Notes under the pieces: model-generated | Told to the model about the DNA's origin: nothing | Databases searched by the model: none | The model's input: the letters and a program-made list of their open reading frames with translations, nothing else | Made by a program: the position numbers and the translations under genes | Assembly (NCBI GenBank): GCA_015709205.1 | Contig: JACCQO010000005.1 | Location: 114,946-178,945 of the forward strand | Source: Desulfovibrionaceae bacterium | GTDB lineage: Bacteria; Desulfobacterota; Desulfovibrionia; Desulfovibrionales; Desulfovibrionaceae | Direction of reading: 5' to 3' | Length of the DNA: 64,000 bases | Shown here: in pieces, positions 1 through 64,000 of the stretch | Position numbering within the stretch: position 1 is the stretch's first letter | Layout of the letters: each line of letters begins with the position of its first letter

Positions 1-1
1 C

Positions 2-508
2 GGCGTGACCACGGTGCTGTTCGTCGGCGAAAGCGTCAAGGGGTGGGAGCTGTTCGCCGTCAAGCCCGACCGGCTGATCTGGCAGCACGACGCGGATGCG
101 CGCGTGGTCATGTTCGGCGAGGGCGATCGGATCCGCAAGGCCGCGGCCGCGCGCAGCGACGGCGGAGCCACGCTGAGTGCGGGCAAGACAACACGCATCG
201 ACGTCAGCCGCGCAGAGGCCGAGCCGGTGCTCAAGGACCCCACGATTCTGTTGCAACAGGCCCTGTTCAAGCCGTTTTTGCGCGATGGCAAGGTCGTCGG
301 CTTCTCCATCCGCAATATCCAGCCCGGGTCGATCCTCAAGACCCTGGGCATGGAGAACGGCGACGTGCTCGTGCGCATCAACGGCGAGCAGATCACCGGG
401 CCCCAGGGGTTGCTCAAGCTCTATTCCGGGTTGGCGGGAGCCAAGTCCGTGAGCCTGGACCTGGAGCGCAACGGGCTGGTGCTGCCCGTGCTGGTTGAAG
501 TGAAATAG
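2..508 (+). CDS. gspC: Type II secretion protein GspC, C-terminal part (5' truncated by window edge)
   Basis: The reading frame is already open at base 2 and enters from outside the window. The GTG at base 5 should not be taken as the true start. About 168 residues remain. The first ~60 look like the end of the GspC homology region (WELFAVKPDRLIW). Residues ~95-165 form a PDZ-like domain with the segment IRNIQPGSILKTLGMENGDV. In type II secretion, GspC is an inner-membrane clamp that links the inner platform to the secretin through its periplasmic HR and PDZ domains. It is followed 40 bp later by the secretin gene, the usual gspC-gspD order. The N-terminal membrane anchor cannot be seen here. 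Confidence 0.85.
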   Translation, partial: GVTTVLFVGESVKGWELFAVKPDRLIWQHDADARVVMFGEGDRIRKAAAARSDGGATLSAGKTTRIDVSRAEAEPVLKDPTILLQQALFKPFLRDGKVVGFSIRNIQPGSILKTLGMENGDVLVRINGEQITGPQGLLKLYSGLAGAKSVSLDLERNGLVLPVLVEVK

Positions 509-548
509 ACCAAACGAGAACTGCCCAGAGGGCGGGAGACGTTGCGAT

Positions 549-2738
549 ATGTCGTTGACGACGAGCGGACTGCGGAGGGTGTTTTTCGCCGTGCTGGCTG
601 TGGCGGTCCTGGGGGCGGCGCTTGCGCTCCAGGTTCGGCCCGTGCGGGCCCAGCCCCCGGCCGGCGATCAGTCCCTGGCGAGCCTGCAGGCCAACCTCGA
701 CAACGTGGAGCTCGAGGACTTCATCAAGTTCATCGGCAAGTACACGGGCCGCAACATTATTTACCGCGCCGACCAGATTCCCAAGACCACTTTCAATATT
801 TATTCCTCCAACGCCATCGACGAGCCTCAGCTCATGGCCATCTTCAGCCAGTTGCTCGACAGCGTGGGGCTGGAGGCCGTCTCGCGCGGCGACGCGCTGC
901 ACATCCTGCCCCTGGTCGAGGCCAAGAAGCTCCAGCCCGTGCTCAAGCAGGGGGCCACGGCCGTGCGCGGGGCCGAGGACGAACTGGTGGTCACCGTGTA
1001 TCAGCTGGGCGAGGACGTGGAGCCGACCATGGCCGCGGCCCTGATCAAGGGCATGCAGTCGCCGCTCGGGCTGGTGCAGGAGATTCCCCAGGCCCGGTCC
1101 ATCCTCATCCGCGACAAGCGCGAGCGCATCCAAAAGATGCTCTCGGTGCTGCGCACGGTGCTCAACGTGCGGCCGGAATGGAAGACCATGATCACGAGCC
1201 TGAAGTTCGCGGACTGCGAGTCCGTGGTCAAGATGATCCAGGGCATGTACGCCGAGTTCGTCAAGCGCGGGCGCACCGCGGACGTGCCCATGGTCCAGGC
1301 CATCCCCTGGTCCAACAGCATCTTCTTCGCCGGTTCCGAGGAGCAGAAAAAGGACGTGGCCGATCTCATCGCCAAGCTCGACCACGTGGAGCAGGCCACC
1401 TCCGGCTATCGGGTCTTCCGGCTGCAGAACGCCAAGGCCACTTCCGTGGCCGAGGTGCTCACCTCCCTGGTCTCGGTGCTGGAGTCCACGGCGGGCACGG
1501 AGAGCGGTGCGGCCGACGCGGCCAAGGCCGCGGAAAAGGCCGCCGCCAGGCGGGCGACCAAGAAGCAGTCCGGCTCCGAGTCCATCCAGGCCTCGGCCGA
1601 CGAGGACACCAACTCCGTGGTCGTCATCGCCGGCAAGGAGGTCATGCCCCAGGTCGAGGAGATCATCAAACGTCTGGACCAGCCCCAGGACCAGGTCTAC
1701 ATCGAGGCCCTGATCATGGAGACCACGCTGGAGAACGCGCGGGAGTTCGGCGTGGAGTGGATGGCCGGCGCGGGCGGCGATTCGGTGGGCACCATCGGTT
1801 TCGTGGACGAGGACTCGAGCACCCTGGCCTCCTATGCCGATCCGGTCTACGGGTCGACCTCCAAGGCCTTTCCCTCGCTCAGTTCGATCCCCGGCGGCTT
1901 TTCCCTCGGCGTGCTGGGCCACATCATCACCTACGGCGACAAGAAGTACCCCACCATGGGGGCGCTCATCAATTTCGCCAAGTCCGCAACGGAGATCAAC
2001 ATTCTCTCCACCCCGCAGATCATGACCCTGGCCAACAGCGAGGCCGAGATCTTCGTGGGCGAGAACCGGCCCTACAAGACCTCCACCCAGTACGACTCCG
2101 AGGGCAAGCCCGTTATTTCCTACGACTACCGCGACGTGGGCATCAAGCTGGTGGTCAAGCCCTACGTCAACGAGGATTCGGACCTCATCAAGCTGGATAT
2201 CGAGCAGAACGTGGATCGCGTGGCGGAAAACTCGGCCTCATCGGACGCGCCCACGACCCTGACCCGCTATACCAAGACTTCGGTGCAGATCCTCGACGGC
2301 TCCACCGTGGTCATCGGCGGCCTGATCCGCGACGACGGGGACAAGAGCAAGAGCGGCATGCCCGGGCTGGCCACGCTGCCCTACGTGGGCTGGCTCTTCA
2401 AGCGCGAGTCCAACTCCGGCACCAAGTCCACCCTGATGGTCTTCGTTTCCGCGCACATCATCCGCAGCCTGGACAACGCCCAGCGCATCACCAGGAACAA
2501 GATGCAGGAGGCGGAGCGCGCCCGCGGCCAGTCCAAGGACTACTTCACCAAGGAATTCGAGACCAAGTCCCTGGGCGGCATTTTCAGCGGGGACGACGAG
2601 CAGGCCGGCGAAGGGGCGGACGCCGACAGGCGGGGGATGCCGGACGACGGCCCCGTGAGCGTCACGGAACCCGGGCCCGGCGCGGCAGCGCCCGCGCCGA
2701 GCGCCCCCTCGGGACAGGATGCCCCCTCGAATGATTAA
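549..2738 (+). CDS. gspD: Type II secretion secretin GspD
   Basis: A 729-residue outer-membrane secretin that forms the exit channel of the type II secretion system. The N-terminus is a signal peptide (basic MSLTTSGLRR, hydrophobic stretch, Ala-rich cleavage region near RAQPP). An N0-like domain follows (LEDFIKFIGKYTGRNIIYRA), then repeated N1-N3 modules. The secretin core carries PQIMTLANSEAEIFVGENRP and the hallmark VVIGGLIRDD...LPYVGWLFK near the C-terminus. A polar, Pro/Ala/Gly-rich tail ends the protein. The ATG is preceded by GGGAG at 534-538. It overlaps the start of gspE, which suggests translational coupling. No pilotin gene was recognised nearby. Confidence 0.95.
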   Translation: MSLTTSGLRRVFFAVLAVAVLGAALALQVRPVRAQPPAGDQSLASLQANLDNVELEDFIKFIGKYTGRNIIYRADQIPKTTFNIYSSNAIDEPQLMAIFSQLLDSVGLEAVSRGDALHILPLVEAKKLQPVLKQGATAVRGAEDELVVTVYQLGEDVEPTMAAALIKGMQSPLGLVQEIPQARSILIRDKRERIQKMLSVLRTVLNVRPEWKTMITSLKFADCESVVKMIQGMYAEFVKRGRTADVPMVQAIPWSNSIFFAGSEEQKKDVADLIAKLDHVEQATSGYRVFRLQNAKATSVAEVLTSLVSVLESTAGTESGAADAAKAAEKAAARRATKKQSGSESIQASADEDTNSVVVIAGKEVMPQVEEIIKRLDQPQDQVYIEALIMETTLENAREFGVEWMAGAGGDSVGTIGFVDEDSSTLASYADPVYGSTSKAFPSLSSIPGGFSLGVLGHIITYGDKKYPTMGALINFAKSATEINILSTPQIMTLANSEAEIFVGENRPYKTSTQYDSEGKPVISYDYRDVGIKLVVKPYVNEDSDLIKLDIEQNVDRVAENSASSDAPTTLTRYTKTSVQILDGSTVVIGGLIRDDGDKSKSGMPGLATLPYVGWLFKRESNSGTKSTLMVFVSAHIIRSLDNAQRITRNKMQEAERARGQSKDYFTKEFETKSLGGIFSGDDEQAGEGADADRRGMPDDGPVSVTEPGPGAAAPAPSAPSGQDAPSND

Positions 2739-4215
2739 TCTCGGCGAGCTGCCCGAAGACGTCATTCGGGCCTATCTCTCCTTTCCCCAGCGAAACGAGT
2801 TCCTGCCCGTGCGCAGCGCGGACGGGGTGCTCGACGTCTGGGTGCTGCGCGAGCGGGCCTACCCCCTGGCCGACTACCTCGCCTGGTCCGTGGACATGCG
2901 CGTGCGCACCCGGCTGACCTCGGACAGCGAGTTCTATGCCGCCCTGGAGCAGGCCCTGACCCTCTGGGAGGAGGAGCAGGTGCACAAGGCCGGTGCCGAG
3001 GAGGAAGAGGATTTCGGGGAGGTCGGCGACAACCAGGACCTTTTGGGCTGGTCCCACGACGACGCGCCCATCGTGCGCCTCGTGAACAAGACCCTGCAGC
3101 AGGCCATCACCCAGGGCGCCAGCGACGTGCACTTCGAGGGCCAGGCCAACGCGTTTCTGGTGCGTTTCCGCCTGGACGGCGAACTGCATCTGGTGCGCTC
3201 CCTGGATAAGGCCCTGCAGTCCACGGTGCTCGCGCGCATCAAGGTCATGGGCGACATGGACGTGGCCGAGAGCCGTGCGCCCCAGGACGGCCGCATCCAG
3301 GTGCGCCTGGCCCAGAAGGATGTGGACATCCGCGTCTCCACCGTGCCCACGCTCAACGGCGAAAAGGCCGTGCTGCGTATCCTGGACCGCTCCAAGACCA
3401 TTCTTTCCCTGCCGGACTTGGGCATGGAGGACCAGGACCTGGTCCACTTCCGCCAGGCCATCTCCGTGCCCAACGGCATCATCCTGGTCACCGGCCCCAC
3501 GGGCAGCGGCAAGACGACCTCCCTCTATGCGGCGCTCTCCGAACTGGTGGAGGAGGCCCGCAACATCATGACCGTGGAGGATCCGGTGGAATACCATCTG
3601 CCGGGCGTCAACCAGGTCCAGGTCAACCGCGCCGCGGGCGTGACCTTCGCCAGCGCCATCCGCGCCTTCCTGCGCCAGGATCCGGACATCCTGCTCGTGG
3701 GCGAGGTGCGCGACCAGGAGACCGCGAGCACGGCCATCCAGGCCTCGCTCACGGGCCACTTGGTGCTCACCACCCTGCACACCAACGACGCGCCCACGGC
3801 CATCACCCGCCTGCTGGAGATGGGGCTGGAGCCGTTCCTGGTGGCCTCGTCCATGACCCTGGCCATGGCCCAGCGGCTGGTGCGCGTGAACTGTCCGCAC
3901 TGCAGCGTGGAGGTGCCCGTGGACCGGGCCACCATGGAACTGCTCGGCAAGGACCGCGGGCTCAGGCCCGTGCAGCAGCGCGGAAAGGGCTGCGAGAAGT
4001 GCCTGAACACCGGGTTCAAGGGCCGCCGGGGCATCTACGAACTTATGCCCGTGGACGAGGAACTGCGCTCGCTGATCATCCAGAAGTCGTCGGTGGACGC
4101 CTTTGCCGACTACCGCCGCGCCCGGGGGTTGCGCACCATGCTCGAGCACGGGCTGACCCTGGTGGAGCGCGGCCTCACGACCTACGAAGAGATCCTGCGC
4201 GTGACGCGCCAGTAG
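2731..4215 (+). CDS. gspE: Type II secretion ATPase GspE
   Basis: Cytoplasmic hexameric ATPase that powers pseudopilus assembly. The Walker A motif GPTGSGKTT is encoded near 3493 and the Asp-box/Walker B region ILLVGEVRD near 3690. The GspE/PilB zinc module has two CxxC pairs, CPHC (codons from 3892) and CEKC (from 3991). An in-frame ATG at 2719 exists, but AGGA at 2716-2719 is well spaced only for the ATG at 2731 (MINLGELPEDV), so 2731 is preferred, giving 494 residues. The start overlaps the gspD stop by 8 bases. The N-terminal domain is of ordinary length for the family and all catalytic motifs are intact. Confidence 0.94.
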   Translation: MINLGELPEDVIRAYLSFPQRNEFLPVRSADGVLDVWVLRERAYPLADYLAWSVDMRVRTRLTSDSEFYAALEQALTLWEEEQVHKAGAEEEEDFGEVGDNQDLLGWSHDDAPIVRLVNKTLQQAITQGASDVHFEGQANAFLVRFRLDGELHLVRSLDKALQSTVLARIKVMGDMDVAESRAPQDGRIQVRLAQKDVDIRVSTVPTLNGEKAVLRILDRSKTILSLPDLGMEDQDLVHFRQAISVPNGIILVTGPTGSGKTTSLYAALSELVEEARNIMTVEDPVEYHLPGVNQVQVNRAAGVTFASAIRAFLRQDPDILLVGEVRDQETASTAIQASLTGHLVLTTLHTNDAPTAITRLLEMGLEPFLVASSMTLAMAQRLVRVNCPHCSVEVPVDRATMELLGKDRGLRPVQQRGKGCEKCLNTGFKGRRGIYELMPVDEELRSLIIQKSSVDAFADYRRARGLRTMLEHGLTLVERGLTTYEEILRVTRQ

Positions 4216-4251
4216 GGCGGCCGCGCGTCCGTCCCCGACCGACCACGAACC

Positions 4252-5469
4252 ATGCCCACATTTCAATACCAGGCCCTGGACGGGCGCGGAAAAAAGAAGA
4301 AGGGATTCATCGAGGCCGACACCCAGGCCCGGGCCTTCAGCATGCTGCAGGACCAGAGCCTGCTGCCCGTGAGCCTTGCGCCCGTGGCCGACAAGGGCGG
4401 CCGGGCGACCGGGCGGTTCGGCCCCGTGCTGGACGCGCTGCGCGGCCGCTTCGGCGGCGGGGTGCGCGTGGGCGAATCCTTCCACTACCTGGGCATGCTC
4501 CTGCAGACGGGCACGTCCCTGTCCGACTCCCTGGAGATGCTCGGGCGCATGTCCGGCCGCGCGGCGCGCATCTGGCTGGACGTCCGCGACGCCGTGGAGA
4601 CCGGGCAGTCCTTTTCCCAGGCACTGGGGGCGTATCCGCGCCTGTTCCCGGCGGTCTACGTGGGCATGGTCCAGGTGGCCGAGCGAGTGGGGCGGCTCGG
4701 GCAGGTGCTGGAAAAGATCGCCCACTACGAGGAACAGCGCGCCGAGGTCAGCGGCAAGCTGGTCACCGCGCTCATCTATCCGTGCACGATCATGGTCGTG
4801 GGCATCGGCGCGGTCTATTTCCTGCTCTCCAACGTGCTGCCCAAGATCGCGGGCGTGTTCACCAGCGCGCGGCAGGAGCTGCCCACGAACACCAAGATCC
4901 TTCTGGCCGTGGGCGGCACCCTGCACGACCTGGGGCCCGCGGTCCTGCTCGTGCCCCTGCTCCTGGTGCTCGGCCTGACCTGGGCCTACAACCGGGGCGG
5001 CCGGTTCCGCCAGCGGGTGGACGCGCTGCTCTGGCGCGTGCCCCTGGTGCAGAAGGACATCCTGGCGCGCTTTTCCGGCATGCTCGGCTTCCAGCTGGAA
5101 TCCGGCATTCCCCTGGTGCAGGCCATGGAGAGTTCGTCCCAGGCCGTGGGCTCGACCTTCTTCAAGACGCGCATCCTCGAGGCCAAGAACGAGGTGGCCG
5201 CGGGCCAGCCCCTGGACCGGGTCCTGGCGCGGCAGAAGGCCTTTCCGGACATCTTTCTCATGACCCTGTCCACGGGGCAGCGTTCCGGCAAGCTCGGCCC
5301 GTTCCTGCTGCGCATCGGGCGGCTTCTGGAGCGCGACGTGGACAACATGCTCAAGCGGCTGGTGGCCCTGGCCGAGCCGTTGCTCATCCTTGCCGTGGGC
5401 CTGGTCGTGGCCTTCATCGTCCTTTCGATCATGGGCCCGATCTTCGAGCTCACCACCCTGGTCCACTGA
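4252..5469 (+). CDS. gspF: Type II secretion inner-membrane platform protein GspF
   Basis: A 405-residue polytopic platform protein that interacts with GspE and the pseudopilus. It starts MPTFQYQALD, the typical GspF/PilC opening. Two related cytoplasmic T2SSF domains follow (about residues 75-195 and 275-395), each ending in a hydrophobic segment. The first membrane segment is around LVTALIYPCTIMVVGIGAVY and the last around LLILAVGLVVAFIVLSIMGP. The length is normal for the family. The gene lies 36 bp after gspE and is followed 40 bp later by the oligosaccharyltransferase gene rather than by gspG, so the T2SS locus is split here. Confidence 0.95.
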   Translation: MPTFQYQALDGRGKKKKGFIEADTQARAFSMLQDQSLLPVSLAPVADKGGRATGRFGPVLDALRGRFGGGVRVGESFHYLGMLLQTGTSLSDSLEMLGRMSGRAARIWLDVRDAVETGQSFSQALGAYPRLFPAVYVGMVQVAERVGRLGQVLEKIAHYEEQRAEVSGKLVTALIYPCTIMVVGIGAVYFLLSNVLPKIAGVFTSARQELPTNTKILLAVGGTLHDLGPAVLLVPLLLVLGLTWAYNRGGRFRQRVDALLWRVPLVQKDILARFSGMLGFQLESGIPLVQAMESSSQAVGSTFFKTRILEAKNEVAAGQPLDRVLARQKAFPDIFLMTLSTGQRSGKLGPFLLRIGRLLERDVDNMLKRLVALAEPLLILAVGLVVAFIVLSIMGPIFELTTLVH

Positions 5470-5509
5470 CGCGGACCGGGTTCCTTTTCGCAGCAAACAG
5501 GAGTGATTG

Positions 5510-7831
5510 ATGGTTTCGAGCGATCCCATGCGGAGCGGAGCGCGCGTCGAGTGGAAGACGTTGATTGCGGCGGTCGTGCTCGTCTTTGCCGTGGCCGTGG
5601 CCGCGCGGTTCTTCGACTACGGCCCCTGGCAGGATCCCGCCATGAGCGTGGACGGCGAGTACATCATGGCCACCCACGACGCCTACCATTGGCTGGCCGG
5701 CGCGGTGGGCGTGGGCGCGGCCGTGGGCACGCCCATGTCCGAACTGCTCTCCTGGTGCTCGTCCACCTTCGGCGTGCCCCTGGGCGTGGTGGCCTTCTGG
5801 GCTCCGGCCGTGGCCGCCGGGGGCACCGCCGTGGCCGTGTGCCTGTGGGGCCTGACCCTGGGCGGCGTGGAGGCCGGATTCCTGGCCGGCCTGCTCAGCG
5901 TGCTCGGCGGCGGGTTCTTTTTCCGCACCCGGCTGGGGTTCTATGATACGGACATCGTGACCCTGTTCTTCCCCGTGTTCATCGGCTGGGTGCTGGCCCA
6001 TTGGATGGCCCCGCACCTGGACCGCGAACGGTTGAAGGTGCTGGCCCGCCGCGTGCTGCGGCGCGGCGGCGAACAGGAGCAGGCCGGGACGAAGCGGGCA
6101 CGCAAGGGGGGCAAGGCCGCCCGCGCCGGGGCCCGCAAGGGCGGGGCCGACGGTTCGGCGTCCGCCCCGGCCGACGCCGCGGCGCCCGCTGCGCCGGACG
6201 CGGCAAAGGACGCGGCAAAGGACGCGGGGCTCTTTCCCGCGGGCAGCCCGGGGCTGTGGTTTCTCGGTGCGCCCGTGCTCGCCGGGCTTCTGGCCTGGAA
6301 CGCGGGCATCTGGCACGGCCAGCTCCTCAATTACGCCAAGCTTCTCGTGCCCCTGGTCCTGATGCTCGTCCTGGTCTTCGGCAAGCCCGGACGGCGCATG
6401 GCCCTGCTCTGGGGCGGTTGCCTCTACGCCATGGCGGCCTTCCTGCACTGGCCGGGCCTGGTCCTGGCCCTGCTCGTGGCCGCGTCCTTCCATTTCCAGC
6501 CGCAACGCGCCGGGCGCATTGCCGCCAGCAAGATCCTCCTGGGCCTGTTCGTGCTCGTGCTTCTGGAGCGCACCGGACTTCTGAGCACCGTCTATACCCA
6601 GGTCATCAACTCCATGGACACCTACCTGCGCCAGTCCAGCCAGCTGGTGACCACGGGCGCGGGCCAGCACGGCGTGGCCTTCCCGTCCATCGTCCAGAGC
6701 GTCATCGAGGCGCAGCTCTATCCCTTCCAGGAAGTGGTCAACAAGATCCATCCCTGGGTCGGGGTGGTCCTGTTGGGCCTGGTCGGGTTCCTGGCCGTCT
6801 GTCTGGCGCGGGTCGAGGCCGTCCTGCTGCTGCCGCTCGGGGTGCTGGCCCTGGCCTCGGTGCGGTTGGGCATTCGCATGACCATGTTCGGCGGCCCGTG
6901 CTTCGCCCTGGGGCTGGGCATCCCCGTGGCCTGGACCGTGCGGCGCCTTTTGGCGCGGCGCGGCGAACTGCGGGCCAGGGCCATGTCCTGGGGCGTGCAG
7001 ATCGCCCTGCTCCTGGTGCTGGTGCAGCCGTACGCCGAGGTCTATCCCCGCCTGCCCATCGCCGGCGTGCTCAGCAAGCAGCACTGCGAGGCCCTGGTCA
7101 AGCTGCGCGACACTTCGCCCCTGGACTCCATGGTCTGGACCTGGTGGGATTGGGGTTTCGCCACCCAGTATTACGCCCGGCGCATGAGCTTTGCCGACGG
7201 CGCGCGGCACACGGGGCAGTATGTCTTCCCCCTGGGTATGGCCCTGGCCACCCCGAACCCGCTGCAGGCTTCCCAGATCATCAAGTATCTGGCCCTGAAC
7301 GACTATAATCTCGTGGGCGCGTGGCAGGACAGGACCCAGGATGAGGTCGTGCAGATGCTCTTGAGCATGGGGGCCAAGGATTACGGGCTCAAGCCCAGGA
7401 ACAAGCAATACCTGGTGGTCAGCTACGAGAATCTGCGCCTGATCTACTGGATCACCTATTACGGCAGTTGGGACCTGGCGACGAACAGGGGGACGCATCC
7501 CCGGGTGTCCATGCTCCAGGGGCAGGTGAAGTTGAACGGCGAGACCGGCGAGCTGGTCGCCGATTCCCTGGGCCCCAAGCCCCTGCGCGTGGGCAGTGTG
7601 GACATCCTCGACGAGAAGGGCGGCATGGGCAAGGGCTACCCCGGCAATCCCCAGGACATTCACCTGATCCTCAACCGGGCCACGGGCGAGCACCACGTCA
7701 TGGATTCCCTGGCCTACCACAGCATGCTGGTCCAACTGCTCCTTTGCCCGCCCAACGATCCGCGGTTCACCCAATACTTCAAATTGGTGGAGGATCGCTA
7801 TCCCTACGTGCGCGTCTACGAGGTGCTCTGA
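5510..7831 (+). CDS. STT3/PglB/AglB-family oligosaccharyltransferase
   Basis: Integral membrane protein of 773 residues that would transfer lipid-linked glycan to Asn of exported proteins. The N-terminal membrane segment is followed by VDGEYIMATHDAYHWL, with acidic residues D48 and D57 at the place of the STT3 metal-binding motifs. About ten more hydrophobic segments follow, then the diagnostic WWDWG motif (W545-G549) at the start of the periplasmic domain. The start is the ATG at 5510 with AGGAG 7 bases upstream; the TTG at 5507 is too close to the Shine-Dalgarno. Residues ~180-243 are an Ala/Lys/Arg/Gly-rich low-complexity insertion between membrane segments, unusual for the family. Its position directly behind gspCDEF suggests co-expression with the secretion system. 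Confidence 0.88.
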   Translation: MVSSDPMRSGARVEWKTLIAAVVLVFAVAVAARFFDYGPWQDPAMSVDGEYIMATHDAYHWLAGAVGVGAAVGTPMSELLSWCSSTFGVPLGVVAFWAPAVAAGGTAVAVCLWGLTLGGVEAGFLAGLLSVLGGGFFFRTRLGFYDTDIVTLFFPVFIGWVLAHWMAPHLDRERLKVLARRVLRRGGEQEQAGTKRARKGGKAARAGARKGGADGSASAPADAAAPAAPDAAKDAAKDAGLFPAGSPGLWFLGAPVLAGLLAWNAGIWHGQLLNYAKLLVPLVLMLVLVFGKPGRRMALLWGGCLYAMAAFLHWPGLVLALLVAASFHFQPQRAGRIAASKILLGLFVLVLLERTGLLSTVYTQVINSMDTYLRQSSQLVTTGAGQHGVAFPSIVQSVIEAQLYPFQEVVNKIHPWVGVVLLGLVGFLAVCLARVEAVLLLPLGVLALASVRLGIRMTMFGGPCFALGLGIPVAWTVRRLLARRGELRARAMSWGVQIALLLVLVQPYAEVYPRLPIAGVLSKQHCEALVKLRDTSPLDSMVWTWWDWGFATQYYARRMSFADGARHTGQYVFPLGMALATPNPLQASQIIKYLALNDYNLVGAWQDRTQDEVVQMLLSMGAKDYGLKPRNKQYLVVSYENLRLIYWITYYGSWDLATNRGTHPRVSMLQGQVKLNGETGELVADSLGPKPLRVGSVDILDEKGGMGKGYPGNPQDIHLILNRATGEHHVMDSLAYHSMLVQLLLCPPNDPRFTQYFKLVEDRYPYVRVYEVL

Positions 7832-7850
7832 TCTTCGCGTCCTTCCGGGA

Positions 7851-7909
7851 CCGAAACGCCGAGGGCCCGCCCGTTTCCGAAAGAAACGGGCGGGCCCTCG
7901 GCGTTTCGG
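7851..7909. terminator. 27-bp perfect inverted repeat between convergent genes
   Basis: Bases 7851-7877 and 7883-7909 are exact reverse complements (27 bp), separated by the five-base loop CGAAA. It lies between the 3' ends of the oligosaccharyltransferase gene (+) and the response regulator gene (-), so a bidirectional terminator is the simplest reading. There is no U-run on either side, so it may instead be a stability or Rho-related element. Confidence 0.7.
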
Positions 7910-7933
7910 CGCGGCCGCCCGGCCGCGCGCGGA

Positions 7934-8875
7934 TCACTTGGCGTAGGAGTTGTAGTTCTCGCGCAGCCAGCGGTCCATGCCCTTGGTGTCGTGCACCGTG
8001 TCCAGGCGCAGCAGGCGGCGGCGCACCGTGCTGGGGCCGGAAAAGAAGAACAGGCGCACCTTCTTGGAGAGCCGGGCGCTGTAGACGTTTTCCGTGCCCT
8101 TGACCTTGTGGATGTTCAGGCCCGGGTTGCCGGCGTCCTGCACGTCGAAGCGCGTCAGGATCTCGATGACCTTCTTGAAGAGGTCGTAGTTGGAGTCGAA
8201 GATGCCCTTCAGGTCCTTGATGAAGCTGGGCATGATGTCGCTGTTCTGGAGGATGGAGCTGACCAGGTCCTGCACGCGCTGGAAGGCCTTTTCCTTCTTC
8301 TCCCTGGGTTCCCTGACTTCGGCCGGTTGCTCGGCCGCCTCGGCCGGCGCCTCCAGTTCGCTCTGCAGACTCTCGATCTCTTCTTCCAGGAGCTTGTGGT
8401 ATTCCTTGAAGTCCTGCAGTTCGTGCGCGAGGTGCTGGATGAGTTCGCTGCTCTTTTTGCTCTTGCCCATGTAGAAGCGGATCATGCGCGTGAGCTGGTC
8501 CGGTTGCACCGGCTTGGGAATGAAGTAGACCATCTCGTATTCCTCGGCCTCGCGCAGGGCGTCGTTGTCCATGCCCGTGAGCAGGATCACGGGCAGGTAG
8601 GGGAAGTCCTCGCGGATGTGCGGCAGGATGTCCACGCCCGAAAGTCCGGCGTTCTCGAAGTTGATGTCCAGGAGCACGATGTCCGGCTCCTCGTCGCCCT
8701 GTTCCAGGAATTCGAGGAATTCCAGCGGGGAGAAGAAGGATTCGTGACGCTGGAGCATGCCCGCCTCGCGCAGGGTCTGCACCAGGAATTCGTGGATGCG
8801 CGGCTCGTCGTCCACCAGGGCGAAGAAGTAGGCCGGCTGGGCGCTAGGCGTCTGCGGTTCGATCGTCTGTGGCAT
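7934..8875 (-). CDS. Response regulator: receiver, coiled coil and RelE/ParE-like C-terminal domain
   Basis: A 313-residue protein. Residues ~15-135 form a receiver domain with the acidic pair D22-D23, phospho-acceptor D70 (VLLDIN), T100 (LLTGM) and K121 (PKP). Residues ~140-205 are a charged coiled coil. The C-terminal ~90 residues lack any DNA-binding or enzymatic output domain known to me. They do resemble the RelE/ParE fold: an amphipathic helical pair, then NPGLNIHKVKGTENVYSARL, KKVRLFFF and LLRLDTVHDT. The start is the ATG at 8875, because GGAG lies 6 bases upstream; the ATG at 8887 has no ribosome site. The gene overlaps the end of the kinase gene by 32 bases, so the two form one signalling unit. 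The function of the output domain is unknown. Confidence 0.8.
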   Translation of the reverse strand: MPQTIEPQTPSAQPAYFFALVDDEPRIHEFLVQTLREAGMLQRHESFFSPLEFLEFLEQGDEEPDIVLLDINFENAGLSGVDILPHIREDFPYLPVILLTGMDNDALREAEEYEMVYFIPKPVQPDQLTRMIRFYMGKSKKSSELIQHLAHELQDFKEYHKLLEEEIESLQSELEAPAEAAEQPAEVREPREKKEKAFQRVQDLVSSILQNSDIMPSFIKDLKGIFDSNYDLFKKVIEILTRFDVQDAGNPGLNIHKVKGTENVYSARLSKKVRLFFFSGPSTVRRRLLRLDTVHDTKGMDRWLRENYNSYAK

Positions 8876-10181
8876 GATCGTCTCCATTGACGGGAAAAGG
8901 GGGAGCGGAGAACAGGGGGATGCGCACGGTCACGCACAGGCCGCGCTCGCCCAGAGTGTCGACGTTGGCGGCCGAAATGTCCATACCCATGCTTTCGCCG
9001 AAGAATTTTACGAAGATGGTTCCCTGGCCGTACTGCTTGCCCCCGCGCTTTTTGGACTGCAGGGGGTGCTTGAAGAGCAGGCCGACCTGGTCGTCATCCA
9101 CGCCTCCCCCGTTGTCCGTCACGCGCAGCACCGCGACCTTGTCCTCCAGGTCGAACTCGACGGCCAGGGCGGGCCGGAAGGCGGCGTAGCGCGCGCGGTC
9201 GGTCTTGAGCAGGGCGAGCTGCCGGAATTCCAGGGCGCTCTGGCTGTTGCGGATCAGGTTGAGCAGGATTTCCCAGGTCTTGAAGGCGTCCAGGACCACG
9301 ACCTTGGGCGAGTCCGCCCAGCCCCTGTCCTCGACCGTGACCGTCAGGCGATGGCCGAAGCGGGCCTTGTCCTCTTCCAGGCGGCGGCGAAAGCACGCGG
9401 CCAGTTCGCCCAGGGTTTCGCGCTTGGGCGAGAAGGACAGGCGCGTCTCCAGGTTGCGCAGGTGGGTGAGGATGTTTTTCTGGAAAGGCTCCACGATCTG
9501 GCGGTAGAGTTCGTTTTCCTTGACCGGGGGCAGGTCGTTGACGATGGAATGGATCTGGGACTTCCAGGCGCCCTGGAGCAGGAGCAGTTCGTCCTTGACC
9601 TGGTTGGCCTGGGTCACGAGGTCGTGGGTCAGCTTTTCCGTGGCGACCATGAGTTCGAGCTTGCGGCGCTCGATGCGTTGCTCCTGGATGAACCGCTCGC
9701 GCTCCTCGCGTTCGTTGTCCGCCGGGGATTTGCGCTTGACCATGATGACCATGAAGATGAGGGGGATGACGTAGAGCACGAAGAAGGAGCGCGAGAGGTA
9801 GATGTAACGCGCGTACTGCATGCCGCCGGAAAGGAAGATGAGCCGCGAGAAGATGAAGGCGAAGAAGATGTTGAAGAAGGCCACGTAGAGCATGGTCTGC
9901 TTGCCGCCCAGCGACCAGGAGAAGTAGAGGCTGGAGACCACCAGGAAGACGCAGAAGATGTAGTTGCGGACCACGCTGACCATCAGCGAGTCCACGAGCA
10001 CGTAGATGAGCACGTAGGCGATGGCCAGCAGGGGCAGCCGCCACTGGCGCAGCCGGGAGAGCCGACCTTCGGGCGCGTCGTCCTGCGGGGCCTCGTCCTG
10101 GGCCGGGGAGGGCGCGGGCGTGTCTTCCTGGGGCGGCTTGGCCGTGCCGAAGAGTTTGCGGATCAGGCCTTCACGGGGCAT
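8844..10181 (-). CDS. Membrane sensor histidine kinase (atypical dimerisation region)
   Basis: A 445-residue membrane sensor. It has a Pro/Ala-rich cytoplasmic N-terminus, five or six closely packed hydrophobic segments (about residues 48-155) and then a long coiled coil. The C-terminal HATPase domain shows an N box (LLNLIRNSQSAL, ~305), a G1 box (VTDNGGGV, ~355) and a glycine-rich GQGTIFVKFF region. A standard HisKA H box is not evident; candidate histidines are in KLTHDLV and SQIHSIV. AGGAG lies 5 bases before the ATG. The small periplasmic loops suggest sensing within the membrane. It is translationally coupled to the unusual regulator downstream. Confidence 0.82.
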   Translation of the reverse strand: MPREGLIRKLFGTAKPPQEDTPAPSPAQDEAPQDDAPEGRLSRLRQWRLPLLAIAYVLIYVLVDSLMVSVVRNYIFCVFLVVSSLYFSWSLGGKQTMLYVAFFNIFFAFIFSRLIFLSGGMQYARYIYLSRSFFVLYVIPLIFMVIMVKRKSPADNEREERERFIQEQRIERRKLELMVATEKLTHDLVTQANQVKDELLLLQGAWKSQIHSIVNDLPPVKENELYRQIVEPFQKNILTHLRNLETRLSFSPKRETLGELAACFRRRLEEDKARFGHRLTVTVEDRGWADSPKVVVLDAFKTWEILLNLIRNSQSALEFRQLALLKTDRARYAAFRPALAVEFDLEDKVAVLRVTDNGGGVDDDQVGLLFKHPLQSKKRGGKQYGQGTIFVKFFGESMGMDISAANVDTLGERGLCVTVRIPLFSAPPFPVNGDDHATDDRTADA

Positions 10182-10299
10182 GCGGTCTCCTGTTGGCGCA
10201 TCGGGCGACGGGGTGCTTCGGGGCGCCGAGGTCTTCGTTCCGCGGCATCATCGCATTTGGATACTTGCATTTCAAGGCGCGAGCGTTTAGCAGACCACA

Positions 10300-10788
10300 A
10301 TGCCTGTGCATCGATCATACCGGGCGTTCGCCGACGGCGTCCGCCGCCAGATCCGGCTTTCCGCCCTGGCCCTGGCCGATCCGCTGTACTACGGCTCCCT
10401 GGCCTTGGGCTTTCTGGCCTGGTTCTCGCCCGTTCCCAAAAAGGTGATTGCCTGGGAATGGCTCCTCGTCAAGGCATATTACGAGGAATTCCTCTTCCGT
10501 TTCCTGATCCAGGAGGCCCTGGACCGGCTCTTCAAGCGGCGTTTTCGGTTGGGGCCGCTTTCCTTGGCCAACGTCCTGGCGTCCTTGTCCTTCTGTATGC
10601 TGCACCTGCCCAGCCAGGGGGTCGGCCGAGCCTTGCTCGTTTTCTTCCCTTCCCTTATCTTCGGCTGGGCATGGGACCGCTACCGCAGCATCCTGCCGGT
10701 GGGGTTCCTGCATTTTTTCTACAACTACTGCCTGTTCTACCGGTTCGGGGTTCCGATCTATTTTCCTCTGTTCGGGAACGGGGTATAG
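10300..10788 (+). CDS. CPBP-family intramembrane glutamic protease
   Basis: A 162-residue polytopic membrane protein. It has the three CPBP/Rce1-type motifs in order: EExxxR (YYEEFLFRFL), FxxxH (SFCMLHLP) and HxxxN (FLHFFYNY). In this family these residues form an intramembrane active site that cleaves prenylated, bacteriocin or surface-sorting substrates. The protein is shorter than many family members. It sits just upstream of the lipoprotein and gspG genes, but no dedicated substrate with a sorting tail was recognised. The ribosome site before this ATG is weak. A role in processing a secreted protein of this locus is only an inference. Confidence 0.8.
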   Translation: MPVHRSYRAFADGVRRQIRLSALALADPLYYGSLALGFLAWFSPVPKKVIAWEWLLVKAYYEEFLFRFLIQEALDRLFKRRFRLGPLSLANVLASLSFCMLHLPSQGVGRALLVFFPSLIFGWAWDRYRSILPVGFLHFFYNYCLFYRFGVPIYFPLFGNGV

Positions 10789-10820
10789 CAGTCCGCAACA
10801 CGCGTTCTGCCCAGGAAACC

Positions 10821-12314
10821 ATGGCGCATACGAGCGATAGCCACACTACGGGCCGCAGCGGAGGCCGCGCGATCGGGGGCACCGGAACCCCGGCGGGTTT
10901 TCCTGTCGCCGTCCGGCGGCCGGTGCGTCTGCTGGGCGCGGCCTGCGCGCTGCTCGCCCTCGCTTTCGTCCTCGGCGCCTGCGCCACCACCGAGGACGCG
11001 CCCGCGCCCTCCAACGTCATCGAGGTGCGCGAGCCCAAGCCCGCCGTGGTCTACCCCAAGCCCCTGGAGGGCGGCGAGGAACTGGGCATGTTCGGCCCGC
11101 GCCTGACCCTGCGCGAGTTCCTCACGCGCACCCTGCGCGAGGAGTATTTTTCCCTGGGCGACCTCTACGCCCCGCCGCCCGACGACTTCTTCAACATGTA
11201 CTTCACCCAGCTGCACATGGAGAACGCCGTGTTGCACCTGGCCAAGGACGTGGTCCACTACAGCGCCGACCCGGGCGGCCTGGCCGTGGCCCTGAAGAAC
11301 GGCAACCTGATGGTCTGGAGCGGGTGGTCCTGCCCGGGCGTCGCGGTGCCGGGCTCCTCGGGGGCGCGGTTCATGTCCTGGGATTCGGCCAGCCCGATCC
11401 TGGCGGCCTGCGACGCCGACGGCCTGCGCATCCGCCTGTTCGACCTGCGCCACTGCGCCCAGGTGCACACCATCGAACTGCGCAGCCCGGTGACGGCCAT
11501 GGCCCTGTCGCCCAAGGGCACCTGGCTCGGAGCGGTGACCGAGGTGCGCGACCTGGTGGTGGGGCGTTCCCTGGGCAACCTGCGCAAGGTGGCGGTGCTG
11601 CGCTTCGAGCCCGCGGCCATCGGTTTCTCGCCCCAGGAAGGGCTGATGCTCGTGCTCGACCAGGGCGGCTGGGTGACCATGTGGGCCCCGCACGCCGCGC
11701 GCTACGTGGACCGCTTTCAGATTTCGCCCGGGCCTTACGCCTCGGCCCGTTTCGCGGGCGACCGGCTGCACGTGGTCACCCGCGAGGGCCGGACCATGGA
11801 CTGGGACCTGGTCAAGCGCGCCGAGGTCGCGCCGGACGGCTCGCGTTCGCGGTTCTACGCCGAGGACGGCGTGCTCTACTACCGCACTTGGCAGCAGCGT
11901 CCGGTGAAGAAGATGCATCTGGGGCGGCCGGAACTGGCCGTGTGGCTTTCGCGCGGTGCGCACATGCTCCGGGTGCACGACATCGACGGCGGAGTGCGCT
12001 ACTATTCCGCGACCGACGGCTCGCAGCAGCCTCCGGTCGAGGCCGGGGACTGGCTGCCCCTGGATATGGACCCCGCCGAGGGCTTTTCCGTGGACGAACG
12101 GCGGTTCGTGCTCGCCGACGTGGTCTTCCAGAAGGACCACAAGCGGCTGATGTGCCGCACCGTGCCCGGCCAGGGATTTTTCCTGTGGTGGACCATGGTG
12201 CAGCGACCCGGCGAGTACCATCCGCACCCCGGCAAGCTTCCGGACCGGACGAATCTGGCCGCGGACGCGGCCGTGAGTTGGGTGGGCCTCGAGGCGCCGG
12301 AAAATCTACCCTGA
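10821..12314 (+). CDS. Propeller-like lipoprotein upstream of gspG
   Basis: A 497-residue predicted lipoprotein. A basic N-region and hydrophobic stretch end in a lipobox (LGAC), with the acylated Cys followed by ATTED. The mature part contains repeated short strands with WD/propeller-like character ([39 protein letters not shown]). The start is the ATG at 10821 with AGGA at 10813-10816. The gene ends 20 bp before the gspG start, so it very likely belongs to the gspG-N transcript. I do not recognise a named family. An accessory role in the type II system at the outer or inner membrane is plausible but not shown. Confidence 0.75.
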
Positions 12315-12334
12315 CCAAAGCAAGGAGCGGTTCT

Positions 12335-12781
12335 TTGGAAAAGCGTTACGCCCGGTCGGGCTTCAGCCTGATCGAACTCATGATCGTCATCGTCATCCTC
12401 GGCCTCCTGGCCTCGTTCCTGGTTCCCAAAATCATGGATCGGCCGGACGAGGCCCGCGTGACCAAGGCCTCGGTGGACATCCGCCAGCTGGAGTTCGCCC
12501 TCAAGCTCTACAAGCTCGACAACGGCGTGTACCCGACCACCGAACAGGGGCTCGCCGCCCTGGTGCGCAAGCCCACGGCCTCGCCCGTGCCGCGCAACTA
12601 CAAGAGCAGCGGCTACCTGGAGGGCAACTCCGCCCCGCGCGATCCCTGGGGGAACGAATACACGTACCGCAGCCCGGGCGAGGAAGGGCGCAACTACGAA
12701 ATCATCAGCCTGGGCGCGGACGGGGCTCCGGACGGAGAGGGCGTGAACGCGGACATCAAGAGCTGGGAGATCGGAAATTAG
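12335..12781 (+). CDS. gspG: Major pseudopilin GspG
   Basis: A 148-residue major pseudopilin. After a short basic leader (EKRYARSG) the type IV prepilin cleavage site G|FSLIEL appears, with the conserved Glu at mature position 5 and a hydrophobic helix ([19 protein letters not shown]). The C-terminal part has the GspG signature [13 protein letters not shown] and ends in the Asp-rich Ca-binding-type region. The start is a TTG at 12335 preceded by AGGAG at 12323-12327. There is no closer ATG that leaves the leader intact. The stop codon overlaps the presumed gspH start. Confidence 0.94.
12765..12779 (+). promoter_or_regulatory. Ribosome site and AUU start of gspH
   Basis: GGGAG at 12765-12769 precedes an in-frame ATT at 12777-12779 by 7 bases. 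The gspH frame is open only back to a TGA at 12744-12746, and this stretch contains no ATG, GTG or TTG before the prepilin motif. The ATT shares one base with the gspG stop (ATTAG), similar to the ATGA overlaps elsewhere in the operon. AUU is a rare but known bacterial start codon. Confidence 0.6.
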
Positions 12782-13226
12782 GACGCGGCCCCGGGGGAGC
12801 GGGCGCGCGGGCTTCACGCTGCTGGAGCTGCTCGTCGTCCTGCTGATCATCGGCCTGGGCTGGTTCACCGTGCTGCCCAGTCTGGACCTGTCTCCCTCGG
12901 GCGGGCAGAAGGACCCGTACGCGGACCTGAACGCGGCCTTGGCCCGGATCCGGGACAAGGCCGTGAACACCTACCACACCCAGGCGGTCTACGTCTCCAT
13001 CGGCGGGGACAAGCTCTATTGGGGCACAGAGGAGATCGACCTGCCCGGCACGGTGGTCGATTGTTCCGTCAACCGCGTCTCCCTGGCCGTGTTTTCGCAG
13101 CAGTTTCCCTTCCGCGTCTACCGCGACGGCATCGTGGACGAGGTGCGCATCGAGTTGGAGGACAAGAGCGTTCTGGCCACGGACTCCATCGACGGCGTCT
13201 TCCGTCCGGCGGGGGAAAAGGGATGA
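12777..13226 (+). CDS. gspH: Minor pseudopilin GspH
   Basis: A minor pseudopilin of about 149 residues. The leader [11 protein letters not shown] is followed by the cleavage motif G|FTLLEL, with Glu at mature position 5, and the hydrophobic helix [16 protein letters not shown]. The remainder is a soluble beta-rich domain without Cys. The best start is the ATT at 12777; the ATG at 12870 would remove the entire prepilin signal. The gene lies directly after gspG and its TGA overlaps the gspI ATG (ATGA). GspH belongs to the pseudopilus tip complex with GspI, J and K. Confidence 0.86.
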
Positions 13227-13657
13227 GCGCCGACCGCAGTGCGACGCCCGCCGCGGCAGGAGCCTCCGGCTTCACGGTCATCGAGGTCCTGGTGGCCTTT
13301 TCCGTGGCCGCGATCCTCTCCCTGACCTTTCTCTCCGTGCAGCACCGCGCCGTGGAGGTGGCCTCGGAGTACGCCACCTCCTGGCAGGAGATCAACACGG
13401 CCGAGGAGTACTTCGCGCGGCGGCCCTTTCAGGAAACCCGGCGCGAAAGCCCGGGCTGGGTGGAGTGGGAGGAGGACCGCTCCGTGCGCCTGCGCGTGGA
13501 CAGCGACTCCCTGGCGCGCCTGACCGTGCCCGTGGACGAGCGTCTGGCGGGCGTGATCGATGGCGGCTGGACCATGCGCGAGTCCCTGCAGTTCACCGTG
13601 CGCCTGGAGCGCGACGGCCACGAGAGCGCCTGGGAGTGGGTCGGATGGCGCTACTAG
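13223..13657 (+). CDS. gspI: Minor pseudopilin GspI
   Basis: A 144-residue minor pseudopilin. The leader ends in ASG before FTVIEV (Glu at mature position 5), followed by the hydrophobic helix LVAFSVAAILSLTFLS. The order within the gsp cluster and the size fit GspI, which nucleates the tip complex. The start codon overlaps the gspH stop (ATGA at 13223-13226) with a purine-rich GGGGGAAAAGGG upstream. Its own end overlaps gspJ by 13 bases. Confidence 0.88.
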   Translation: MSADRSATPAAAGASGFTVIEVLVAFSVAAILSLTFLSVQHRAVEVASEYATSWQEINTAEEYFARRPFQETRRESPGWVEWEEDRSVRLRVDSDSLARLTVPVDERLAGVIDGGWTMRESLQFTVRLERDGHESAWEWVGWRY

Positions 13658-14235
13658 GATCCGCGCCGCGCGGCCGCCGGGGTGGATTCTCGCTCATCGA
13701 GATCCTCGTGGCCCTGGTCATCGTGGGCATCCTCACCGCGCTGTTGGGGCAGATCATGGAATCGCTCATGCAGGGCAGCACCGACCTGCGCGCCCGTTTC
13801 CGTCATGCGGACGACACATCCGCCATTCGGCGCCTGCTCCATCGCGACGTGCAATCCCTGCGGATTCTCGATCTTGAGGAGTGCGACAAGGACACCCTGG
13901 CGCTCTCCACCACCCATGACCTGTTGCAGGACGAGGCGTTTCCGGTATCCGTGGTCTGGGAGACGGCCCACGGCCGTCTGGTGCGCATCGAGCGCAACAA
14001 GGACATCAACTACATCAACAGCATCGACCTGGGCCGGGATGTGGCCGCCTTCAAGCTGGAGTTGCTCTCGGCACGAGAGGACCGCTGGCAGCGGGTCGAT
14101 CATTTCGGCGGCCAAACGGCACAAACCGCCCACATCACGGCCCTGCGGATCACCATCGGCTTCAAGGATTCCCAGTCCGTCGTCGTGGTGGAGCGCCTGC
14201 CCTATGCGATTACGGCCTATTCCGATGCGCACTGA
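13645..14235 (+). CDS. gspJ: Minor pseudopilin GspJ
   Basis: A 196-residue minor pseudopilin. The leader MALLGSAPRGRRGG is followed by FSLIEI with Glu at mature position 5 and a hydrophobic helix (LVALVIVGILTALLG). The C-terminal beta domain includes AHGRLVRIERN, consistent with GspJ. The start at 13645 has GGGAG at 13632-13636, inside the end of gspI. Overlaps on both sides indicate tight translational coupling across gspH-K. Confidence 0.88.
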   Translation: MALLGSAPRGRRGGFSLIEILVALVIVGILTALLGQIMESLMQGSTDLRARFRHADDTSAIRRLLHRDVQSLRILDLEECDKDTLALSTTHDLLQDEAFPVSVVWETAHGRLVRIERNKDINYINSIDLGRDVAAFKLELLSAREDRWQRVDHFGGQTAQTAHITALRITIGFKDSQSVVVVERLPYAITAYSDAH

Positions 14236-15166
14236 CGCCGCGCGCGGGCCGCGCTCGGGGGCGGCCATCATCCTGGTGCTGGTCTGCCTGCTGGCCCTGT
14301 CCAGCCTGGTGCTCGGCAACCAGGAACTGGCCTTCAAGGGCGCCTTTTCCGCGCGCCTGCTGGCCGAGGAGTACAAGGCCGACCTGATGGCCGAGTCGGC
14401 CCTGAATGTGGCCGTGGAATTGTTGCGCCGCGACGTGGACAATGCGTACGACACCCCGTTCGACCGCTGGGCCCAGCCCTGGCAGCGCGAGGGGGTGAAG
14501 CTGCGGATCACGCCGGAGAACGAACGCCTGGATTTGAATTCCTGCCTGAGCAAGGAACGTCACGAGCAGGCCCTCCGGAAAATGCTGTTCGGGGTCGAGA
14601 ACAGCAGGGTGCTGCTCATGACCCTGGCCGACTGGGCGGACGAGGACGAGGAGGAGCGCGTTCCCGGAGCCGAGGGACTGCGCTATGCGCGCATGTGGCC
14701 GCAGTACGTGCCGCGCAACGGCCCGCTGCAGTTGCCGGAGGAACTGCTCCTGGTGTCCGGTTGGCGGGCTGCGGCCGAACCCCTGCTGGACGACCTGACC
14801 GTGTACGGCAACGGGCGGGTGAACCTGAATTTCGTCAGCGAAAAGGTCTTTCGGGCCCTTTTCCCTGAGATCGAGTCCTCCTGGACACTGGTCGAGAATT
14901 GGCGCAGGACCAAAGGCTACAAGAGCGTGAGCGAGTTCCGCGATTCGATCGAGAAGCTGTCCTCCGACGACGAACTCTACAAGGAACTGCTCCAGTACGT
15001 GACCGTGGAGTCCCCGGCGTTCCGCGTGGATATTGAGGTCGATCTGCCTTTGGTGTATGAAAGGCGACGCTACATCGTACAACGGGAAGATGCGTCCGGT
15101 TCGATTCGGCCGGTGCGCATCCCGTTCGGGCACGTGCTGGAACTGAAATACAAAACCATCCCCTAG
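14225..15166 (+). CDS. gspK: Minor pseudopilin GspK
   Basis: A 313-residue protein, the large tip pseudopilin. The leader MRTDAARGPRSG precedes AAIILVLVCLLALSS. The mature N-terminus lacks the Glu at position 5, which is characteristic of GspK. The long insert domain carries the typical NERLDLNS and GRVNLNF segments (asparagine/leucine-rich SAM-like turns). It starts within the end of gspJ. GspK caps the pseudopilus, and the absence of Glu5 is thought to place it first in assembly. Confidence 0.9.
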   Translation: MRTDAARGPRSGAAIILVLVCLLALSSLVLGNQELAFKGAFSARLLAEEYKADLMAESALNVAVELLRRDVDNAYDTPFDRWAQPWQREGVKLRITPENERLDLNSCLSKERHEQALRKMLFGVENSRVLLMTLADWADEDEEERVPGAEGLRYARMWPQYVPRNGPLQLPEELLLVSGWRAAAEPLLDDLTVYGNGRVNLNFVSEKVFRALFPEIESSWTLVENWRRTKGYKSVSEFRDSIEKLSSDDELYKELLQYVTVESPAFRVDIEVDLPLVYERRRYIVQREDASGSIRPVRIPFGHVLELKYKTIP

Positions 15167-15192
15167 ACCGTGCCGCCCGGCGTCACCAGACC

Positions 15193-16305
15193 ATGAACTC
15201 CAACCGATTCTATCTCGTCCGCTTTCCCGAGGGCGGCCCGTCCTGGGAATTCTTCGACGGTCTGACCGTGAGCGAATGCCCGCCGCCCCCGGCCGGTTCC
15301 AAGGCCACGGTGGTGGCCCTGGTGCCGGACGGCCTGCTGTATTTCTACCAGCCCAAGGGGCTGACGGCCAAGGGCGAGCGCAGCCAGCGCGCCGCCGTCC
15401 GCCTGCAGATGCAGCACTTCCTGCCCCCGGCCGGAGACGGCCAGGAGATCGCCGCCTTCCGGGGCCCGTCCGGCAAGGTCCTCGGCCTGATCACCCGCCC
15501 CGGCCTGCGCGATTTCATGGAGGAACACGGCGACGTGTTCCGGCGCGCCACGCTGGTCACCAGTGCGTTTCTGCTGGCTTGGTCCGCGGCCGAGGCGCGC
15601 GGCGTCGGGGCCTGGACCTGGGGCAACGGCAGCGGCCCACGCGCCTTGTTCGCGGGCGGCGATCTGCATTATTTCACCGGGGGCGACGAGGAGCTGGCCG
15701 AGCGCGTGCAGGCCGCGAACCTGGACGAGAGCCCCGCGGACCTGTCTTGGACCGACGTCCTTGCCGCCCTGGCGCAGCACAAGACGCGCCTGGGACGGCT
15801 GGCCTTGCCCATCGGATCCCTGGGCGGCGGCGCGGGCCTGGATGCGTCCAAGGCTCGCCGCTTGGCCCTTGTCCTGGGGCTGGTGGGGCTGATGTTCTGT
15901 TTCGGCGAGGCCGCGCGCTGGTGGGGTGCCCGCGGCGAACTACAGGTCTGGCGCACGGCCCTGCGCCAGGAGTACGCCAAGGTCCTGTCCGATCCGAACG
16001 TCGCCGACCCCTACGGCAAGTTGCTGTTCCGGCTGGACCAGATGCAGAACAACGCCGTGGAGGGCGTGGACGTGCTCGCGCTGCTGACCGCGCTCAGCCG
16101 CCACGCGCCCGACGGTTTCATGGTCAAGTCCCTATCCCTGGGAACCAGAAACGGCCGCATCGAGGCCACCGCGCCGGACTACGCCGCCGTGGAGACCATG
16201 GTTGCGGCCCTTGCCGGCGTGGGCGGCTTCACCTTCACCTTGGATTCCGCCTCCAACGGGTCCGGCTCCGGGCCGGTGGACGTGACCTTGGGCGTGGCCT
16301 ATTGA
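15193..16305 (+). CDS. gspL: Type II secretion assembly-platform protein GspL
   Basis: A 370-residue bitopic inner-membrane protein. The N-terminal ~225 residues are cytoplasmic and actin-like by position. A single hydrophobic segment (ARRLALVLGLVGLMFCFGE) follows at ~235-252, then a periplasmic ferredoxin-like domain (VDVLALLTALSRHAPDGF to the C-terminus). GspL recruits GspE and contacts GspM. Sequence identity to classical GspL is weak, so the name rests on topology and the K-L-M-N order. It begins 26 bp after gspK. Confidence 0.75.
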   Translation: MNSNRFYLVRFPEGGPSWEFFDGLTVSECPPPPAGSKATVVALVPDGLLYFYQPKGLTAKGERSQRAAVRLQMQHFLPPAGDGQEIAAFRGPSGKVLGLITRPGLRDFMEEHGDVFRRATLVTSAFLLAWSAAEARGVGAWTWGNGSGPRALFAGGDLHYFTGGDEELAERVQAANLDESPADLSWTDVLAALAQHKTRLGRLALPIGSLGGGAGLDASKARRLALVLGLVGLMFCFGEAARWWGARGELQVWRTALRQEYAKVLSDPNVADPYGKLLFRLDQMQNNAVEGVDVLALLTALSRHAPDGFMVKSLSLGTRNGRIEATAPDYAAVETMVAALAGVGGFTFTLDSASNGSGSGPVDVTLGVAY

Positions 16306-16348
16306 CCGGCCTATCGATCGGCCTGTTAACGAGGACTGGCGAGAACGT

Positions 16349-16822
16349 ATGAGCATCGGAGAATTCCTGGGAGCGCGTGGAGCGCTGAACCTGCGGACCG
16401 TGGCCATGATCTGGATCGCGGCGTGGCTGGCGCTCTTCGTGTTGCTGTCCTGGCTGTCGGGCGGCGCGGAGCGGCAGTTGCGCTCGGTCAAGAGCGAGTA
16501 CGCGCGTTCCTCGGCCCTGGTGGAGAAGATTCTGGACAACCAGGCGGAACGCGGCGACCTGGCCGGGCAGGAGCCCGTGGCCGCGGCGCGCAAGGTGGGC
16601 GCGGATCTCGGCCTGGCCGGGGCCATGGCCTCGGTGCGCGAGGAGGAGGTCGGCGGCCGCAAGGGCGTGGCCCTGGTCTTCGATTCCCTGGACGGCCGCC
16701 AGTTCGTGGAGCTGATCAAGGCCCTGCGCGACCGCACGGGCATGACCGTGACCGCCCTTTCCCTGAGCCACCGCCTGGACGACCTCGAACGGGCCGACCT
16801 GAAACTGACCCTGGCGCGCTGA
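16349..16822 (+). CDS. gspM: Type II secretion assembly-platform protein GspM
   Basis: A small bitopic protein of 157 residues. It has a short cytoplasmic N-terminus, one membrane helix (TVAMIWIAAWLALFVLLSWL), a coiled region and a C-terminal periplasmic ferredoxin-like domain with FVELIKALRDRTGMTV. This topology and its place directly after gspL support GspM, which stabilises GspL. No catalytic residues are expected. Confidence 0.75.
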   Translation: MSIGEFLGARGALNLRTVAMIWIAAWLALFVLLSWLSGGAERQLRSVKSEYARSSALVEKILDNQAERGDLAGQEPVAAARKVGADLGLAGAMASVREEEVGGRKGVALVFDSLDGRQFVELIKALRDRTGMTVTALSLSHRLDDLERADLKLTLAR

Positions 16823-16844
16823 GGCGCGACCGGAAAGCCTACGC

Positions 16845-17561
16845 ATGAAACTCGCGGCACTGAGAAAATTTCTTCTGCACACGGGCCTGTTCCTGGCCGG
16901 GCTGGTCATCGGCGCGCTGCTCTTCGCGCCGTGGGACCAGCTCTGGACGCGCGCCCTGGTCCTGGCGGCCGGGCGGTTGCCCGTGTCCATGAGCTGGCGG
17001 CAGGTGGACGGCGCCTCGGCCACCTCGGTGCGCGTCAAGGGGCTGGCCTTCGCCACGCCCAAGGGCATGGTCGAGTTCTCCGAGGCGCGGCTGTCCCTGG
17101 GGCTGAGCCCGCTGGTGCGCCTGAGCCTGCGCACGGGCTCGCAGGTGTTCGACGTGTCCGCGTCCCTGGGCGGCGACGTGCGCCTGGGAGGCGGGGTGGA
17201 CGTGGGCGCGCTCCTGCCCGGCCGCAACATGGACGGCGGCCTGTCCCTGTCCGGCGCCCTGCACTTCGACACCTGGAAACGGCCGCCGAGTTCCGGCACT
17301 CTGGCGGCCTCGGCCTCCACGCTGGTCCTGCCCAACGCCATGCGCGTGGAGCAGATGCAGCTTGCCGCGGACCTCAAGGGGAGCGACCTGACCCTCAGGA
17401 GCTTCACCCTGGACAAGCCCGTGCCCATGGAGGCCGCGGGCACCGTGGCTCTGAACTTCCGGCGGCTCGCCGACTCCGAGGTCAACGTCACGGGCACGGC
17501 CAAGGTCGGTCCCACGGGCACGAAATTCAAGAAACAGGGCACGCTGGGCAGCCTGCTGTAG
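16845..17561 (+). CDS. gspN: Type II secretion protein GspN-like
   Basis: A 238-residue protein with one N-terminal membrane anchor (HTGLFLAGLVIGALLFAPWD) and a periplasmic beta-rich domain with AsmA/GspN-like repeats (SVRVKGLAFATPKG, LSLSGALHFDTW, AAGTVALNFRRLA). GspN is an accessory inner-membrane component present in only some type II systems. It is the last gene of the gspG-N run, 22 bp after gspM. The next gene, rlmH, converges on it. The prepilin peptidase gspO is not in this window. Confidence 0.72.
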   Translation: MKLAALRKFLLHTGLFLAGLVIGALLFAPWDQLWTRALVLAAGRLPVSMSWRQVDGASATSVRVKGLAFATPKGMVEFSEARLSLGLSPLVRLSLRTGSQVFDVSASLGGDVRLGGGVDVGALLPGRNMDGGLSLSGALHFDTWKRPPSSGTLAASASTLVLPNAMRVEQMQLAADLKGSDLTLRSFTLDKPVPMEAAGTVALNFRRLADSEVNVTGTAKVGPTGTKFKKQGTLGSLL

Positions 17562-17657
17562 GCCGTGCCGGGCGTGGGAAGGGGCGTGGCCGTGCGGCCG
17601 CGTGGTCCGCGCGTGGGCGGGCATTTCCTTTTTGGGGCAGGCGCGCTCTTGGGCGTC

Positions 17658-18125
17658 CTAGTGGTGGTAACCGGTGTCGCGCAGGATGGCGGCGGCGCGG
17701 TAGAGCTGCTCCAGCAGCACCACGCGCGCCAGTTCGTGCGGAAAGGTCATGGCCGAGAGGGACAGGGTGTGGTCCGCGCGGGCCAGGACCTCGGGCGACA
17801 GGCCGAAGGCGCCGCCGACCACGAAGCAGGGTACGCGGTTGCCGTCGCCGGAGAGCGAGCGCAGCAAGGCGGCGAGCCGTTCCGAGGTCATGGACCGGCC
17901 CGCGGCGTCCAGGGCCACGGCCACGTCCGTGGCCCCCACGGCCCCGAGCAGGCGCGCGCCCTCGGCCGCGTTGCGCTCGAGCGTGGTCAGCTTGCCCGGC
18001 GCGTCCTTGACCTCCACGCGTTCGAGCTTGAACCAGCGGGACAGGAGCTTGGCGTAATGGTCCTCGGCCGCGCGCCAGTGCGCGGCCTTGGCCTTGCCCA
18101 CCCAGACGAGTTTGAGTTTCTGCAT
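17658..18125 (-). CDS. rlmH: 23S rRNA pseudouridine-1915 N3-methyltransferase RlmH
   Basis: A 155-residue SPOUT methyltransferase that methylates pseudouridine 1915 in helix 69 of 23S rRNA using S-adenosylmethionine. The start MQKLKLVWVGK, the cofactor loop FVVGGAFGLSP and the C-terminal SLSAMTFPHELARVVLLEQL...YHH are hallmarks of the family. The length is canonical. It is transcribed toward gspN and divergently from the threonylcarbamoyl-AMP synthase gene, with 117 bp between the two starts. Confidence 0.96.
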   Translation of the reverse strand: MQKLKLVWVGKAKAAHWRAAEDHYAKLLSRWFKLERVEVKDAPGKLTTLERNAAEGARLLGAVGATDVAVALDAAGRSMTSERLAALLRSLSGDGNRVPCFVVGGAFGLSPEVLARADHTLSLSAMTFPHELARVVLLEQLYRAAAILRDTGYHH

Positions 18126-18242
18126 GCGTTCGGTTCCCCGGTGTGAACGCATACCGCGCGCGCGTCGGGCTGGCAACCGGGCGCGCGCTGCGGGACGGCC
18201 GGAGCCGCCGCATTCCCTTCCAAGGAAACAGAGGGCCGTTTC

Positions 18243-18974
18243 ATGCATTCCGCATCTCCCGGCACATTCCCCAATGCGTCCCCCGGCGCGTTCCCCAAGG
18301 CACTGACCTACGCCGAGACCCTGGCCGCCCTGCGGCGCGGCGGGGTGGTCGTGTATCCTACCGGCACCTTCTACGCCGTGGGCTGCGCCTATGACGCTCC
18401 CGCTGCCCTGGCCCGCGTGGCCGCGCTCAAGGGCCGCCCCGAGGGCAAGCCCTTTTCCCTGCTGGCCGCCGACCGGACGCAACTGGCGCAACTGGCGGCA
18501 CCGGCCCGGGACGCGGCCCAGGCCGCTCTGCTGGACGCCCTGGCCGCGCGCTTCTGGCCCGGGCCGCTGACCGTGGTCCTGCCCGCGCGCGCCGGGCTCG
18601 ATCCGCACCTGCTGGCCCCGGACGGAACCGTGGCCGTGCGCGTCACGTCGCACCCCCTGGCCGCGCGGCTGGCCCGCGATCTGGGCCGCGCCCTGGTGGC
18701 CACCAGCGCCAACCCGGCGGGTGCGCCGCCCGCGGCCGAACCCGGGCGACTGGACGCCGCCCTGGTGGCCGGTTCCGACGGACTCCTGGCCCTGCGGCCC
18801 TGGCCCTGCGGCGGCGTCCCCTCGACCATCGTGGCCCCGCTCGATCCGGATGCGGGCGGCGCGTCCAACGGGCTCGATGGCCCCGGCGGTTCGTGGCCCG
18901 GCGCACTGCGCCTGATTCGCGAGGGGGCGACGCCCGTGGCCGCCCTGCGCGCCGCCGGGTTCGGGGTGCTTTGA
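18243..18974 (+). CDS. L-threonylcarbamoyladenylate synthase (TsaC/Sua5/YrdC)
   Basis: A 243-residue YrdC-fold enzyme that makes threonylcarbamoyl-AMP from Thr, bicarbonate and ATP for t6A37 tRNA modification. The family signatures are present: VVVYPTGTFYAVG, ALKGRPEGKPFSLL, FWPGPLTVVLPA, ALVATSANPAG and PSTIV. The C-terminal Sua5 domain is absent, so it is the short TsaC/YciO type. The first ~20 residues (Pro/Gly/Phe-rich) look unconserved, so a later start is possible. AAGGAAA lies 15-20 bases before this ATG. Confidence 0.88.
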   Translation: MHSASPGTFPNASPGAFPKALTYAETLAALRRGGVVVYPTGTFYAVGCAYDAPAALARVAALKGRPEGKPFSLLAADRTQLAQLAAPARDAAQAALLDALAARFWPGPLTVVLPARAGLDPHLLAPDGTVAVRVTSHPLAARLARDLGRALVATSANPAGAPPAAEPGRLDAALVAGSDGLLALRPWPCGGVPSTIVAPLDPDAGGASNGLDGPGGSWPGALRLIREGATPVAALRAAGFGVL

Positions 18975-19172
18975 GACGTCGTGCGGGCGCGGGGCGAGCC
19001 CCGTTCCCTTCAGGGGGCGGCCCGAACGATTCCATCAAGGGCGGATCAAAAAATTTGTCCGGATTTCCCGTCCTGGGCAGGGGCAAGTTTAGGAATTTTT
19101 ACCGACAAGAGCGCGGACAAAAGAATCGTGAAGTTGAGTTTTTTTATAACATTCCTATATTAAAGGATATAA

Positions 19173-19268
19173 ATGAAATTTGTAAAGTTGCCCGTCGTTG
19201 GCATGCGGATTGCTACTAAGAAAGTACTTCTTCCTATTGCCGGAACCGGGGGATCAGGTTGGACCTGA
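19173..19268 (+). CDS. Possible 31-residue micro-ORF
   Basis: ATG at 19173 has AAGGA 5 bases upstream (19163-19167), a better Shine-Dalgarno than many real genes nearby. It encodes a basic, hydrophobic peptide starting MKFVKLPVVGM and ending GGSGWT. The stop lies inside the right arm of the downstream hairpin. No family was recognised. The overlap of the presumed -10 box with the ribosome site would give a nearly leaderless message, which weakens the case. Confidence 0.25.
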   Translation: MKFVKLPVVGMRIATKKVLLPIAGTGGSGWT

Positions 19269-19281
19269 TCCCCCGGTTCCG
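19241..19281. terminator. 19-bp hairpin in the AT-rich island
   Basis: Bases 19241-19259 and 19263-19281 pair perfectly (19 bp) around a TGG loop. It sits between convergent transcripts and could terminate or protect either. There is no adjacent U-run, so classic intrinsic termination is uncertain. A small-RNA 3' end is an alternative. Confidence 0.6.
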
Positions 19282-19537
19282 TTGTGGGGTCTGGAATACC
19301 TGGTCCGTTGCAAAATAAATCATTTTATTTAAATATGTTATATTCTTTTTGGCCGCCCCTTCGCGCGTTTTTCGCGTGTCCGGGGCGTTTTTTCACGTCC
19401 GCGCGGTGACGGTGGACGGTGCATTTTCCGGATGGGATGTGCAGACGAAGTGGGCGGCGGCTGGCGAGGGCAAGAAGGCCGGAGGCCGGGTGGTCCGGGT
19501 GAGTGGGGGGGCGGCTGGTCCAGGCGACCTGGGCGGC

Positions 19538-20758
19538 CTAACGGCCCGCCAGATACGCGGCCAGGGCGGCTTCCACGCGGTCCACGGCGATGGCGGCCAG
19601 GCAGCGCGGCTCGGGGCAGTCCAGGCCCGCCGTGGTCGCCGTGCACGGCGCGCAGGCCGCGTCGGCCGTGAGCACGGTCAGCCCGTCCGGGCGCTCGTGC
19701 TCTCGGGCCGCGTTCCCGGCCGCCCCGTCCGGTTGCGGCGCGCCGTCGGCCGGGCAGAAGGCCGGGGCCCACTGGGCCGGGTCCGTGGGGCCGAACAGGG
19801 CCACCGTGGGCACGCCGGTCAGCCCGGCCAGGTGCAGGGGGCCGCAGTCGTTGCCCACCACGGCGCGCGCCGAGCGCAGCAGGGCTGCGAGTTCCTGGAA
19901 ATCCTGCGGGGCAACGGTCCGGAATTCTTCGATCCTCATACCATGTTCCAGTTCCGCCGGGCCCAGGGCAAAGACCGGCTCCAGGCCGTGCGCTGTGATG
20001 CGCCGGGCCAGTTCAAGAAATTGAACCAGGGGCCACTGCTTGGCCCGATGCCCGGCCCCGGCGAAGAGCACCACCCGATCAACCGCCCCCTTGTTCGACC
20101 AGCCGCCGTGGAGCCGCCGCCAGGCCGCGCACCAGCCGTCGCGCCAGGGCACGCCCGCGCGGGCCAGCGCTTCCCGGTGCGGCACGCGCGGCGGCACGGC
20201 GCGGCCCGGAACCACGGAGGGCAGGAAGACCCACCCGGGCGCGGAAAAATCCCAGGCCGCCCGTTCCAGCCCGAACCAGAACACGCGCGTTTCCGGGGGG
20301 TGCTCCGCGTTTTCGGGAATCGGCGTGTCCGTGGAAAAGGGACTGGCCGCAAAAGAGGGCGTGACCATGGAGAAGGGGGAGTCCGTGGCAGCGGCCTCTC
20401 CGGGGCCGGGGCTTTTGTCGGGTACGGTCCGGCCGTCGCTTGCCTTCACGGTTTGCGCGTCCGCAGGAGCGAGCAGGGGAGGGCGGCCCGGCGGATGCGC
20501 CGGGCCGGACCGCCCGAGCCCGGCGTCCGGCAAGGGCAGTTCCGGCGGTGCGTCCGCGCCGTAGGCGCGGTCCAGGGCCGCGCGCAGCGGGCCGGGGCAG
20601 GGGGCCAACCCCAGGGATTCGACCCACGGACCGTAGGCCGCGCGCCCGGCCCAGAGCGCGCCGGGAAAACGCGCCGCCAGCGAACGCAGCGCGGGCCAGG
20701 CGCACAGGAAGTCGCCCAGCGCCCCTCGATGGACGATTATCGTGGTTTTTGCCCGCAT
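19538..20758 (-). CDS. Glycosyltransferase family 9 (heptosyltransferase-like)
   Basis: A 406-residue protein of the LPS heptosyltransferase family, which transfers heptose or a related sugar from a nucleotide donor to the LPS inner core at the cytoplasmic membrane face. The N-terminal IIVHRGALGDFLCAWPAL and the C-terminal RSARAVVGNDCGPLHLAGL, TGVPTVALFGPTDPAQW are typical. Between the two Rossmann halves, residues ~95-165 are a Pro/Ala/Thr/Ser-rich low-complexity insertion absent from standard members. The start chosen is MRAKTT at 20758, where family similarity begins; the ribosome site is weak. The gene is divergent from the Nudix gene. Confidence 0.87.
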   Translation of the reverse strand: MRAKTTIIVHRGALGDFLCAWPALRSLAARFPGALWAGRAAYGPWVESLGLAPCPGPLRAALDRAYGADAPPELPLPDAGLGRSGPAHPPGRPPLLAPADAQTVKASDGRTVPDKSPGPGEAAATDSPFSMVTPSFAASPFSTDTPIPENAEHPPETRVFWFGLERAAWDFSAPGWVFLPSVVPGRAVPPRVPHREALARAGVPWRDGWCAAWRRLHGGWSNKGAVDRVVLFAGAGHRAKQWPLVQFLELARRITAHGLEPVFALGPAELEHGMRIEEFRTVAPQDFQELAALLRSARAVVGNDCGPLHLAGLTGVPTVALFGPTDPAQWAPAFCPADGAPQPDGAAGNAAREHERPDGLTVLTADAACAPCTATTAGLDCPEPRCLAAIAVDRVEAALAAYLAGR

Positions 20759-20890
20759 ATTTTTTTCTGGAAGCCCGCGCCGCGAGGGGCTACACCGGGA
20801 CTGTCGGCCGCTCCGCGGGAGGAAGTTTTCGGAATGCGCGTTCGCGCGGCGTAGCGCGAACGCAGGTGGCGGCCCGACGGAGGAGGCTCC

Positions 20891-21436
20891 ATGGCCCTGA
20901 TCAAACCCTGTCCCCACTGCGGCGGCCCCGTGGTTCATTACACGAACCCGGTGCCCACTGTCGATGTGGTCATTTACGACGCATCCCGCGGCGTGGTGCT
21001 CGTGCGCCGCCGCAACGAGCCGCACGGCTGGGCCCTGCCCGGCGGGTTCGTGGACTACGGCGAGACCCTGGAGCGCGCCGCCGTGCGCGAGGCGCGCGAG
21101 GAGACCGGCCTGGACGTGGAACTCGTCGCGCTCCTGGGCGTCTATTCCGACCCGGCGCGCGATGCGCGGCTGCACACCGTCTCCACCGTGTTCACGGCTC
21201 GCGCGGCCGACCTATCCACCCTGGCGGGCGGCGACGACGCGGCCGAGGCGCGCTTCTTCGCCGTGGGCCGCCGGCCCGAACCCCTGTGCTTCGACCACGG
21301 GCGCATTCTTGACGAGTTCACGCGGTTCCTTTCCGGCGAGCCGCTCTGCGCAACCTGGGGAGCGCGGCCGGAGGCGCACTGCACCGACCGTCCCGACCGT
21401 CCCCCGAGCCCTGGCGACCGTTCACGGGAAAAGTGA
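20891..21436 (+). CDS. Nudix hydrolase with N-terminal zinc-ribbon stub
   Basis: A 181-residue Nudix enzyme. An N-terminal CPHCGG pair resembles half of a zinc ribbon and is followed by a Nudix fold with the complete box GGFVDYGETLERAAVREA-REETGL (residues ~52-75). Such proteins hydrolyse NDP-X substrates; the sequence resembles the ADP-ribose/NADH pyrophosphatase group, but the substrate cannot be assigned. A strong GGAGGAGG lies before the ATG. The C-terminal ~35 residues are polar and unconserved. The TGA overlaps a GTG of the next frame. Confidence 0.86.
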   Translation: MALIKPCPHCGGPVVHYTNPVPTVDVVIYDASRGVVLVRRRNEPHGWALPGGFVDYGETLERAAVREAREETGLDVELVALLGVYSDPARDARLHTVSTVFTARAADLSTLAGGDDAAEARFFAVGRRPEPLCFDHGRILDEFTRFLSGEPLCATWGARPEAHCTDRPDRPPSPGDRSREK

Positions 21437-21534
21437 CCCGCAAGGCCCGGCGCGGGCTGGACCTCCGGGCCGATGTCTGGCACCCAACAACTTGTATCGA
21501 TACGCAAAACGACTGCGGCAGGCACGGGGAGAAC

Positions 21535-23226
21535 ATGGCTGGAGCCGGATGGACGACGCTTCTGGGCGGGTTGGGCATCTTTTTCGTGGGCATCACCCTG
21601 GTCTCCTCGAACCTGCGCAAGATGACCAGCCGCCGGTTGCGGCTGGTCTTTTACCGTTTCACGAACACCGACCTGCGCGGGGCGCTGCTCGGGCTCGGCT
21701 CCGGGCTGGTCACCCAGTCGCCCTCCGTGGCCGCGTTCATCACCGCCGGGCTGGTCTCCAGCGGGCTGATGCGCGTGCGCAAGGCCCTGCCCGTGGTCTT
21801 CTGGGCCAACGCGGGCTCCTGCGTCCTGGTGCTCATCGCGGTGCTGGACGTGACCGTGCTCGTGGACGTGCTCCTGTTCTTCGCGGGCGTGAGCGTGGCC
21901 TTCGAGCGGCCCCGGAGCATGCGCCACCTGGCCATGACCCTGTTCGGCGTGGGGTTGCTCTTCACGGGATTGTCGCTCATCCGCCAGGGCGCCATGCCCC
22001 TGGCGCAGATGGACTGGGTGCGCTCCGTGCTGCACGCCACCACCGGCCACTACTTTCTGGCCCTGCTCACGGGCATGGTGCTCACGGCCGTGACCCAGAC
22101 CACCCTGGGCATCATCCTCATCGGCCTGGCCCTGGCCAAGGGCGGGCTCTTCGGCGTGCCCGAGACGATCATGCTCGTCTACGGCGCGCACCTGGGCTCG
22201 TCCCTGACCACCTGGTTCCTGGCCCTGTCCGTGCGCGGGAGGCCCAAGCAGCTGATCATGGCCCAGGTGCTCATGAACGTCATCGGCGCGTTGATCATGG
22301 TCCCGCTCTTCTACGTGGAGTTCCTGGGCGGCGTGCCCCTGGTGCACAGCCTGGTGGCGCACCTCACGAGCGACATGGAGCGCCAGATGGCCTTCATCGT
22401 GATCATTTTCAACTGGGGCGTGACCTTCGCCTGTTTCCCGTTCCACGACCAACTCGCCGCGCTGTTGGCGCGCTGGTGGCCGCAGACGCGCCAGGAGGAC
22501 CTCTCGCGCCTGCACTTCCTGGCCGACCTGGCGGACCTGACCGCCGACGCGCCGGACGCGGTCATGAGTCTGGGCATGCGCGAGATGGGGCGGCTGGTGG
22601 TGCGCTTTCCGGAATACGTGCAGGCCGGGGCCGAGGGCGAGGCGGCGGCCCTGGACGCGCGCCATGCGGCCTACGCGTCCGTGGGCGGCGAGGTGCGCGC
22701 CACGCTGGACGAGCTGGCGGGCCGCGACCTGGGGCCGGGCACGGCCCAGGACCTCGTGCTGCTGCGCGGCCTGGTGGCCCAGGTGGACGCCCTGGAGGAG
22801 GGCGTGAACGACTTGGCGCGCCTGTTCGGGCCGGGCGGCCCGGAGCGGCCTCCCACCACGTCCGGAGAGGAGTTCTACGGCGTGCTGCGCGAGAGCGCGC
22901 ACTTCTTTCTGCTGACCCTGGCCGAGGCCTGGAACGACGCCGGGCGCACCGAGGCGCGGCAGCTCTACCTGCTCACGCGCGACCGGGGCGAGACCCTGGA
23001 GCGGTTCCGGCGGCGCTGCGTGGAACTCTCCGAGGGCGTGGACGTGGAGGAGAAGACGCGCATGCACCGCGCGGGCATCCTCTTCGAGCGCGTGGTCTGG
23101 CTGGTCAACCGCGTGGCCGCGCTGCTCATGGAGCGCGAGATCGGCACAGATGAAGTGAACCCGGACGAAATGGGCGAAGCCGGGGAGGGCGGGCTTGCCC
23201 CGACCGCCGGGAGGGCGACGGCATGA
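21535..23226 (+). CDS. Na+/phosphate cotransporter family protein (NptA-like) with PhoU-like C-terminus
   Basis: A 563-residue membrane transporter of the Na/Pi cotransporter (SLC34/NptA) group. Eight or nine hydrophobic segments include the two inverted-repeat signature regions LVTQSPSVAAFITAGLVSSG and LTAVTQTTLGIILIGLALA. The C-terminal ~190 residues are helical and PhoU-like (four-helix bundle with LVRFPEYV, RRCVELSEG). The first repeat has QSPS in place of the usual QSSS. The start at 21535 has GGGGAG very close (spacer 3); a GTG at 21433 overlaps the Nudix stop but would add an unlikely Cys/His-rich leader. The stop overlaps the pdxA start. Confidence 0.86.
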   Translation: MAGAGWTTLLGGLGIFFVGITLVSSNLRKMTSRRLRLVFYRFTNTDLRGALLGLGSGLVTQSPSVAAFITAGLVSSGLMRVRKALPVVFWANAGSCVLVLIAVLDVTVLVDVLLFFAGVSVAFERPRSMRHLAMTLFGVGLLFTGLSLIRQGAMPLAQMDWVRSVLHATTGHYFLALLTGMVLTAVTQTTLGIILIGLALAKGGLFGVPETIMLVYGAHLGSSLTTWFLALSVRGRPKQLIMAQVLMNVIGALIMVPLFYVEFLGGVPLVHSLVAHLTSDMERQMAFIVIIFNWGVTFACFPFHDQLAALLARWWPQTRQEDLSRLHFLADLADLTADAPDAVMSLGMREMGRLVVRFPEYVQAGAEGEAAALDARHAAYASVGGEVRATLDELAGRDLGPGTAQDLVLLRGLVAQVDALEEGVNDLARLFGPGGPERPPTTSGEEFYGVLRESAHFFLLTLAEAWNDAGRTEARQLYLLTRDRGETLERFRRRCVELSEGVDVEEKTRMHRAGILFERVVWLVNRVAALLMEREIGTDEVNPDEMGEAGEGGLAPTAGRATA

Positions 23227-24257
23227 ATGCGAAGACGACGGTGGCCCCCCTGGCCGTGACCCTGGGCGACCCCAACGGCGTGGGCCCGGAGCTGGCCGTG
23301 CGCCTGTTCGGCGCTGAACCTCCGGCGGAGCCCGTGCTGCTGATCGGGCCGGAGACGGCCCTGGACGCGGCTTTGCCGCTGCTTGGCCGGGCGCGTTTCT
23401 GGACGCGTGTGGACGATCCCGCGGCCGCGGCCGTCGCCGGACCGGGCGTCCATCTTTTCTGTCCGCCGGGGCTGGAGGATTTTTCGCCGCGCACCGGCGA
23501 GGCCGCCCCCGAGGGCGGGCGCGCCGCCGGGCTGAGCCTGGAGGCCGCCTGCGGCTGCATCGACCGGGGCCTGGCGCGCGGGATCGTGACGCTGCCCCTG
23601 AACAAGGCCATGCTCCAGGCCGCGGGGTTCGACTTTCCCGGGCACACCGAGTTCCTGGCGCGCCACGCCGGGCTGGGCGAGGACGAGGTCTGCATGCACC
23701 TGTGTGGCGAGAAGCTGCGCGTGAGCCTGGTGACCACGCATCCGCCCCTGCGCGAGGTGGCGGACCTGATCACCTTCGAGCGCGTGCTGCGCTGCCTGCG
23801 CCTGACGCACGCCTTCGTGCGCACGGTGTGGGGCGCGGACGCCGGGCCCGTGGCCGTGTGCGGCCTGAACCCGCACGCGGGAGAATCCGGGCGCATCGGC
23901 CGCGAGGAGATCGAGATCATCGAACCCGCCGTGGCCGAGGCCCGGGCCCGGGGCATGGCCGTGGTCGGACCGCTCCCTGCGGACACGGTCTTCGGCCGGG
24001 CGTTGCGCGGCGAGTTTTCCGCCGTGCTGGCCATGTACCACGACCAGGGCCTCGGCCCGCTCAAGCTGGTGCACTTCGGCGAGGCCGTGAACGTGACCCT
24101 GGGGCTGCCCTTCGTGCGCACCTCCGTGGACCACGGCACGGCCTACGACATCGCGGGCCGGGGCGTGGCCGACCTGGGCAGCCTGCGCGCGGCCCTGGAC
24201 CTGGCGCACCGCATGGCGGCCCCAACCGCAACCCCAATCCCCAAGGAAGTGAGCTGA
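23223..24257 (+). CDS. pdxA: 4-hydroxythreonine-4-phosphate dehydrogenase PdxA
   Basis: A 344-residue NAD-dependent enzyme that oxidises 4-phosphohydroxy-L-threonine in pyridoxal-5-phosphate synthesis. The N-terminal TLGDPNGVGPELAVRLF, the metal-site regions PGHTEFLARHAG and AMYHDQGLGPLK, and the C-terminal NVTLGLPFVRTSVDHGTAYD are canonical. The start overlaps the upstream stop (ATGA at 23223) and its own TGA overlaps the oxoprolinase ATG (TGATG), so it is translationally coupled on both sides. In some operons PdxA paralogues serve other oxidations. Here the residues fit true PdxA, but the neighbourhood leaves this open. Confidence 0.93.
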   Translation: MNAKTTVAPLAVTLGDPNGVGPELAVRLFGAEPPAEPVLLIGPETALDAALPLLGRARFWTRVDDPAAAAVAGPGVHLFCPPGLEDFSPRTGEAAPEGGRAAGLSLEAACGCIDRGLARGIVTLPLNKAMLQAAGFDFPGHTEFLARHAGLGEDEVCMHLCGEKLRVSLVTTHPPLREVADLITFERVLRCLRLTHAFVRTVWGADAGPVAVCGLNPHAGESGRIGREEIEIIEPAVAEARARGMAVVGPLPADTVFGRALRGEFSAVLAMYHDQGLGPLKLVHFGEAVNVTLGLPFVRTSVDHGTAYDIAGRGVADLGSLRAALDLAHRMAAPTATPIPKEVS

Positions 24258-25906
24258 TGTATCTAGGAATAGACGTCGGCGGCACACACACGGACGCCGT
24301 GGTCCTCAAGGACGGAAAGATCGTGGCCTCGGCCAAGGTGCCCACGGACCACCACAACCTGTTCTCCTCCGTGTCCAAGGCCCTGGACAGCGTGCTCTAC
24401 GACGTGAAGCCCCACGACATCCGGCGCTTCAACCTCTCCACGACCCTGTCCACCAACGCCATCGTCGAGGGCCGCACCGAGGAGGTGGGCGTCATCGTTT
24501 CCTCGGGCCCGGGCATCGATCCGGAGAACTTCCGCATCGGCGGGTTCTACCATGTCATCCCCGGGTCCATCGACCACCGCGGCAAGGAGGTCCGTGCCCT
24601 GGATGTGGCGGCCCTGGACCGCGCCGTGGCCGCCTGCCGCGAGGCCGGGGTCTCGGTCTTCGCCGCCGTGACCAAGTTCTCCACGCGCAACCCGGCGCAG
24701 GAGAACGCCATCGCCGCCGCCGTGGCCGACCAGGCCGACTTCGTCTCGCGCGGCCACCGCATCTCCGGCATGCTCAACTTTCCCCGGCGCATCTCCACTG
24801 CCTACTACAACGCGGCCGTCTGGCGCACCTACAACGAGTTCGCCGACGCCGTGGCCGGGGCCGCCGAGGACTACGGCCTGCTTTCGCGCATCAACATCCT
24901 CAAGGCCGACGGCGGAACCATGCCGTTTTCCGTGTCGCGCGACCAGCCCGTGGAATCCATTCTCTCGGGCCCGGCGGCCAGCGTCATGGGCACCATCGCC
25001 CTGTGCGACATCTCCGAGGACTGCGTGATCCTGGACATCGGCGGCACGACCACGGACATCGCGGTCTTTGCCGACGGCGCGCCGCTCATCGAGACCGAGG
25101 GCATCGAGGTCGGCTCCTACCCGACCCTGGTGCGCGCGCTCAAGACCACCTCCATCGGCGTGGGCGGCGATTCGCGGCTGCACGTGGTGGAAGGCCGCGT
25201 GCGCGTGGGGCCGGAACGGAACGGCCCGCCCATGGCCCTGGGCGGGGCCAGGCCCGCGCTCATGGACGCCTTCAACTATCTGGAGCTCACGGACCTGGGC
25301 GACGTGGCCGCCTCGCGCGCGGGCATCGAATCCCTGGCCGCGCTGTGGGACACCTTCCCGGAGAAGATGGCGCGCGAGGCCGTGGAGGCCTCCGTGACCG
25401 CCATTCTCGACGCGGTGGAGGACATGATCTGGGCCATCAACGCCAAGCCCGTGTATACGATCCACGAACTGCTCGCGGACAAGCGCGTGGATCCCAGGAC
25501 CCTCTACGTCATGGGCGGCCCGGCCATGGCCTTCCAGCCGTTGCTGTCGCGCGCCTGGGGCGGCCGCGTGGTGGTGCCGGAGAACTACGCCGTGGCCAAC
25601 GCCATCGGAGCGGCGCTCACGCGCACCACCGTGGAGGCCGAGCTCTTCGCGGACACGGAAAAGGGGCGCATGTTCATCCCCAAGTTCGGCGTGGAGGAGG
25701 CCGTCGGCGCGAACTACCGGCTGGCCGACGCCGAGGCCGACGCCCGCCGCCACCTGCTGGCGCGCCTGGGCGAGTTCGAGGCCCTGGACGAGGACCCGGA
25801 GGTGGACGTGACCGAGGCGGGCGAATTCAACATGGTCGGAATGCGCGGCGAGCGCGGGCGCAACATCCGCGTCAAGTGCCAGATCCGGCCCGGAATCCTG
25901 AAATAA
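24257..25906 (+). CDS. Hydantoinase/oxoprolinase family protein (HyuA-type)
   Basis: A 549-residue member of the ATP-dependent hydantoinase/5-oxoprolinase A family. It has the N-terminal actin-like phosphate motif GIDVGGTHTDAVVL, the second phosphate motif ILDIGGTTTDIAVF (~residue 260), and SGPAASVMG. It is shorter than typical HyuA (~650-700) and lacks a HyuB partner in the window, so a lactam or imide substrate cannot be named. AAGGAAG lies 8 bases before the ATG, which overlaps the pdxA stop. Downstream come an HDAC-like deacylase and a LUD protein, a combination that hints at an amide-opening or deacylation pathway. Confidence 0.85.
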   Translation: MYLGIDVGGTHTDAVVLKDGKIVASAKVPTDHHNLFSSVSKALDSVLYDVKPHDIRRFNLSTTLSTNAIVEGRTEEVGVIVSSGPGIDPENFRIGGFYHVIPGSIDHRGKEVRALDVAALDRAVAACREAGVSVFAAVTKFSTRNPAQENAIAAAVADQADFVSRGHRISGMLNFPRRISTAYYNAAVWRTYNEFADAVAGAAEDYGLLSRINILKADGGTMPFSVSRDQPVESILSGPAASVMGTIALCDISEDCVILDIGGTTTDIAVFADGAPLIETEGIEVGSYPTLVRALKTTSIGVGGDSRLHVVEGRVRVGPERNGPPMALGGARPALMDAFNYLELTDLGDVAASRAGIESLAALWDTFPEKMAREAVEASVTAILDAVEDMIWAINAKPVYTIHELLADKRVDPRTLYVMGGPAMAFQPLLSRAWGGRVVVPENYAVANAIGAALTRTTVEAELFADTEKGRMFIPKFGVEEAVGANYRLADAEADARRHLLARLGEFEALDEDPEVDVTEAGEFNMVGMRGERGRNIRVKCQIRPGILK

Positions 25907-25919
25907 CGGGGAAAGCGAC

Positions 25920-27239
25920 ATGCTGGAAGCCAAGAACCGTTTGGGCCTGATCTTCTTCCCGGCCTTCGACTGGTGCATCTCCCCCACGCACCCCGAGCGC
26001 GAGGAGCGGCTGCTCTACACCCAGGACCAGTTGCGCGAGGAGGGCGTCTTCGACATCGCGGGCATCAGCGAATACAAGCCCGAGGTGGCCGGGCGCGAGG
26101 ACGTGGAGCGCGTGCACTTCTGCTTTCCCAACCTGGAGGCCGTGACCACCACCTCGCACATGGTCTCGGCCGGCGGGGCCATCAAGGCCGCGCGGCTGGT
26201 CATGGAAAAGGAGGAGGAAAAGGCCTTCGCCCTGGTGCGCCCCCCGGGACACCACGCCTGCAAGTCCGTGCACGGCAACCGCGGCTTCTGCAACATCAAC
26301 ATCGAGGCCGTGATGATCGAGTGGATCCGCGAGCACTACGGCCCCCTGCGCGTGGCCATCGTGGACACGGATTGCCACCACGGCGACGGCACCCAGGACA
26401 TTTACTGGAACGACCGCGACACGCTGTTCATCTCCCTGCACCAGGACGGCCGCACCCTGTATCCGGGCACGGGCTTTCCGCACGAATGCGGCGGCGTCAA
26501 CGCCCTGGGCCGGACCATCAACATCCCCCTGCCGCCGCATACCGGTGACGAGGGGTTCCTGCACGTCATCGACCACTGCGTGCTGCCGATCCTCGAGGAC
26601 TTCAAGCCCGACCTGATCGTCAATTCCGCCGGGCAGGACAACCACTTCTCGGACCCGATCACGAACATGAACTTTTCGGCGCGCGGCTACGCCATGCTCA
26701 ACCACAAGCTCAACCCGGACATAGCCGTGCTCGAGGGCGGCTACGCCATCCAGGGCGCGCTGCCCTACGTGAACACGGGCATCGTGCTGGCCATGGCCGG
26801 GGTGGATTTCGACGCCGTGCGCGAGCCGGACTTCGACGAATCCAAGGTGCGCCAGTCGCCGCAGATCACGGAGTACATCAAGAAGCTCTGCGAGGGCATG
26901 GTCGGGCTCTACCTCGACCCGCCCAAGCGCCCCAAGGTCGGCGACGCCGAGGGCGAATGGTTCGTGCGCGACAAGGATATCTTCTACGACACCGAGGGCA
27001 TCAGCGAGAGCCAGGTGGAGTACGTGCGCATCTGTCCGCACTGCTCGGGCACGCTGAAGCTGGAGACCTGGTCCACGCTCAATCCGCTCTCCGTGGGCAT
27101 CGAGGTGCCGCTGAACGCCTGCGACGAATGCAACGCCGCGGGCAAGCGGCTTTTGGAAGAGGCCCACCTCAAGGGCAACTACCGCGTGACCCAGTACATC
27201 AACCGCCGGGAGCGGCGCTACGAGCACTACGGGTTCTAG
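25920..27239 (+). CDS. HDAC/acetoin-utilisation family deacylase with C-terminal zinc ribbon
   Basis: A 439-residue protein. Residues ~1-310 form a class II HDAC/acetylpolyamine amidohydrolase fold with RPPGHHAC (G110-H112), the zinc/charge-relay segment DTDCHHGDGTQD (H153-H154), SLHQDGRTLYPGTG and NSAGQDNHFSD. Residues ~320-439 are an extra tail with two CxxC pairs (CPHC and CDEC) separated by ~30 residues, followed by a basic Arg/Tyr-rich end. This tail is not part of standard HDAC-like enzymes. The family removes acyl groups from lysine or polyamines; the substrate here is unknown. GGGGAAAG precedes the ATG, 13 bp after the oxoprolinase gene. Confidence 0.87.
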   Translation: MLEAKNRLGLIFFPAFDWCISPTHPEREERLLYTQDQLREEGVFDIAGISEYKPEVAGREDVERVHFCFPNLEAVTTTSHMVSAGGAIKAARLVMEKEEEKAFALVRPPGHHACKSVHGNRGFCNINIEAVMIEWIREHYGPLRVAIVDTDCHHGDGTQDIYWNDRDTLFISLHQDGRTLYPGTGFPHECGGVNALGRTINIPLPPHTGDEGFLHVIDHCVLPILEDFKPDLIVNSAGQDNHFSDPITNMNFSARGYAMLNHKLNPDIAVLEGGYAIQGALPYVNTGIVLAMAGVDFDAVREPDFDESKVRQSPQITEYIKKLCEGMVGLYLDPPKRPKVGDAEGEWFVRDKDIFYDTEGISESQVEYVRICPHCSGTLKLETWSTLNPLSVGIEVPLNACDECNAAGKRLLEEAHLKGNYRVTQYINRRERRYEHYGF

Positions 27240-27284
27240 GCCCGCCCCCGCGCCGGGCCCGCGCGGCCCGCAACGGAGAACGCC

Positions 27285-27938
27285 ATGGACAACCCCGCGC
27301 GGCACTACCGGTCCCTGCGGCTGGCCGCGGCCGTGAAGGCCCTGACGGCCAACAACTTCGACGCCTGCCTGGTGCCCGACCGCGCGGCCGCGCGCGCCCT
27401 GGTGCTCGACGAGATCCTGCCGCGCACCGGCGCGCGGACCGTGTCCTGGGGCGGGTCCGGCACCTTCCTGGCCACCGGGCTCTACGACGCGCTCAAGAAC
27501 CACGAGCGGCTCCAGGTCCTGGACACCTACGACAAGACCATCTCGCGCGCGGACATGCTGGAACGCCGTCGCCAGGCCCTGCTCGTTGACCTGTTCTTCA
27601 CCGGGACCAACGCCGTGACCGAGACGGGCAAGCTCGTGAACCTGGACATGTACGGCAACCGCGTGGCCGGGCTGACCTTCGGGCCCCTGGCCGTGGTCGT
27701 GCTCGCCGGGGCCAACAAGCTGGTGGCCGATGGGGACGCGGCCCGCGCGCGCATCAAGTCCTACGCCTCGCCCGTGAACGCCATGCGTTTGGACAAGAAG
27801 ACCCCCTGCGTGCGCACCGGCCGCTGCGAGGACTGCCGCAGCCCGGAACGCATCTGCAACACCTGGACGATCACGGAAAAGAGTTTTCCCAAGGGCCGCA
27901 TCAAGGTCGTGCTCATCGACGAGGAACTCGGCATCTGA
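27285..27938 (+). CDS. LUD-domain protein (LutC/YkgG-like)
   Basis: A 217-residue LUD (DUF162) protein. The conserved segments are VSWGGSGTFLATGLYDAL, FFTGTNAVTETGKLVNLDMY and GNRVAGLTFGP. The C-terminal ~50 residues hold a Cys cluster (CVRTGRCEDC and IC) that could bind metal. LUD proteins act with lactate-oxidising complexes (LutABC, LldEFG) or in other dehydrogenase contexts. No LutA/LutB partner is adjacent here, so a lactate role is not supported by context. It lies 45 bp after the HDAC-like gene in the same direction. Confidence 0.86.
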   Translation: MDNPARHYRSLRLAAAVKALTANNFDACLVPDRAAARALVLDEILPRTGARTVSWGGSGTFLATGLYDALKNHERLQVLDTYDKTISRADMLERRRQALLVDLFFTGTNAVTETGKLVNLDMYGNRVAGLTFGPLAVVVLAGANKLVADGDAARARIKSYASPVNAMRLDKKTPCVRTGRCEDCRSPERICNTWTITEKSFPKGRIKVVLIDEELGI

Positions 27939-28217
27939 GCCGAGGGGCGGCATCCGGGCGGAGGAGGCGGACGGCCGGACGGGTTTCGCATCCGCGCCTG
28001 ACCTGCGCCCGGCGAATTTCCCGTCCTTTTGCAGCGCGCCGCGCCGCAGTGTCGCGTGCGTGGCGGTCTCGTTCAGCCGTCCGGCTGTTCCTTTCGGCTT
28101 TCATCCCATCCGATTCTATGGAATAGTGGCCCGAACCGGGCCCACGCCCGGCAGCCGCCGCGCGCGCCGGGCCCGCGGCGGCTCCCTGGCCATCCCTCAA
28201 GCCGCAAAGGACCCTTC

Positions 28218-30326
28218 ATGCTGCTGAACGAGCACCAGAGCAAGCTCCTGTACCGCGAGGCGGGGATCCGCACCCCGGACGGCTGGACCGTGACCCGCGA
28301 CGACTACGCCTCCTTCGTCCCGCCCTGTCCGCCGCCCTGGTTCGTCAAGTCCCAGGTGCTCGCGGGCGGCCGGGGCAAGGCCGGGGGCGTGGCCCGCGTG
28401 GACGACCCCGCGCGGCTGGCCCCGGAATGCGCGCGCATCTTCGACCTGGTCATCAAGGGCCAGAAGCCTCCGCTCTTGCGCATCGAGCCCGGCACGGCCA
28501 TCGCGCGCGAGTTCTACCTCTCCTTCGCGGTCTCCCGCGCGCGCGAATCCCTGGTGCTCACGGTCTCCAGCGCGGGCGGCATGGAGGTGGAGGCCGCGCG
28601 CGACAGCGTGCTGATCCAGAACGTGCCCGCCCTGGCCGGGGTGGCCGACCGCCAGGTGCGCGCCGCGTTCTTCCATTTGCTTGGCCCGAACGCGGACAAG
28701 GCGCTCTTTGCGGGCTTCGCGGACCTGGTCCGGCGGCTGCACGGCGCGGTCGTGGATTACGGGCTGCTCCTGGCCGAGATCAACCCGCTGGTGCTCACGC
28801 CCGGGGGGGAGTGGATCGCCCTGGACGGCAAGGTGGAGATCGACGACAACGTGCGCGCCGCGCGGCCCGAGCTGGAGCGGTTCTACGAGCCCGGCCACGC
28901 CTCGCCCGAGGAGAACGCGGCCCGCGCCGCGGGCCTGAGCTACGTGAAGATGGACGGCTGGGTCGGCACCATGGTCAACGGCGCGGGGCTGGCCATGGGC
29001 ACCATGGACCTGCTGAACTTTTCCGGCCTGCCCGCGGCCAACTTCATGGACCTGGGCGGCGGCGCGGACCGCGAGCGCATGGCCACGGCCATGGGCTTGC
29101 TCTTCGAGAACCCGGCCGTGCGCGTGATCTTCGTCAACCTGTTCGGCGGCATCGTCTCCGCCAGACAGGTGGCCGAGGCCATGATCGGGGCCCTGGGCGG
29201 CAGGCGGCCGCCCAAGCCCGTGGTCGCGCGCATGGACGGCTACGAGGCCGAGGAGGGCAGGGCGCTGCTCGCCGGGCTGGCCGACCCGGACGTGCACGTG
29301 AGCCGGACCATGGCCGAGGCTCTCAAGGTGCTGCGCGAGCTGCGCCCGGCCGACGTGCCCCGGGTGGACTACGTGCGCCCCGACGAGCCCGAGCCCGCGG
29401 AGCGGGCGGGCGGTTCCTTCGTGGGCGGCGCGTCGCCCGCGCCCGGCGGGTTGGGGTTGTCGCGCTCCTCGCGCGTACTCGTGCAGGGCATCACGGGCAA
29501 GGCCGCGCAACTGCACGTGCGCCTGATGCAGGAATACGGCACCAACGTCGTGGCCGGGGTCACGCCCTTCAAGGGCGGCCGGGAGGTGCTCGGCGTGCCG
29601 GTCTACGACTCCGTGCGCCAGGCCTGCGCCGCGCACGCCATCGACGCCTCCATCGTCTTCGTGCCCGCGCCGTTCGCGGCCGAGGCCATCCTGGAGGCGG
29701 CCGACAACGACGTGCCCTGGTGCGTGTGCATCACCGAGCACATCCCCCAGGCGGACATGCTCCGCGTGCGGGAGACGCTGCGCGTCACGGGCTCGCGCAC
29801 CCGGCTGGTGGGCCCGAACACGCCCGGGCTCATCGTGCCCGGCCGGACCAAGATCGGGATCATGCCCGGCTACGTGTACACGCCCGGGCCCGTGGCCATC
29901 TTCTCGCGCTCCGGCACCCTGACCTACGAGACCGCCTCGCGGCTGTCCGCCGCGTCCATCGGCCAGTCCGTGTGCGTGGGCATCGGCGGCGATCCGTTCA
30001 TCGGCCTAAAGTACGTGGATTTCCTGGAGCTGGTCCGCGACGACCCGGCCACGGGCGCGGTCCTGGTCCTGGGCGAGATCGGCGGCACGGCCGAGGAGGA
30101 GCTGGCGCGGTACGTGGTGGAGACGCAGTTCCCCAAGCCGGTGCTGGCCTTTATCGCCGGGCGCACGGCCCCGGCGGGCAAGCGGCTGGGCCATGCCGGG
30201 GCCATCCTGGAGGAGGGCAGCGGCGGCATCGCGGACAAGCTCGCGGCCCTGCGCGCGGCGGGAATCGCGGTCTGCCCGGACCTCAAGTCCCTCCCCGGCC
30301 TCATGGCCCGCGCGCTGGGGTTGTAG
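28218..30326 (+). CDS. Fused acyl-CoA ligase (succinyl-CoA synthetase beta-alpha type, NDP-forming)
   Basis: A 702-residue fusion. Residues ~1-385 match the ATP-grasp SucC-type beta subunit (NEHQSKLLYREAGIRTPDG, VKSQVLAGGRGKAGG, ANFMDLGGGA, FVNLFGGI). Residues ~415-702 match the SucD-type alpha subunit (VQGITGKAAQLHVRLMQEYG, LVGPNTPGLI, FSRSGTLTYE, GHAGAI). The phosphohistidine is H659 in GHAGAI. It would interconvert an acyl-CoA with the free acid plus ATP or GTP. In most bacteria the subunits are separate genes. AAAGGA lies 7 bases before the ATG. It converges on the KOR operon, consistent with succinyl-CoA use, but the acyl group is not provable from sequence. Confidence 0.88.
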   Translation: MLLNEHQSKLLYREAGIRTPDGWTVTRDDYASFVPPCPPPWFVKSQVLAGGRGKAGGVARVDDPARLAPECARIFDLVIKGQKPPLLRIEPGTAIAREFYLSFAVSRARESLVLTVSSAGGMEVEAARDSVLIQNVPALAGVADRQVRAAFFHLLGPNADKALFAGFADLVRRLHGAVVDYGLLLAEINPLVLTPGGEWIALDGKVEIDDNVRAARPELERFYEPGHASPEENAARAAGLSYVKMDGWVGTMVNGAGLAMGTMDLLNFSGLPAANFMDLGGGADRERMATAMGLLFENPAVRVIFVNLFGGIVSARQVAEAMIGALGGRRPPKPVVARMDGYEAEEGRALLAGLADPDVHVSRTMAEALKVLRELRPADVPRVDYVRPDEPEPAERAGGSFVGGASPAPGGLGLSRSSRVLVQGITGKAAQLHVRLMQEYGTNVVAGVTPFKGGREVLGVPVYDSVRQACAAHAIDASIVFVPAPFAAEAILEAADNDVPWCVCITEHIPQADMLRVRETLRVTGSRTRLVGPNTPGLIVPGRTKIGIMPGYVYTPGPVAIFSRSGTLTYETASRLSAASIGQSVCVGIGGDPFIGLKYVDFLELVRDDPATGAVLVLGEIGGTAEEELARYVVETQFPKPVLAFIAGRTAPAGKRLGHAGAILEEGSGGIADKLAALRAAGIAVCPDLKSLPGLMARALGL

Positions 30327-30368
30327 CGTTCCGCAAGATCCGTCCGTCTCCCGCCTTTCGCACGAAAA

Positions 30369-30401
30369 AGCCCCGGCCGTTCCGGCCGGGGCTCTTCTTT
30401 T
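30369..30401. terminator. Bidirectional intrinsic terminator
   Basis: An 11-bp GC-rich stem (30369-30379 with 30383-30393) around loop TTC is followed on the plus strand by CTTCTTTT and preceded by AAAAA. The minus-strand transcript of the KOR operon therefore ends in a clean U-run. It serves the fused ligase gene (+) and korC (-). Confidence 0.85.
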
Positions 30402-30421
30402 CCGCATGGGAATGGCGCGCC

Positions 30422-31054
30422 CTAGACGTGTTCCGTATCTTCCTCGGCGTCGGCCATTTCCTCGGCCTCGAGCCACACGGCCGGGGCGTCGCCGAAGTGC
30501 TTGGCCGCCTCGCGGTGGCCCAGGTTGAAGGCCTTGATGTTGATCTCCTGGATCTTGGGCGGCAGGGCCTGCTCCACGGCCTTCTTCATGCGCCGCTGGC
30601 CCGCGAAGGGCAAGAGGTGCGTCACCGCGCCGAGCACCAGGATGTTCAGGGTCTGCACCAGGCCGATCTTGTCCTTGGCCAGGGTGGTGAAGGGCAGCCC
30701 CTTGTAGACGTTGGTCGGCGTGTTGGCGACCATGGAGGTGTCCACCATCAGCACGCCGTTGGGCTTGAGGTAGCGGTAGTAGGCGTTGCAGGCCTCCTGG
30801 CTGAGCGCCACCAGCAGGTCCAGGTTCTCGGTCTTGGGATAGCTGATCGGGTGCGAGCTGATCACCAGGTCCGCGCGGCTGGAGCCGCCGCGCGCTTCCG
30901 GGCCGTAGCTCTGGGTCTGGGTCACGTAGTAGCCGTGGCCCAGGGCCAGCGCCGTGCCCAGGATCTTGCCCAGGGTGATGATGCCCTGGCCGCCGAGGCC
31001 GGAGAGGCGCAGCTCGAATCGGTTGAGTTCCTGCATCTTGGCTTTCTTGCTCAT
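30422..31054 (-). CDS. korC: 2-oxoglutarate:ferredoxin oxidoreductase gamma subunit
   Basis: A 210-residue gamma subunit of a 2-oxoacid:ferredoxin oxidoreductase, with the signature LSGLGGQGIITLGKILG, QTQSYGPEARGGSSRADLVIS and DLLVALSQEA. Together with the alpha, beta and ferredoxin-like subunits it oxidatively decarboxylates 2-oxoacids to acyl-CoA and reduces ferredoxin. The ATG at 31054 overlaps the korB TGA (ATGA). It is the last gene of the four-gene operon and ends at the shared terminator. The C-terminus is acidic. Confidence 0.92.
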   Translation of the reverse strand: MSKKAKMQELNRFELRLSGLGGQGIITLGKILGTALALGHGYYVTQTQSYGPEARGGSSRADLVISSHPISYPKTENLDLLVALSQEACNAYYRYLKPNGVLMVDTSMVANTPTNVYKGLPFTTLAKDKIGLVQTLNILVLGAVTHLLPFAGQRRMKKAVEQALPPKIQEINIKAFNLGHREAAKHFGDAPAVWLEAEEMADAEEDTEHV

Positions 31055-31884
31055 TGGGCGCTCCCCAGCAGCTTTTTCTTCATTTCCATGTAGCGTTCCT
31101 CGAGCCCGGGTTCGTCGCGCTCCACGAACACGCCCACGGGCGTGCGTTCGGCCCGCTTTTCCGGCTCCAGCTTGGACCAGGCCTCCAGGGGCATGGTCGT
31201 CTTGCTGATGTGCTTGTACATCTCGACGGGATTCTTGAACTTGTTCTTGCGGCCGTACTGGGTGTGGCAGGGCGTGAAGACCTCCACGAGGTTGAAGCCC
31301 GGGCGGCCGAAGGCCGTGGTCATGATCCGGTCGAGCTGCTGGGCGTGGAAGGCCGTGCCCCGGGCCACGAAGTTGGCCCCGGCCGCGCGCGCCAGCTCCA
31401 CGATGTCGAAGGACTTCTCCAACTGGCCGTAGGGCGTGGTCATGGAGAAGTCGCCCGTGGGCGTGGTGGAGGAGCACTGGCCGCCGGTCATGCCGTAGAT
31501 GTTGTTGTTGAGGATGATGGCCGTGAGCCCGATGTTCTTGCGCGCGGCGTGGATCAGGTGGTTGCCGCCGATGGACAGGGCGTCGCCGTCGCCCATGATC
31601 ACGATGACGTGCATCTCGGGCTTGGCCATCTTGATGCCGGTGGCGAAGGTCAGGGCGCGGCCGTGGGTGGTGTGCACGGTGTTGAAGTCCATGTACACGG
31701 CGATGCGGCCCGAGCAGCCGATGCCCGCGACCACGACCACGTCGTCCTTGGACCAGCCCTGGGCGTGCACCGAGCGCACGATGGAGCCCATGGCGATGCC
31801 GTGGCCGCAGCCGGGACAGAGCACGTGGGGGAATTTCTTGTTGTGCCGCAGATACTGGTGGATGAGTTGGGTCACTTCGCTCAT
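31051..31884 (-). CDS. korB: 2-oxoglutarate:ferredoxin oxidoreductase beta subunit (TPP-binding)
   Basis: A 277-residue beta subunit. It carries the cluster-binding CPGCGHGIAMG, the TPP/Mg site GDGDALSIGGNHLIH...NNNIYGMTGGQ and a C-terminal Cys (FTPCHTQYG). The start is MSEVTQ at 31884, 2 bases after the korA stop. It pairs with KorA to bind TPP and CoA. The length is usual for the Kor/Vor family. Confidence 0.93.
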   Translation of the reverse strand: MSEVTQLIHQYLRHNKKFPHVLCPGCGHGIAMGSIVRSVHAQGWSKDDVVVVAGIGCSGRIAVYMDFNTVHTTHGRALTFATGIKMAKPEMHVIVIMGDGDALSIGGNHLIHAARKNIGLTAIILNNNIYGMTGGQCSSTTPTGDFSMTTPYGQLEKSFDIVELARAAGANFVARGTAFHAQQLDRIMTTAFGRPGFNLVEVFTPCHTQYGRKNKFKNPVEMYKHISKTTMPLEAWSKLEPEKRAERTPVGVFVERDEPGLEERYMEMKKKLLGSAQ

Positions 31885-31886
31885 GG

Positions 31887-33035
31887 CTACACCTGGGTGA
31901 TGGATTTGAGGATTTCGGACGGGGTGATGATGCTGCCGTCCACGCGGTTGATGGTCCGCACGCGGGTGGCGCCGTTGTTGACCCTTTTGACCTCGCGCGA
32001 CATCTGGCCCATGTTCATCTCCGGAACCAGGATGCACTTGGCCTTGCGCGCCAGGGCGACCACCGAGGGCTTGGGGAAGGGGAAGAGGGTCTTCAGGGTG
32101 ATCAGTCCGACCTTGTAGCCGCGCTCGCGCGCCTTGGTCACGGCCAGCCGCGCCGAGCGCGCCACGCTGCCGTAGGCCACGATGCCGATCTCCGCGTCCT
32201 CGGTCAGGAACTCGTCCACGAGCTGGATGTCGTCGAAGAACTGGTCGATCTTGCGGAACATGCGGTGCATGGCCGTGTTGATTTCGTCGGGCCGCTGCGT
32301 GGGGTAGCCCATGGGGTCGTGCGTCAGGCCGGTGATGTGCGTGCGGTAGCCAGCGCCGATGGGGGCCACGGGCGGCACGCCGCGCGCGGTGTCCTCGTAG
32401 GGCTTGAACCACTCCGGCGGCACCGAGGGCACGGCCCGCTCCAGGATTTCGTATTCCCCGGGCTCGGGCAGGAAGATCTTCTCGCGCGTGTGCGCCGTGA
32501 CCTCGTCCAGGAGCAGGATCACCGGGGTGCGGTACTTCTCGGCCATGTTGAAGGCGCGCACGGTCATCTCCAGGCATTCCTGCACGTCCGAGGCCGAGAG
32601 CACGATGATCGGGTGGTCGCCGTGGGTGCCCCAGCGGGCCTGCTGCACGTCGCCCTGGGAGGGGCTGGTGGGCAGCCCGGTGGACGGCCCGCCGCGCATC
32701 ACGTTGACGATGACCAGGGGCGATTCGACCATGCAGGCGTAGCCGATGTGCTCCTGCATGAGCGAGAAGCCCGGGCCCGAGGTGGCGGTCATGACCTTGC
32801 GGCCCGCGAGCGAGGCGCCGATGGCCGCGCCCAGGCTCCCGATCTCGTCCTCCATCTGCAGGAAGACGCCCTCTGGCGTGCGCGGCAGGCGCGCGGCCAT
32901 GATTTCCATGATCTCGCTGGACGGGGTGATGGGATAGCCCGCGTAAAAGGTGCACCCGGCGATGAGCGCGCCTTCCACCACGGCCTCGTTGCCGAGGGCG
33001 AAAATCTCCGTTCTCTTCTTTTTCGCTTGAGCCAT
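31887..33035 (-). CDS. korA: 2-oxoglutarate:ferredoxin oxidoreductase alpha subunit
   Basis: A 382-residue alpha subunit. The pyrimidine-binding and substrate regions GYPITPSSEIMEIMAARLP, QMEDEIGSLGAAIGASLAG, TSGPGFSLMQEHIGYACM and RGGPSTGLPTSPSQGD are those of KorA/VorB-type enzymes. Assignment to 2-oxoglutarate rather than branched-chain oxoacids is by resemblance only. The gene lies 6 bp after the ferredoxin subunit gene. The neighbouring succinyl-CoA-ligase-like gene supports 2-oxoglutarate as substrate. Confidence 0.9.
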   Translation of the reverse strand: MAQAKKKRTEIFALGNEAVVEGALIAGCTFYAGYPITPSSEIMEIMAARLPRTPEGVFLQMEDEIGSLGAAIGASLAGRKVMTATSGPGFSLMQEHIGYACMVESPLVIVNVMRGGPSTGLPTSPSQGDVQQARWGTHGDHPIIVLSASDVQECLEMTVRAFNMAEKYRTPVILLLDEVTAHTREKIFLPEPGEYEILERAVPSVPPEWFKPYEDTARGVPPVAPIGAGYRTHITGLTHDPMGYPTQRPDEINTAMHRMFRKIDQFFDDIQLVDEFLTEDAEIGIVAYGSVARSARLAVTKARERGYKVGLITLKTLFPFPKPSVVALARKAKCILVPEMNMGQMSREVKRVNNGATRVRTINRVDGSIITPSEILKSITQV

Positions 33036-33041
33036 GCTGTC

Positions 33042-33437
33042 CTACGCCTTTTTGTTCGGGTCGCGTTGGGCGGCCTTTTTGGCCGGAGCCTTTTTGGCGG
33101 CGGTCTTTTGGGCCTTGGCCTTGGAAGCAGCGGCCTTGGGAACCGGCGCCGTAGGAGCCGGGGCCGCCTCCGGAGCGGGGGCCGGGGCAGCCGGGCCGTC
33201 GTCCTGCGCCGCATCGCGCTCGGGCGCGCCGTTCTTCGGGGAGACCATGATGGCGAAGTCCGGACAGTGCAGTTCGCAGAAGCCGCAATTGATGCACTCC
33301 TCCTCCCTGACCACCTTGGCCTTGCCGGTCTGGTCCACGATCATGACCTTGCCCGGGCAGAACGCGGCGCAGATGCCGCAGCCCTTGCACCAATCGGGGA
33401 AAATGGTGACCTGCGTCGATCCTTTCTTTTTGCTCAT
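33042..33437 (-). CDS. korD: KOR ferredoxin-like delta subunit with Ala/Lys/Pro-rich tail
   Basis: A 131-residue iron-sulphur subunit. Two 4Fe-4S motifs are visible, CKGCGICAAFC (from C17) and CINCGFCELHC, which would carry electrons from the KOR active centre. The C-terminal ~60 residues form an unusual Ala/Pro then Ala/Lys-rich tail (EAAPAPTAPVPKAAASKAKA and more) not found in standard KorD. The tail could be a flexible linker or interaction arm. This is the first gene of the minus-strand KOR operon. Confidence 0.9.
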   Translation of the reverse strand: MSKKKGSTQVTIFPDWCKGCGICAAFCPGKVMIVDQTGKAKVVREEECINCGFCELHCPDFAIMVSPKNGAPERDAAQDDGPAAPAPAPEAAPAPTAPVPKAAASKAKAQKTAAKKAPAKKAAQRDPNKKA

Positions 33438-33923
33438 CGGTCCTGACCAGTGTTGTCCCGCAAGGCGCCGACCCGGCGGGGGGGTGAAAAACACAGCCGG
33501 GATGGGGCTTGCGGCGTGTCCATCCCGGCAGACGGTTGTGTTACGGATACGAGCAAAAACATACTGCGACTGTAATGTCAACAGGGGGAGAATCTTTCAT
33601 GGTTCCGTACGCGGTTTCGGAAAAATGGCGGGTGTCTTGCATGGCCTTACGGAAACTGCAACACCACGCGCGTCCGTCTGCATTGCCCGCGAAAAAGGCG
33701 GTGATCGGCATTATGGGAAAATCGTTCTCCGGCTTCCTCGGGGCGCGGGACGCGGTCAGGACCCGATGAACGGCCGCGACCGGGAAGGACGAAGCGCCTT
33801 GAGCCCCGGGGCATGACCATGTAGAACTCCCGGCAGTCGCCCGGCGGCGGGAGGGCGGATGTCCCGGCTTGCGTCGTCGTTGCGATGCCCGGATGCGGGA
33901 ACGTCTCCCGGAGGTTTTCGATC
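33438..33923. other. 486-base intergenic region upstream of the KOR operon
   Basis: It separates korD (-) from the PAPS-reductase-like gene (+). On the minus strand a perfect TTGACA occurs at 33576-33581, but the bases 16-18 further on are not a clear -10 box, so a promoter is only suggested. GC content falls locally around 33540-33600. A small ORF is possible at 33599-33769. No RNA gene was recognised. Confidence 0.4.
33599..33769 (+). CDS. Possible 56-residue small protein
   Basis: ATG at 33599 lies 8 bases after AGGGGGAG (33583-33590). It encodes a basic peptide beginning MVPYAVSEKWRVSCMALRK and ending FLGARDAVRTR. It shows no recognisable domain, signal or membrane segment. The good ribosome site argues for it and the lack of any familiar feature against it. 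Confidence 0.25.
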   Translation: MVPYAVSEKWRVSCMALRKLQHHARPSALPAKKAVIGIMGKSFSGFLGARDAVRTR

Positions 33924-34703
33924 GTGATGATATCCCAGGTTCCCCTTGAAGAGAAGGTGCGCCGCGCCCTGACGCGGCTTGCGCGCGTGCGCGAACGCTG
34001 GCGCGGCTGCGCGCCGCAGGGCCCGGACCCCGTGCGCGTTGCCTGGACCGGGGGCAAGGACTCCACCGTGGTGCTGCACCTGTGGCGGCGCGTGTTGGCT
34101 GGAGAGGACGGAGCCGGGGACGGCGGGGCTCGGGCAGACAGCGTCGATGGCGCCTGCGCGCCCGCCGCGCTGAACCTGGACACCGGGCACAAGTTCCCGG
34201 AGATTGTGGCCTTTCGCGACCGGCTGGCCGTCGAGTGGAACGTGGACCTGTTTGTGGCCCGGCCCACTGGCGCGGCCGCGCTGCCGGACTATCCCGTGGC
34301 GCGCGACGTGGTGGCCTGCTGCCGCGACCTGAAGATTCTTCCGCTCGCCGCCGCGCTCCGCGAGCTGCGCGTGGCCGCGCTGCTCACGGGCGTGCGCGCG
34401 GACGAGCACCCGGAACGCGCGGCGCGGGGCTGGGTGGAGCGCGGGCGTCTCCCCGGCGGACCGCGCCACGTGCGCGTCAATCCCATCCTGGAATTCACGG
34501 AGATGGACGTGTGGGCCTACCACATGCAGGAGAGGCTGCCGTACTGCACGCTCTACGACCGGGGCTATCGCTCCCTGGGCTGTGCGCCGTGCACCGCGCC
34601 GCCGGACGATCCGCACGCGGGGGCGGGGCAGGGCGAGCGCGCGGGGCGCAACGCGGCCAAGGAGCGCAACCTGCACCTGCTGCGCAGCCTGGGCTATTTC
34701 TAG
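33924..34703 (+). CDS. PAPS-reductase/CysD-family PP-loop protein
   Basis: A 259-residue ATP-pyrophosphatase (PP-loop) superfamily protein. The PP-loop WTGGKDSTVVLH is at residues 41-52. Later segments LNLDTGHKFPEIVAFRD, VACCRDLKILPL, LLTGVRADEHPERA and YRSLGCAPCT resemble phosphoadenylyl-sulphate reductases and the CysD sulphurylase subunit. Known assimilatory reductases have a C-terminal Cys motif; here the paired Cys in CC and CAPC may play that part. The exact sulphur chemistry is not assignable. GGAGG at 33910-33914 suits the GTG at 33924 better than the ATG at 33927. The C-terminal insert is Gly/Ala-rich. Confidence 0.75.
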   Translation: MMISQVPLEEKVRRALTRLARVRERWRGCAPQGPDPVRVAWTGGKDSTVVLHLWRRVLAGEDGAGDGGARADSVDGACAPAALNLDTGHKFPEIVAFRDRLAVEWNVDLFVARPTGAAALPDYPVARDVVACCRDLKILPLAAALRELRVAALLTGVRADEHPERAARGWVERGRLPGGPRHVRVNPILEFTEMDVWAYHMQERLPYCTLYDRGYRSLGCAPCTAPPDDPHAGAGQGERAGRNAAKERNLHLLRSLGYF

Positions 34704-34754
34704 GCACCGGGTATCGATCGGGGGCCGGACTGGCCGTGGGGCCGAAAGGCGGGG

Positions 34755-34967
34755 TTACATGCGGTCGCAGAACACGGCCTGGAGAAATTCTTCCAGGATA
34801 TCGTCCATGTCCTGGGCATAGGCCTCCAGCGGCGCTTTTTCGCCGCACTCGGGGCATTCGATGCGCACCTCCCGGCACAGCCGCCGGGCCGTGACGGCGT
34901 GGCCGCACTGGTGGCAGGGGATCGTCGTCTCGACGTGGCGCGGGCTTCCGAAACTGGGGGTCCACAT
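34755..34967 (-). CDS. Small dual-CxxC zinc-ribbon protein
   Basis: A 70-residue protein with two CxxC knuckles (CHQCGH and CPECGE) spaced by ~20 residues, predicting a zinc ribbon, followed by a short acidic helix (QDMDDILEEFLQAVF). GGAG lies ~8 bases before the ATG at 34967. Such proteins often bind nucleic acid or act as subunit-sized adaptors. It is divergent from the ferritin gene and convergent with the PAPS-reductase-like gene. The function is unknown. Confidence 0.72.
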   Translation of the reverse strand: MWTPSFGSPRHVETTIPCHQCGHAVTARRLCREVRIECPECGEKAPLEAYAQDMDDILEEFLQAVFCDRM

Positions 34968-35150
34968 GGCGTTTCTCCGGTCCGCCATAGTGCCCGAGCC
35001 CGGCCCGGGAGACAACCCTTTTCGCTCCGGCCGCCGTTTGCCTTCCTCTTTCTTTTTTTGTTCCGTCCTGCGCCGGGTCCCGCCCGCGCGGCGTCCGCAT
35101 GCGCCGTCCGCGCCGGTTTTCGAGCCCGAAACGAATTTGCCCGGTTTCCC

Positions 35151-35178
35151 TTGCCTTCTGCGAAAGCTGCCGTATACT
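35151..35178 (+). promoter_or_regulatory. Sigma-70-type promoter of the ferritin gene
   Basis: TTGCCT (35151-35156), 16 bases, TATACT (35173-35178). The element lies about 90 bases before the ferritin ATG in the 300-base gap between divergent genes. A TTGCCA-17-CATACT pair precedes the TPR lipoprotein gene, giving a similar local consensus. No clear Fur or PerR box was identified. Confidence 0.6.
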
Positions 35179-35267
35179 GGAAAGACCGCCCATAATAGGA
35201 ATTGTTTGCGTTTTGTCCCGGCGGCGGTCCGGAACACTCGTCACATCCAAGAGCGAGGAAAACAACG

Positions 35268-35780
35268 ATGCTGACCAAAAAAATGAACGAGGCCCTCAAC
35301 GAGCAGGTCAAGTGGGAGCTGTATTCCAGCTACCTCTATCTTTCCATGGCCGCCTGGTGCGCGGATATCGGGCTGGGCGGCGTGGCCCGGTGGATGCGCG
35401 CCCAGGCCCAGGAGGAGGACTTCCACGGCAAGAAGTTCTACGACTACATCCTGGAGCGCGGGGGCAAGGTGCGGCTTTTGGCCATCGACCAGCCGCCGCA
35501 CGAATGGAAGGACGTCATCGACCTCTTCGAGGAGACCCTCAAGCACGAGCGGGCCGTGACCGCGCGCATCAACGCGCTCGTGGACGTGGCCATGGAGGAG
35601 CGCGACCACGCCACGAACATCTTCCTGCAGTGGTTCGTCAGCGAACAGGTCGAGGAGGAGGACAACGTCAACGACGTGCTCGCCAAGCTCAGGCTCATCG
35701 GCGGCAGGGGCGAGGGGTTGTTCTACCTGGACAAGGAACTGGGCATGCGGGTCTTCACCCCGCCGGTTCCGGCCGAGTAG
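35268..35780 (+). CDS. Bacterial non-haem ferritin (FtnA-type)
   Basis: A 170-residue four-helix-bundle ferritin that oxidises and stores iron in a 24-mer. The ferroxidase-centre pattern is visible: NEQVKWELYSSYLYLSMA with its Glu, AQEEDFHGKKFYDY with Glu and His, and later MEERDHATNIFLQWFVSEQVEEE. The absence of the central haem-binding Met and the length fit FtnA rather than bacterioferritin. It has its own promoter and is followed by a hairpin, so it appears monocistronic. Iron storage and oxidative-stress relief fit an anaerobe. Confidence 0.93.
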   Translation: MLTKKMNEALNEQVKWELYSSYLYLSMAAWCADIGLGGVARWMRAQAQEEDFHGKKFYDYILERGGKVRLLAIDQPPHEWKDVIDLFEETLKHERAVTARINALVDVAMEERDHATNIFLQWFVSEQVEEEDNVNDVLAKLRLIGGRGEGLFYLDKELGMRVFTPPVPAE

Positions 35781-35798
35781 CCTTTCGACACGCATTTT

Positions 35799-35826
35799 CG
35801 GGCGGCGCTCCGCGCGCCGCCCGTTT
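35799..35826 (+). terminator. Hairpin terminator after ferritin
   Basis: A 10-bp GC stem (35799-35808 with 35814-35823) around loop TCCGC is followed by a short TTT. It lies 18 bases after the ferritin stop and before the second KOR operon. Confidence 0.6.
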
Positions 35827-35885
35827 CACACATCCGGCCGCGGCCGGAGGAGTCTTCCGGGCGCGGCCCGGAAAAGGGGCAGTCA

Positions 35886-37583
35886 ATGAGCACAGCGAGC
35901 AGAAACATCGTCATCGGCGGCGAGGCCGGGCAGGGGTTGGCCACCGTGGGCCAGCTGCTGACCAAGAGCCTCGCGCGCGCGGGCCACGCCGTGCACGTGA
36001 CCCAGGACTACATGTCGCGCATCCGCGGCGGCCACAACACCTATTCCATCCGCACCGGGCCGGAAAGCCATCCCGCGCCCTGCGATGCCATCGACATTCT
36101 CGTGGCCCTGAACCAGGAGACCGTGACCAGGCACAAGGCCGATCTGGCCCCGGACGGCGTGGTGCTCCTGGACGAATCCCTGGACGCCGAAGGGGCCAGG
36201 GCCCTGGCCCTGCCGCTCAAGGACCTCGCGCCCAAGCCCATCTTCGAGAACGTGGCCGCCCTGGGCGCGCTCTGCGGCATGCTCGGGCTGGACCCCGCCG
36301 TGCCGCGCACGCTGCTCTCCCAGAATTTCGCCAAGAAGGGCGAGGCCGTGGTGGCCCAGAATCTGGAGGTCCTGGACAAGGCCCTGGAGTGGGTCGGCGG
36401 CAGCAGCCACGGGCTGGCCCCCCTGCCCGCGCCCGGGACCGTGGGCGAGCAGCTGATGATGAACGGCAACGAAGCCATCAGCCTCGGGGCCATGGCCGCC
36501 GGGGTGCGTTGCTGCTTCTTCTATCCCATGACCCCGGGCACCTCCATCGCCCAGAACCTCATCAACCACGGCGGCCCCCTGGGCATCGTGGTGGAGCAGG
36601 TGGAGGACGAGATCGCGGCCCTGAACATGGCCTCGGGCTCGGCCGCCGCGGGCGCGCGGACCATCGTGAACACCTCGGGCGGAGGGCTGGCGCTCATGAG
36701 CGAGGCCGTATCCATGCTCGGCGTGAGCGAGACGCCGGTGGTCATCGCCGTGGCTCAGCGCCCCGGCCCGGCCACGGGGCTGCCCACGCGCACCGAGCAG
36801 GCCGACCTGAACCTGGCCCTGTACGCGGGCCACGGCGAGTTCCCGCGCGCCATCTACACGCCCGGCGACGTTCCCGAGTGCTTCGAGCTCACGCGCGCGG
36901 CCTTCGACACCGCCGAGAAGCTCCAGTCCCCGGTCTTCGTGCTCACGGATCAATACCTGGCCGACTCCTTCCGCTCCGTGGCCCCCTTCGAGGTGCGCCC
37001 GGCCACGCCACCGGTGCTGCCCCTCAAGACCGTGGACGACCCGGCCGCCTACAAGCGCTACGCCTTCACCGAGTCCGGCGTCTCGCCCCGGCTCATGCCC
37101 GGGTTCGGCACCGCCCTGGTGCTCACGGATTCGCACGAGCACACCGAGGACGGGCACATCACCGAGGACATCGGGATCCGCAACCGCATGCAGGAAAAGC
37201 GCTTGCGCAAGGAGTGCGCCATCTTCGGCGACATCGTGCCGCCGCAGCGCTTCGGGGCCGAGGACGCCGAGCTCCTGCTGGTTTCCTGGGGCTCCACCAA
37301 GGGCGCGCTGCGTGAGGCCGTGGACCTGTTGAGCGCGGCCGGGAAAAAGGCCGCCGGGTTGCACTTCGCCCAGGTCTGGCCCCTGAACCAGGGACTGTTC
37401 CTGGACGCGCTCAAGGCCGCGCAAAGGACCTTCTGCGTGGAACTGAACTCCACGGGCCAGTTCGCCGGCCTGGTGCGCCAGCACACGGGCTTCGCCTTCG
37501 ACCGGCTGGTGCTCAAGTACGACGGGCGGGCCATCACCGCCCAATACATCGTGGACGCGGTTCTGGCCGCCGACGCCGCCTAG
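35886..37583 (+). CDS. 2-oxoacid:acceptor oxidoreductase, fused gamma-alpha subunit
   Basis: A 565-residue fusion. Residues ~1-180 form the gamma domain (IVIGGEAGQGLATVGQLL, YMSRIRGGHNTYSIR) and residues ~190-565 the alpha domain (MNGNEAISLGAMAAGVRCCF, YPMTPGTSIAQNL, VEQVEDEIAALNMASGSAAAG, TSGGGLALMSEAVSMLGV, QRPGPATGLPTRTEQ). With the next gene it makes a two-subunit 2-oxoacid:ferredoxin oxidoreductase without its own ferredoxin subunit. This is the second KOR-type enzyme in 8 kb and is of a different architecture from the four-subunit one. The substrate is not determinable. Confidence 0.92.
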   Translation: MSTASRNIVIGGEAGQGLATVGQLLTKSLARAGHAVHVTQDYMSRIRGGHNTYSIRTGPESHPAPCDAIDILVALNQETVTRHKADLAPDGVVLLDESLDAEGARALALPLKDLAPKPIFENVAALGALCGMLGLDPAVPRTLLSQNFAKKGEAVVAQNLEVLDKALEWVGGSSHGLAPLPAPGTVGEQLMMNGNEAISLGAMAAGVRCCFFYPMTPGTSIAQNLINHGGPLGIVVEQVEDEIAALNMASGSAAAGARTIVNTSGGGLALMSEAVSMLGVSETPVVIAVAQRPGPATGLPTRTEQADLNLALYAGHGEFPRAIYTPGDVPECFELTRAAFDTAEKLQSPVFVLTDQYLADSFRSVAPFEVRPATPPVLPLKTVDDPAAYKRYAFTESGVSPRLMPGFGTALVLTDSHEHTEDGHITEDIGIRNRMQEKRLRKECAIFGDIVPPQRFGAEDAELLLVSWGSTKGALREAVDLLSAAGKKAAGLHFAQVWPLNQGLFLDALKAAQRTFCVELNSTGQFAGLVRQHTGFAFDRLVLKYDGRAITAQYIVDAVLAADAA

Positions 37584-37608
37584 CGGGCGCTGCAAAAGGA
37601 GTAATGCA

Positions 37609-38460
37609 ATGGTCAAGATCGAAGACTTCGGCGAATTCACCACCTCCTGGTGCCCGGGCTGCGGCAACTTCCCCATCCTCAAGGCCGTGAAACAGGCCCT
37701 GGTGGAGCTGGACCTGGCTCCGCACCAGGTGCTCATGGTTTCGGGCATCGGCCAGGCCGCCAAGCTGCCGCACTACATGCGCGCCAACGGGTTCAACGGC
37801 CTGCACGGCCGCTCGCTCCCCGCGGCCCAGGGCGCGCGGCTGGCCAACACCTCCCTCAAGGTCCTGGTCAACTCCGGCGACGGCTGCTCCTACGGCGAGG
37901 GCGGCAACCACTTCCTGGCCGCCATCCGCCGCAACCTGGACATCACCCTCATGGCCCACGACAACCAGATCTACGGCCTGACCAAGGGCCAGGCCAGCCC
38001 CATGACCATGGAGGGCCACAAGACCAAGACCCAGCCCGGCGGCGTGATCTCCAGCCAGTTCAACCCCATCGCCGTGGCCGTGGGCCTCGGGGCCTCCTGG
38101 GTGGCGCGCAGCTTCGCGGGCGACATCGAGCACATGGTGGAGATGATCAAGGCCGCCGTGAACCACCGGGGCTTCTCCCTGCTGGACATCATGCAGCCCT
38201 GTGTCTCCTTCAACAAGGTCAATACCTTCGCCTGGTACAAGGAGCGCTGCTACCGGCTGCCCGACGATTACGACCCCACGGACTGGGAAGCGGCCATGAA
38301 GAAGTCCCAGGAGTTCGCCGACGGCATTCCCATCGGCGTGATCTATCGCAACGACCGGCCCTGCTACGAGTCGCGCGTTCCGGTGCTGGCGGGCGATCCG
38401 CTCTGCGCGCGGGAGGTGGACTACGACGCGGTGGAGGCCGTGATGCGCCGCTATGCCTGA
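37609..38460 (+). CDS. 2-oxoacid:acceptor oxidoreductase beta subunit
   Basis: A 283-residue TPP-binding beta subunit that partners the fused gamma-alpha protein 25 bp upstream. Visible features are WCPGCGNFPILKAVK for the Fe-S cluster, VSGIGQAAKLPHY, NSGDGCSYGEGGNHFLAAIRRN for TPP/Mg and HDNQIYGLTKGQASP. AAAGGAG precedes the ATG. It is followed by a strong terminator, so the operon probably contains only two genes. Confidence 0.92.
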   Translation: MVKIEDFGEFTTSWCPGCGNFPILKAVKQALVELDLAPHQVLMVSGIGQAAKLPHYMRANGFNGLHGRSLPAAQGARLANTSLKVLVNSGDGCSYGEGGNHFLAAIRRNLDITLMAHDNQIYGLTKGQASPMTMEGHKTKTQPGGVISSQFNPIAVAVGLGASWVARSFAGDIEHMVEMIKAAVNHRGFSLLDIMQPCVSFNKVNTFAWYKERCYRLPDDYDPTDWEAAMKKSQEFADGIPIGVIYRNDRPCYESRVPVLAGDPLCAREVDYDAVEAVMRRYA

Positions 38461-38520
38461 CGCCGCGGCGTTCGATGCGGAAAGGGGAACCGGTGCGGAC
38501 CGGCATCCCCAGGACACCCC

Positions 38521-38555
38521 GGCGGGGGCGGAATTCGGTTCCGCCTCCGCCTTTT
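38521..38555 (+). terminator. Rho-independent terminator after the second KOR
   Basis: A 13-bp stem (38521-38533 with 38539-38551, one G-T pair) around loop TTCGG is followed by TTTT. It separates the KOR beta gene from the DsrE-like gene. Confidence 0.85.
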
Positions 38556-38579
38556 CAATGTAAACCAAAGGAGTCGGAT

Positions 38580-38927
38580 ATGCGCAAGGTCGTGCTCTTT
38601 CCCTTCAACGGCGAATTGATGTGCTTCATCCACGTGCTGCTCAACGGTCTGGACATGAAGGCCAAGGGATGGGATGCGCGCATCGTGGTCGAGGGCGCGG
38701 CGTGCAAGCTGGTGCCCGAGCTGGCCAAGAGCTCCAACCCCATGCACGGGCTTTGGGCCAAGGCCAAGGCCGCCGGGATCGTCGAGGGCGCGTGCAAGGC
38801 GTGTTCGGCCAAGCTCGGCGTGCTCGAGGGCGTGCAGGCCGAGGGATTGACCCTGCTGGACGACATGAGCGGGCATCCGTCCATGTCCCGCTTCATCGAA
38901 GAGGGCTATTCGGTGATCACGTTCTAG
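38580..38927 (+). CDS. DsrE-like small protein
   Basis: A 115-residue protein with an alpha/beta fold resembling the DsrE/YchN superfamily (VVLFPFNGELMCFIHVLLNGLDM, ARIVVEGAACKLVPEL). The Cys pair CKAC near the middle could be redox-active or carry persulphide, as in DsrE/TusD. AAAGGAG precedes the ATG. It follows a terminator, so it may be expressed apart from the KOR genes, although no promoter was recognised in the 25-base gap. A link with sulphur trafficking is inferred from the family only. Confidence 0.72.
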   Translation: MRKVVLFPFNGELMCFIHVLLNGLDMKAKGWDARIVVEGAACKLVPELAKSSNPMHGLWAKAKAAGIVEGACKACSAKLGVLEGVQAEGLTLLDDMSGHPSMSRFIEEGYSVITF

Positions 38928-38961
38928 GGGAGCCGGGCGGCTCCGGTTGCGCGCCGGGCCG

Positions 38962-40125
38962 CTAGGCCTCGGGCCGCGCGCCCAGGCGTTCGGCGGCCAG
39001 GGCCGCGAGCACGGCGGCCATGCGCCGCCGCTCCGGGGCCAGGGCATGGTCGGCCGCCAGGTGCGCGGCGCGGCGCATGCCGGCCGTCAGATAGGGCGCG
39101 AGCTGCGGAGCGGGGTCGGGCGCAGCCGAGACGGCCGTACCGTTGGCGGTGCGGCCGTTTTCGTCGTTGGCGGCGGAAGCGTTCGCGCCGGGCGCGTCGG
39201 GTGTCCGCAGGGCGGCGGCGGTCAGCCGGTCGGCGCGGGCGCGCAGTCGGCGCATGACCTCGAAGGCCTTGATGACCGAAAGGTCCGTGCCGGAATACTG
39301 GTGGCGCGGAATGTCCCGGAAGGTCGCGGCCGAGAGCCAGCGGTCCATGAACCGGGCCAGGTCGCGCGCGTCGCGGTCGTCGGAGAGCCGGGGCATGCGC
39401 ACGAGCAGGTCCACCTCCAGCCGGGCGAAGTCGGCCGTGGCGTCGGCCGGGCCCGCGGCGTCCAGCCCCGCCAGGAGCACGGTGGCGGGCGGCACCGCGC
39501 GCACCACGTCCAGGCCTAGGCGGTTGTGGCACACGCACACGGGCCAGGGGCGCGAGAACGCGGCCCGGCGCGGGGCCTCGCAGGCCAGGAAGCGGAAGGG
39601 ATTGGGCAGGTCGCGTTCCAGTTCCGGGCAGGCCAGGGCCCCTTCGTCCAGATCCGGGCCCAGGGCTTCGGCCGCGGCCTCGGGCAGGGTGTCCGGCGCA
39701 TGGTGCGCCGGCAGGCGGAAGGGCCGGACCTCGTCCGTGACGCAGCCCACGTACCAGGGGGCCAGGGTGCGGGCGAAGACGTGGTCGAACAGGGCGATGA
39801 CCGCGCCGATGGACGCGTTGGCGAAGTGCTCGCCCAGGGTCGGGGCGGCCACGCATTCCTGCGGCGCCGGACCGTGGGCCGCGAGCAGGGGCGCGCCGCC
39901 CGCCGCGGCGCGGGCCGAGGCCTCGGCTCGCACGGGCTCCATGCCCCGCGGCGTGATGCGCGGAACGTCGGAGAGATCCAGGAGCAGGGGACGGGACAGG
40001 GCCGCGGCCTTGGCTCGGACCTCATCCAGGGCCTGCTGCAGTCGTCGGCCGCCGGCGTCGTCCAGCGGGCCGGAGAGGGCGAGAATGTGGGCCGCGGAGT
40101 GCGTGGTGATGGCGATGGAAAGCAT
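38962..40125 (-). CDS. STAS-like protein at the end of the chemosensory operon
   Basis: A 387-residue cytoplasmic protein. Residues ~1-95 resemble a STAS (anti-sigma-antagonist-like) domain with PLLLDLSDVPRITPRGMEPV, in which the usual DSSG phosphosite is replaced by TPRG, so it is probably not phosphorylated in the classical way. The central region has several Cys and His (VCVCHN, ACEAPR). The C-terminus is Ala-rich with an Asn/Thr-rich linker. It is downstream of cheB on the same strand with a 200-base gap. The function is unknown; a scaffold or output-coupling role is only a guess. Confidence 0.7.
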   Translation of the reverse strand: MLSIAITTHSAAHILALSGPLDDAGGRRLQQALDEVRAKAAALSRPLLLDLSDVPRITPRGMEPVRAEASARAAAGGAPLLAAHGPAPQECVAAPTLGEHFANASIGAVIALFDHVFARTLAPWYVGCVTDEVRPFRLPAHHAPDTLPEAAAEALGPDLDEGALACPELERDLPNPFRFLACEAPRRAAFSRPWPVCVCHNRLGLDVVRAVPPATVLLAGLDAAGPADATADFARLEVDLLVRMPRLSDDRDARDLARFMDRWLSAATFRDIPRHQYSGTDLSVIKAFEVMRRLRARADRLTAAALRTPDAPGANASAANDENGRTANGTAVSAAPDPAPQLAPYLTAGMRRAAHLAADHALAPERRRMAAVLAALAAERLGARPEA

Positions 40126-40325
40126 GCTGGGTCCTGATCGGCGCTGCGGCGATCCGCTTAACCCCGGGGGACGGGCGGCCGTCGGCGCGGTCCGGAGTGT
40201 TGCAACAGGTGGCGGGAAAAAGCAAGGTTCCGGCCGAAGGTGTTTTCGCACGGGCGATTTCCCGTTGCGCACGGGCGCGCGCCGGGCTGCGGCCGCCGGT
40301 CCTCGTTCGCCTGTCCCGGCTGCGC

Positions 40326-41405
40326 CTAGTTGGCCGCGCGCACGATCTCCCGCGCGATCTGCGACAGGGGCACGACCTTGTCCACCCCGCCGAGCTTGAT
40401 GGCCTCCTGGGGCATGCCGAAGACCACGCAGCTTTTTTCGTCCTGGGCGAAGTTCATGGCCCCGGCGTCGTGCAGTTCGCGCATGCCCTTGGCTCCGTCG
40501 TCGCCCATGCCGGTCATGATCACGGCCACGGCGTTTTTGCCCGCGTAGCTGGCCGCGGAGCGGAAGAGCACGTCCACGGACGGGCGGTGGCGGCTGACCA
40601 TGGGGCCGTCCTTGACCTGCACGAAGTAGCGCGCCCCGCTGCGCTTGAGGAGCATGTGCCGGTTGCCCGGGGCGATGAGCGCCTGGCCGCGCAGCATGGA
40701 GTCGTTGTCGCGCGCCTCGCGCACGGTGATGGCGCACATCCGGTTGAGGCGGTCGGAAAACGCGGCGGTGAACTTTTCCGGCATGTGCTGGACGATGGCG
40801 ATGGGCGGACAGTCGCGCGGCAGGGCTTCGAGCACCTCGCGCAGGGCCTCGGTGCCGCCGGTGGACGCGCCGATGACGACCATCTTCTCGGTGGTCTCGG
40901 CCATGGCCCGTGCCGCGGGCGCGGCGAGCACGGCGTCGGCGGTGAGCTTGGGCTGCACCTCCATCCTGGGCGCGGCCGCGAGTTTCTTGGGGTTGCAGGC
41001 CGCCGCGGCGCGCACCGCGTCGCAGATGCGGATGCGCGACTCCTCCAGGAACTGCTTGGTGCCCACCTTGGGTTTGAGGATGATGTCCACGGCCCCGTAT
41101 TCCAGGGCCTTGAGCGTGGTCTCCGCGCCCTGTTCCGTGAGCGTGGAGCAGATCACCACCGGAATGGGGTGCTGGGCCATGAGCTTGCGCAGGAAGGTGA
41201 TGCCGTCCATGCGCGGCATCTCCACGTCCAGGGTGATCACGTCGGGCACCACGGACTCCAGCCGCTGCGCGGCCACGTAGGGGTCCGTGGCTACGCCCAC
41301 GACCTCGATGCCGGAGTCGGACTCCAGCACGGACTGCAGGGTCTGGCGGACCAGGGCCGAATCGTCGACGATGAGTACCTTGATGCGTTGTGCGGTCATG
41401 GGCAT
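40326..41405 (-). CDS. cheB: Protein-glutamate methylesterase/glutaminase CheB
   Basis: A 359-residue chemotaxis methylesterase that removes methyl groups from receptor glutamates. The N-terminal receiver has D14-D15 and phospho-acceptor D60 (ITLDVEMP). The C-terminal esterase has the triad S181 (IGASTGGT), H207 (VQHMPEKFT) and D303 (TGMGDDGA). The first ATG (MPMTAQ) may be replaced by the next Met two codons on. It lies 26 bp after cheR in the same operon. Phosphorylation by CheA would give adaptation. Confidence 0.95.
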
Positions 41406-41431
41406 GGCGATGGTCGTGCGCCTGGGCGCGG

Positions 41432-42343
41432 TTAGTGCCTGCGGTACACCGTTGGCGCGACCTGCGTGAGCGGCAGGCTCATGCTCGTCAGGCTTTCGGA
41501 GTGGCCGATGAATACGAAGCCGCCGGGCCGCAGGTTGGCGCAGAACTTCTCGAAAAGCCGCTCCTGGGTCGGCCGGTCGAAATAGATGATCACGTTGCGG
41601 CAGAAGATGATGTCCATGGGGTCGCGGAAGGAGAAGGGCTGCATGAAGTTCAGGCGCCGGAATTCCACCTGTTGCCTGAGCTCGGGCGCGATGCGCACGA
41701 GCCTGCGCGTGCGGTCGCGGCTGCGCAGCAGGTACTTGCGCTTGAGGGGCTGGGGCACGGGTTCCACCCGGTCTTCGGCGTACACGGCGCGCACGCAGGC
41801 CTGCAGCGCACGGGTGGAGATGTCCGTGCCCAGGATGGAGTAGCGGAAGGAACTCTGCCGCGCGGCGAATTCGGCCAGGACCATGGCCAGGGTGTAGGGC
41901 TCCATGCCGAAGGAACAGCCCGCGCTCCAGACCTTCAGGGTGCGGGCTCCGGCGTGGCGGCGGTGCCAGTCGGGCAGCACCTCTTCGCTCAACAGGTCGA
42001 AGTGCTTGGGCTCACGGAAGAAGTCCGTGGTGTTGGTGGTTACCACGTCGATGAGGTGGGGCAGTTCCTCGGCAAAACCCTGTTCGCTGAAGAGGTAGTC
42101 GCAGTAGGCCCCGTAGTCCGGCAGGCCGCGCACGCGCAGCCGCTTCTGCAGCCGCGATTCGAGCATGGTCCGCTTGTTGGGGGGCATCTTGATGCCCACT
42201 TCCTCGTAGATGAAACGGCTGAAGCGCTCGAAGTCCTTGGCCTCCATGGGCCCGGGGCGGCACAGGTTCATGGCCGCGCAGGCGTGGTCCTTGCGGTCGT
42301 CGGAGCCCCGCGCGCCGGCCGTTCTGCGGTCCGCCGGGGCCAT
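41432..42343 (-). CDS. cheR: Chemotaxis methyltransferase CheR
   Basis: A 303-residue S-adenosylmethionine-dependent methyltransferase of receptor glutamates. It has the N-terminal helical domain ([19 protein letters not shown]), the AdoMet domain [31 protein letters not shown], and [18 protein letters not shown]. The beginning (MAPADRR...) is unconserved, so MNLCRP or MEAKDF could be the real start. The chosen ATG is one base after the cheA stop. No C-terminal TPR extension is present. Confidence 0.95.
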
Positions 42344-42344
42344 G

Positions 42345-44471
42345 CTAGTGCACCTGGGCCGCCGCAGCCAACTGGACGATCTTGGGCACGTCGAGGATCA
42401 GGGCCATGCTCCCGTCGCCCTTGATGGTCGCGCCGGAAATGCCCTCCACGTCGCGGTAGAAGCGGCCCAGGCTCTTGATCACGGTCTGGTGCTCGCCGAT
42501 GACGTGGTCCACCACGATGCCGATGCGCGAGCCCTGCACGCCCGCGACCACGATCTGCTCGATCTCCGGCCTCTTTCCCGGCAGCTCGAAGAGCTCGCGC
42601 AACCGGATGTAGGGCACGATCTCGCCGCGCAGGTTGACGATCTGCTCGCGCGAGTCGGACCCTTCGCGTCGGATCAGCTCCACGCATTCCTCCACCAGGG
42701 AAAGCGGCAGCACGAAGTAGTCCTCGTCCACCTTGACCTGCAGCCCGTCGATGATCGCCAGGGTCAGGGGGAGCTTGACGGTGATGGTCGTGCCCTTGCC
42801 CAGCGTGCTGTCGATGAGCACCGAGCCGCGCAGGGATTCGATGGAGCGCTTGACCACATCCATGCCCACGCCGCGGCCCGAGACGTTGGTGATCTTTTCC
42901 GCGGTGGAGAAGCCGGGCTGGAAGATCATGCCCAGCAGCTCCTTTCTGGACAGCTCCGTGTCCGGGGACATGAGCCCGCGCTCGATGGCCTTGGCCCGGA
43001 TCACCTCCGGGTCGATGCCCTTGCCGTCGTCCTCGATGCGGATCAGCACCTCGCCGCCGGAGTGCTCGGCCGAGAGCAGGATGGTGCCCTTGGCGGGCTT
43101 GCCCGCGGCCGTACGCTGCGCGGGCAGCTCCACGCCGTGGTCGATGCTGTTGCGCAGCAGGTGCACCAGCGGGTCGTTGAGGCGCTCGATGACGGTCTTG
43201 TCCAGTTCGGTCTCCGCCCCCTGGGTGGCCAGTTCGATCTCCTTGCCCAGTTCGGCGGAGAGGTCGCGCACCAGGCGGCGGAACTTGGAGAAGGTCGTGC
43301 CGATGGGCAGCATGCGGATGCCCAGGGTGGAGTCGCGTAGTTCGTCGGAAAGGCGTTCGAGTTGTTCGGCCAGGGACAGGAGCAGGGGCTGGTGCTGCCC
43401 GGCCGCGAATTGGCTGATCTGGGCCTGGACGATGACCAGTTCGCCCACCAGGTCCACAAGCTGATCGAGCTTGTCCGCGGCCACGCGGATGGAGGAAGCC
43501 ACGGTTTCGGTGGGCGCGGGCGCGGCGCGCTTCTGGCGTATCTCGCGCACGGCCTGCTGTTCGGCCAGGGCCGATTCCACCTGTTGGGAACTGACGAGCC
43601 CGGCCTCGGCGAGCGCGGTGCCGATGCGTTTCTGGCCGTCGAGCACACGCTTGAGGTCGCCCGGTGTCAGGTCGCCGCGTTCCACCAGGATCTCGCCCAG
43701 CTTCTTGTAGTCCTCGTCGCCCCCCAGGAGCCCCTGCTTGTCCACAGCCTGGATGAGGATGTCGCTTTCGTCCTCCACGAACAGGAAGACGTCGCGGATG
43801 GCCGCGCGCGGTTGGGTCGTGGCCAGGACCACGTCCCACCACAGGTAGATCTGCTCGGGGTCCAGCTCCTCCAGCGGGGGCAGGTCCTCGGTGTGCGTGA
43901 AGAGCAGGGCGGTGCCCAGCTCGGCGAGTTCGTCCAGCAGGGCCACGGGGTTGCCGCCCATCTGCATGATGTCGTGGTTGGGGCGGAAGCGCACCCGGTA
44001 GGTGACCGTGACCGCATCTTCCTCCTCTCCGGAGGCGTCGGGCGGGCAGGTGCCGTCCGCAAGCGGCGGGCCGGTTTCGCATTCCGGCTCCGGGGCCACG
44101 GCGCGCAGCCCGGCGATGATCTGGCGCGAGCGTTCGTGGTCCACGGCCGCGCCGGTTTCCGAGGCCGCGAGCATGGCCGCGATCTGGTCGCGCGAGGCCA
44201 GGGTCAGGTCCAGCAACTCCTTGGTCACGGCCACCAGGCCGTTGCGCACGCGGTCGAAGACCGTCTCCACCTCGTGGGTGAAGGCCGCGATGTCGTCGAA
44301 GCCGAACATGGCCCCCGAGCCCTTGATGGTGTGCATGGCCCGGAAGACGCGGTCGATGTTTTCCTGGTCGCCGGGATGCTCCTCGAGCTCCAGCAGCGCG
44401 GTCTCCAGTTCCGATAGGAGGTCCTGGGCTTCTTCCTTGAATGCCTGGCGGTTGATGTCGTCCTGGGACAT
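42345..44471 (-). CDS. cheA: Chemotaxis histidine kinase CheA
   Basis: A 708-residue CheA. The HPt domain has H47 in AMHTIKGSGAMFGF. A middle region (~130-330) differs from the usual P2 and includes an acidic patch. The P3 dimerisation helices, the P4 ATPase with NDPLVHLLRNSIDHGVE, EDDGKGID and GRGVGMDVVK, and the C-terminal P5 CheW-like domain follow. Residues ~255-295 (YKKLGEILVERGDLTPGDL and KRIGTALAEAGLVSSQQVES) are two short repeats of a kind seen in some deltaproteobacterial signalling proteins. It phosphorylates CheY and CheB. No separate CheW gene is in the operon. Confidence 0.95.
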   Translation of the reverse strand: MSQDDINRQAFKEEAQDLLSELETALLELEEHPGDQENIDRVFRAMHTIKGSGAMFGFDDIAAFTHEVETVFDRVRNGLVAVTKELLDLTLASRDQIAAMLAASETGAAVDHERSRQIIAGLRAVAPEPECETGPPLADGTCPPDASGEEEDAVTVTYRVRFRPNHDIMQMGGNPVALLDELAELGTALLFTHTEDLPPLEELDPEQIYLWWDVVLATTQPRAAIRDVFLFVEDESDILIQAVDKQGLLGGDEDYKKLGEILVERGDLTPGDLKRVLDGQKRIGTALAEAGLVSSQQVESALAEQQAVREIRQKRAAPAPTETVASSIRVAADKLDQLVDLVGELVIVQAQISQFAAGQHQPLLLSLAEQLERLSDELRDSTLGIRMLPIGTTFSKFRRLVRDLSAELGKEIELATQGAETELDKTVIERLNDPLVHLLRNSIDHGVELPAQRTAAGKPAKGTILLSAEHSGGEVLIRIEDDGKGIDPEVIRAKAIERGLMSPDTELSRKELLGMIFQPGFSTAEKITNVSGRGVGMDVVKRSIESLRGSVLIDSTLGKGTTITVKLPLTLAIIDGLQVKVDEDYFVLPLSLVEECVELIRREGSDSREQIVNLRGEIVPYIRLRELFELPGKRPEIEQIVVAGVQGSRIGIVVDHVIGEHQTVIKSLGRFYRDVEGISGATIKGDGSMALILDVPKIVQLAAAAQVH

Positions 44472-44520
44472 GAGCGCGATTCCCCCCGTTGTAGTCGTCG
44501 TGGTCTCGGTGCGGAAGAGG

Positions 44521-44883
44521 TCAGCGCAGCAGTTTCTGGACCACGGCCATGAGCTGGTCGGGCCGGAAGGGTTTGACGATCCAGCCCGTGGCCCCGGCCG
44601 CCTTGCCTTCCTGCTTGCGCGAGGCCTGCGATTCCGTGGTCAGCATGACGATGGGCACGAACTTGTAGGACGGATTGGCGCGCACGGCGCGGATCAGTTC
44701 GATGCCGTCCATGCGGGGCATGTTCAGGTCGGTGATGATCAGCTTGACCGGCCCGTTGAGTTTGGACACGGCGTCCTTGCCGTCCGATGCCTCGATCACG
44801 TCGTACCCGGCGTTCTTGAGCGTGAAGCTGACCATCTGCCGCACGCTCGCGGAATCGTCCACGGTCATTATGGTCTTCGACAT
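44521..44883 (-). CDS. cheY: Chemotaxis response regulator CheY
   Basis: A 120-residue single-domain receiver with D9-D10, phospho-acceptor D52 (IITDLNMP), Thr in VMLTTES and Lys in IVKPF. The start MSKTIM at 44883 has GGAGGA ~9 bases upstream; an earlier in-frame ATG (MRPGGRR) would add an unconserved leader. It is the immediate CheA target, lies 49 bp before cheA in the operon, and may act on the flagellar switch or another output. Confidence 0.94.
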   Translation of the reverse strand: MSKTIMTVDDSASVRQMVSFTLKNAGYDVIEASDGKDAVSKLNGPVKLIITDLNMPRMDGIELIRAVRANPSYKFVPIVMLTTESQASRKQEGKAAGATGWIVKPFRPDQLMAVVQKLLR

Positions 44884-44945
44884 GGTGCGTCGTCCTCCAG
44901 GGCGCATGCGCTACAGGCGGACCGGCCCTGTTCGGCCCGCCGGCG

Positions 44946-46766
44946 TCAGAACAGTTCGACGTTGTCGCCCAGGTCGTCGTCCCCGGCCGACGGCGGCCCC
45001 TGGGCATCGTCGGAAAAGAGTTCCACGTCGGTGGCCGCGAAGAGTTCGGCGTCGCTGTGCCGGGCGCCCGTGGAAACGGAGTCGTGCACCAGCCGCTCGG
45101 CCTCCATGGTGTAGCGGTCGAGCATGCGCTGCAGCCGCTCGGAGCGCGCGGCGCTGCCGTCGTGCGGTGCCAGGGCCAGGGCGGATTCGCCCACGGCCCG
45201 GATGCGCGCGCCCACCTCGGCGATCTCGCGGGCCACGTCCTCGTGAAAGGTCAGCCCGTCGGCAAAGGCGACGATGTCCGAGGCCAGGGCGTTGCTGCGC
45301 GTGCGGATGTCCCCGGAGATGCGGACCAGGCTCCGGTTGCCCCCCCGCAGCTCGGTGACGAAGCCCTCCAGGCGCTCGATGATCGCCGTGACCTGGGCCG
45401 TGTCCATGAAGCTCTCGGCACTGGCCTTGAGGGTTTCGGCCAGCGAGCCCACGGTGCGCAGCACGGCGGTCACGCCCTCGGTCTGCTCGCGCGCGCTGAT
45501 GGACAACCCCTGGATGGACGTGGCCAACACGCCCAGGGCCTTGCCCTCGTCGCCGGTGTGCGCGGCCTTGATGCTCGCGTTCAGGGCGATGAGCTCGATC
45601 TCCGTACCCACCTCCTCGATGTCGAGCAGGAAGCGGCCCATGTCGGCAACGGTGGAGGCCACGGAGGCCATCAGCCGTCCGATGGCCCCGCCGCGCTCCA
45701 CGTGCGCGCGCATGCCGCCGATGAGCCCCTGGATGGAGGTTTCCATGCGGTCCAGGGCCGAGACCGCGGAATGGTCGCCGCCGCCCGTGAGCACCCCGGC
45801 CGTGGACGCCACTTCCTCCACGCCCCCGGCCACGGTGCGCAGGTTGGCGCGGATGCGCTCCACGGCCTGGCCGAAGAGCCGTCCGGCGTGGCCCAGCTGG
45901 GAGGCCTGCAGGGCGCACACGTCGCCGCACCAGCCCACGATCTCGCGCTGGACGGCCTGGTCCTCCCGGCGGTCCTTGTGCTCGTGGAAGACGACGCTGA
46001 TTTCGTCCAGCGATTCCTCCACATGTTCCACCTGCTGGCGGGTGATGTCGTGGAACTGCACCGAGGCGATGATCTCGCCGACGTGCGCCGCGATGCCCGC
46101 GGTGTGGCGGGAAAGGTCGGCGGATACGGATTCGGACGTGCGCGCCATGTCCGCCAGGGCGGCCATGTCCTCGCGCATGCGGGCCATGTGCGTCCGTGCG
46201 GCCTCCTCCTGCTGGCGGCACATGGATTCGCTCTCACCCTTGGCGTCCTGCACGCTTTTGGCCAGGGATCGGCTGCGGCCGAGAATGTCCTTGGAATGGG
46301 TTTCGATGTTCACGGCCAGCCGCTCCACGTCGTCGGCCAGGGTGGTGAAGCCGCGCCCCTTGGAGCCCAGGCGGGCGCTCTCGATGCGCGTGGAGATGCC
46401 GAGCATCTGCAGTCGGCGGATCACGCCCTTGAACTCGCCCACGGCCTCGGCCAGGGTGTGCACGTGGCCGTCCACCTCGTCGAGCATGCCGATGTTGCTG
46501 CGGCTGACCTCGGCGTCGGACTGGCGCGCCAGGTCGTCCAGCTCGCCGCCTAGACGGCCCACGATGGCCTCCACGGCCGCGGCGTTGGTGGCCTCGGCCA
46601 GTTCCGAGGCCGCGCGCGAGAGGTCGGAAGAGGCCAGGGCAAACCGCTGCACGGCCGTCCCGAGCCCGAGGAAATCTTCCTCGCGCGCCTTGACGACCTT
46701 GGCCAGCGCCTTCTTGATGACGCCCAGCTCTGGCCCGTATTGCTCCGGAAACCCTGCGTACTCCAT
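44946..46766 (-). CDS. Soluble chemoreceptor-like coiled-coil protein with two signalling-tip repeats
   Basis: A 606-residue protein without membrane segments, almost all helical. Two degenerate MCP-tip-like regions occur: LGISTRIESARLGSKGRGF (~residues 122-145) and ELIALNASIKAAHTGDEG (~389-410), each followed by an EVRKLA-like helix. The acidic C-terminal tail repeats short ELF motifs (AELFAATDVELF, then DNVELF at the very end). The terminal NVELF resembles the CheR/CheB-docking pentapeptide of MCPs (NWETF-like). It lies between the H-NOX receptor and cheY and is likely part of the same array. The ligand is unknown. Confidence 0.75.
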   Translation of the reverse strand: MEYAGFPEQYGPELGVIKKALAKVVKAREEDFLGLGTAVQRFALASSDLSRAASELAEATNAAAVEAIVGRLGGELDDLARQSDAEVSRSNIGMLDEVDGHVHTLAEAVGEFKGVIRRLQMLGISTRIESARLGSKGRGFTTLADDVERLAVNIETHSKDILGRSRSLAKSVQDAKGESESMCRQQEEAARTHMARMREDMAALADMARTSESVSADLSRHTAGIAAHVGEIIASVQFHDITRQQVEHVEESLDEISVVFHEHKDRREDQAVQREIVGWCGDVCALQASQLGHAGRLFGQAVERIRANLRTVAGGVEEVASTAGVLTGGGDHSAVSALDRMETSIQGLIGGMRAHVERGGAIGRLMASVASTVADMGRFLLDIEEVGTEIELIALNASIKAAHTGDEGKALGVLATSIQGLSISAREQTEGVTAVLRTVGSLAETLKASAESFMDTAQVTAIIERLEGFVTELRGGNRSLVRISGDIRTRSNALASDIVAFADGLTFHEDVAREIAEVGARIRAVGESALALAPHDGSAARSERLQRMLDRYTMEAERLVHDSVSTGARHSDAELFAATDVELFSDDAQGPPSAGDDDLGDNVELF

Positions 46767-46820
46767 GGGTAGGATCAGCCCCCGAATGGCTCGTGCGTGT
46801 GCCGGAGCGCGCCCTGTCGA

Positions 46821-48812
46821 TCACGCCGGGAAGGTGATCTTGGCCCGCGCCGTGACCTCGTCCACGGGCTTGACCTCGATGGACGCCTTCTGCTTCAGGA
46901 ATTTGGCCGCTCCGTTGAGAATGCCTTCGAAATATTCGAACAGTCCCCGACCCGACTTGTAGGTCATGATCAGGGTGTCGCCCCGGTCCTCGTAGGTGAA
47001 GCGGGGCGGGTTGATGCCCGGGTAGTCGCGCGTGAGCTGGACGTGCACCTTGTCCATGCCCAGGTAGAGCTCCCTGAGGTCCGTGGTGCGGAAGTAGCGG
47101 CGGTAGACCTTGTGGAACCGGGCGATGGTGAACTCGCCGAACTTCATGAACACGTCGCGCGTTGTCGCCTTCGTGGCCTTGGCCACGAGGTGGGCCATCT
47201 GCTTGAGCACCTGGTCCGGATAGTTGGCCGTGGCCAGGAAGACCGGATCGCCCATCTCCGCCTGCATGTGCCGGTAGACGTCCTTGGGATAGGCCTCCTT
47301 GACGAAGTCCTGCATGATCTTGGGCAGCACGCCGCGCATCATGTCCTTGGACTTCCAGAACTTCGTGTTGTCCGTGCCGCGGTTGGAGAATTCCTGCGAC
47401 AGGGTCAGCAGATCCTGGGAGAGCTGGGCCAGACCGCGCGTGGCCTCGGCCGACTGCTGCGCGCCCTCGTCGGCCTCGTGGGCGATGGCGGCGATCTCCT
47501 CGATGGACTGGTTGATCTCTTCGGCCGCGGCGGACTGCTGCTCGGCGGCCGTGGCGATCTGGGTCACGCGCATGACCATGTCCTCGATGTTGCCCATGAT
47601 GCCCTGCAGGGCTTCGCCCGCCTGGTTGGCCAGATCCGTGGACTCGCGCACTTGCCGCTCCGTGGTCTGCATGGAGTCCATGGCCTGGCGCGAGCTGGCC
47701 TGGATGGTCTGCACCCCGGTTTCCACCTCCTTGGTGGCCACCATGGTCTTTTCCGCCAGCTTGCGCACCTCGTCGGCGACCACGGCGAAGCCGCGCCCGG
47801 CCTCGCCCGCGCGCGCCGCCTCGATGGCCGCGTTGAGCGCCAGAAGATTGGTCTGGTCCGCGATGTCGTTGATCACGTTGATGATCCTGCCGATCTCCTT
47901 GGCTTGGTTCTCCAACTGGTCGAGCACCTCGGCCAGCTTTCCGGCCGAGGTGGACACCTCGTTGATGCCCGCCACGGCGTGGCCGACCAGGTCCGCGCCG
48001 TCACGGGCCGAACGCTGCGCCGTCTCGGCGGCGTCGGACGTGCCCGAGGCGTTCTTGGCCACCTCCAGCACGGTGTCGGTCATCTCTTCCATGGCCGTGG
48101 ACACGGTGGTGGCTTGGTCGGACTGCTTCTGTGCGCCGCGCGCCTGCTCGTCGGCCGAGGCGGAAAGCTCCTCCGAGGCCGAGGCCAGCCGCTGGGCCAG
48201 TTCGCTGACGCGTCCGCCCGTGGCCATGAGCGTCTCCTGGCTCTTTTCCATCTCGCGCAACCGTCCGGCCACCTCCTGCATGTCCACCAGCACCGCCGTA
48301 GCCCCGAGCAGGGCGCCGTCCGCACCGTGCAACGGGGCGCAGGAAAGGGCCACCGCCCGCGTTCCCGCTCCGGTTCGTATGTCGGTCATGCCCGTGTAGG
48401 GTCTGCCGCTCAGGGCCTCGGCCAGGGGCGCGCCGCCCGCGGCCGTGGCCAGCTCGCGCCGGTCGCCCAGGAGCGCGGCCGCGCCCTTGCTGCGCGCCAC
48501 CGGCGCGCCGCCGGCCCCTGCGGCCAGGATGGGGGTTTCGCTCAGTTGCACGATGCCCTTGTAGAGTTCGAGTTCCGCGGCCGCGTCGGCCATTTCGGCC
48601 CGCAGGGCCGCCGTTTCGGCGGACGCGCGTTGCGTTCGGGCGCCTGCCGCCGTCCCGATGGCGGCCGTCACGCCCAGTCCCGCCACGATGCACACGCCAG
48701 CGGTGACGCCGCCGGGCAGCAGGTAAACGACCAGGGGCAGTGCGCACAGGACGATGCCCAGCAGCCAGACAAGTTTCGCCGAATTCGCGCCAGGGCGCGC
48801 AACGCTTTTCAT
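46821..48812 (-). CDS. Methyl-accepting chemotaxis protein with C-terminal H-NOX haem domain
   Basis: A 663-residue receptor. Two N-terminal membrane helices (residues ~13-57) are followed by a PAS-like cytoplasmic region, an MCP signalling hairpin with [20 protein letters not shown] (~315-350) and, from residue ~491 to the end, an H-NOX domain. Haem-ligand region MDKVHVQL gives proximal His H590, followed by GINPPRF. The haem-propionate motif YxSxR is Y618-S620-R622, and a Tyr in FEYF aligns with the O2-stabilising distal Tyr of obligate-anaerobe H-NOX proteins. The start ATG at 48812 (GGAG upstream) is preferred because the promoter lies upstream; a TTG at 48911 falls inside the -35. First gene of the che operon. 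Confidence 0.9.
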
Positions 48813-48882
48813 CGCGGTGATCTCCAAGCCCTCGACGGGGAGGAAGGAAGAAGGTGAATGAACCCCGACCCCAATTTCCCCG

Positions 48883-48911
48883 AATATACGAGCGAGTGCC
48901 AACAACCGCAA
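48883..48911 (-). promoter_or_regulatory. Sigma-70-type promoter of the chemosensory operon
   Basis: On the minus strand TTGCGG (48906-48911), 17 bases, TATATT (48883-48888). It lies about 70 bases before the H-NOX receptor ATG. No GG-N10-GC sigma-54 pattern or clear sigma-28 pattern was found here. Confidence 0.6.
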
Positions 48912-49011
48912 CCCTTTGGCGCGAAGACATCGTCCGACTCGGTCTCGGGCCGCGTCTGCCGCGTCCTGCCGTCTTCGGGAGACTATAGGGAAGCCGAATG
49001 GAATGGGGATA

Positions 49012-50397
49012 TTATTTTTTTGGACGGGAGGATGCGCCGAAAAGTCGCGCCTGGAGGGTGGCCACGGTGTCTACTCCGGCGCCCTTGTCTGGCCCGTCGG
49101 GGAGGCGGTGGTGGAACAGGGGATCGTAGCCCAGGCGTTCGGCCTGGCGGCGGCGCATCTCGTGGCCCACCACGGGTCGCACCTGGCCGTTGAGGTCCAC
49201 CTCGCCCCAGAAGGCCGCGCCCGGGGGCAGGGGCACGTCGTAGAAGGAGGAGAGCAGGGCCGCGGCCAGCCCCAGGTCCAGCCCGGGATCCTGCATGCGC
49301 AGCCCGCCGCCGATCTTGGCGTAGATGTCCACCTCGCCGAAGTTCAGGCGCAGCCGCTTTTCCAGCACGGCCACCAGCAGGTGCAGCCGGTTGGCGTCGA
49401 ACCCCAGGGCCGTGCGTCGGGGAATGGACAGGTAGCTGCGGCTGACCAGGGCCTGGATCTCCACGGCGAAGGGCCGGTGGCCGTCGGCCGCGAGCACGAT
49501 GGACGTGCCCGAGAGTCTGGGATCGCGCGCGCCCAGGAAGAAGGTGGACGGGTCGTCCACCACCTGCATGCCGCGCCCGCCCATGTGGAAGACGACCATG
49601 TCGTCCGTGGGCCCGAAGCGGTTCTTGAGCACGCGCAGGAGCCGGAAGACCTGGCGGCGGTCGCCCTCCAGGGAGAGCACGGTATCGACCATGTGCTCCA
49701 GGAGCTTGGGGCCCGCAAGCTGGCCGTCCTTGGTCACGTGGCCCACGAGGATCAGCGCGCACCCGGCGCGCTTGCAGCGCTCGATGAGTTCCGTGGCCAC
49801 GGCGCGGACCTGGCCTGGGCTGCCGGGCAGCCCTTCGGCCTGGGGCGAGCCCAGGGTCTGCACCGAGTCGGCGATGAGCAGCCGGGGCGGGTGCGGGCCC
49901 TCGATCAGGTCCAGGGCGTCCTCCACGCGCGTGGAGGCCATGGCCGCGAGCCCGGCGTCGAGCACGCCGAGGCGCTCGGCGCGGCCGCGCAACTGGCCCA
50001 GGGACTCCTCGCCCGAGTGGTAGACGCAGGCCGGGGCCTCGGGCGAGCCCGAGCGGGCCACGTGTCCGGCCACCTGGAGGAGCAGGGTGGACTTGCCGAT
50101 GCCCGGCTCGCCGCCCAGGAGCACGGCCTGGCCCGGCACCAGCCCGGTGCCGAGCAGTTCGTCCACGGCGCGGATGCCGGAGCTGAAGGCCCCGGCGGCC
50201 TCGGCGTCCACCGCGCCCAGGTCAACGGGGCGCGGTGCGGCCGAACCGGTGCGGCGCGCGGTGCGCCCCGGTGCGGTGGCGGTCTCGGTCACGGGTTCCA
50301 GGGTGTTCCAGGCCCCGCACGCGGGGCACTGGCCGCGCCACTGGGGCGTGCGCGCGGAGCAGGCGGAACAGGCGTAGACGGTACGGGATTTGGCCAT
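49012..50397 (-). CDS. radA: DNA repair/branch-migration protein RadA
   Basis: A 461-residue RadA (Sms), a RecA-like ATPase that promotes branch migration during recombinational repair. The N-terminal four-Cys zinc finger [19 protein letters not shown] is followed by Walker [11 protein letters not shown] (~96-105), the RadA-specific KNRFG motif and a C-terminal Lon-protease-like domain lacking the catalytic Ser. The start [10 protein letters not shown] at 50397 is canonical; upstream in-frame residues are Pro/Arg-rich and unlikely to be translated. It is on the same strand as the che operon but appears separate. Confidence 0.95.
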
Positions 50398-50481
50398 GGG
50401 CACGCGGGGCCGTTCCGGCGGGCGGACGGCGGGCTGGCCGGGCGCGCCCGGCGCAGGGATGCGGCGGGGCCGCGATCGGAA

Positions 50482-50508
50482 GGGCGTCCGCACGGCGAGC
50501 GGACGCCC
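50482..50508 (-). terminator. Hairpin between the zinc-finger/DUF3426 gene and radA
   Basis: A 10-bp stem (50482-50491 with 50499-50508) around a seven-base loop. It lies just after the DUF3426 gene stop on the minus strand. The U-run is very short, so it may only attenuate read-through into radA. Confidence 0.5.
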
Positions 50509-50526
50509 ATGCTGGGCCTGTGGCCC

Positions 50527-51510
50527 CTATTCCTTGGGCGGGTCCTTGGCCTCGATCACGTCCACGCCGAAGGAGGTCGCCGTGGCCGGCGGATTCGGGA
50601 ACACGATCATGAAGGGCACGTCGCCGCCCGGCTGGATGTTGGTGTTGTTCGTCAGGATGCCGACCTTGTTGCCCAGGCCGTCGTCGATCTCGGGCTGGCT
50701 GAAGGTCTGCAGCTGGTACAGAGACAGGGTGTTGCCGCAGAGCATCTGGCTGCTGGCCACGACCACGCCGTTGTCGTCGAACATGGAGGCCTGGACCTTG
50801 ATGAGTTCCTTGGGCGTGGGGAAGTTGTTCACCACCTTGCCCTCGATGACCACCATCTGGCCGACCTTCTCGTTGTTGATCACGTACTGCTTGACGTTGA
50901 GCAGGACGATATCCTTGATTTTCTTGGTGGAAATGACGTCGGTCTTGACCTCGCCCTGGTCCGCGGGGGGCTGTTCGGCCTTGGGGCCGAAGGGCAGCAG
51001 GTGCGGGACGAAGAACCAGACCCCGGCCGCGCCGCCGCCCACGAGCAGGAGCAGCACCAGGACGATGAGCAGCCCCTTCCTGCCGCCGCCCTTGCCGGCT
51101 TTTTTCTTGCCCTTCTTGCCTTTTTTCTTGGAGCCGCCGTCCAGGTCGAAGCCCAGGCTGCCGTCCAGCTCGCCGTCGTCGAAGCTGATGCCGTCATCGT
51201 CCTTGGCCGCGGACCGTTTCGGGGCCGGAGGGGCGTCCAGGTCGCCGTCCAGGTCGTCATCGAGCCCGTCGAGGCCCGGGCCCTGGTCCGCGCCCGAGGC
51301 GGTGTCGTCGAACCCGCCGAGGATCTCGTTCTCCAGGTCGGCGTCGATGTCCACGTCGAAGCCGTCGGGCTCGGCGGGTTTGGGCGGCGGGGCGGGCTCG
51401 CCCAGGGGGAAGAGGTGGCCGCACTTGGTGCACTTGGCCTTGGCGCCCGGCTTCATCATGGCGTCGGGCAGGTTGTACTTGGTCTTGCAGTTCGGACAGC
51501 TGACGTGCAT
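50527..51510 (-). CDS. MJ0042-type zinc-finger, single-pass membrane protein with DUF3426-like domain
   Basis: A 327-residue protein. The N-terminal MHVSCPNCKTKYNLPD...CTKCGHLF is an MJ0042-type zinc finger. A long Asp/Gly-rich acidic linker, a Lys/Gly-rich patch and one membrane helix (GLLIVLVLLLLVGGGAAGVWFF) follow. The C-terminal ~140 residues form a beta-rich DUF3426/FxLYD-like periplasmic domain. Proteins of this layout are common in deltaproteobacteria, but their function is unknown. It lies 53 bp after hpt in the same direction. Confidence 0.82.
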   Translation of the reverse strand: MHVSCPNCKTKYNLPDAMMKPGAKAKCTKCGHLFPLGEPAPPPKPAEPDGFDVDIDADLENEILGGFDDTASGADQGPGLDGLDDDLDGDLDAPPAPKRSAAKDDDGISFDDGELDGSLGFDLDGGSKKKGKKGKKKAGKGGGRKGLLIVLVLLLLVGGGAAGVWFFVPHLLPFGPKAEQPPADQGEVKTDVISTKKIKDIVLLNVKQYVINNEKVGQMVVIEGKVVNNFPTPKELIKVQASMFDDNGVVVASSQMLCGNTLSLYQLQTFSQPEIDDGLGNKVGILTNNTNIQPGGDVPFMIVFPNPPATATSFGVDVIEAKDPPKE

Positions 51511-51563
51511 GCTCTGATCGTTCTCCTGTTTCCGGTTCGCCCCCCCGGGGGCCCTCGCCGGGC

Positions 51564-52094
51564 TCAGGCCTTCAGTTCGTAGATCGCGTCCAGGTCGCGG
51601 TAGCGTTCGGCATAGTCCATGCCGTAACCGATGATGAATCCTTTTGTCAGCTTGAAGCCCGGGAAGTCAACCTGAACCTCGACCTCGCGGCGCTCGCGCT
51701 TGTCCACCAGGGCGCAGGTGGCCAGGCTCGCCGGGCCGCGCCGCGCGAATTCCTCGAGCAGGAGCTTGAGCGAGTGCCCGGTGTCCACCACGTCCTCGAC
51801 CACGATGACGTGCCGCCCGGCCAGGTCGATGTCCACGTCCTTGGCCAGCAGGGTCTGCTGGCCGCGCGAGGTGTCCCGACCGTAGCTGGCCACGCGCACG
51901 AAGTCGATCTCCGGCGCGCAGGCGAGGCGCTTGACCAGGTCGGAAAAGAACATGAACGCGCCCTTGAGCACGCAGACGACCACCGGCCGCTTGCCCTCGT
52001 AGCGGCGGTCGATCTCCTCGGCCAGGGCCTCGATGCGCGCCTGGATGGTCGGCGCGTCGATGACCGGGATCAGGTCCCGCATCTCGTACCCCAC
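51564..52094 (-). CDS. hpt: Hypoxanthine phosphoribosyltransferase
   Basis: A 176-residue purine-salvage enzyme that converts hypoxanthine (and usually guanine) plus PRPP to IMP/GMP. The PRPP loop HVIVVEDVVDTGHSL, the early PVVVCVLKGAFMFFSDL and the FIIGYGMDYAERYRDL segment are standard. It starts 13 bp after the acetyltransferase stop, probably in one transcript. The length and motifs are intact. Confidence 0.95.
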   Translation of the reverse strand: MGYEMRDLIPVIDAPTIQARIEALAEEIDRRYEGKRPVVVCVLKGAFMFFSDLVKRLACAPEIDFVRVASYGRDTSRGQQTLLAKDVDIDLAGRHVIVVEDVVDTGHSLKLLLEEFARRGPASLATCALVDKRERREVEVQVDFPGFKLTKGFIIGYGMDYAERYRDLDAIYELKA

Positions 52095-52107
52095 GAACCG
52101 CTTCCTC

Positions 52108-52578
52108 CTACAGGTCCAGAATCATGGCCGTTTCGTCGCATTCCGGGAACTTGGGACAGTTCAGGCAGTCGGCCCACATCTTCTGGGGCACGATGTCCTT
52201 GCTGACCTCGATGAAGCCCATGCGCTTGAAGAACTCCACCTGGTAGGTGAGCGTGAGCACGCGGTAGATACCCAGGGTCAGGGCCTCGCTCAGGCAGGCG
52301 TCCACCAGCTTGCGGCCCCAGCCGCGCCGCTGGATGTGCCCTCCGATGACCAGGGAGCGGATTTCCGCCAGGTCCTCCCAGGCGATGGACAGGGCGCAGC
52401 AGCCGTGCACCTCGCCCTCGGGCGAGACGACCACGTAGAACTCGCGCAGGTGGCGGTAGAGGTCGTGGAAGGAGCGCGGCAGGAGCAGCCCGTCGCGGGC
52501 GCAGTCCATGAGCATCTTGTGGATCGGCCGCGCGTCGGCCACCTTGGCCTTGCGGATGCGCAACTGTTCCTCGGCCAT
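52108..52578 (-). CDS. GNAT N-acetyltransferase (short ArgA-like)
   Basis: A 156-residue GNAT acetyltransferase. The acetyl-CoA loop region is HIQRRGWGRKLVDACLSEA, with WEDLAEIRSLVIG before and LTYQVEFFKRMGFIEV after. A C-terminal CLNCPKFPECDE Cys motif is characteristic of a short family related to ArgA-type N-acetylglutamate synthases, so a role in arginine synthesis is possible but not certain. The start is one base after the thioredoxin-like gene stop. Confidence 0.8.
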   Translation of the reverse strand: MAEEQLRIRKAKVADARPIHKMLMDCARDGLLLPRSFHDLYRHLREFYVVVSPEGEVHGCCALSIAWEDLAEIRSLVIGGHIQRRGWGRKLVDACLSEALTLGIYRVLTLTYQVEFFKRMGFIEVSKDIVPQKMWADCLNCPKFPECDETAMILDL

Positions 52579-52579
52579 G

Positions 52580-53104
52580 TCAGTTCGCCTCCGAGAGGGT
52601 CTGCAGGGCGTACTGCAGGCTTTCGTAGCTGAGCAGCCCCTGGCGGGCCGTGATCAGCGCGCCCTTCTTGTCGTAGATCAGGGTCATGGGTATGGAGTTG
52701 ACGTGGAAGACCTGCTGGGCGGTCTCCGAGGCCAGGGCCACGGGATAGTTCATGTCCATGCGCTTGACGAACAGGGACAGGGCCGTGGAGTCCTCGTCGA
52801 TGGACAGGCCGTGGATGGCGACCTCGTTCTCGTCGAACTCCTTGCGCAGCCGCACGAGCACGGGGACCTCCTCGTTGCACGGGCCGCACCAGGAGGCGAA
52901 GAAGTTGATCACGACCACCTTGCCGCGATCCCCGGTGATGGTCCGGAGCACGCCCATGTGGTCGAGGGTTTCGAATTGCGAGTGCTGGGAGGCCTGTGCG
53001 ACGCGGGCCTGGGCCCGAGTCGGGGCGGTGGTCCAGGCCGCCGCGGCCGCGGCGACGAGCAGGGCCGCGCCGAACAGCGCGGTCCGCAAGGGCTTGATGA
53101 TCAT
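52580..53104 (-). CDS. TlpA/ResA-like thiol-disulphide oxidoreductase
   Basis: A 174-residue exported thioredoxin-fold protein. It has an N-terminal signal or anchor sequence (TALFGAALLVAAAAAAW), then VVVINFFASWCGPCNEEVPVL with the CGPC active site and a cis-Pro loop NSIPMTLIYDKKG. Such proteins reduce or shuttle periplasmic disulphides, for instance in cytochrome c maturation. The ATG overlaps the metH TGA (ATGA at 53101-53104). No cytochrome maturation genes are near. Confidence 0.88.
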   Translation of the reverse strand: MIIKPLRTALFGAALLVAAAAAAWTTAPTRAQARVAQASQHSQFETLDHMGVLRTITGDRGKVVVINFFASWCGPCNEEVPVLVRLRKEFDENEVAIHGLSIDEDSTALSLFVKRMDMNYPVALASETAQQVFHVNSIPMTLIYDKKGALITARQGLLSYESLQYALQTLSEAN

Positions 53105-55551
53105 TGCAAACGTCCCTTGGTCTGGGCCGGGGCGGCTTCCGCCAGCCGCTTGGCCAGTTTTACGGCTTCCACCGCATCCGTGGACCATCCGTCCGCGCCG
53201 ATGGATTCGGCGAACTGCCCGGTGATCACGGCGCCGCCGATGATCACCCGGGTGTCCAGGTTGCGTTCGCGCAGCAGCTCGATGGTGTCGCGCATGCGCA
53301 CCATGGTCGTGGTCATCAGCGCGGAAAGGCCCACGAGCACGGCCTTGTGGGTCTCGGCCGCGTCCACGATGCGCGCGGCGCTGACGTCCTTGCCCAGATC
53401 CACGACCTCGAAGCCGTGGTTCTTGAGCATCAGGCAGACGATGTTCTTGCCGATGTCGTGGATGTCGCCCTCCACCGTGGCCATGATGATGACCGGCTTT
53501 TCGCCCGCGCCGCCGTGCTCCTCGAGCAGGGGCTTGAGGCGGTCGAAGGCGGCCTGCATGGTCTCGGCCGAGCGGATCAGCTGCGGCAGGAAATAGATGC
53601 GCTGCTCATATTTTTCGCCCACTTCGGTGATGCCGGGGATGAGCTTTTCGTCCACCAGGGCGAAGGGGTCGGCCCCGTCGGCCAGCTCGGCCTCGACCAG
53701 GGAGACGATGTTCTCGCGGTCGCCCTGGACCACGGCCTCGCGCAGCCCGGCGGCCTTGGCCTTCTTCGCGCCGATGTTCGTGGCCGTGGAGCCGGTCGGG
53801 GTTCCGGCCGCGCCGGTTCCCGGGGTCCACTCCGAAAAGCCGGAAATGAAGGACGCGGCCTGGGCGTCGCGGCCGAGGAGCACCTCGGAGGCGGCCAGGG
53901 CCTCGCGGATGCGCGCCGAGCCCGGGTTGGCGATGCACGCGGCCATGCCCGAGGCCATGCACATGGACAGGAACGTGGCGTTGAGCAGTTCGCGCGCGGG
54001 CAGGCCGAAGGAGATGTTCGACAGCCCCATGACCGTGGGCAGCCCCAGGTTGTCCGCGCAGTGGCGGATGGTCTCCAGGCAGGCCCGGGCGGCATCGGCG
54101 CGCGAGGAGACCGTGAGCGCGAGCACGTCCACGAGCACCAGGCGGCGCGGGATGCCCAGGGATTCGGCCTGGGCCAGCAGGGTCTCGATGACCCGGATGC
54201 GCTCTGCGGCCGTGGCCGGGAGCTTGCGGCCCTCCAGGGGCAGGAGGATGAACGGCGCGCCGTATTTCCTGCACAGCGGGCCGAGCCGTTCCATGCGTCC
54301 GGGTTCGCCGCTGATGGAGTTGACCAGGGCCGAGCCCGGGTACACGGCCAGGGCGGCCTCGGTGGCGTCGGCGTTGGAGGTGTCCAGGCACAGGGGCGCG
54401 GGGAAGCGGCCGGAAAGGGCCAGGGCCAGTTCGGGCAGCAGGGCGGGTTCGTCGACCATCGAGGCGCCCACGTTGACGTCCAGGATCGGCGCGCCCAGGG
54501 CGATCTGTTCCTTGGCGAAGGCCATGGCCTGGGTGAACTGCCCGGCCTGGAGCTCGGCCGTGAGCTGCTTTTTGCCCGTGGGGTTGATGCGCTCGCCGAT
54601 GATCGCGCAGGGCAGCCCAACGGCCACGGGGGCGCTGGCCGCGCGCGAGGTCGCGGTCAGGCAGCCGGGCACGTCGGCGGAGAGCGGCGCGGGCAGGGCG
54701 TCGCCCACGGCCGCCACGAGCCGGGCGATGTGCGTGGGCGTGGTGCCGCAGCAGCCGCCCAGGCAGCGCACCCCGGCGTCCAGGAAGCCGCGGGCGTGGG
54801 AGGCGAATTCCTCCGGACCCATGGGAAAGACGGTGCGTTCGCCCTCGAGCACCGGGAGCCCCGCATTGGGCTCGGCCAGGAGCGGTGTCTCCAGGCGGCC
54901 GAGCATGGAGCGGACCACGTCGAGCATGCCCTCGGGGCCGGTGCTGCAGTTGGTGCCGATGAGCTCCACGCCCATGTTCTGCATGGTGTCCACGAAGACC
55001 GCGGGCGTGGTGCCGGTGAGGCTCACGCCGTTTTCGAAGGTCATGGACGCGCCCACGGGCAGGTCGCAGACCTCGCGCGCGGCCACGACCACGGCGCGGA
55101 TCTCGGCCAGGTCGAAGTGCGTCTCGGCCAGGATCAGGTCCACGCCGCCTTCCGCGAGGCCCTGGATTTGTTGCTTGAAGGCCTCCACCAGGTCGCGGAA
55201 GGTGGCCTCGCCCAGGGGGCGGCAGAAGACCCCGGTGGGGCCCACGCTGCCGGCCACGAACACCGCGTCGCCCGCGGCGGCGCGCGCGGCGGCGGCCAGC
55301 TCGCGGTTGACCGGGCGGGCGTCCTCGCCGTGCAGCTTGTAGGGCGAGCCTCCGAAGGTGTTGGTGGTCACCACGTGCGCGCCCGCGGCCACGTATTCCG
55401 CATGGCAGGCGCGCACGACCTCGGGGTGGGCCATGCCGAACAGTTCCGGCGATTGGCCGGCGGGCATGCCCTTGGCCTGGAGCAGGGTGCCCATGCCGCC
55501 GTCGAAAAGGATTGGACGCGCGGCCGCAAGGGCGGTTCTGAAATTGGGCAA
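53101..55551 (-). CDS. metH: Cobalamin-dependent methionine synthase MetH (lacking the activation domain)
   Basis: An 816-residue enzyme. The homocysteine domain has zinc Cys residues in GTNCSTGP and LGGCCGTTP. The pterin domain has ERINPTGKK and the cobalamin cap and Rossmann domains contain EGDIHDIGKNIVCLML, the DxHxxG B12 motif. It ends after the B12 domain, so the C-terminal AdoMet reactivation domain of enterobacterial MetH (~1200 residues) is absent, as in other short MetH proteins; a separate activase must exist. The start is a TTG at 55551 with AGGAG 8 bases upstream. First gene of the metH-tlpA-GNAT-hpt run. Confidence 0.93.
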   Translation of the reverse strand: MPNFRTALAAARPILFDGGMGTLLQAKGMPAGQSPELFGMAHPEVVRACHAEYVAAGAHVVTTNTFGGSPYKLHGEDARPVNRELAAAARAAAGDAVFVAGSVGPTGVFCRPLGEATFRDLVEAFKQQIQGLAEGGVDLILAETHFDLAEIRAVVVAAREVCDLPVGASMTFENGVSLTGTTPAVFVDTMQNMGVELIGTNCSTGPEGMLDVVRSMLGRLETPLLAEPNAGLPVLEGERTVFPMGPEEFASHARGFLDAGVRCLGGCCGTTPTHIARLVAAVGDALPAPLSADVPGCLTATSRAASAPVAVGLPCAIIGERINPTGKKQLTAELQAGQFTQAMAFAKEQIALGAPILDVNVGASMVDEPALLPELALALSGRFPAPLCLDTSNADATEAALAVYPGSALVNSISGEPGRMERLGPLCRKYGAPFILLPLEGRKLPATAAERIRVIETLLAQAESLGIPRRLVLVDVLALTVSSRADAARACLETIRHCADNLGLPTVMGLSNISFGLPARELLNATFLSMCMASGMAACIANPGSARIREALAASEVLLGRDAQAASFISGFSEWTPGTGAAGTPTGSTATNIGAKKAKAAGLREAVVQGDRENIVSLVEAELADGADPFALVDEKLIPGITEVGEKYEQRIYFLPQLIRSAETMQAAFDRLKPLLEEHGGAGEKPVIIMATVEGDIHDIGKNIVCLMLKNHGFEVVDLGKDVSAARIVDAAETHKAVLVGLSALMTTTMVRMRDTIELLRERNLDTRVIIGGAVITGQFAESIGADGWSTDAVEAVKLAKRLAEAAPAQTKGRLQ

Positions 55552-55886
55552 GACGGTCTCTCCTGGTCTTCCCGCCGGGGCCCGAAAGTGGCCCGGCGTC
55601 TGGCTTCGGGCCCGTTCGGGCCGTCTGGGCGGGGTGGGAAAGCTGTACTGAAAAACGTTGAACTTGCCAAACAAAAACTATAGGCTTCGTCCTTCGGGTC
55701 CGGGCCGGGAAGTGTCGGCGTTGCCCGATGGTTGCCGGTTTATTGGGAATCTTTCGGGATTGTCCCGGCGGCGGGCGGAGCGCTCCGGGCCGCGCGGGCC
55801 TTTTTTGCCGCCCCGCCCTGATGCCGGGACCGGCCCCTTCCTTCGGATAGCAACACGGCGCACGCCGCGCCGCCCCACGTATATCG
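55552..55886. other. Divergent regulatory region metH/rpoH
   Basis: This 335-base gap holds the divergent promoters. The metH leader contains two mutually exclusive hairpins sharing 55608-55613: 55578-55586 pairs with 55605-55613, and 55609-55614 pairs with 55617-55622. A T-run (55801-55806) follows a GC-rich stretch within the rpoH-like leader. No complete cobalamin, SAM or SAH riboswitch was recognised. Confidence 0.5.
55642..55670 (-). promoter_or_regulatory. Possible promoter of metH
   Basis: On the minus strand TTGGCA (55665-55670), 17 bases, TACAGC (55642-55647). It would give a leader of about 85 bases before the TTG start, too short for a full cobalamin aptamer. Confidence 0.45.
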
Positions 55887-57161
55887 ATGGCCAAACGCAA
55901 GAGCACAAGCGCCGCCGAGCGCGACGCGTCCCGATCCACTTCCGGCAGGGGTTCCGGCAAGGGGTCCCGGAAGGCCCCCAAGGGGCGGTCCGGGGCCGCC
56001 GCCGAGGTCGTCGAGCCGGAACTCGTCCTCGACGAGGAAGCCGACGCCGAACCGGACTCCGATTCCGGCTCCGACGCGGACGAGGATCTCGACGCGCACC
56101 TGGAGCCCGACGAGCACGACCTGACCGGCGACGACGACCTGCACGCCGACTGGGACCTCGACGCCGACGCCGGGGACCACGACGGTGCGCACGGCGCCCC
56201 GAACGGTGACACGGACGGCGAATCCTCCGGCCATTCCCCGGCCCCGGCCCATTTCCGTTCCTCCCTGCCGCGTCCCTACCGCTCCGGCCGCGGGGCCGTG
56301 GGTTACCAGGACCCGCTCCAGCTCTACCTGCGCGAGATCAGCGCCTTTCCGCTGCTCAAGCCCGACGAGGAACTGGAGTTCGCCCGCCGCGTGCGCGAGT
56401 CCGGCGACTCCGAGGCCGCCTTCCGCCTGGTTTCCTCGCATCTGCGCCTGGTGGTCAAGATCGCCATGGACTTCCAGCGCCGCTGGATGCAGAACGTGCT
56501 CGACCTGATCCAGGAGGGCAACGTGGGCCTGATGCGCGCGGTGCAGAAGTTCGATCCCGAAAAGGGCATCAAGTTTTCCTACTACGCCGCCTTCTGGATC
56601 AAGGCCTACATCCTCAAGTTCATCATGGACAACTGGCGGCTGGTCAAGATCGGCACCACCCAGGCCCAGCGCAAGCTGTTCTACAACCTGAACAAGGAAC
56701 GCCAGCGCCTGAAGACCATGGGCTACGACGCGGACGCCGCGACCATCTCCCGCAACCTGGGCGTGTCCGAGGAGCAGGTCCGCGAGATGGAACAGCGCCT
56801 GGACGGCTCGGACATGTCCCTGAACATCAACGTGGGCGAGGACTCCACGGCCACGCGCATGGACTTTCTGCCCGCGCTGGGGCCGGGCATCGAGGAGACC
56901 CTGGCCGACCACGAGATGGCCCGCACCGTGCGCGAGCACCTGGAGTCCATCGTGCCGACCCTTTCGGACAAGGAGGTCGACATCCTGGAGGGCCGCCTTC
57001 TTTCGGACCAGCCCGTGACCCTGCGCGAGATCGGCGAGAAGTACGGCATCACCCGCGAGCGGGTGCGCCAGTTGGAGACCCGGCTGCTCAAGAAGCTGCG
57101 CGACCACCTCAGCCGGGAGATCGGCGATTTCTCCCGCGACTGGATCGAGCGCGAAGACTAG
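55887..57161 (+). CDS. rpoH: RNA polymerase sigma factor, sigma-32 (RpoH) type, with acidic N-terminal extension
   Basis: A 424-residue sigma-70 family factor. Region 2 includes FPLLKPDEELEFARRVRESG, DLIQEGNVGLMRAVQKFDPE and GIKFSYYAAFWIKAYI. The sigma-32-like box TTQAQRKLFYNLNKER (~residue 255) and a short region 3 follow, and region 4 ends with LREIGEKYGITRERVRQLE. These fit RpoH rather than RpoD. The first ~140 residues are a Ser/Gly/Lys then strongly Asp/Glu-rich extension absent from enterobacterial RpoH (~285 residues). No strong ribosome site was found. It would direct heat-shock or stress genes. Confidence 0.88.
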   Translation: MAKRKSTSAAERDASRSTSGRGSGKGSRKAPKGRSGAAAEVVEPELVLDEEADAEPDSDSGSDADEDLDAHLEPDEHDLTGDDDLHADWDLDADAGDHDGAHGAPNGDTDGESSGHSPAPAHFRSSLPRPYRSGRGAVGYQDPLQLYLREISAFPLLKPDEELEFARRVRESGDSEAAFRLVSSHLRLVVKIAMDFQRRWMQNVLDLIQEGNVGLMRAVQKFDPEKGIKFSYYAAFWIKAYILKFIMDNWRLVKIGTTQAQRKLFYNLNKERQRLKTMGYDADAATISRNLGVSEEQVREMEQRLDGSDMSLNINVGEDSTATRMDFLPALGPGIEETLADHEMARTVREHLESIVPTLSDKEVDILEGRLLSDQPVTLREIGEKYGITRERVRQLETRLLKKLRDHLSREIGDFSRDWIERED

Positions 57162-57225
57162 CACGGCGCGTCGGCGGACGGCCGTTCCCGTCGGCCCGAA
57201 CCGACGCGGGCACCGCGTCCCGCAG

Positions 57226-57254
57226 TTGCCAATCCCCGGGGAACGGGGCATACT
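57226..57254 (+). promoter_or_regulatory. Sigma-70-type promoter of the TPR lipoprotein gene
   Basis: TTGCCA (57226-57231), 17 bases, CATACT (57249-57254). It lies about 30 bases before the ATG at 57282. It resembles the ferritin promoter in this window. Confidence 0.55.
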
Positions 57255-57281
57255 TTAAAGATACGCAAGGTACCATTGCCT

Positions 57282-59126
57282 ATGAGTGTTCGCCATCCCG
57301 CGCGAGCGGCGCGCCTGCTCCTCCGCCTGCGGACCGGCCTGCGCCGCCGTGCCGGGTTTTGTCTGCGCCGTCTTTCCGGCCTCCTGTCCGCGCGGCGTCC
57401 GGCCGCCCGCTCCCTGTCTTCGCGTCCCGTGCCCACGCGCCGCGTGCTGGCCGCGCTCTGTGCCGTCGCCCTGGCGGCGGGCTGCGCCATGCCCCGCACC
57501 CCGGTGGAGCAGGCCGGGCCCCCGCGCGACTGGGTGCTCACGCCCGGGGCCGAGGAGGTCTACAGCTACCTCGTCTTTGCCGACGCCAGCCGCCGCGGCG
57601 ACAACCGCACCGCCGGCCAGGCCCTGGAGCGGCTGCTGCAGCTCGCGCCCAGCCCCGAGGTGGTCGTGGAACTGGCCAACTACCACTGGCGCGCCGGCCA
57701 GCTCTACAAGGCCCGCGACGTGCTCAAGAAGGGCCGCGTCGATTATCCGCACCACCTGGGCATCGCCCTGCTCCTGGCCCAGATGTACCTTTCGGAAAAG
57801 CGCAGCGACGACGCCGTGCTGACCCTGCAGACCTACATCCGCCAGAATCCCGAGAATTTCGACGCCGTGCACGAGTTGGCGGCCATGCTCGTGCAGAACA
57901 AGCGTTTCGCCGAGGCCCTGGACGTGCTCAAGACCCTGCCCGAGGAGCGGCGCAACCCCGACGTGCGCTACTATTTCGCCAAGGCCTATTCCGGCCTGGG
58001 GCTGGACAAGCGCGCCGTGGAGGAGCTCAAGAAGGCCGTGGCCGACGATCCGGAGTTCCTGGAGGCCTGGGCCGAACTGGCCTTTGTCTACGAGAAGACC
58101 AAGGACTACGTGGCCGCCGAGGAGGTCTACTCGCGGCTCATCGAGATGGGTGGGGCCGAGAGCCTGGGCGAGACCGGCTTCGAGCTCTGGAACCGGCTCG
58201 TGGACATCAACCTCAAGCTCAACAATCCCGACCGCGCCATGCAGATCGTGCGCCAGGGCCCCGAGGACCTGAGCTTCCGGCTCAAGGCCGGGGTCAGCTT
58301 TATCGACCACGGCTTCTTCAAGGAGGCGGGTGAGATCCTCAAGCCCCTGGCCGAGGAGAAGCCGGTCAAGCCCGAGGTCTGGTTCTATCTGGCCCTGCTG
58401 GCCTACGAGAGCGACCGCGACCTGGACGCGGCCGCCGGATATCTGGCCCAGGTGCCGACCTCCAGCCCGCACTACGAGCGCGCGACCATCTTCCTCGGCA
58501 ACATCCGCGAGGAGCAGGGCCGCGCCGACGAGGCCCTGGCCATCGCCACGGCGGGCGCCAAGCGGTTTCCCGAGCAGCGCGAATTCCGGCTCCTGGAGGC
58601 CCGGGTCTACGAGGGCCGCGGCGAGGTGGACAAGGCCCTGGCGGTGCTCGACGAGGCCGCGGCCAAGTGGCCCGACGACGTGGAGGTGCTCTACCACAAG
58701 GGCATCGTCCAGGAGGAGGCCGGGCAAAAGGCCGAGGGCCTGGCGACCATGGAGCACATCATCGAACTGGAGCCGGACCACGCCGACGCCCTGAACTACG
58801 TCGGCTACTCCCTGGCCGACTCCGGCAGGGACCTGGACCGCGCCCTGGTGCTCGTGCAGCGCGCCCTGGAGCTCAAGCCCGACAGCGGCTACATCGTCGA
58901 TTCCTTGGCCTGGGTGCACTTCAAGCGCGGGGAAAAGGCCAAGGCCTGGGAGGCCATCGGCCGGGCCGTGGATCTGGTGGACGACAACGGCACCATCTGG
59001 GAGCACTACGGCGACATCGCCCGGGCCATGGGCAAGACGATTCCCGCGCGCAAGGGCTACCGCAAGGCCCTGGAGCGGGGCACGGACCACGACGAGGCCA
59101 TCCGGGCCAAGCTCAAATCCCTCTAG
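57282..59126 (+). CDS. TPR-repeat lipoprotein
   Basis: A 614-residue protein. A long basic N-region and hydrophobic stretch end in the lipobox LAAGC, predicting an acylated protein. The mature part is a solenoid of ~15 TPR-like repeats (for example AGQLYKARDVLKKGRVDYP, EFLEAWAELAFVYEKTKDY, ADALNYVGYSLADSGRDLD). TPR lipoproteins act as scaffolds in outer-membrane assembly, secretion or pilus biogenesis. The next gene encodes another lipoprotein, which suggests a shared envelope function. The ATG at 57282 or a TTG at 57276 could be the start (AAGG at 57267-57270). Confidence 0.87.
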   Translation: MSVRHPARAARLLLRLRTGLRRRAGFCLRRLSGLLSARRPAARSLSSRPVPTRRVLAALCAVALAAGCAMPRTPVEQAGPPRDWVLTPGAEEVYSYLVFADASRRGDNRTAGQALERLLQLAPSPEVVVELANYHWRAGQLYKARDVLKKGRVDYPHHLGIALLLAQMYLSEKRSDDAVLTLQTYIRQNPENFDAVHELAAMLVQNKRFAEALDVLKTLPEERRNPDVRYYFAKAYSGLGLDKRAVEELKKAVADDPEFLEAWAELAFVYEKTKDYVAAEEVYSRLIEMGGAESLGETGFELWNRLVDINLKLNNPDRAMQIVRQGPEDLSFRLKAGVSFIDHGFFKEAGEILKPLAEEKPVKPEVWFYLALLAYESDRDLDAAAGYLAQVPTSSPHYERATIFLGNIREEQGRADEALAIATAGAKRFPEQREFRLLEARVYEGRGEVDKALAVLDEAAAKWPDDVEVLYHKGIVQEEAGQKAEGLATMEHIIELEPDHADALNYVGYSLADSGRDLDRALVLVQRALELKPDSGYIVDSLAWVHFKRGEKAKAWEAIGRAVDLVDDNGTIWEHYGDIARAMGKTIPARKGYRKALERGTDHDEAIRAKLKSL

Positions 59127-59193
59127 CACCGCCGTGCGCGGGGTCCGGCCGCCGGAAGGCGGAGCAGGGGCCCCGTCCGCGCCCGACCACCCC

Positions 59194-60084
59194 ATGCAGC
59201 GCACCTCCGAATTCCCTTGCCGCGCGACGCCCAGGCGGACGGGCCGCGCGCAATGGGCGCATGCGGTGCGCGGCGCGCGCTGGGCGAGGTGCGCGGCCGT
59301 GGCGCTGTTCGTCGCGGCGCTGCTGCTCGGCGCGGGCTGCGCGCGCAAGGGCGCGGTCGCGCCGGGCGGGCCGTCCCCGGACGCGGCCGCCGTGGCCGAG
59401 GCGCGCGTCCTCTACGACCGTTTTCACGCCGCCGCCTCGCCCGGCGCGGGGTTCAGCGCCGCGGCGTCCATGAACCTGGAGACGCCCTCGGCCCGGCGGC
59501 GCGTGCTGCTGCGCCTCTGGGGCGACGCGGCCGGGCCCGTGCGCCTGGACCTGCTGGCGGGCGTGGGCGTGACGGCCGGGCTCTGGCGCGAGGGGCCCGA
59601 AGGGTTCACGGCCTTCATGCCTCAGGCGGCCACGGCCTACCGCTATCCTTCGGGGCGCGAGGGACTGGCCGCCTTCGGGCTGCCGTCGCCCTTTTCCCTG
59701 CGGGAGCTCGCCCTGGCCTTGTGCGGCGATTTTGCACAGCTTTTCCCCAGCGAATACGGGCGCGTGAGGGTTGTCCCGGGCACCGGCTTCGAGTATAGTT
59801 TTCCGCGGAAAGAGGGCGAGTGGCGTCTGGTCCTGGACGCGGCCGGTCGGCCCGTGTCCTGCGCGGGCGGCGCGGGCGAGTCCGCCTGGCGGCTGGAGGT
59901 CCCCGCCTGGGCCGACGGCAACGCCGTTGCGGGGCCGGAGCGGCTGATTCTGGAATGGCAGGGCGGCAAGGCGTCGCTCTACGTCCGGGAGGCGGGCTTC
60001 CGGCCCGACCCCTGGCCGGAGCGGTCCCTGGCCCTGGACCTGCCCCCGGGCACCCGGCTCGTCACCGTTGAGCGCCACCCGTAG
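59194..60084 (+). CDS. Putative outer-membrane lipoprotein (LolB/DUF4292-like)
   Basis: A 296-residue protein. A basic N-region, the hydrophobic segment AAVALFVAALLLGAGC and a Cys give a lipobox. The mature part is beta-rich with a concave-barrel pattern (LLRLWGDAAGPVRLDLLAG, GFEYSFPRKEGEWRLVLDAAGR, RLILEWQGGKASLYVREAGF) resembling LolB/LppX-like or DUF4292 lipoproteins, which handle lipid or lipoprotein cargo. A GTG at 59134 is an alternative start; neither has a clear ribosome site. It directly follows the TPR lipoprotein gene. Confidence 0.72.
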   Translation: MQRTSEFPCRATPRRTGRAQWAHAVRGARWARCAAVALFVAALLLGAGCARKGAVAPGGPSPDAAAVAEARVLYDRFHAAASPGAGFSAAASMNLETPSARRRVLLRLWGDAAGPVRLDLLAGVGVTAGLWREGPEGFTAFMPQAATAYRYPSGREGLAAFGLPSPFSLRELALALCGDFAQLFPSEYGRVRVVPGTGFEYSFPRKEGEWRLVLDAAGRPVSCAGGAGESAWRLEVPAWADGNAVAGPERLILEWQGGKASLYVREAGFRPDPWPERSLALDLPPGTRLVTVERHP

Positions 60085-60200
60085 GCGTTCCGGAACGGCG
60101 GCGTTTTCCGGGCGGCGGGCCCGGGCGGATATCGCGGGGCGGAACCGGGCCGCGAACACGACACGGACGGCGCGCACGGCGCGCCAGGGAAGCAGAGGCC

Positions 60201-60632
60201 ATGAGCGAAGCGCACACCACCAACGCAGCGTCCGGAACGTCCGGTGCGTCCGGAGCGACGGGAGCTTCCGGGACGCCCGGCGAGCGCCGCAAGCGTCTGG
60301 ACGAGCCGCGCGGCGTCCTGGACAACCTCGTCTTCGGGGTCCGGGTCGTGCTCGGGGAGATCAAGTGGCTGCTGCTGGGCGGGCTGCGTTCCTTCGAGCT
60401 GCGCCAGCTGGAGCGGCGGCTGGACGAGGAGCGCGCGGCCCTCGGGGCCTGGGTCGGCGAGCGCATGCTCGGGCCCAAGCCGCGCAAGACCATGCCCCAG
60501 CCCGACGACGAGGCTTGGTTGCGCATTCGCCAGATCGGGTTTCTGCAGGACGAGATCGCGCTCCTGCGCGCCGAGCGTGGCCGCCTGCGCGCCGACCTGC
60601 TGGAGCGCCGCCGCGAGGACCTCGGGTCCTAG
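60201..60632 (+). CDS. Small coiled-coil protein with Gly/Ser/Ala/Thr repeat leader
   Basis: A 143-residue protein with no recognised family. Residues ~8-27 repeat short GTSGASGATGASG units. The middle has an amphipathic or partly hydrophobic segment (VVLGEIKWLLLGGLRSF) and the C-terminal half is a predicted coiled coil (LRQLERRLDEERAALG, LRAERGRLRADLLERRRED). GGAAGCAGAGG precedes the ATG. It follows the LolB-like gene by 116 bases. The function is unknown. Confidence 0.65.
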   Translation: MSEAHTTNAASGTSGASGATGASGTPGERRKRLDEPRGVLDNLVFGVRVVLGEIKWLLLGGLRSFELRQLERRLDEERAALGAWVGERMLGPKPRKTMPQPDDEAWLRIRQIGFLQDEIALLRAERGRLRADLLERRREDLGS

Positions 60633-60935
60633 CGCGCGGCGCGCTCCGCTCCTTTGTCCCGGACGACGGGCCGGGATGATGAGCCGGGACGACGGGCCGG
60701 GGCAGGGCGGGACAACGGGAATTTCGGCCGTGTCGGAGCGGAGCGGCCACGGGCGCGGAGCGCCGACGGGATTTCGTTGCCGGTGGACTTCGCTACCGGT
60801 GGATTTCGCCATTGGGGCGCGGCGCAGAGGCATCGCCCCGGTCTATCGAACGATGCAACCGGCGGTTCGCGTGGCGGACCGCCGAAAGGGTCGGCGCGGC
60901 GGGCGTTGCGCCGGGCGCCACGAAGGAAGGCACGC
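60633..60935. repeat. Gap with short direct and tandem repeats
   Basis: A 15-base sequence (GGACGACGGGCCGGG) occurs at 60661-60675 and again at 60687-60701. A 16-base tandem unit (TTCGTTGCCGGTGGAC type) is repeated about 2.7 times across 60773-60819 with a few substitutions. No gene or hairpin terminator was identified. The rpiB ribosome site is at the end of the gap. Confidence 0.55.
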
Positions 60936-61376
60936 ATGAGCACCGTGATCATCGGATCGGACCATGCCGGGTTCGCTCTCAAGGAATACCTGAAGGATCA
61001 TCTCGCGGCCAAGGGGTACGAGGTCGAGGACATGGGCACCGACTCCACCGCGAGCTGCGACTACCCCGAGTACGCCTACAAGGTCTGCGAGCGCGCGCTC
61101 GTGACCGGCTCGCTCGGCGTGCTGATCTGCGGCACGGGCGTGGGCATGTCCATGAGCGCCAACCGCGTGGCGGGCATCCGCGCCGCGCTGTGCACCAACG
61201 AGTACTTGGCGCGCATGACCCGCAAGCACAACAACGCCAATATTCTCTGCCTGGGCGAGCGCGTGCTCGGCCAGGGCGCGGCCGCGGCCATCGCGGACGT
61301 ATTTCTGGAGACCGCCTTCGAGGGCGGCCGCCATCAGCGGCGCATCGACCTCATGGATTCGGTCTGCGGCCGGTAA
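60936..61376 (+). CDS. rpiB: Ribose-5-phosphate isomerase B
   Basis: A 146-residue RpiB that interconverts ribulose- and ribose-5-phosphate in the non-oxidative pentose phosphate pathway. IGSDHAGFALK at the start, the substrate/proton-transfer region GVLICGTGVGMSMSANRVAGI and HNNANILCLGERV are canonical. AAGGAAGG precedes the ATG. It lies 50 bp before glpX, grouping two sugar-phosphate enzymes for gluconeogenic or pentose supply. Confidence 0.95.
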   Translation: MSTVIIGSDHAGFALKEYLKDHLAAKGYEVEDMGTDSTASCDYPEYAYKVCERALVTGSLGVLICGTGVGMSMSANRVAGIRAALCTNEYLARMTRKHNNANILCLGERVLGQGAAAAIADVFLETAFEGGRHQRRIDLMDSVCGR

Positions 61377-61426
61377 AAGACGCGATCGGGCCCAGGCCCG
61401 ACCCATAGACGCACAAGGAGGCTCCA

Positions 61427-62410
61427 ATGGAAGCGCCGGAACGCAATCTGGCTCTTGATCTCGCCCGGGTGACCGAGTCCGCGGCCCTGTCCGCCGGCCG
61501 CTGGCTGGGCAAGGGCAACAAGAACGCCGGCGACCAGGCCGCCGTCGATGCCATGCGCCTGTCGTTCAACACGTTGAACATCAAGGGCAGGGTGATCATC
61601 GGCGAGGGCGAAAAGGACGAGGCGCCCATGCTCTACAACGGCGAGGAAGTGGGCGCGGGCCGCGGCGTGGCCGTGGACGTGGCCGTGGACCCCGTGGAGG
61701 GCACCAACCTGCTGGCCTACGGCCGCCCCAACGCCATTTCCGTCGTCGGCATCGCGCCCGCCGGGGCCATGTTCAACCCCGGGCCCAGCTTCTACATGAA
61801 GAAGCTCGTGGTCGATCACCGCGCCAAGAACGTGGTGGACCTGGACGCGCCCGTGGTGGACAACCTGCGCAAGATCGCCCGCGCCCTGGAAAAGGATGTG
61901 GACGACTTGGTCGTCTTCGTGCTCGACAAGCCGCGCCACAAGGAGCTCATCACCGAGATCCGCAGCGCGGGCGCGCGCATCCAGCTGCACACCGACGGCG
62001 ACGTGGCCGGCTCGCTCATGGCCGTGGACCCGCACTGCGATGTGGACGTGATGATGGGCACCGGCGGCACGCCCGAGGGCGTGCTTTCGGCCTGCGCCAT
62101 CCGGGGCATCGGCGGCCAGATCTTCGCCCGCCTGGACCCCCAGTCCGAACTGGAGCGCAACCGCATCCTGGAGGCCGGCGTGGACCCGCACGAGGTGCTC
62201 ACCGTGGAATCCCTGGTGCGCGACCAGGACGTGTTCTTCGCGGCCACGGGCCTTTCCGGCGGCACCTTCCTGCCCGGGGTCAAGTACACCGGCCACGGGG
62301 CCATCACCCACTCCCTGGTCATCCGCGGCAAAACCGGCACCGTGCGCTACATCGAGTCCCACCACAATTGGGACTACCTCATGAAGTTCAGCGCCCTGCA
62401 GTACGACTAG
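61427..62410 (+). CDS. glpX: Class II fructose-1,6-bisphosphatase GlpX
   Basis: A 327-residue class II FBPase of gluconeogenesis. The metal and substrate motifs IIGEGEKDEAPMLYNGE, VAVDPVEGTNLLAYG and MGTGGTPEGVLSACAIR are present and the length is standard. AAGGAGG lies 7 bases upstream of the ATG. It is co-directional with rpiB and followed by a strong terminator, so rpiB-glpX likely form a short operon. Confidence 0.95.
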   Translation: MEAPERNLALDLARVTESAALSAGRWLGKGNKNAGDQAAVDAMRLSFNTLNIKGRVIIGEGEKDEAPMLYNGEEVGAGRGVAVDVAVDPVEGTNLLAYGRPNAISVVGIAPAGAMFNPGPSFYMKKLVVDHRAKNVVDLDAPVVDNLRKIARALEKDVDDLVVFVLDKPRHKELITEIRSAGARIQLHTDGDVAGSLMAVDPHCDVDVMMGTGGTPEGVLSACAIRGIGGQIFARLDPQSELERNRILEAGVDPHEVLTVESLVRDQDVFFAATGLSGGTFLPGVKYTGHGAITHSLVIRGKTGTVRYIESHHNWDYLMKFSALQYD

Positions 62411-62470
62411 GCTGCGCACCGCTCGGCCGCGCCGTGCACCGAGCGCGCGCCGCCGTCTCCGCGACCATCC

Positions 62471-62500
62471 GCCGCGCCCCCATGGGGCGCGGCTTTTTTT
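62471..62500 (+). terminator. Rho-independent terminator after glpX
   Basis: A 10-bp GC stem (62471-62480 with 62484-62493) around loop CAT is followed by seven T (62494-62500). It is the clearest intrinsic terminator of the window. Confidence 0.93.
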
Positions 62501-62710
62501 CGGCCCGGTCGGGGCGCGGTCAAGGCGCGGTCACGGCCGTGTGCGCAACGTGTGCGCGGACGGTGCGCCGGATGTGCCGGGACGGTGCGTGGCCTGTTCC
62601 TTCGCTGTTCCTTTCCTTTTCAATATGTTGAAGGGAAAGGATTTTCTCTGAGCCTCCCGCGCCACCGCGCCGCGCTGGACGCGGTGCGGCCTTGCCCGTA
62701 GGATGCGGCC

Positions 62711-63712
62711 ATGCCGTATTCCGATTCCGACGCGCCGGCTTCGGCCCCTGCCGGGGTCCCCCGGCAGGTCTCCCCGCAAGCTCCGCCGCCGCCTTCCCCC
62801 ATGCCCGGGCCCATGGCGCGCGTCCTGGACGGGCTGGTGCGGCCCTCCACGCGCGCCTGGCTGCGGGAGTGGCGCGCGCGGCCCGGAGCGCGGCTGGCCG
62901 AGTTCGTGCACGGCTACGTCTATGCGCGCTGGCCCTACCTCTACATCGGCACGGCCACGGGCCGCCATCCGCTGGCGCGCCTGGCCTTTCCCCTGGCCCG
63001 GCTCCTCGCGCGCCTGGCCCCGCCGCCCAGGCCCGGCGCGCCCACCTTCGCGGACACCTACCACGGCAAGGTCGTGCCCCTGGACACGGCGCGTAGGCTC
63101 CTGCGCGTGGAGCGCGAAATCCCGCTCACGGACCTGGAGCAGGTCGTGCCCTACACCCTGGCGCGCGAGATCGTGCTCAAGCGGCCCCTGGCCATCGCGG
63201 TGCTGGAGTGCCCGTGCCGTTCGGTGGCCGAGAACCCCTGCCTGCCTCTGGATGTCTGCCTCATCGTGGGCGAGCCCTTCGTCTCCTTCATCGTGGAGCA
63301 CCACAAGGGGCGCTCCCGGCGCATCGGCGTGGACGAGGCCGTGGAGATCATCGAGCAGGCCCACGCGCGCGGCCACGTGCAGCATGCCTTTTTCAAGGAC
63401 GCCATGCTCGGGCGGTTCTACGCCATCTGCAACTGCTGCTCCTGCTGCTGCGGGGCCATGCGCGCCTATCGCGCGGGCATCCCCATGCTCTGCGCCTCGG
63501 GCTACCGCACCGAGCTGGACCCGGATCTGTGCAAGGGCTGCGGCCTGTGCGCCAAGAAGTGTCAGTTCAAGGCCCTGACCCTGCTTTCCAGCGGCCGGGT
63601 GCGCGTGCGCGACAAGCGCTGCATGGGCTGCGGCGTGTGCGTGGACGTCTGTCCCACGGGTGCGCTGCGCCTGGTCCGCGATCCCGCCAAGGGCGAGCCC
63701 CTGGAAGTCTGA
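62711..63712 (+). CDS. Multi-cysteine 4Fe-4S protein
   Basis: A 333-residue iron-sulphur protein. A Pro-rich leader and basic helical region (~1-120) precede a central domain with ECPCRSVAENPC (C167, C169) and PLDVC. A very Cys-rich CNCCSCCCGAM (C240-C247) follows, then two ferredoxin-type 4Fe-4S motifs, CKGCGLCAKKC (from C274) and CMGCGVCVDVC (from C304). This arrangement occurs in uncharacterised anaerobe ferredoxin-like proteins, and the central cysteines may bind a further cluster. GTAGGA lies 7 bases before the ATG. It is alone after the glpX terminator. The electron partner is unknown. Confidence 0.82.
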   Translation: MPYSDSDAPASAPAGVPRQVSPQAPPPPSPMPGPMARVLDGLVRPSTRAWLREWRARPGARLAEFVHGYVYARWPYLYIGTATGRHPLARLAFPLARLLARLAPPPRPGAPTFADTYHGKVVPLDTARRLLRVEREIPLTDLEQVVPYTLAREIVLKRPLAIAVLECPCRSVAENPCLPLDVCLIVGEPFVSFIVEHHKGRSRRIGVDEAVEIIEQAHARGHVQHAFFKDAMLGRFYAICNCCSCCCGAMRAYRAGIPMLCASGYRTELDPDLCKGCGLCAKKCQFKALTLLSSGRVRVRDKRCMGCGVCVDVCPTGALRLVRDPAKGEPLEV

Positions 63713-64000
63713 GCCGCACCGTTTTCCGGATTTCGCTGGAGGCGTGGAGGCGGTCACCGCTCCGGGCCGGGAATTTTTATTTGGTCGGCCTGCTAAGGCA
63801 CGACAAGCCGCGCGCCACATCCTTCCCCCCCAGGGCCGCATGCGGCGCAGCCGCCAGGCCCGGCGCGCTCGCTCCGCCCCCATCCTTCCCGCTCGTCCTG
63901 CGCCCGAACACCCCCGTCCGGCGTCCACGCGCTCTCAACAGTCATCCCCTTCCTCATCCAATCAGCAGTTTTTGGGGGAGAGGTGGGGTGGAGGGGGGCC
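63713..64000. other. Non-coding end of the window
   Basis: No convincing gene, hairpin or RNA was seen. It contains a short AT-rich stretch (AATTTTTATTTGG near 63772) and a purine-rich, low-complexity end (GGGGGAGAGGTGGGGTGGAG). A promoter for a gene beyond the window cannot be excluded. Confidence 0.4.

What the first reader, a model, noticed from the sequence alone, without database searches (positions are those of the whole stretch)
46821..48812. Chemoreceptor with a C-terminal H-NOX haem sensor
The H-NOX domain follows the MCP signalling hairpin instead of preceding it, with proximal H590, YxSxR at 618-622 and a Tyr aligned with the O2-binding distal Tyr of anaerobe H-NOX proteins. How a C-terminal sensor signals back into the hairpin is unclear, and it predicts O2 or NO taxis in an anaerobe.
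Basis: partly seen in the sequence, partly recalled or inferred. Interest (0 to 1): 0.74.

Follow-up and report, generated by a model that had tools for sequence, protein, structure and literature searches.

The report
Chemotaxis receptor with rear-mounted gas sensor
This gene encodes a chemotaxis receptor from an anaerobic, Desulfovibrio-like bacterium whose haem-type gas-sensing domain sits at the tail end instead of the usual front end; many related bacteria share this layout, and the protein most likely steers swimming in response to oxygen.

Summary
Confirmed. Window 46821-48812 (- strand) encodes a 663-residue chemoreceptor: two predicted transmembrane helices, a weak PAS region, an MCP hairpin and a C-terminal H-NOX domain. 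The layout is not a one-off: the MCP core precedes H-NOX in 52 of 52 distinct loci with a readable core, this one included, and the distance between them is almost fixed (163-166 residues, 52 of 52). The distal Tyr is present in 55 of 55 readable fused relatives and 0 of 6 stand-alone H-NOX proteins from the same phylum. One clostridial relative has the opposite order. The other two residues of the classical O2 pocket, Trp9 and Asn74, are Met500 and Thr562 here. The signalling puzzle is smaller than stated: an antiparallel hairpin returns its C-terminus to its membrane-proximal end, and DcrH and TlpD also carry C-terminal sensors. Best reading: an O2 (possibly NO) taxis receptor heading a che operon. 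Haem binding and taxis are untested.

The parts
46821..48812 (-). H-NOX chemoreceptor gene, 663 aa plus stop
   Evidence: ATG with GGAG nine bases upstream seen in the sequence
48657..48773 (-). Two predicted transmembrane helices, residues 14-32 and 34-52, with almost no periplasmic loop
   Evidence: hydropathy scan; helices 9-31 and 35-90 in the model
48279..48542 (-). PAS-like region, about residues 91-178 (degenerate in this copy)
   Evidence: PAS_4 E 0.013, 16.2 bits under the 23.1 cut-off; PAS model matched at E<=0.01 by 32 of the 35 members of A2, the window not among the families listed for it; strands and helices 95-177 in the model
47388..48281 (-). MCP signalling hairpin, residues 178-475
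47343..47387 (-). Linker between hairpin and H-NOX, residues 476-490, near-constant length
   Evidence: L468 to M492 is 24 residues in 28 of 35, 23 in 3, 22 in 4
46824..47342 (-). C-terminal H-NOX (HNOB) domain, residues 491-663
47043..47045 (-). H590, predicted proximal haem ligand
   Evidence: 56 of 56 other fused sequences and 6 of 6 stand-alone
46947..46961 (-). Y618-x-S620-x-R622, haem propionate motif
   Evidence: 55 of 55 readable fused and 6 of 6 stand-alone
46932..46934 (-). Y627, distal Tyr (Tyr140 equivalent)
   Evidence: 55 of 55 readable fused, 0 of 6 stand-alone, present in clostridial L074
47127..47129 (-). T562 in place of Asn74
   Evidence: T 51 and S 5 of 56 fused relatives; N in L074
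47313..47315 (-). M500 in place of Trp9
   Evidence: M 42, T 6, A 4, I 2, V 2 of 56 fused relatives; W in L074
44946..46766 (-). Next gene: 606 aa protein with two MCP-like stretches
   Evidence: Pfam MCPsignal, 2 stretches, E 1.5e-14; same place in 7 of 44 named loci
44521..44907 (-). CheY-like response regulator
   Evidence: Pfam Response_reg
42345..44471 (-). CheA kinase
   Evidence: Pfam Hpt, H-kinase_dim, HATPase_c, CheW; CheA near the receptor in 18 of 44 named loci
41432..42343 (-). CheR methyltransferase
   Evidence: Pfam CheR
40326..41405 (-). CheB methylesterase
   Evidence: Pfam CheB_methylest, Response_reg

Best explanation
A membrane-anchored chemoreceptor of a Desulfovibrionaceae bacterium that reads a cytosolic diatomic gas, most likely O2, with a C-terminal haem H-NOX domain and passes the signal to the CheA of the same gene cluster. 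Shown from sequence: domain order, key residues, conserved tip-to-H-NOX spacing, operon position, membership of a clade with the same layout. Inferred: haem b bound at H590; O2 held by Y627, perhaps helped by T562; on binding, the distal subdomain (helix A, whose start follows the linker) turns against the proximal one, as described for other H-NOX domains; because the linker has near-constant length and joins helix A to the C-terminal helix of the hairpin, this turn changes the packing of the membrane-proximal (methylation-side) bundle and so the kinase. The PAS region enters the same end of the bundle from the N-terminal side, so two inputs may converge. CheR and CheB in the same cluster would adapt it. 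Whether the response is attraction or avoidance is not predicted.
For: Domains and order. Key residues. MCP core before H-NOX in 52 of 52 distinct loci with a readable core, own copy included; spacing 165 in 41, 164 in 5, 163 in 5, 166 in 1. Distal Tyr in 55 of 55 readable fused and 0 of 6 stand-alone. Fused rows form one group in the H-NOX tree, 97/99, though drawn with long branches to the rest. Own cluster 606 aa MCP-like - CheY - CheA - CheR - CheB follows; own genome has 2 CheA, 9 flagellin_N matches. No Cys in H-NOX. Literature: Tyr-bearing, MCP-fused anaerobe H-NOX bind O2 (passages); distal subdomain rotation (passages); aerotaxis reported in Desulfovibrio (passages); C-terminal sensors in DcrH and TlpD (passages).
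Against: No direct evidence of haem or gas binding. Trp9 and Asn74 of the O2-binding triad are not kept, so O2 affinity is uncertain. PMC7356049 (passages) warns that the distal pocket alone does not decide ligand binding. CheA was found near the gene in only 18 of 44 named loci (some loci are cut by contig ends). The AlphaFold model is a monomer with low confidence in the hairpin and pTM 0.44, so the placing of H-NOX on the hairpin is not shown; in the domain-only model the linker stretch was under pLDDT 50 (those columns were gaps in the other rows).
Confidence: 0.6

Rival explanations
1. NO sensor: the domain binds O2 weakly or not at all and reports NO for taxis away from or towards denitrifying neighbours.
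For: H-NOX domains with H102 and YxSxR commonly bind NO (passages); Trp9 and Asn74 are lost.
Against: Distal Tyr kept in 55 of 55 readable fused relatives, absent in 6 of 6 stand-alone ones of the phylum; papers tie this Tyr to O2 binding in anaerobes (passages).
Confidence: 0.2
2. The H-NOX domain is mainly a localisation, dimerisation or array-spacing module and the PAS region is the real sensor.
For: C-terminal domains can serve localisation (TlpD C-terminus, title and abstract listing of PMC13001251); PAS model matched at E<=0.01 by 32 of 35 members; fixed spacing could be architectural.
Against: Haem-pocket residues are the invariant ones: H590, Y618, S620, R622, Y627 in 35 of 35 rows, while PAS is degenerate in the window copy.
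Confidence: 0.1
3. The H-NOX domain acts in trans on the neighbouring 606 aa MCP-like protein or on CheA instead of through its own hairpin.
For: The 606 aa gene lies between the receptor and CheY in 7 of 44 named loci; stand-alone H-NOX proteins elsewhere act on partners in trans (passages).
Against: The receptor is kept without the 606 aa neighbour in the other 37 of 44 loci as fetched (some are cut), and the fixed covalent spacing points to coupling in cis.
Confidence: 0.05

Closest known systems
Caldanaerobacter (Thermoanaerobacter) tengcongensis H-NOX chemoreceptor (1u4h and others)
   Same: H-NOX with proximal His, YxSxR, distal Tyr, fused to an MCP in an anaerobe
   Different: There the H-NOX is N-terminal (PDB chains start at residue 1; [quoted passage not shown] here C-terminal. 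Trp9 and Asn74 replaced by Met and Thr. About 26% identity over 172 residues.
Clostridial H-NOX chemoreceptor of Acetoanaerobium noterae (L074)
   Same: H-NOX plus MCP core in one frame, distal Tyr
   Different: Order is H-NOX, hydrophobic segment, MCP; pocket is Trp/Asn/Tyr
C-terminal H-NOX chemoreceptors of other Desulfovibrionales (L020-L023 Nitratidesulfovibrio and Desulfovibrio sp. A2 and others)
   Same: Same order, same pocket, near-constant spacing; L020-L022 share RadA before and 606 aa protein, CheY, CheA after
   Different: Full-length identity to the window 38-53%; most have a longer stretch between membrane and PAS (TM2 end to P94: 67 in 23 of 35, 42 in the window and one other)
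Desulfovibrio vulgaris DcrH
   Same: O2-binding sensor C-terminal to the MCP domain (passages of PMC9388753); a similar MCP-hemerythrin frame exists in the window's own genome (L075)
   Different: Hemerythrin, not H-NOX; in L075 a long Ala/Gly/Pro/Lys linker instead of a short near-fixed one
Helicobacter pylori TlpD
   Same: PAS, MA hairpin, C-terminal sensor, seen in full-length crystal structures with the sensor straddling the coiled coil (passages of preprint PMC12871147)
   Different: Soluble, zinc-binding CZB domain
Desulfovibrio desulfuricans H-NOX fragment 728-899 (recalled, no call)
   Same: I recall a C-terminal-numbered H-NOX fragment used in O2-carrier work, and a 2003 survey by Iyer, Anantharaman and Aravind listing MCP fusions
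   Different: Not checked: the 2003 paper was not held and no listing showed the fragment

Membership tests
H-NOX / HNOB (PF07700) | Pfam HNOB score over the curated cut-off | tested here: met
   119.2 bits against 25.5
H-NOX / HNOB (PF07700) | Proximal His and YxSxR | tested here: met
   H590, Y618/S620/R622
H-NOX / HNOB (PF07700) | H-NOX fold | tested here: met
H-NOX / HNOB (PF07700) | Binds haem | not testable with these tools
   needs protein
O2-binding H-NOX subclass | Distal Tyr at position 140 | tested here: met
   Y627
O2-binding H-NOX subclass | Trp9 and Asn74 supporting Tyr140 | tested here: not met
   M500 and T562
O2-binding H-NOX subclass | Stable Fe(II)-O2 complex | not testable with these tools
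   needs spectroscopy
Methyl-accepting chemotaxis protein | MCP signalling domain and conserved tip | tested here: met
   168.5 bits against 34.6; A325-G336 tip run invariant in 35 of 35
Methyl-accepting chemotaxis protein | Methylation by CheR/CheB | not testable with these tools
   cheR and cheB lie in the same cluster; sites not mapped
N-terminal H-NOX-MCP (Caldanaerobacter type) | H-NOX before the MCP domain | tested here: not met
   H-NOX is C-terminal
DcrH-type receptor | C-terminal hemerythrin | tested here: not met
   no hemerythrin among the four Pfam matches; C-terminal domain is HNOB

The most novel reading that the evidence does not exclude
Desulfovibrionales have evolved their own O2-sensing H-NOX chemoreceptor class, apart from the clostridial one: a whole H-NOX unit, its start Met still kept (M492 invariant in 35 of 35), was joined behind an MCP. 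It uses a Met/Thr/Tyr pocket in place of Trp/Asn/Tyr and transmits through helix A and the distal subdomain over a near-fixed linker, the reverse of the N-terminal design, which transmits through the proximal end of H-NOX.
Probability: 0.35. Interest if true: 0.6.

Novelty: new variant of a known kind. Interest (0 to 1): 0.42.

Why it matters
H-NOX domains are the bacterial kin of the NO sensor of animals, and how their small haem movements reach an output domain is still debated. Two natural designs, sensor in front and sensor behind the same output hairpin, would separate what the proximal and the distal subdomain contribute. The clade also gives a natural test of which pocket residues beyond the distal Tyr are needed for O2, and a candidate receptor for the aerotaxis reported in Desulfovibrio.

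Tried and rejected
Chance or misread frame: rejected. One-off fusion or assembly artefact: rejected, since the same order is seen in many genomes. Cysteine or zinc redox sensing as proposed for some H-NOX proteins: unlikely, as the only Cys are at 23, 41 and 158. MCP heptad class: NCBIfam comparison (CtpM 201-475 on 282-556, Tar-type 178-457 on 244-495) suggests a 40-heptad class by recalled class names, while a gapless 297-residue superposition on 2ch7 cannot tell 40 from 44; left open. Promoter search: no sigma-70-like site in 48700-49100; a sigma-28-like pattern with up to 3 mismatches gave 18 matches in the window (8.8 expected, none of 100 shuffles reached 18), none between 48813 and 49011; not pursued. 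Domain-order survey outside the phylum: only one clostridial record (L074) could be read; the plasmid collection gave 3 hits, of which two were not opened. The genome contigs patterns were made from the C-terminal family itself, so that scan cannot count other layouts. In the tree, the stand-alone and clostridial rows have long branches and their placing is unsure. Papers: no listing in the ten searches showed a C-terminal H-NOX chemoreceptor in title or abstract; the library holds open-licence papers only and titles beyond the listed rows were not seen, so absence from print is not claimed.

Rows dropped before counts: 9 repeated loci (L003, L006, L009, L011, L015, L016, L017, L066, L070); L008 is the window's own copy (counted in the 52, not in the 56). 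L019 has a cut frame and was left out of the fused set; L061 is cut at the contig end and lacks the residues after H590's region. L024, L038, L042, L048 and L055 show MCP sequence in frame before H-NOX but no readable core (contig ends, N runs or a broken frame): they are in the 56, not in the 52.

Full report

ANATOMY. A hydropathy scan gives two transmembrane helices, 14-32 and 34-52, with hardly any loop; 31 of 34 full-length relatives show at least two such segments, 3 show one. There is thus no periplasmic sensor, and both the PAS region and the H-NOX should lie in the cytosol. PAS is weak in this copy (E 0.013), while 32 of 35 aligned members match a PAS model at E<=0.01. The hairpin is one helical stretch 178-475 in the model, followed by a linker 476-490 and the H-NOX. 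Mean pLDDT is 64 for residues 471-480, 80 for 481-490 and 88 for 491-500; in the domain-only model the first nine residues were under 50.

HOW WIDESPREAD. HNOB was found in 19 of 60 relatives and 12 of 395 genomes drawn from the phylum. Of the 19, 18 have MCP sequence in frame before H-NOX and one (L019) has a cut frame. Of the 12, six are of the window's family with open frames of 717-749 aa, and six belong to other families with frames of 186-246 aa, i.e. stand-alone. A scan of named genomes gave 44 loci: 39 with a readable MCP core, 39 of 39 before H-NOX, and 5 where the core is not readable but MCP sequence stands in front. Most labels are Desulfovibrionales; a few bins are labelled Proteobacteria, Deltaproteobacteria or Planctomycetaceae and fall inside the Desulfovibrionales groups of the tree, except L063, which sits near its base. 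After removal of 9 repeats there are 52 distinct loci with a readable core, the window's own copy among them (39 named, 13 unnamed), and 52 of 52 have the core first. In the one clostridial record read (Acetoanaerobium noterae, L074) the order is H-NOX, hydrophobic segment, MCP.

FIXED SPACING. From the tip motif [10 protein letters not shown] to the M[KRV]G at the start of H-NOX the distance is 165 in 41, 164 in 5, 163 in 5 and 166 in 1 of 52 loci. In the 35-row alignment the C-terminal arm E331-L468 is 137 residues in 35 of 35 and the step L468-M492 is 24 in 28, 23 in 3 and 22 in 4, while TM2 to PAS varies from 42 to 67. The single contrast at hand, an MCP with C-terminal hemerythrin in the same genome (L075), has a long Ala/Gly/Pro/Lys linker. 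M492, which matches residue 1 of solved H-NOX proteins, is invariant in 35 of 35.

POCKET. His102: 56 of 56 fused relatives, 6 of 6 stand-alone. Tyr140: 55 of 55 readable fused, 0 of 6 stand-alone (M, V or L instead). Asn74 position: T 51, S 5 of 56. Trp9 position: M 42, T 6, A 4, I 2, V 2 of 56. L074 has Trp, Asn and Tyr. So the clade keeps the Tyr but not its two partners.

CONTEXT. The receptor is followed on the same strand by a 606 aa protein with two MCP-like stretches, CheY, CheA, CheR and CheB, with gaps from 1 to 54 bases. CheA was found in 18 of 44 named loci, the 606 aa protein and CheY in 7 of 44 (some loci are cut short). The genome has 2 CheA matches, 9 flagellin_N, 8 hemerythrin and one full-length cytochrome bd subunit I match plus one weak partial.

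MECHANISM. In an MCP hairpin the second helix runs back to the membrane-proximal end, so a C-terminal domain is attached where N-terminal HAMP or PAS inputs also enter (established knowledge). TlpD, with the order PAS, MA, CZB, shows this in crystals: the CZB domains straddle the coiled coil and the disturbance passes to the MA helix (passages of preprint PMC12871147). DcrH has a hemerythrin in the same place (passages of PMC9388753). In H-NOX domains ligand binding turns the distal subdomain, helices A-E, by about 4 degrees (passage of PMC8196705). Here helix A follows the linker, so the distal subdomain is the one attached to the hairpin; in the N-terminal design it is the proximal end. I infer that the turn pulls on the C-terminal helix through the near-fixed linker. 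This is inference; no dimer model was made.

LIGAND. Passages seen in PMC12329717 and PMC8738867 link the distal Tyr and MCP fusion in anaerobes to O2. Loss of Trp9 and Asn74 leaves the affinity open. PMC9814294 (passage) notes that even for the Caldanaerobacter protein the O2-sensor function is not shown in vivo. Aerotaxis in Desulfovibrio is reported (passage of PMC3944678).

NOVELTY. MCP-fused H-NOX is known; [quoted passage not shown] I recall, without a call, a D. desulfuricans H-NOX fragment numbered 728-899, which would be of this kind; L020 has a frame of 901 residues with H-NOX from 722. So the layout has probably been seen before, and this protein is a member of a conserved but little-described variant.

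Noticed in passing
42345-44471 (-): CheA has a near-threshold match to an MshE-type c-di-GMP-binding motif (NF053729, residues 257-305, 36.8 bits, cut-off 38) before its dimerisation domain; a CheA-architecture preprint (PMC10542144) held no mention of MshEN or c-di-GMP.
   Followed up: partly
44946-46766 (-): A 606 aa protein with two MCP-like stretches, found between the receptor and CheY in 7 of 44 named loci.
   Followed up: partly
38962-40098 (-): Gene after cheB with only a weak, sub-threshold TCAD9 match (24 bits, cut-off 40).
   Followed up: no
L075 (own genome, contig C16:27500-31800): MCP with a C-terminal hemerythrin behind a long low-complexity linker, DcrH-like, in the same genome.
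   Followed up: partly
L076 (own genome, contig C90:5500-10500): A 935-residue frame with a C-terminal hemerythrin match and no MCP core; other domains not identified.
   Followed up: no
window, whole: A sigma-28-like pattern with up to 3 mismatches is more frequent than in shuffles (18 against a mean of 8.8); best one, 2 mismatches, at 40135-40161 (-).
   Followed up: no
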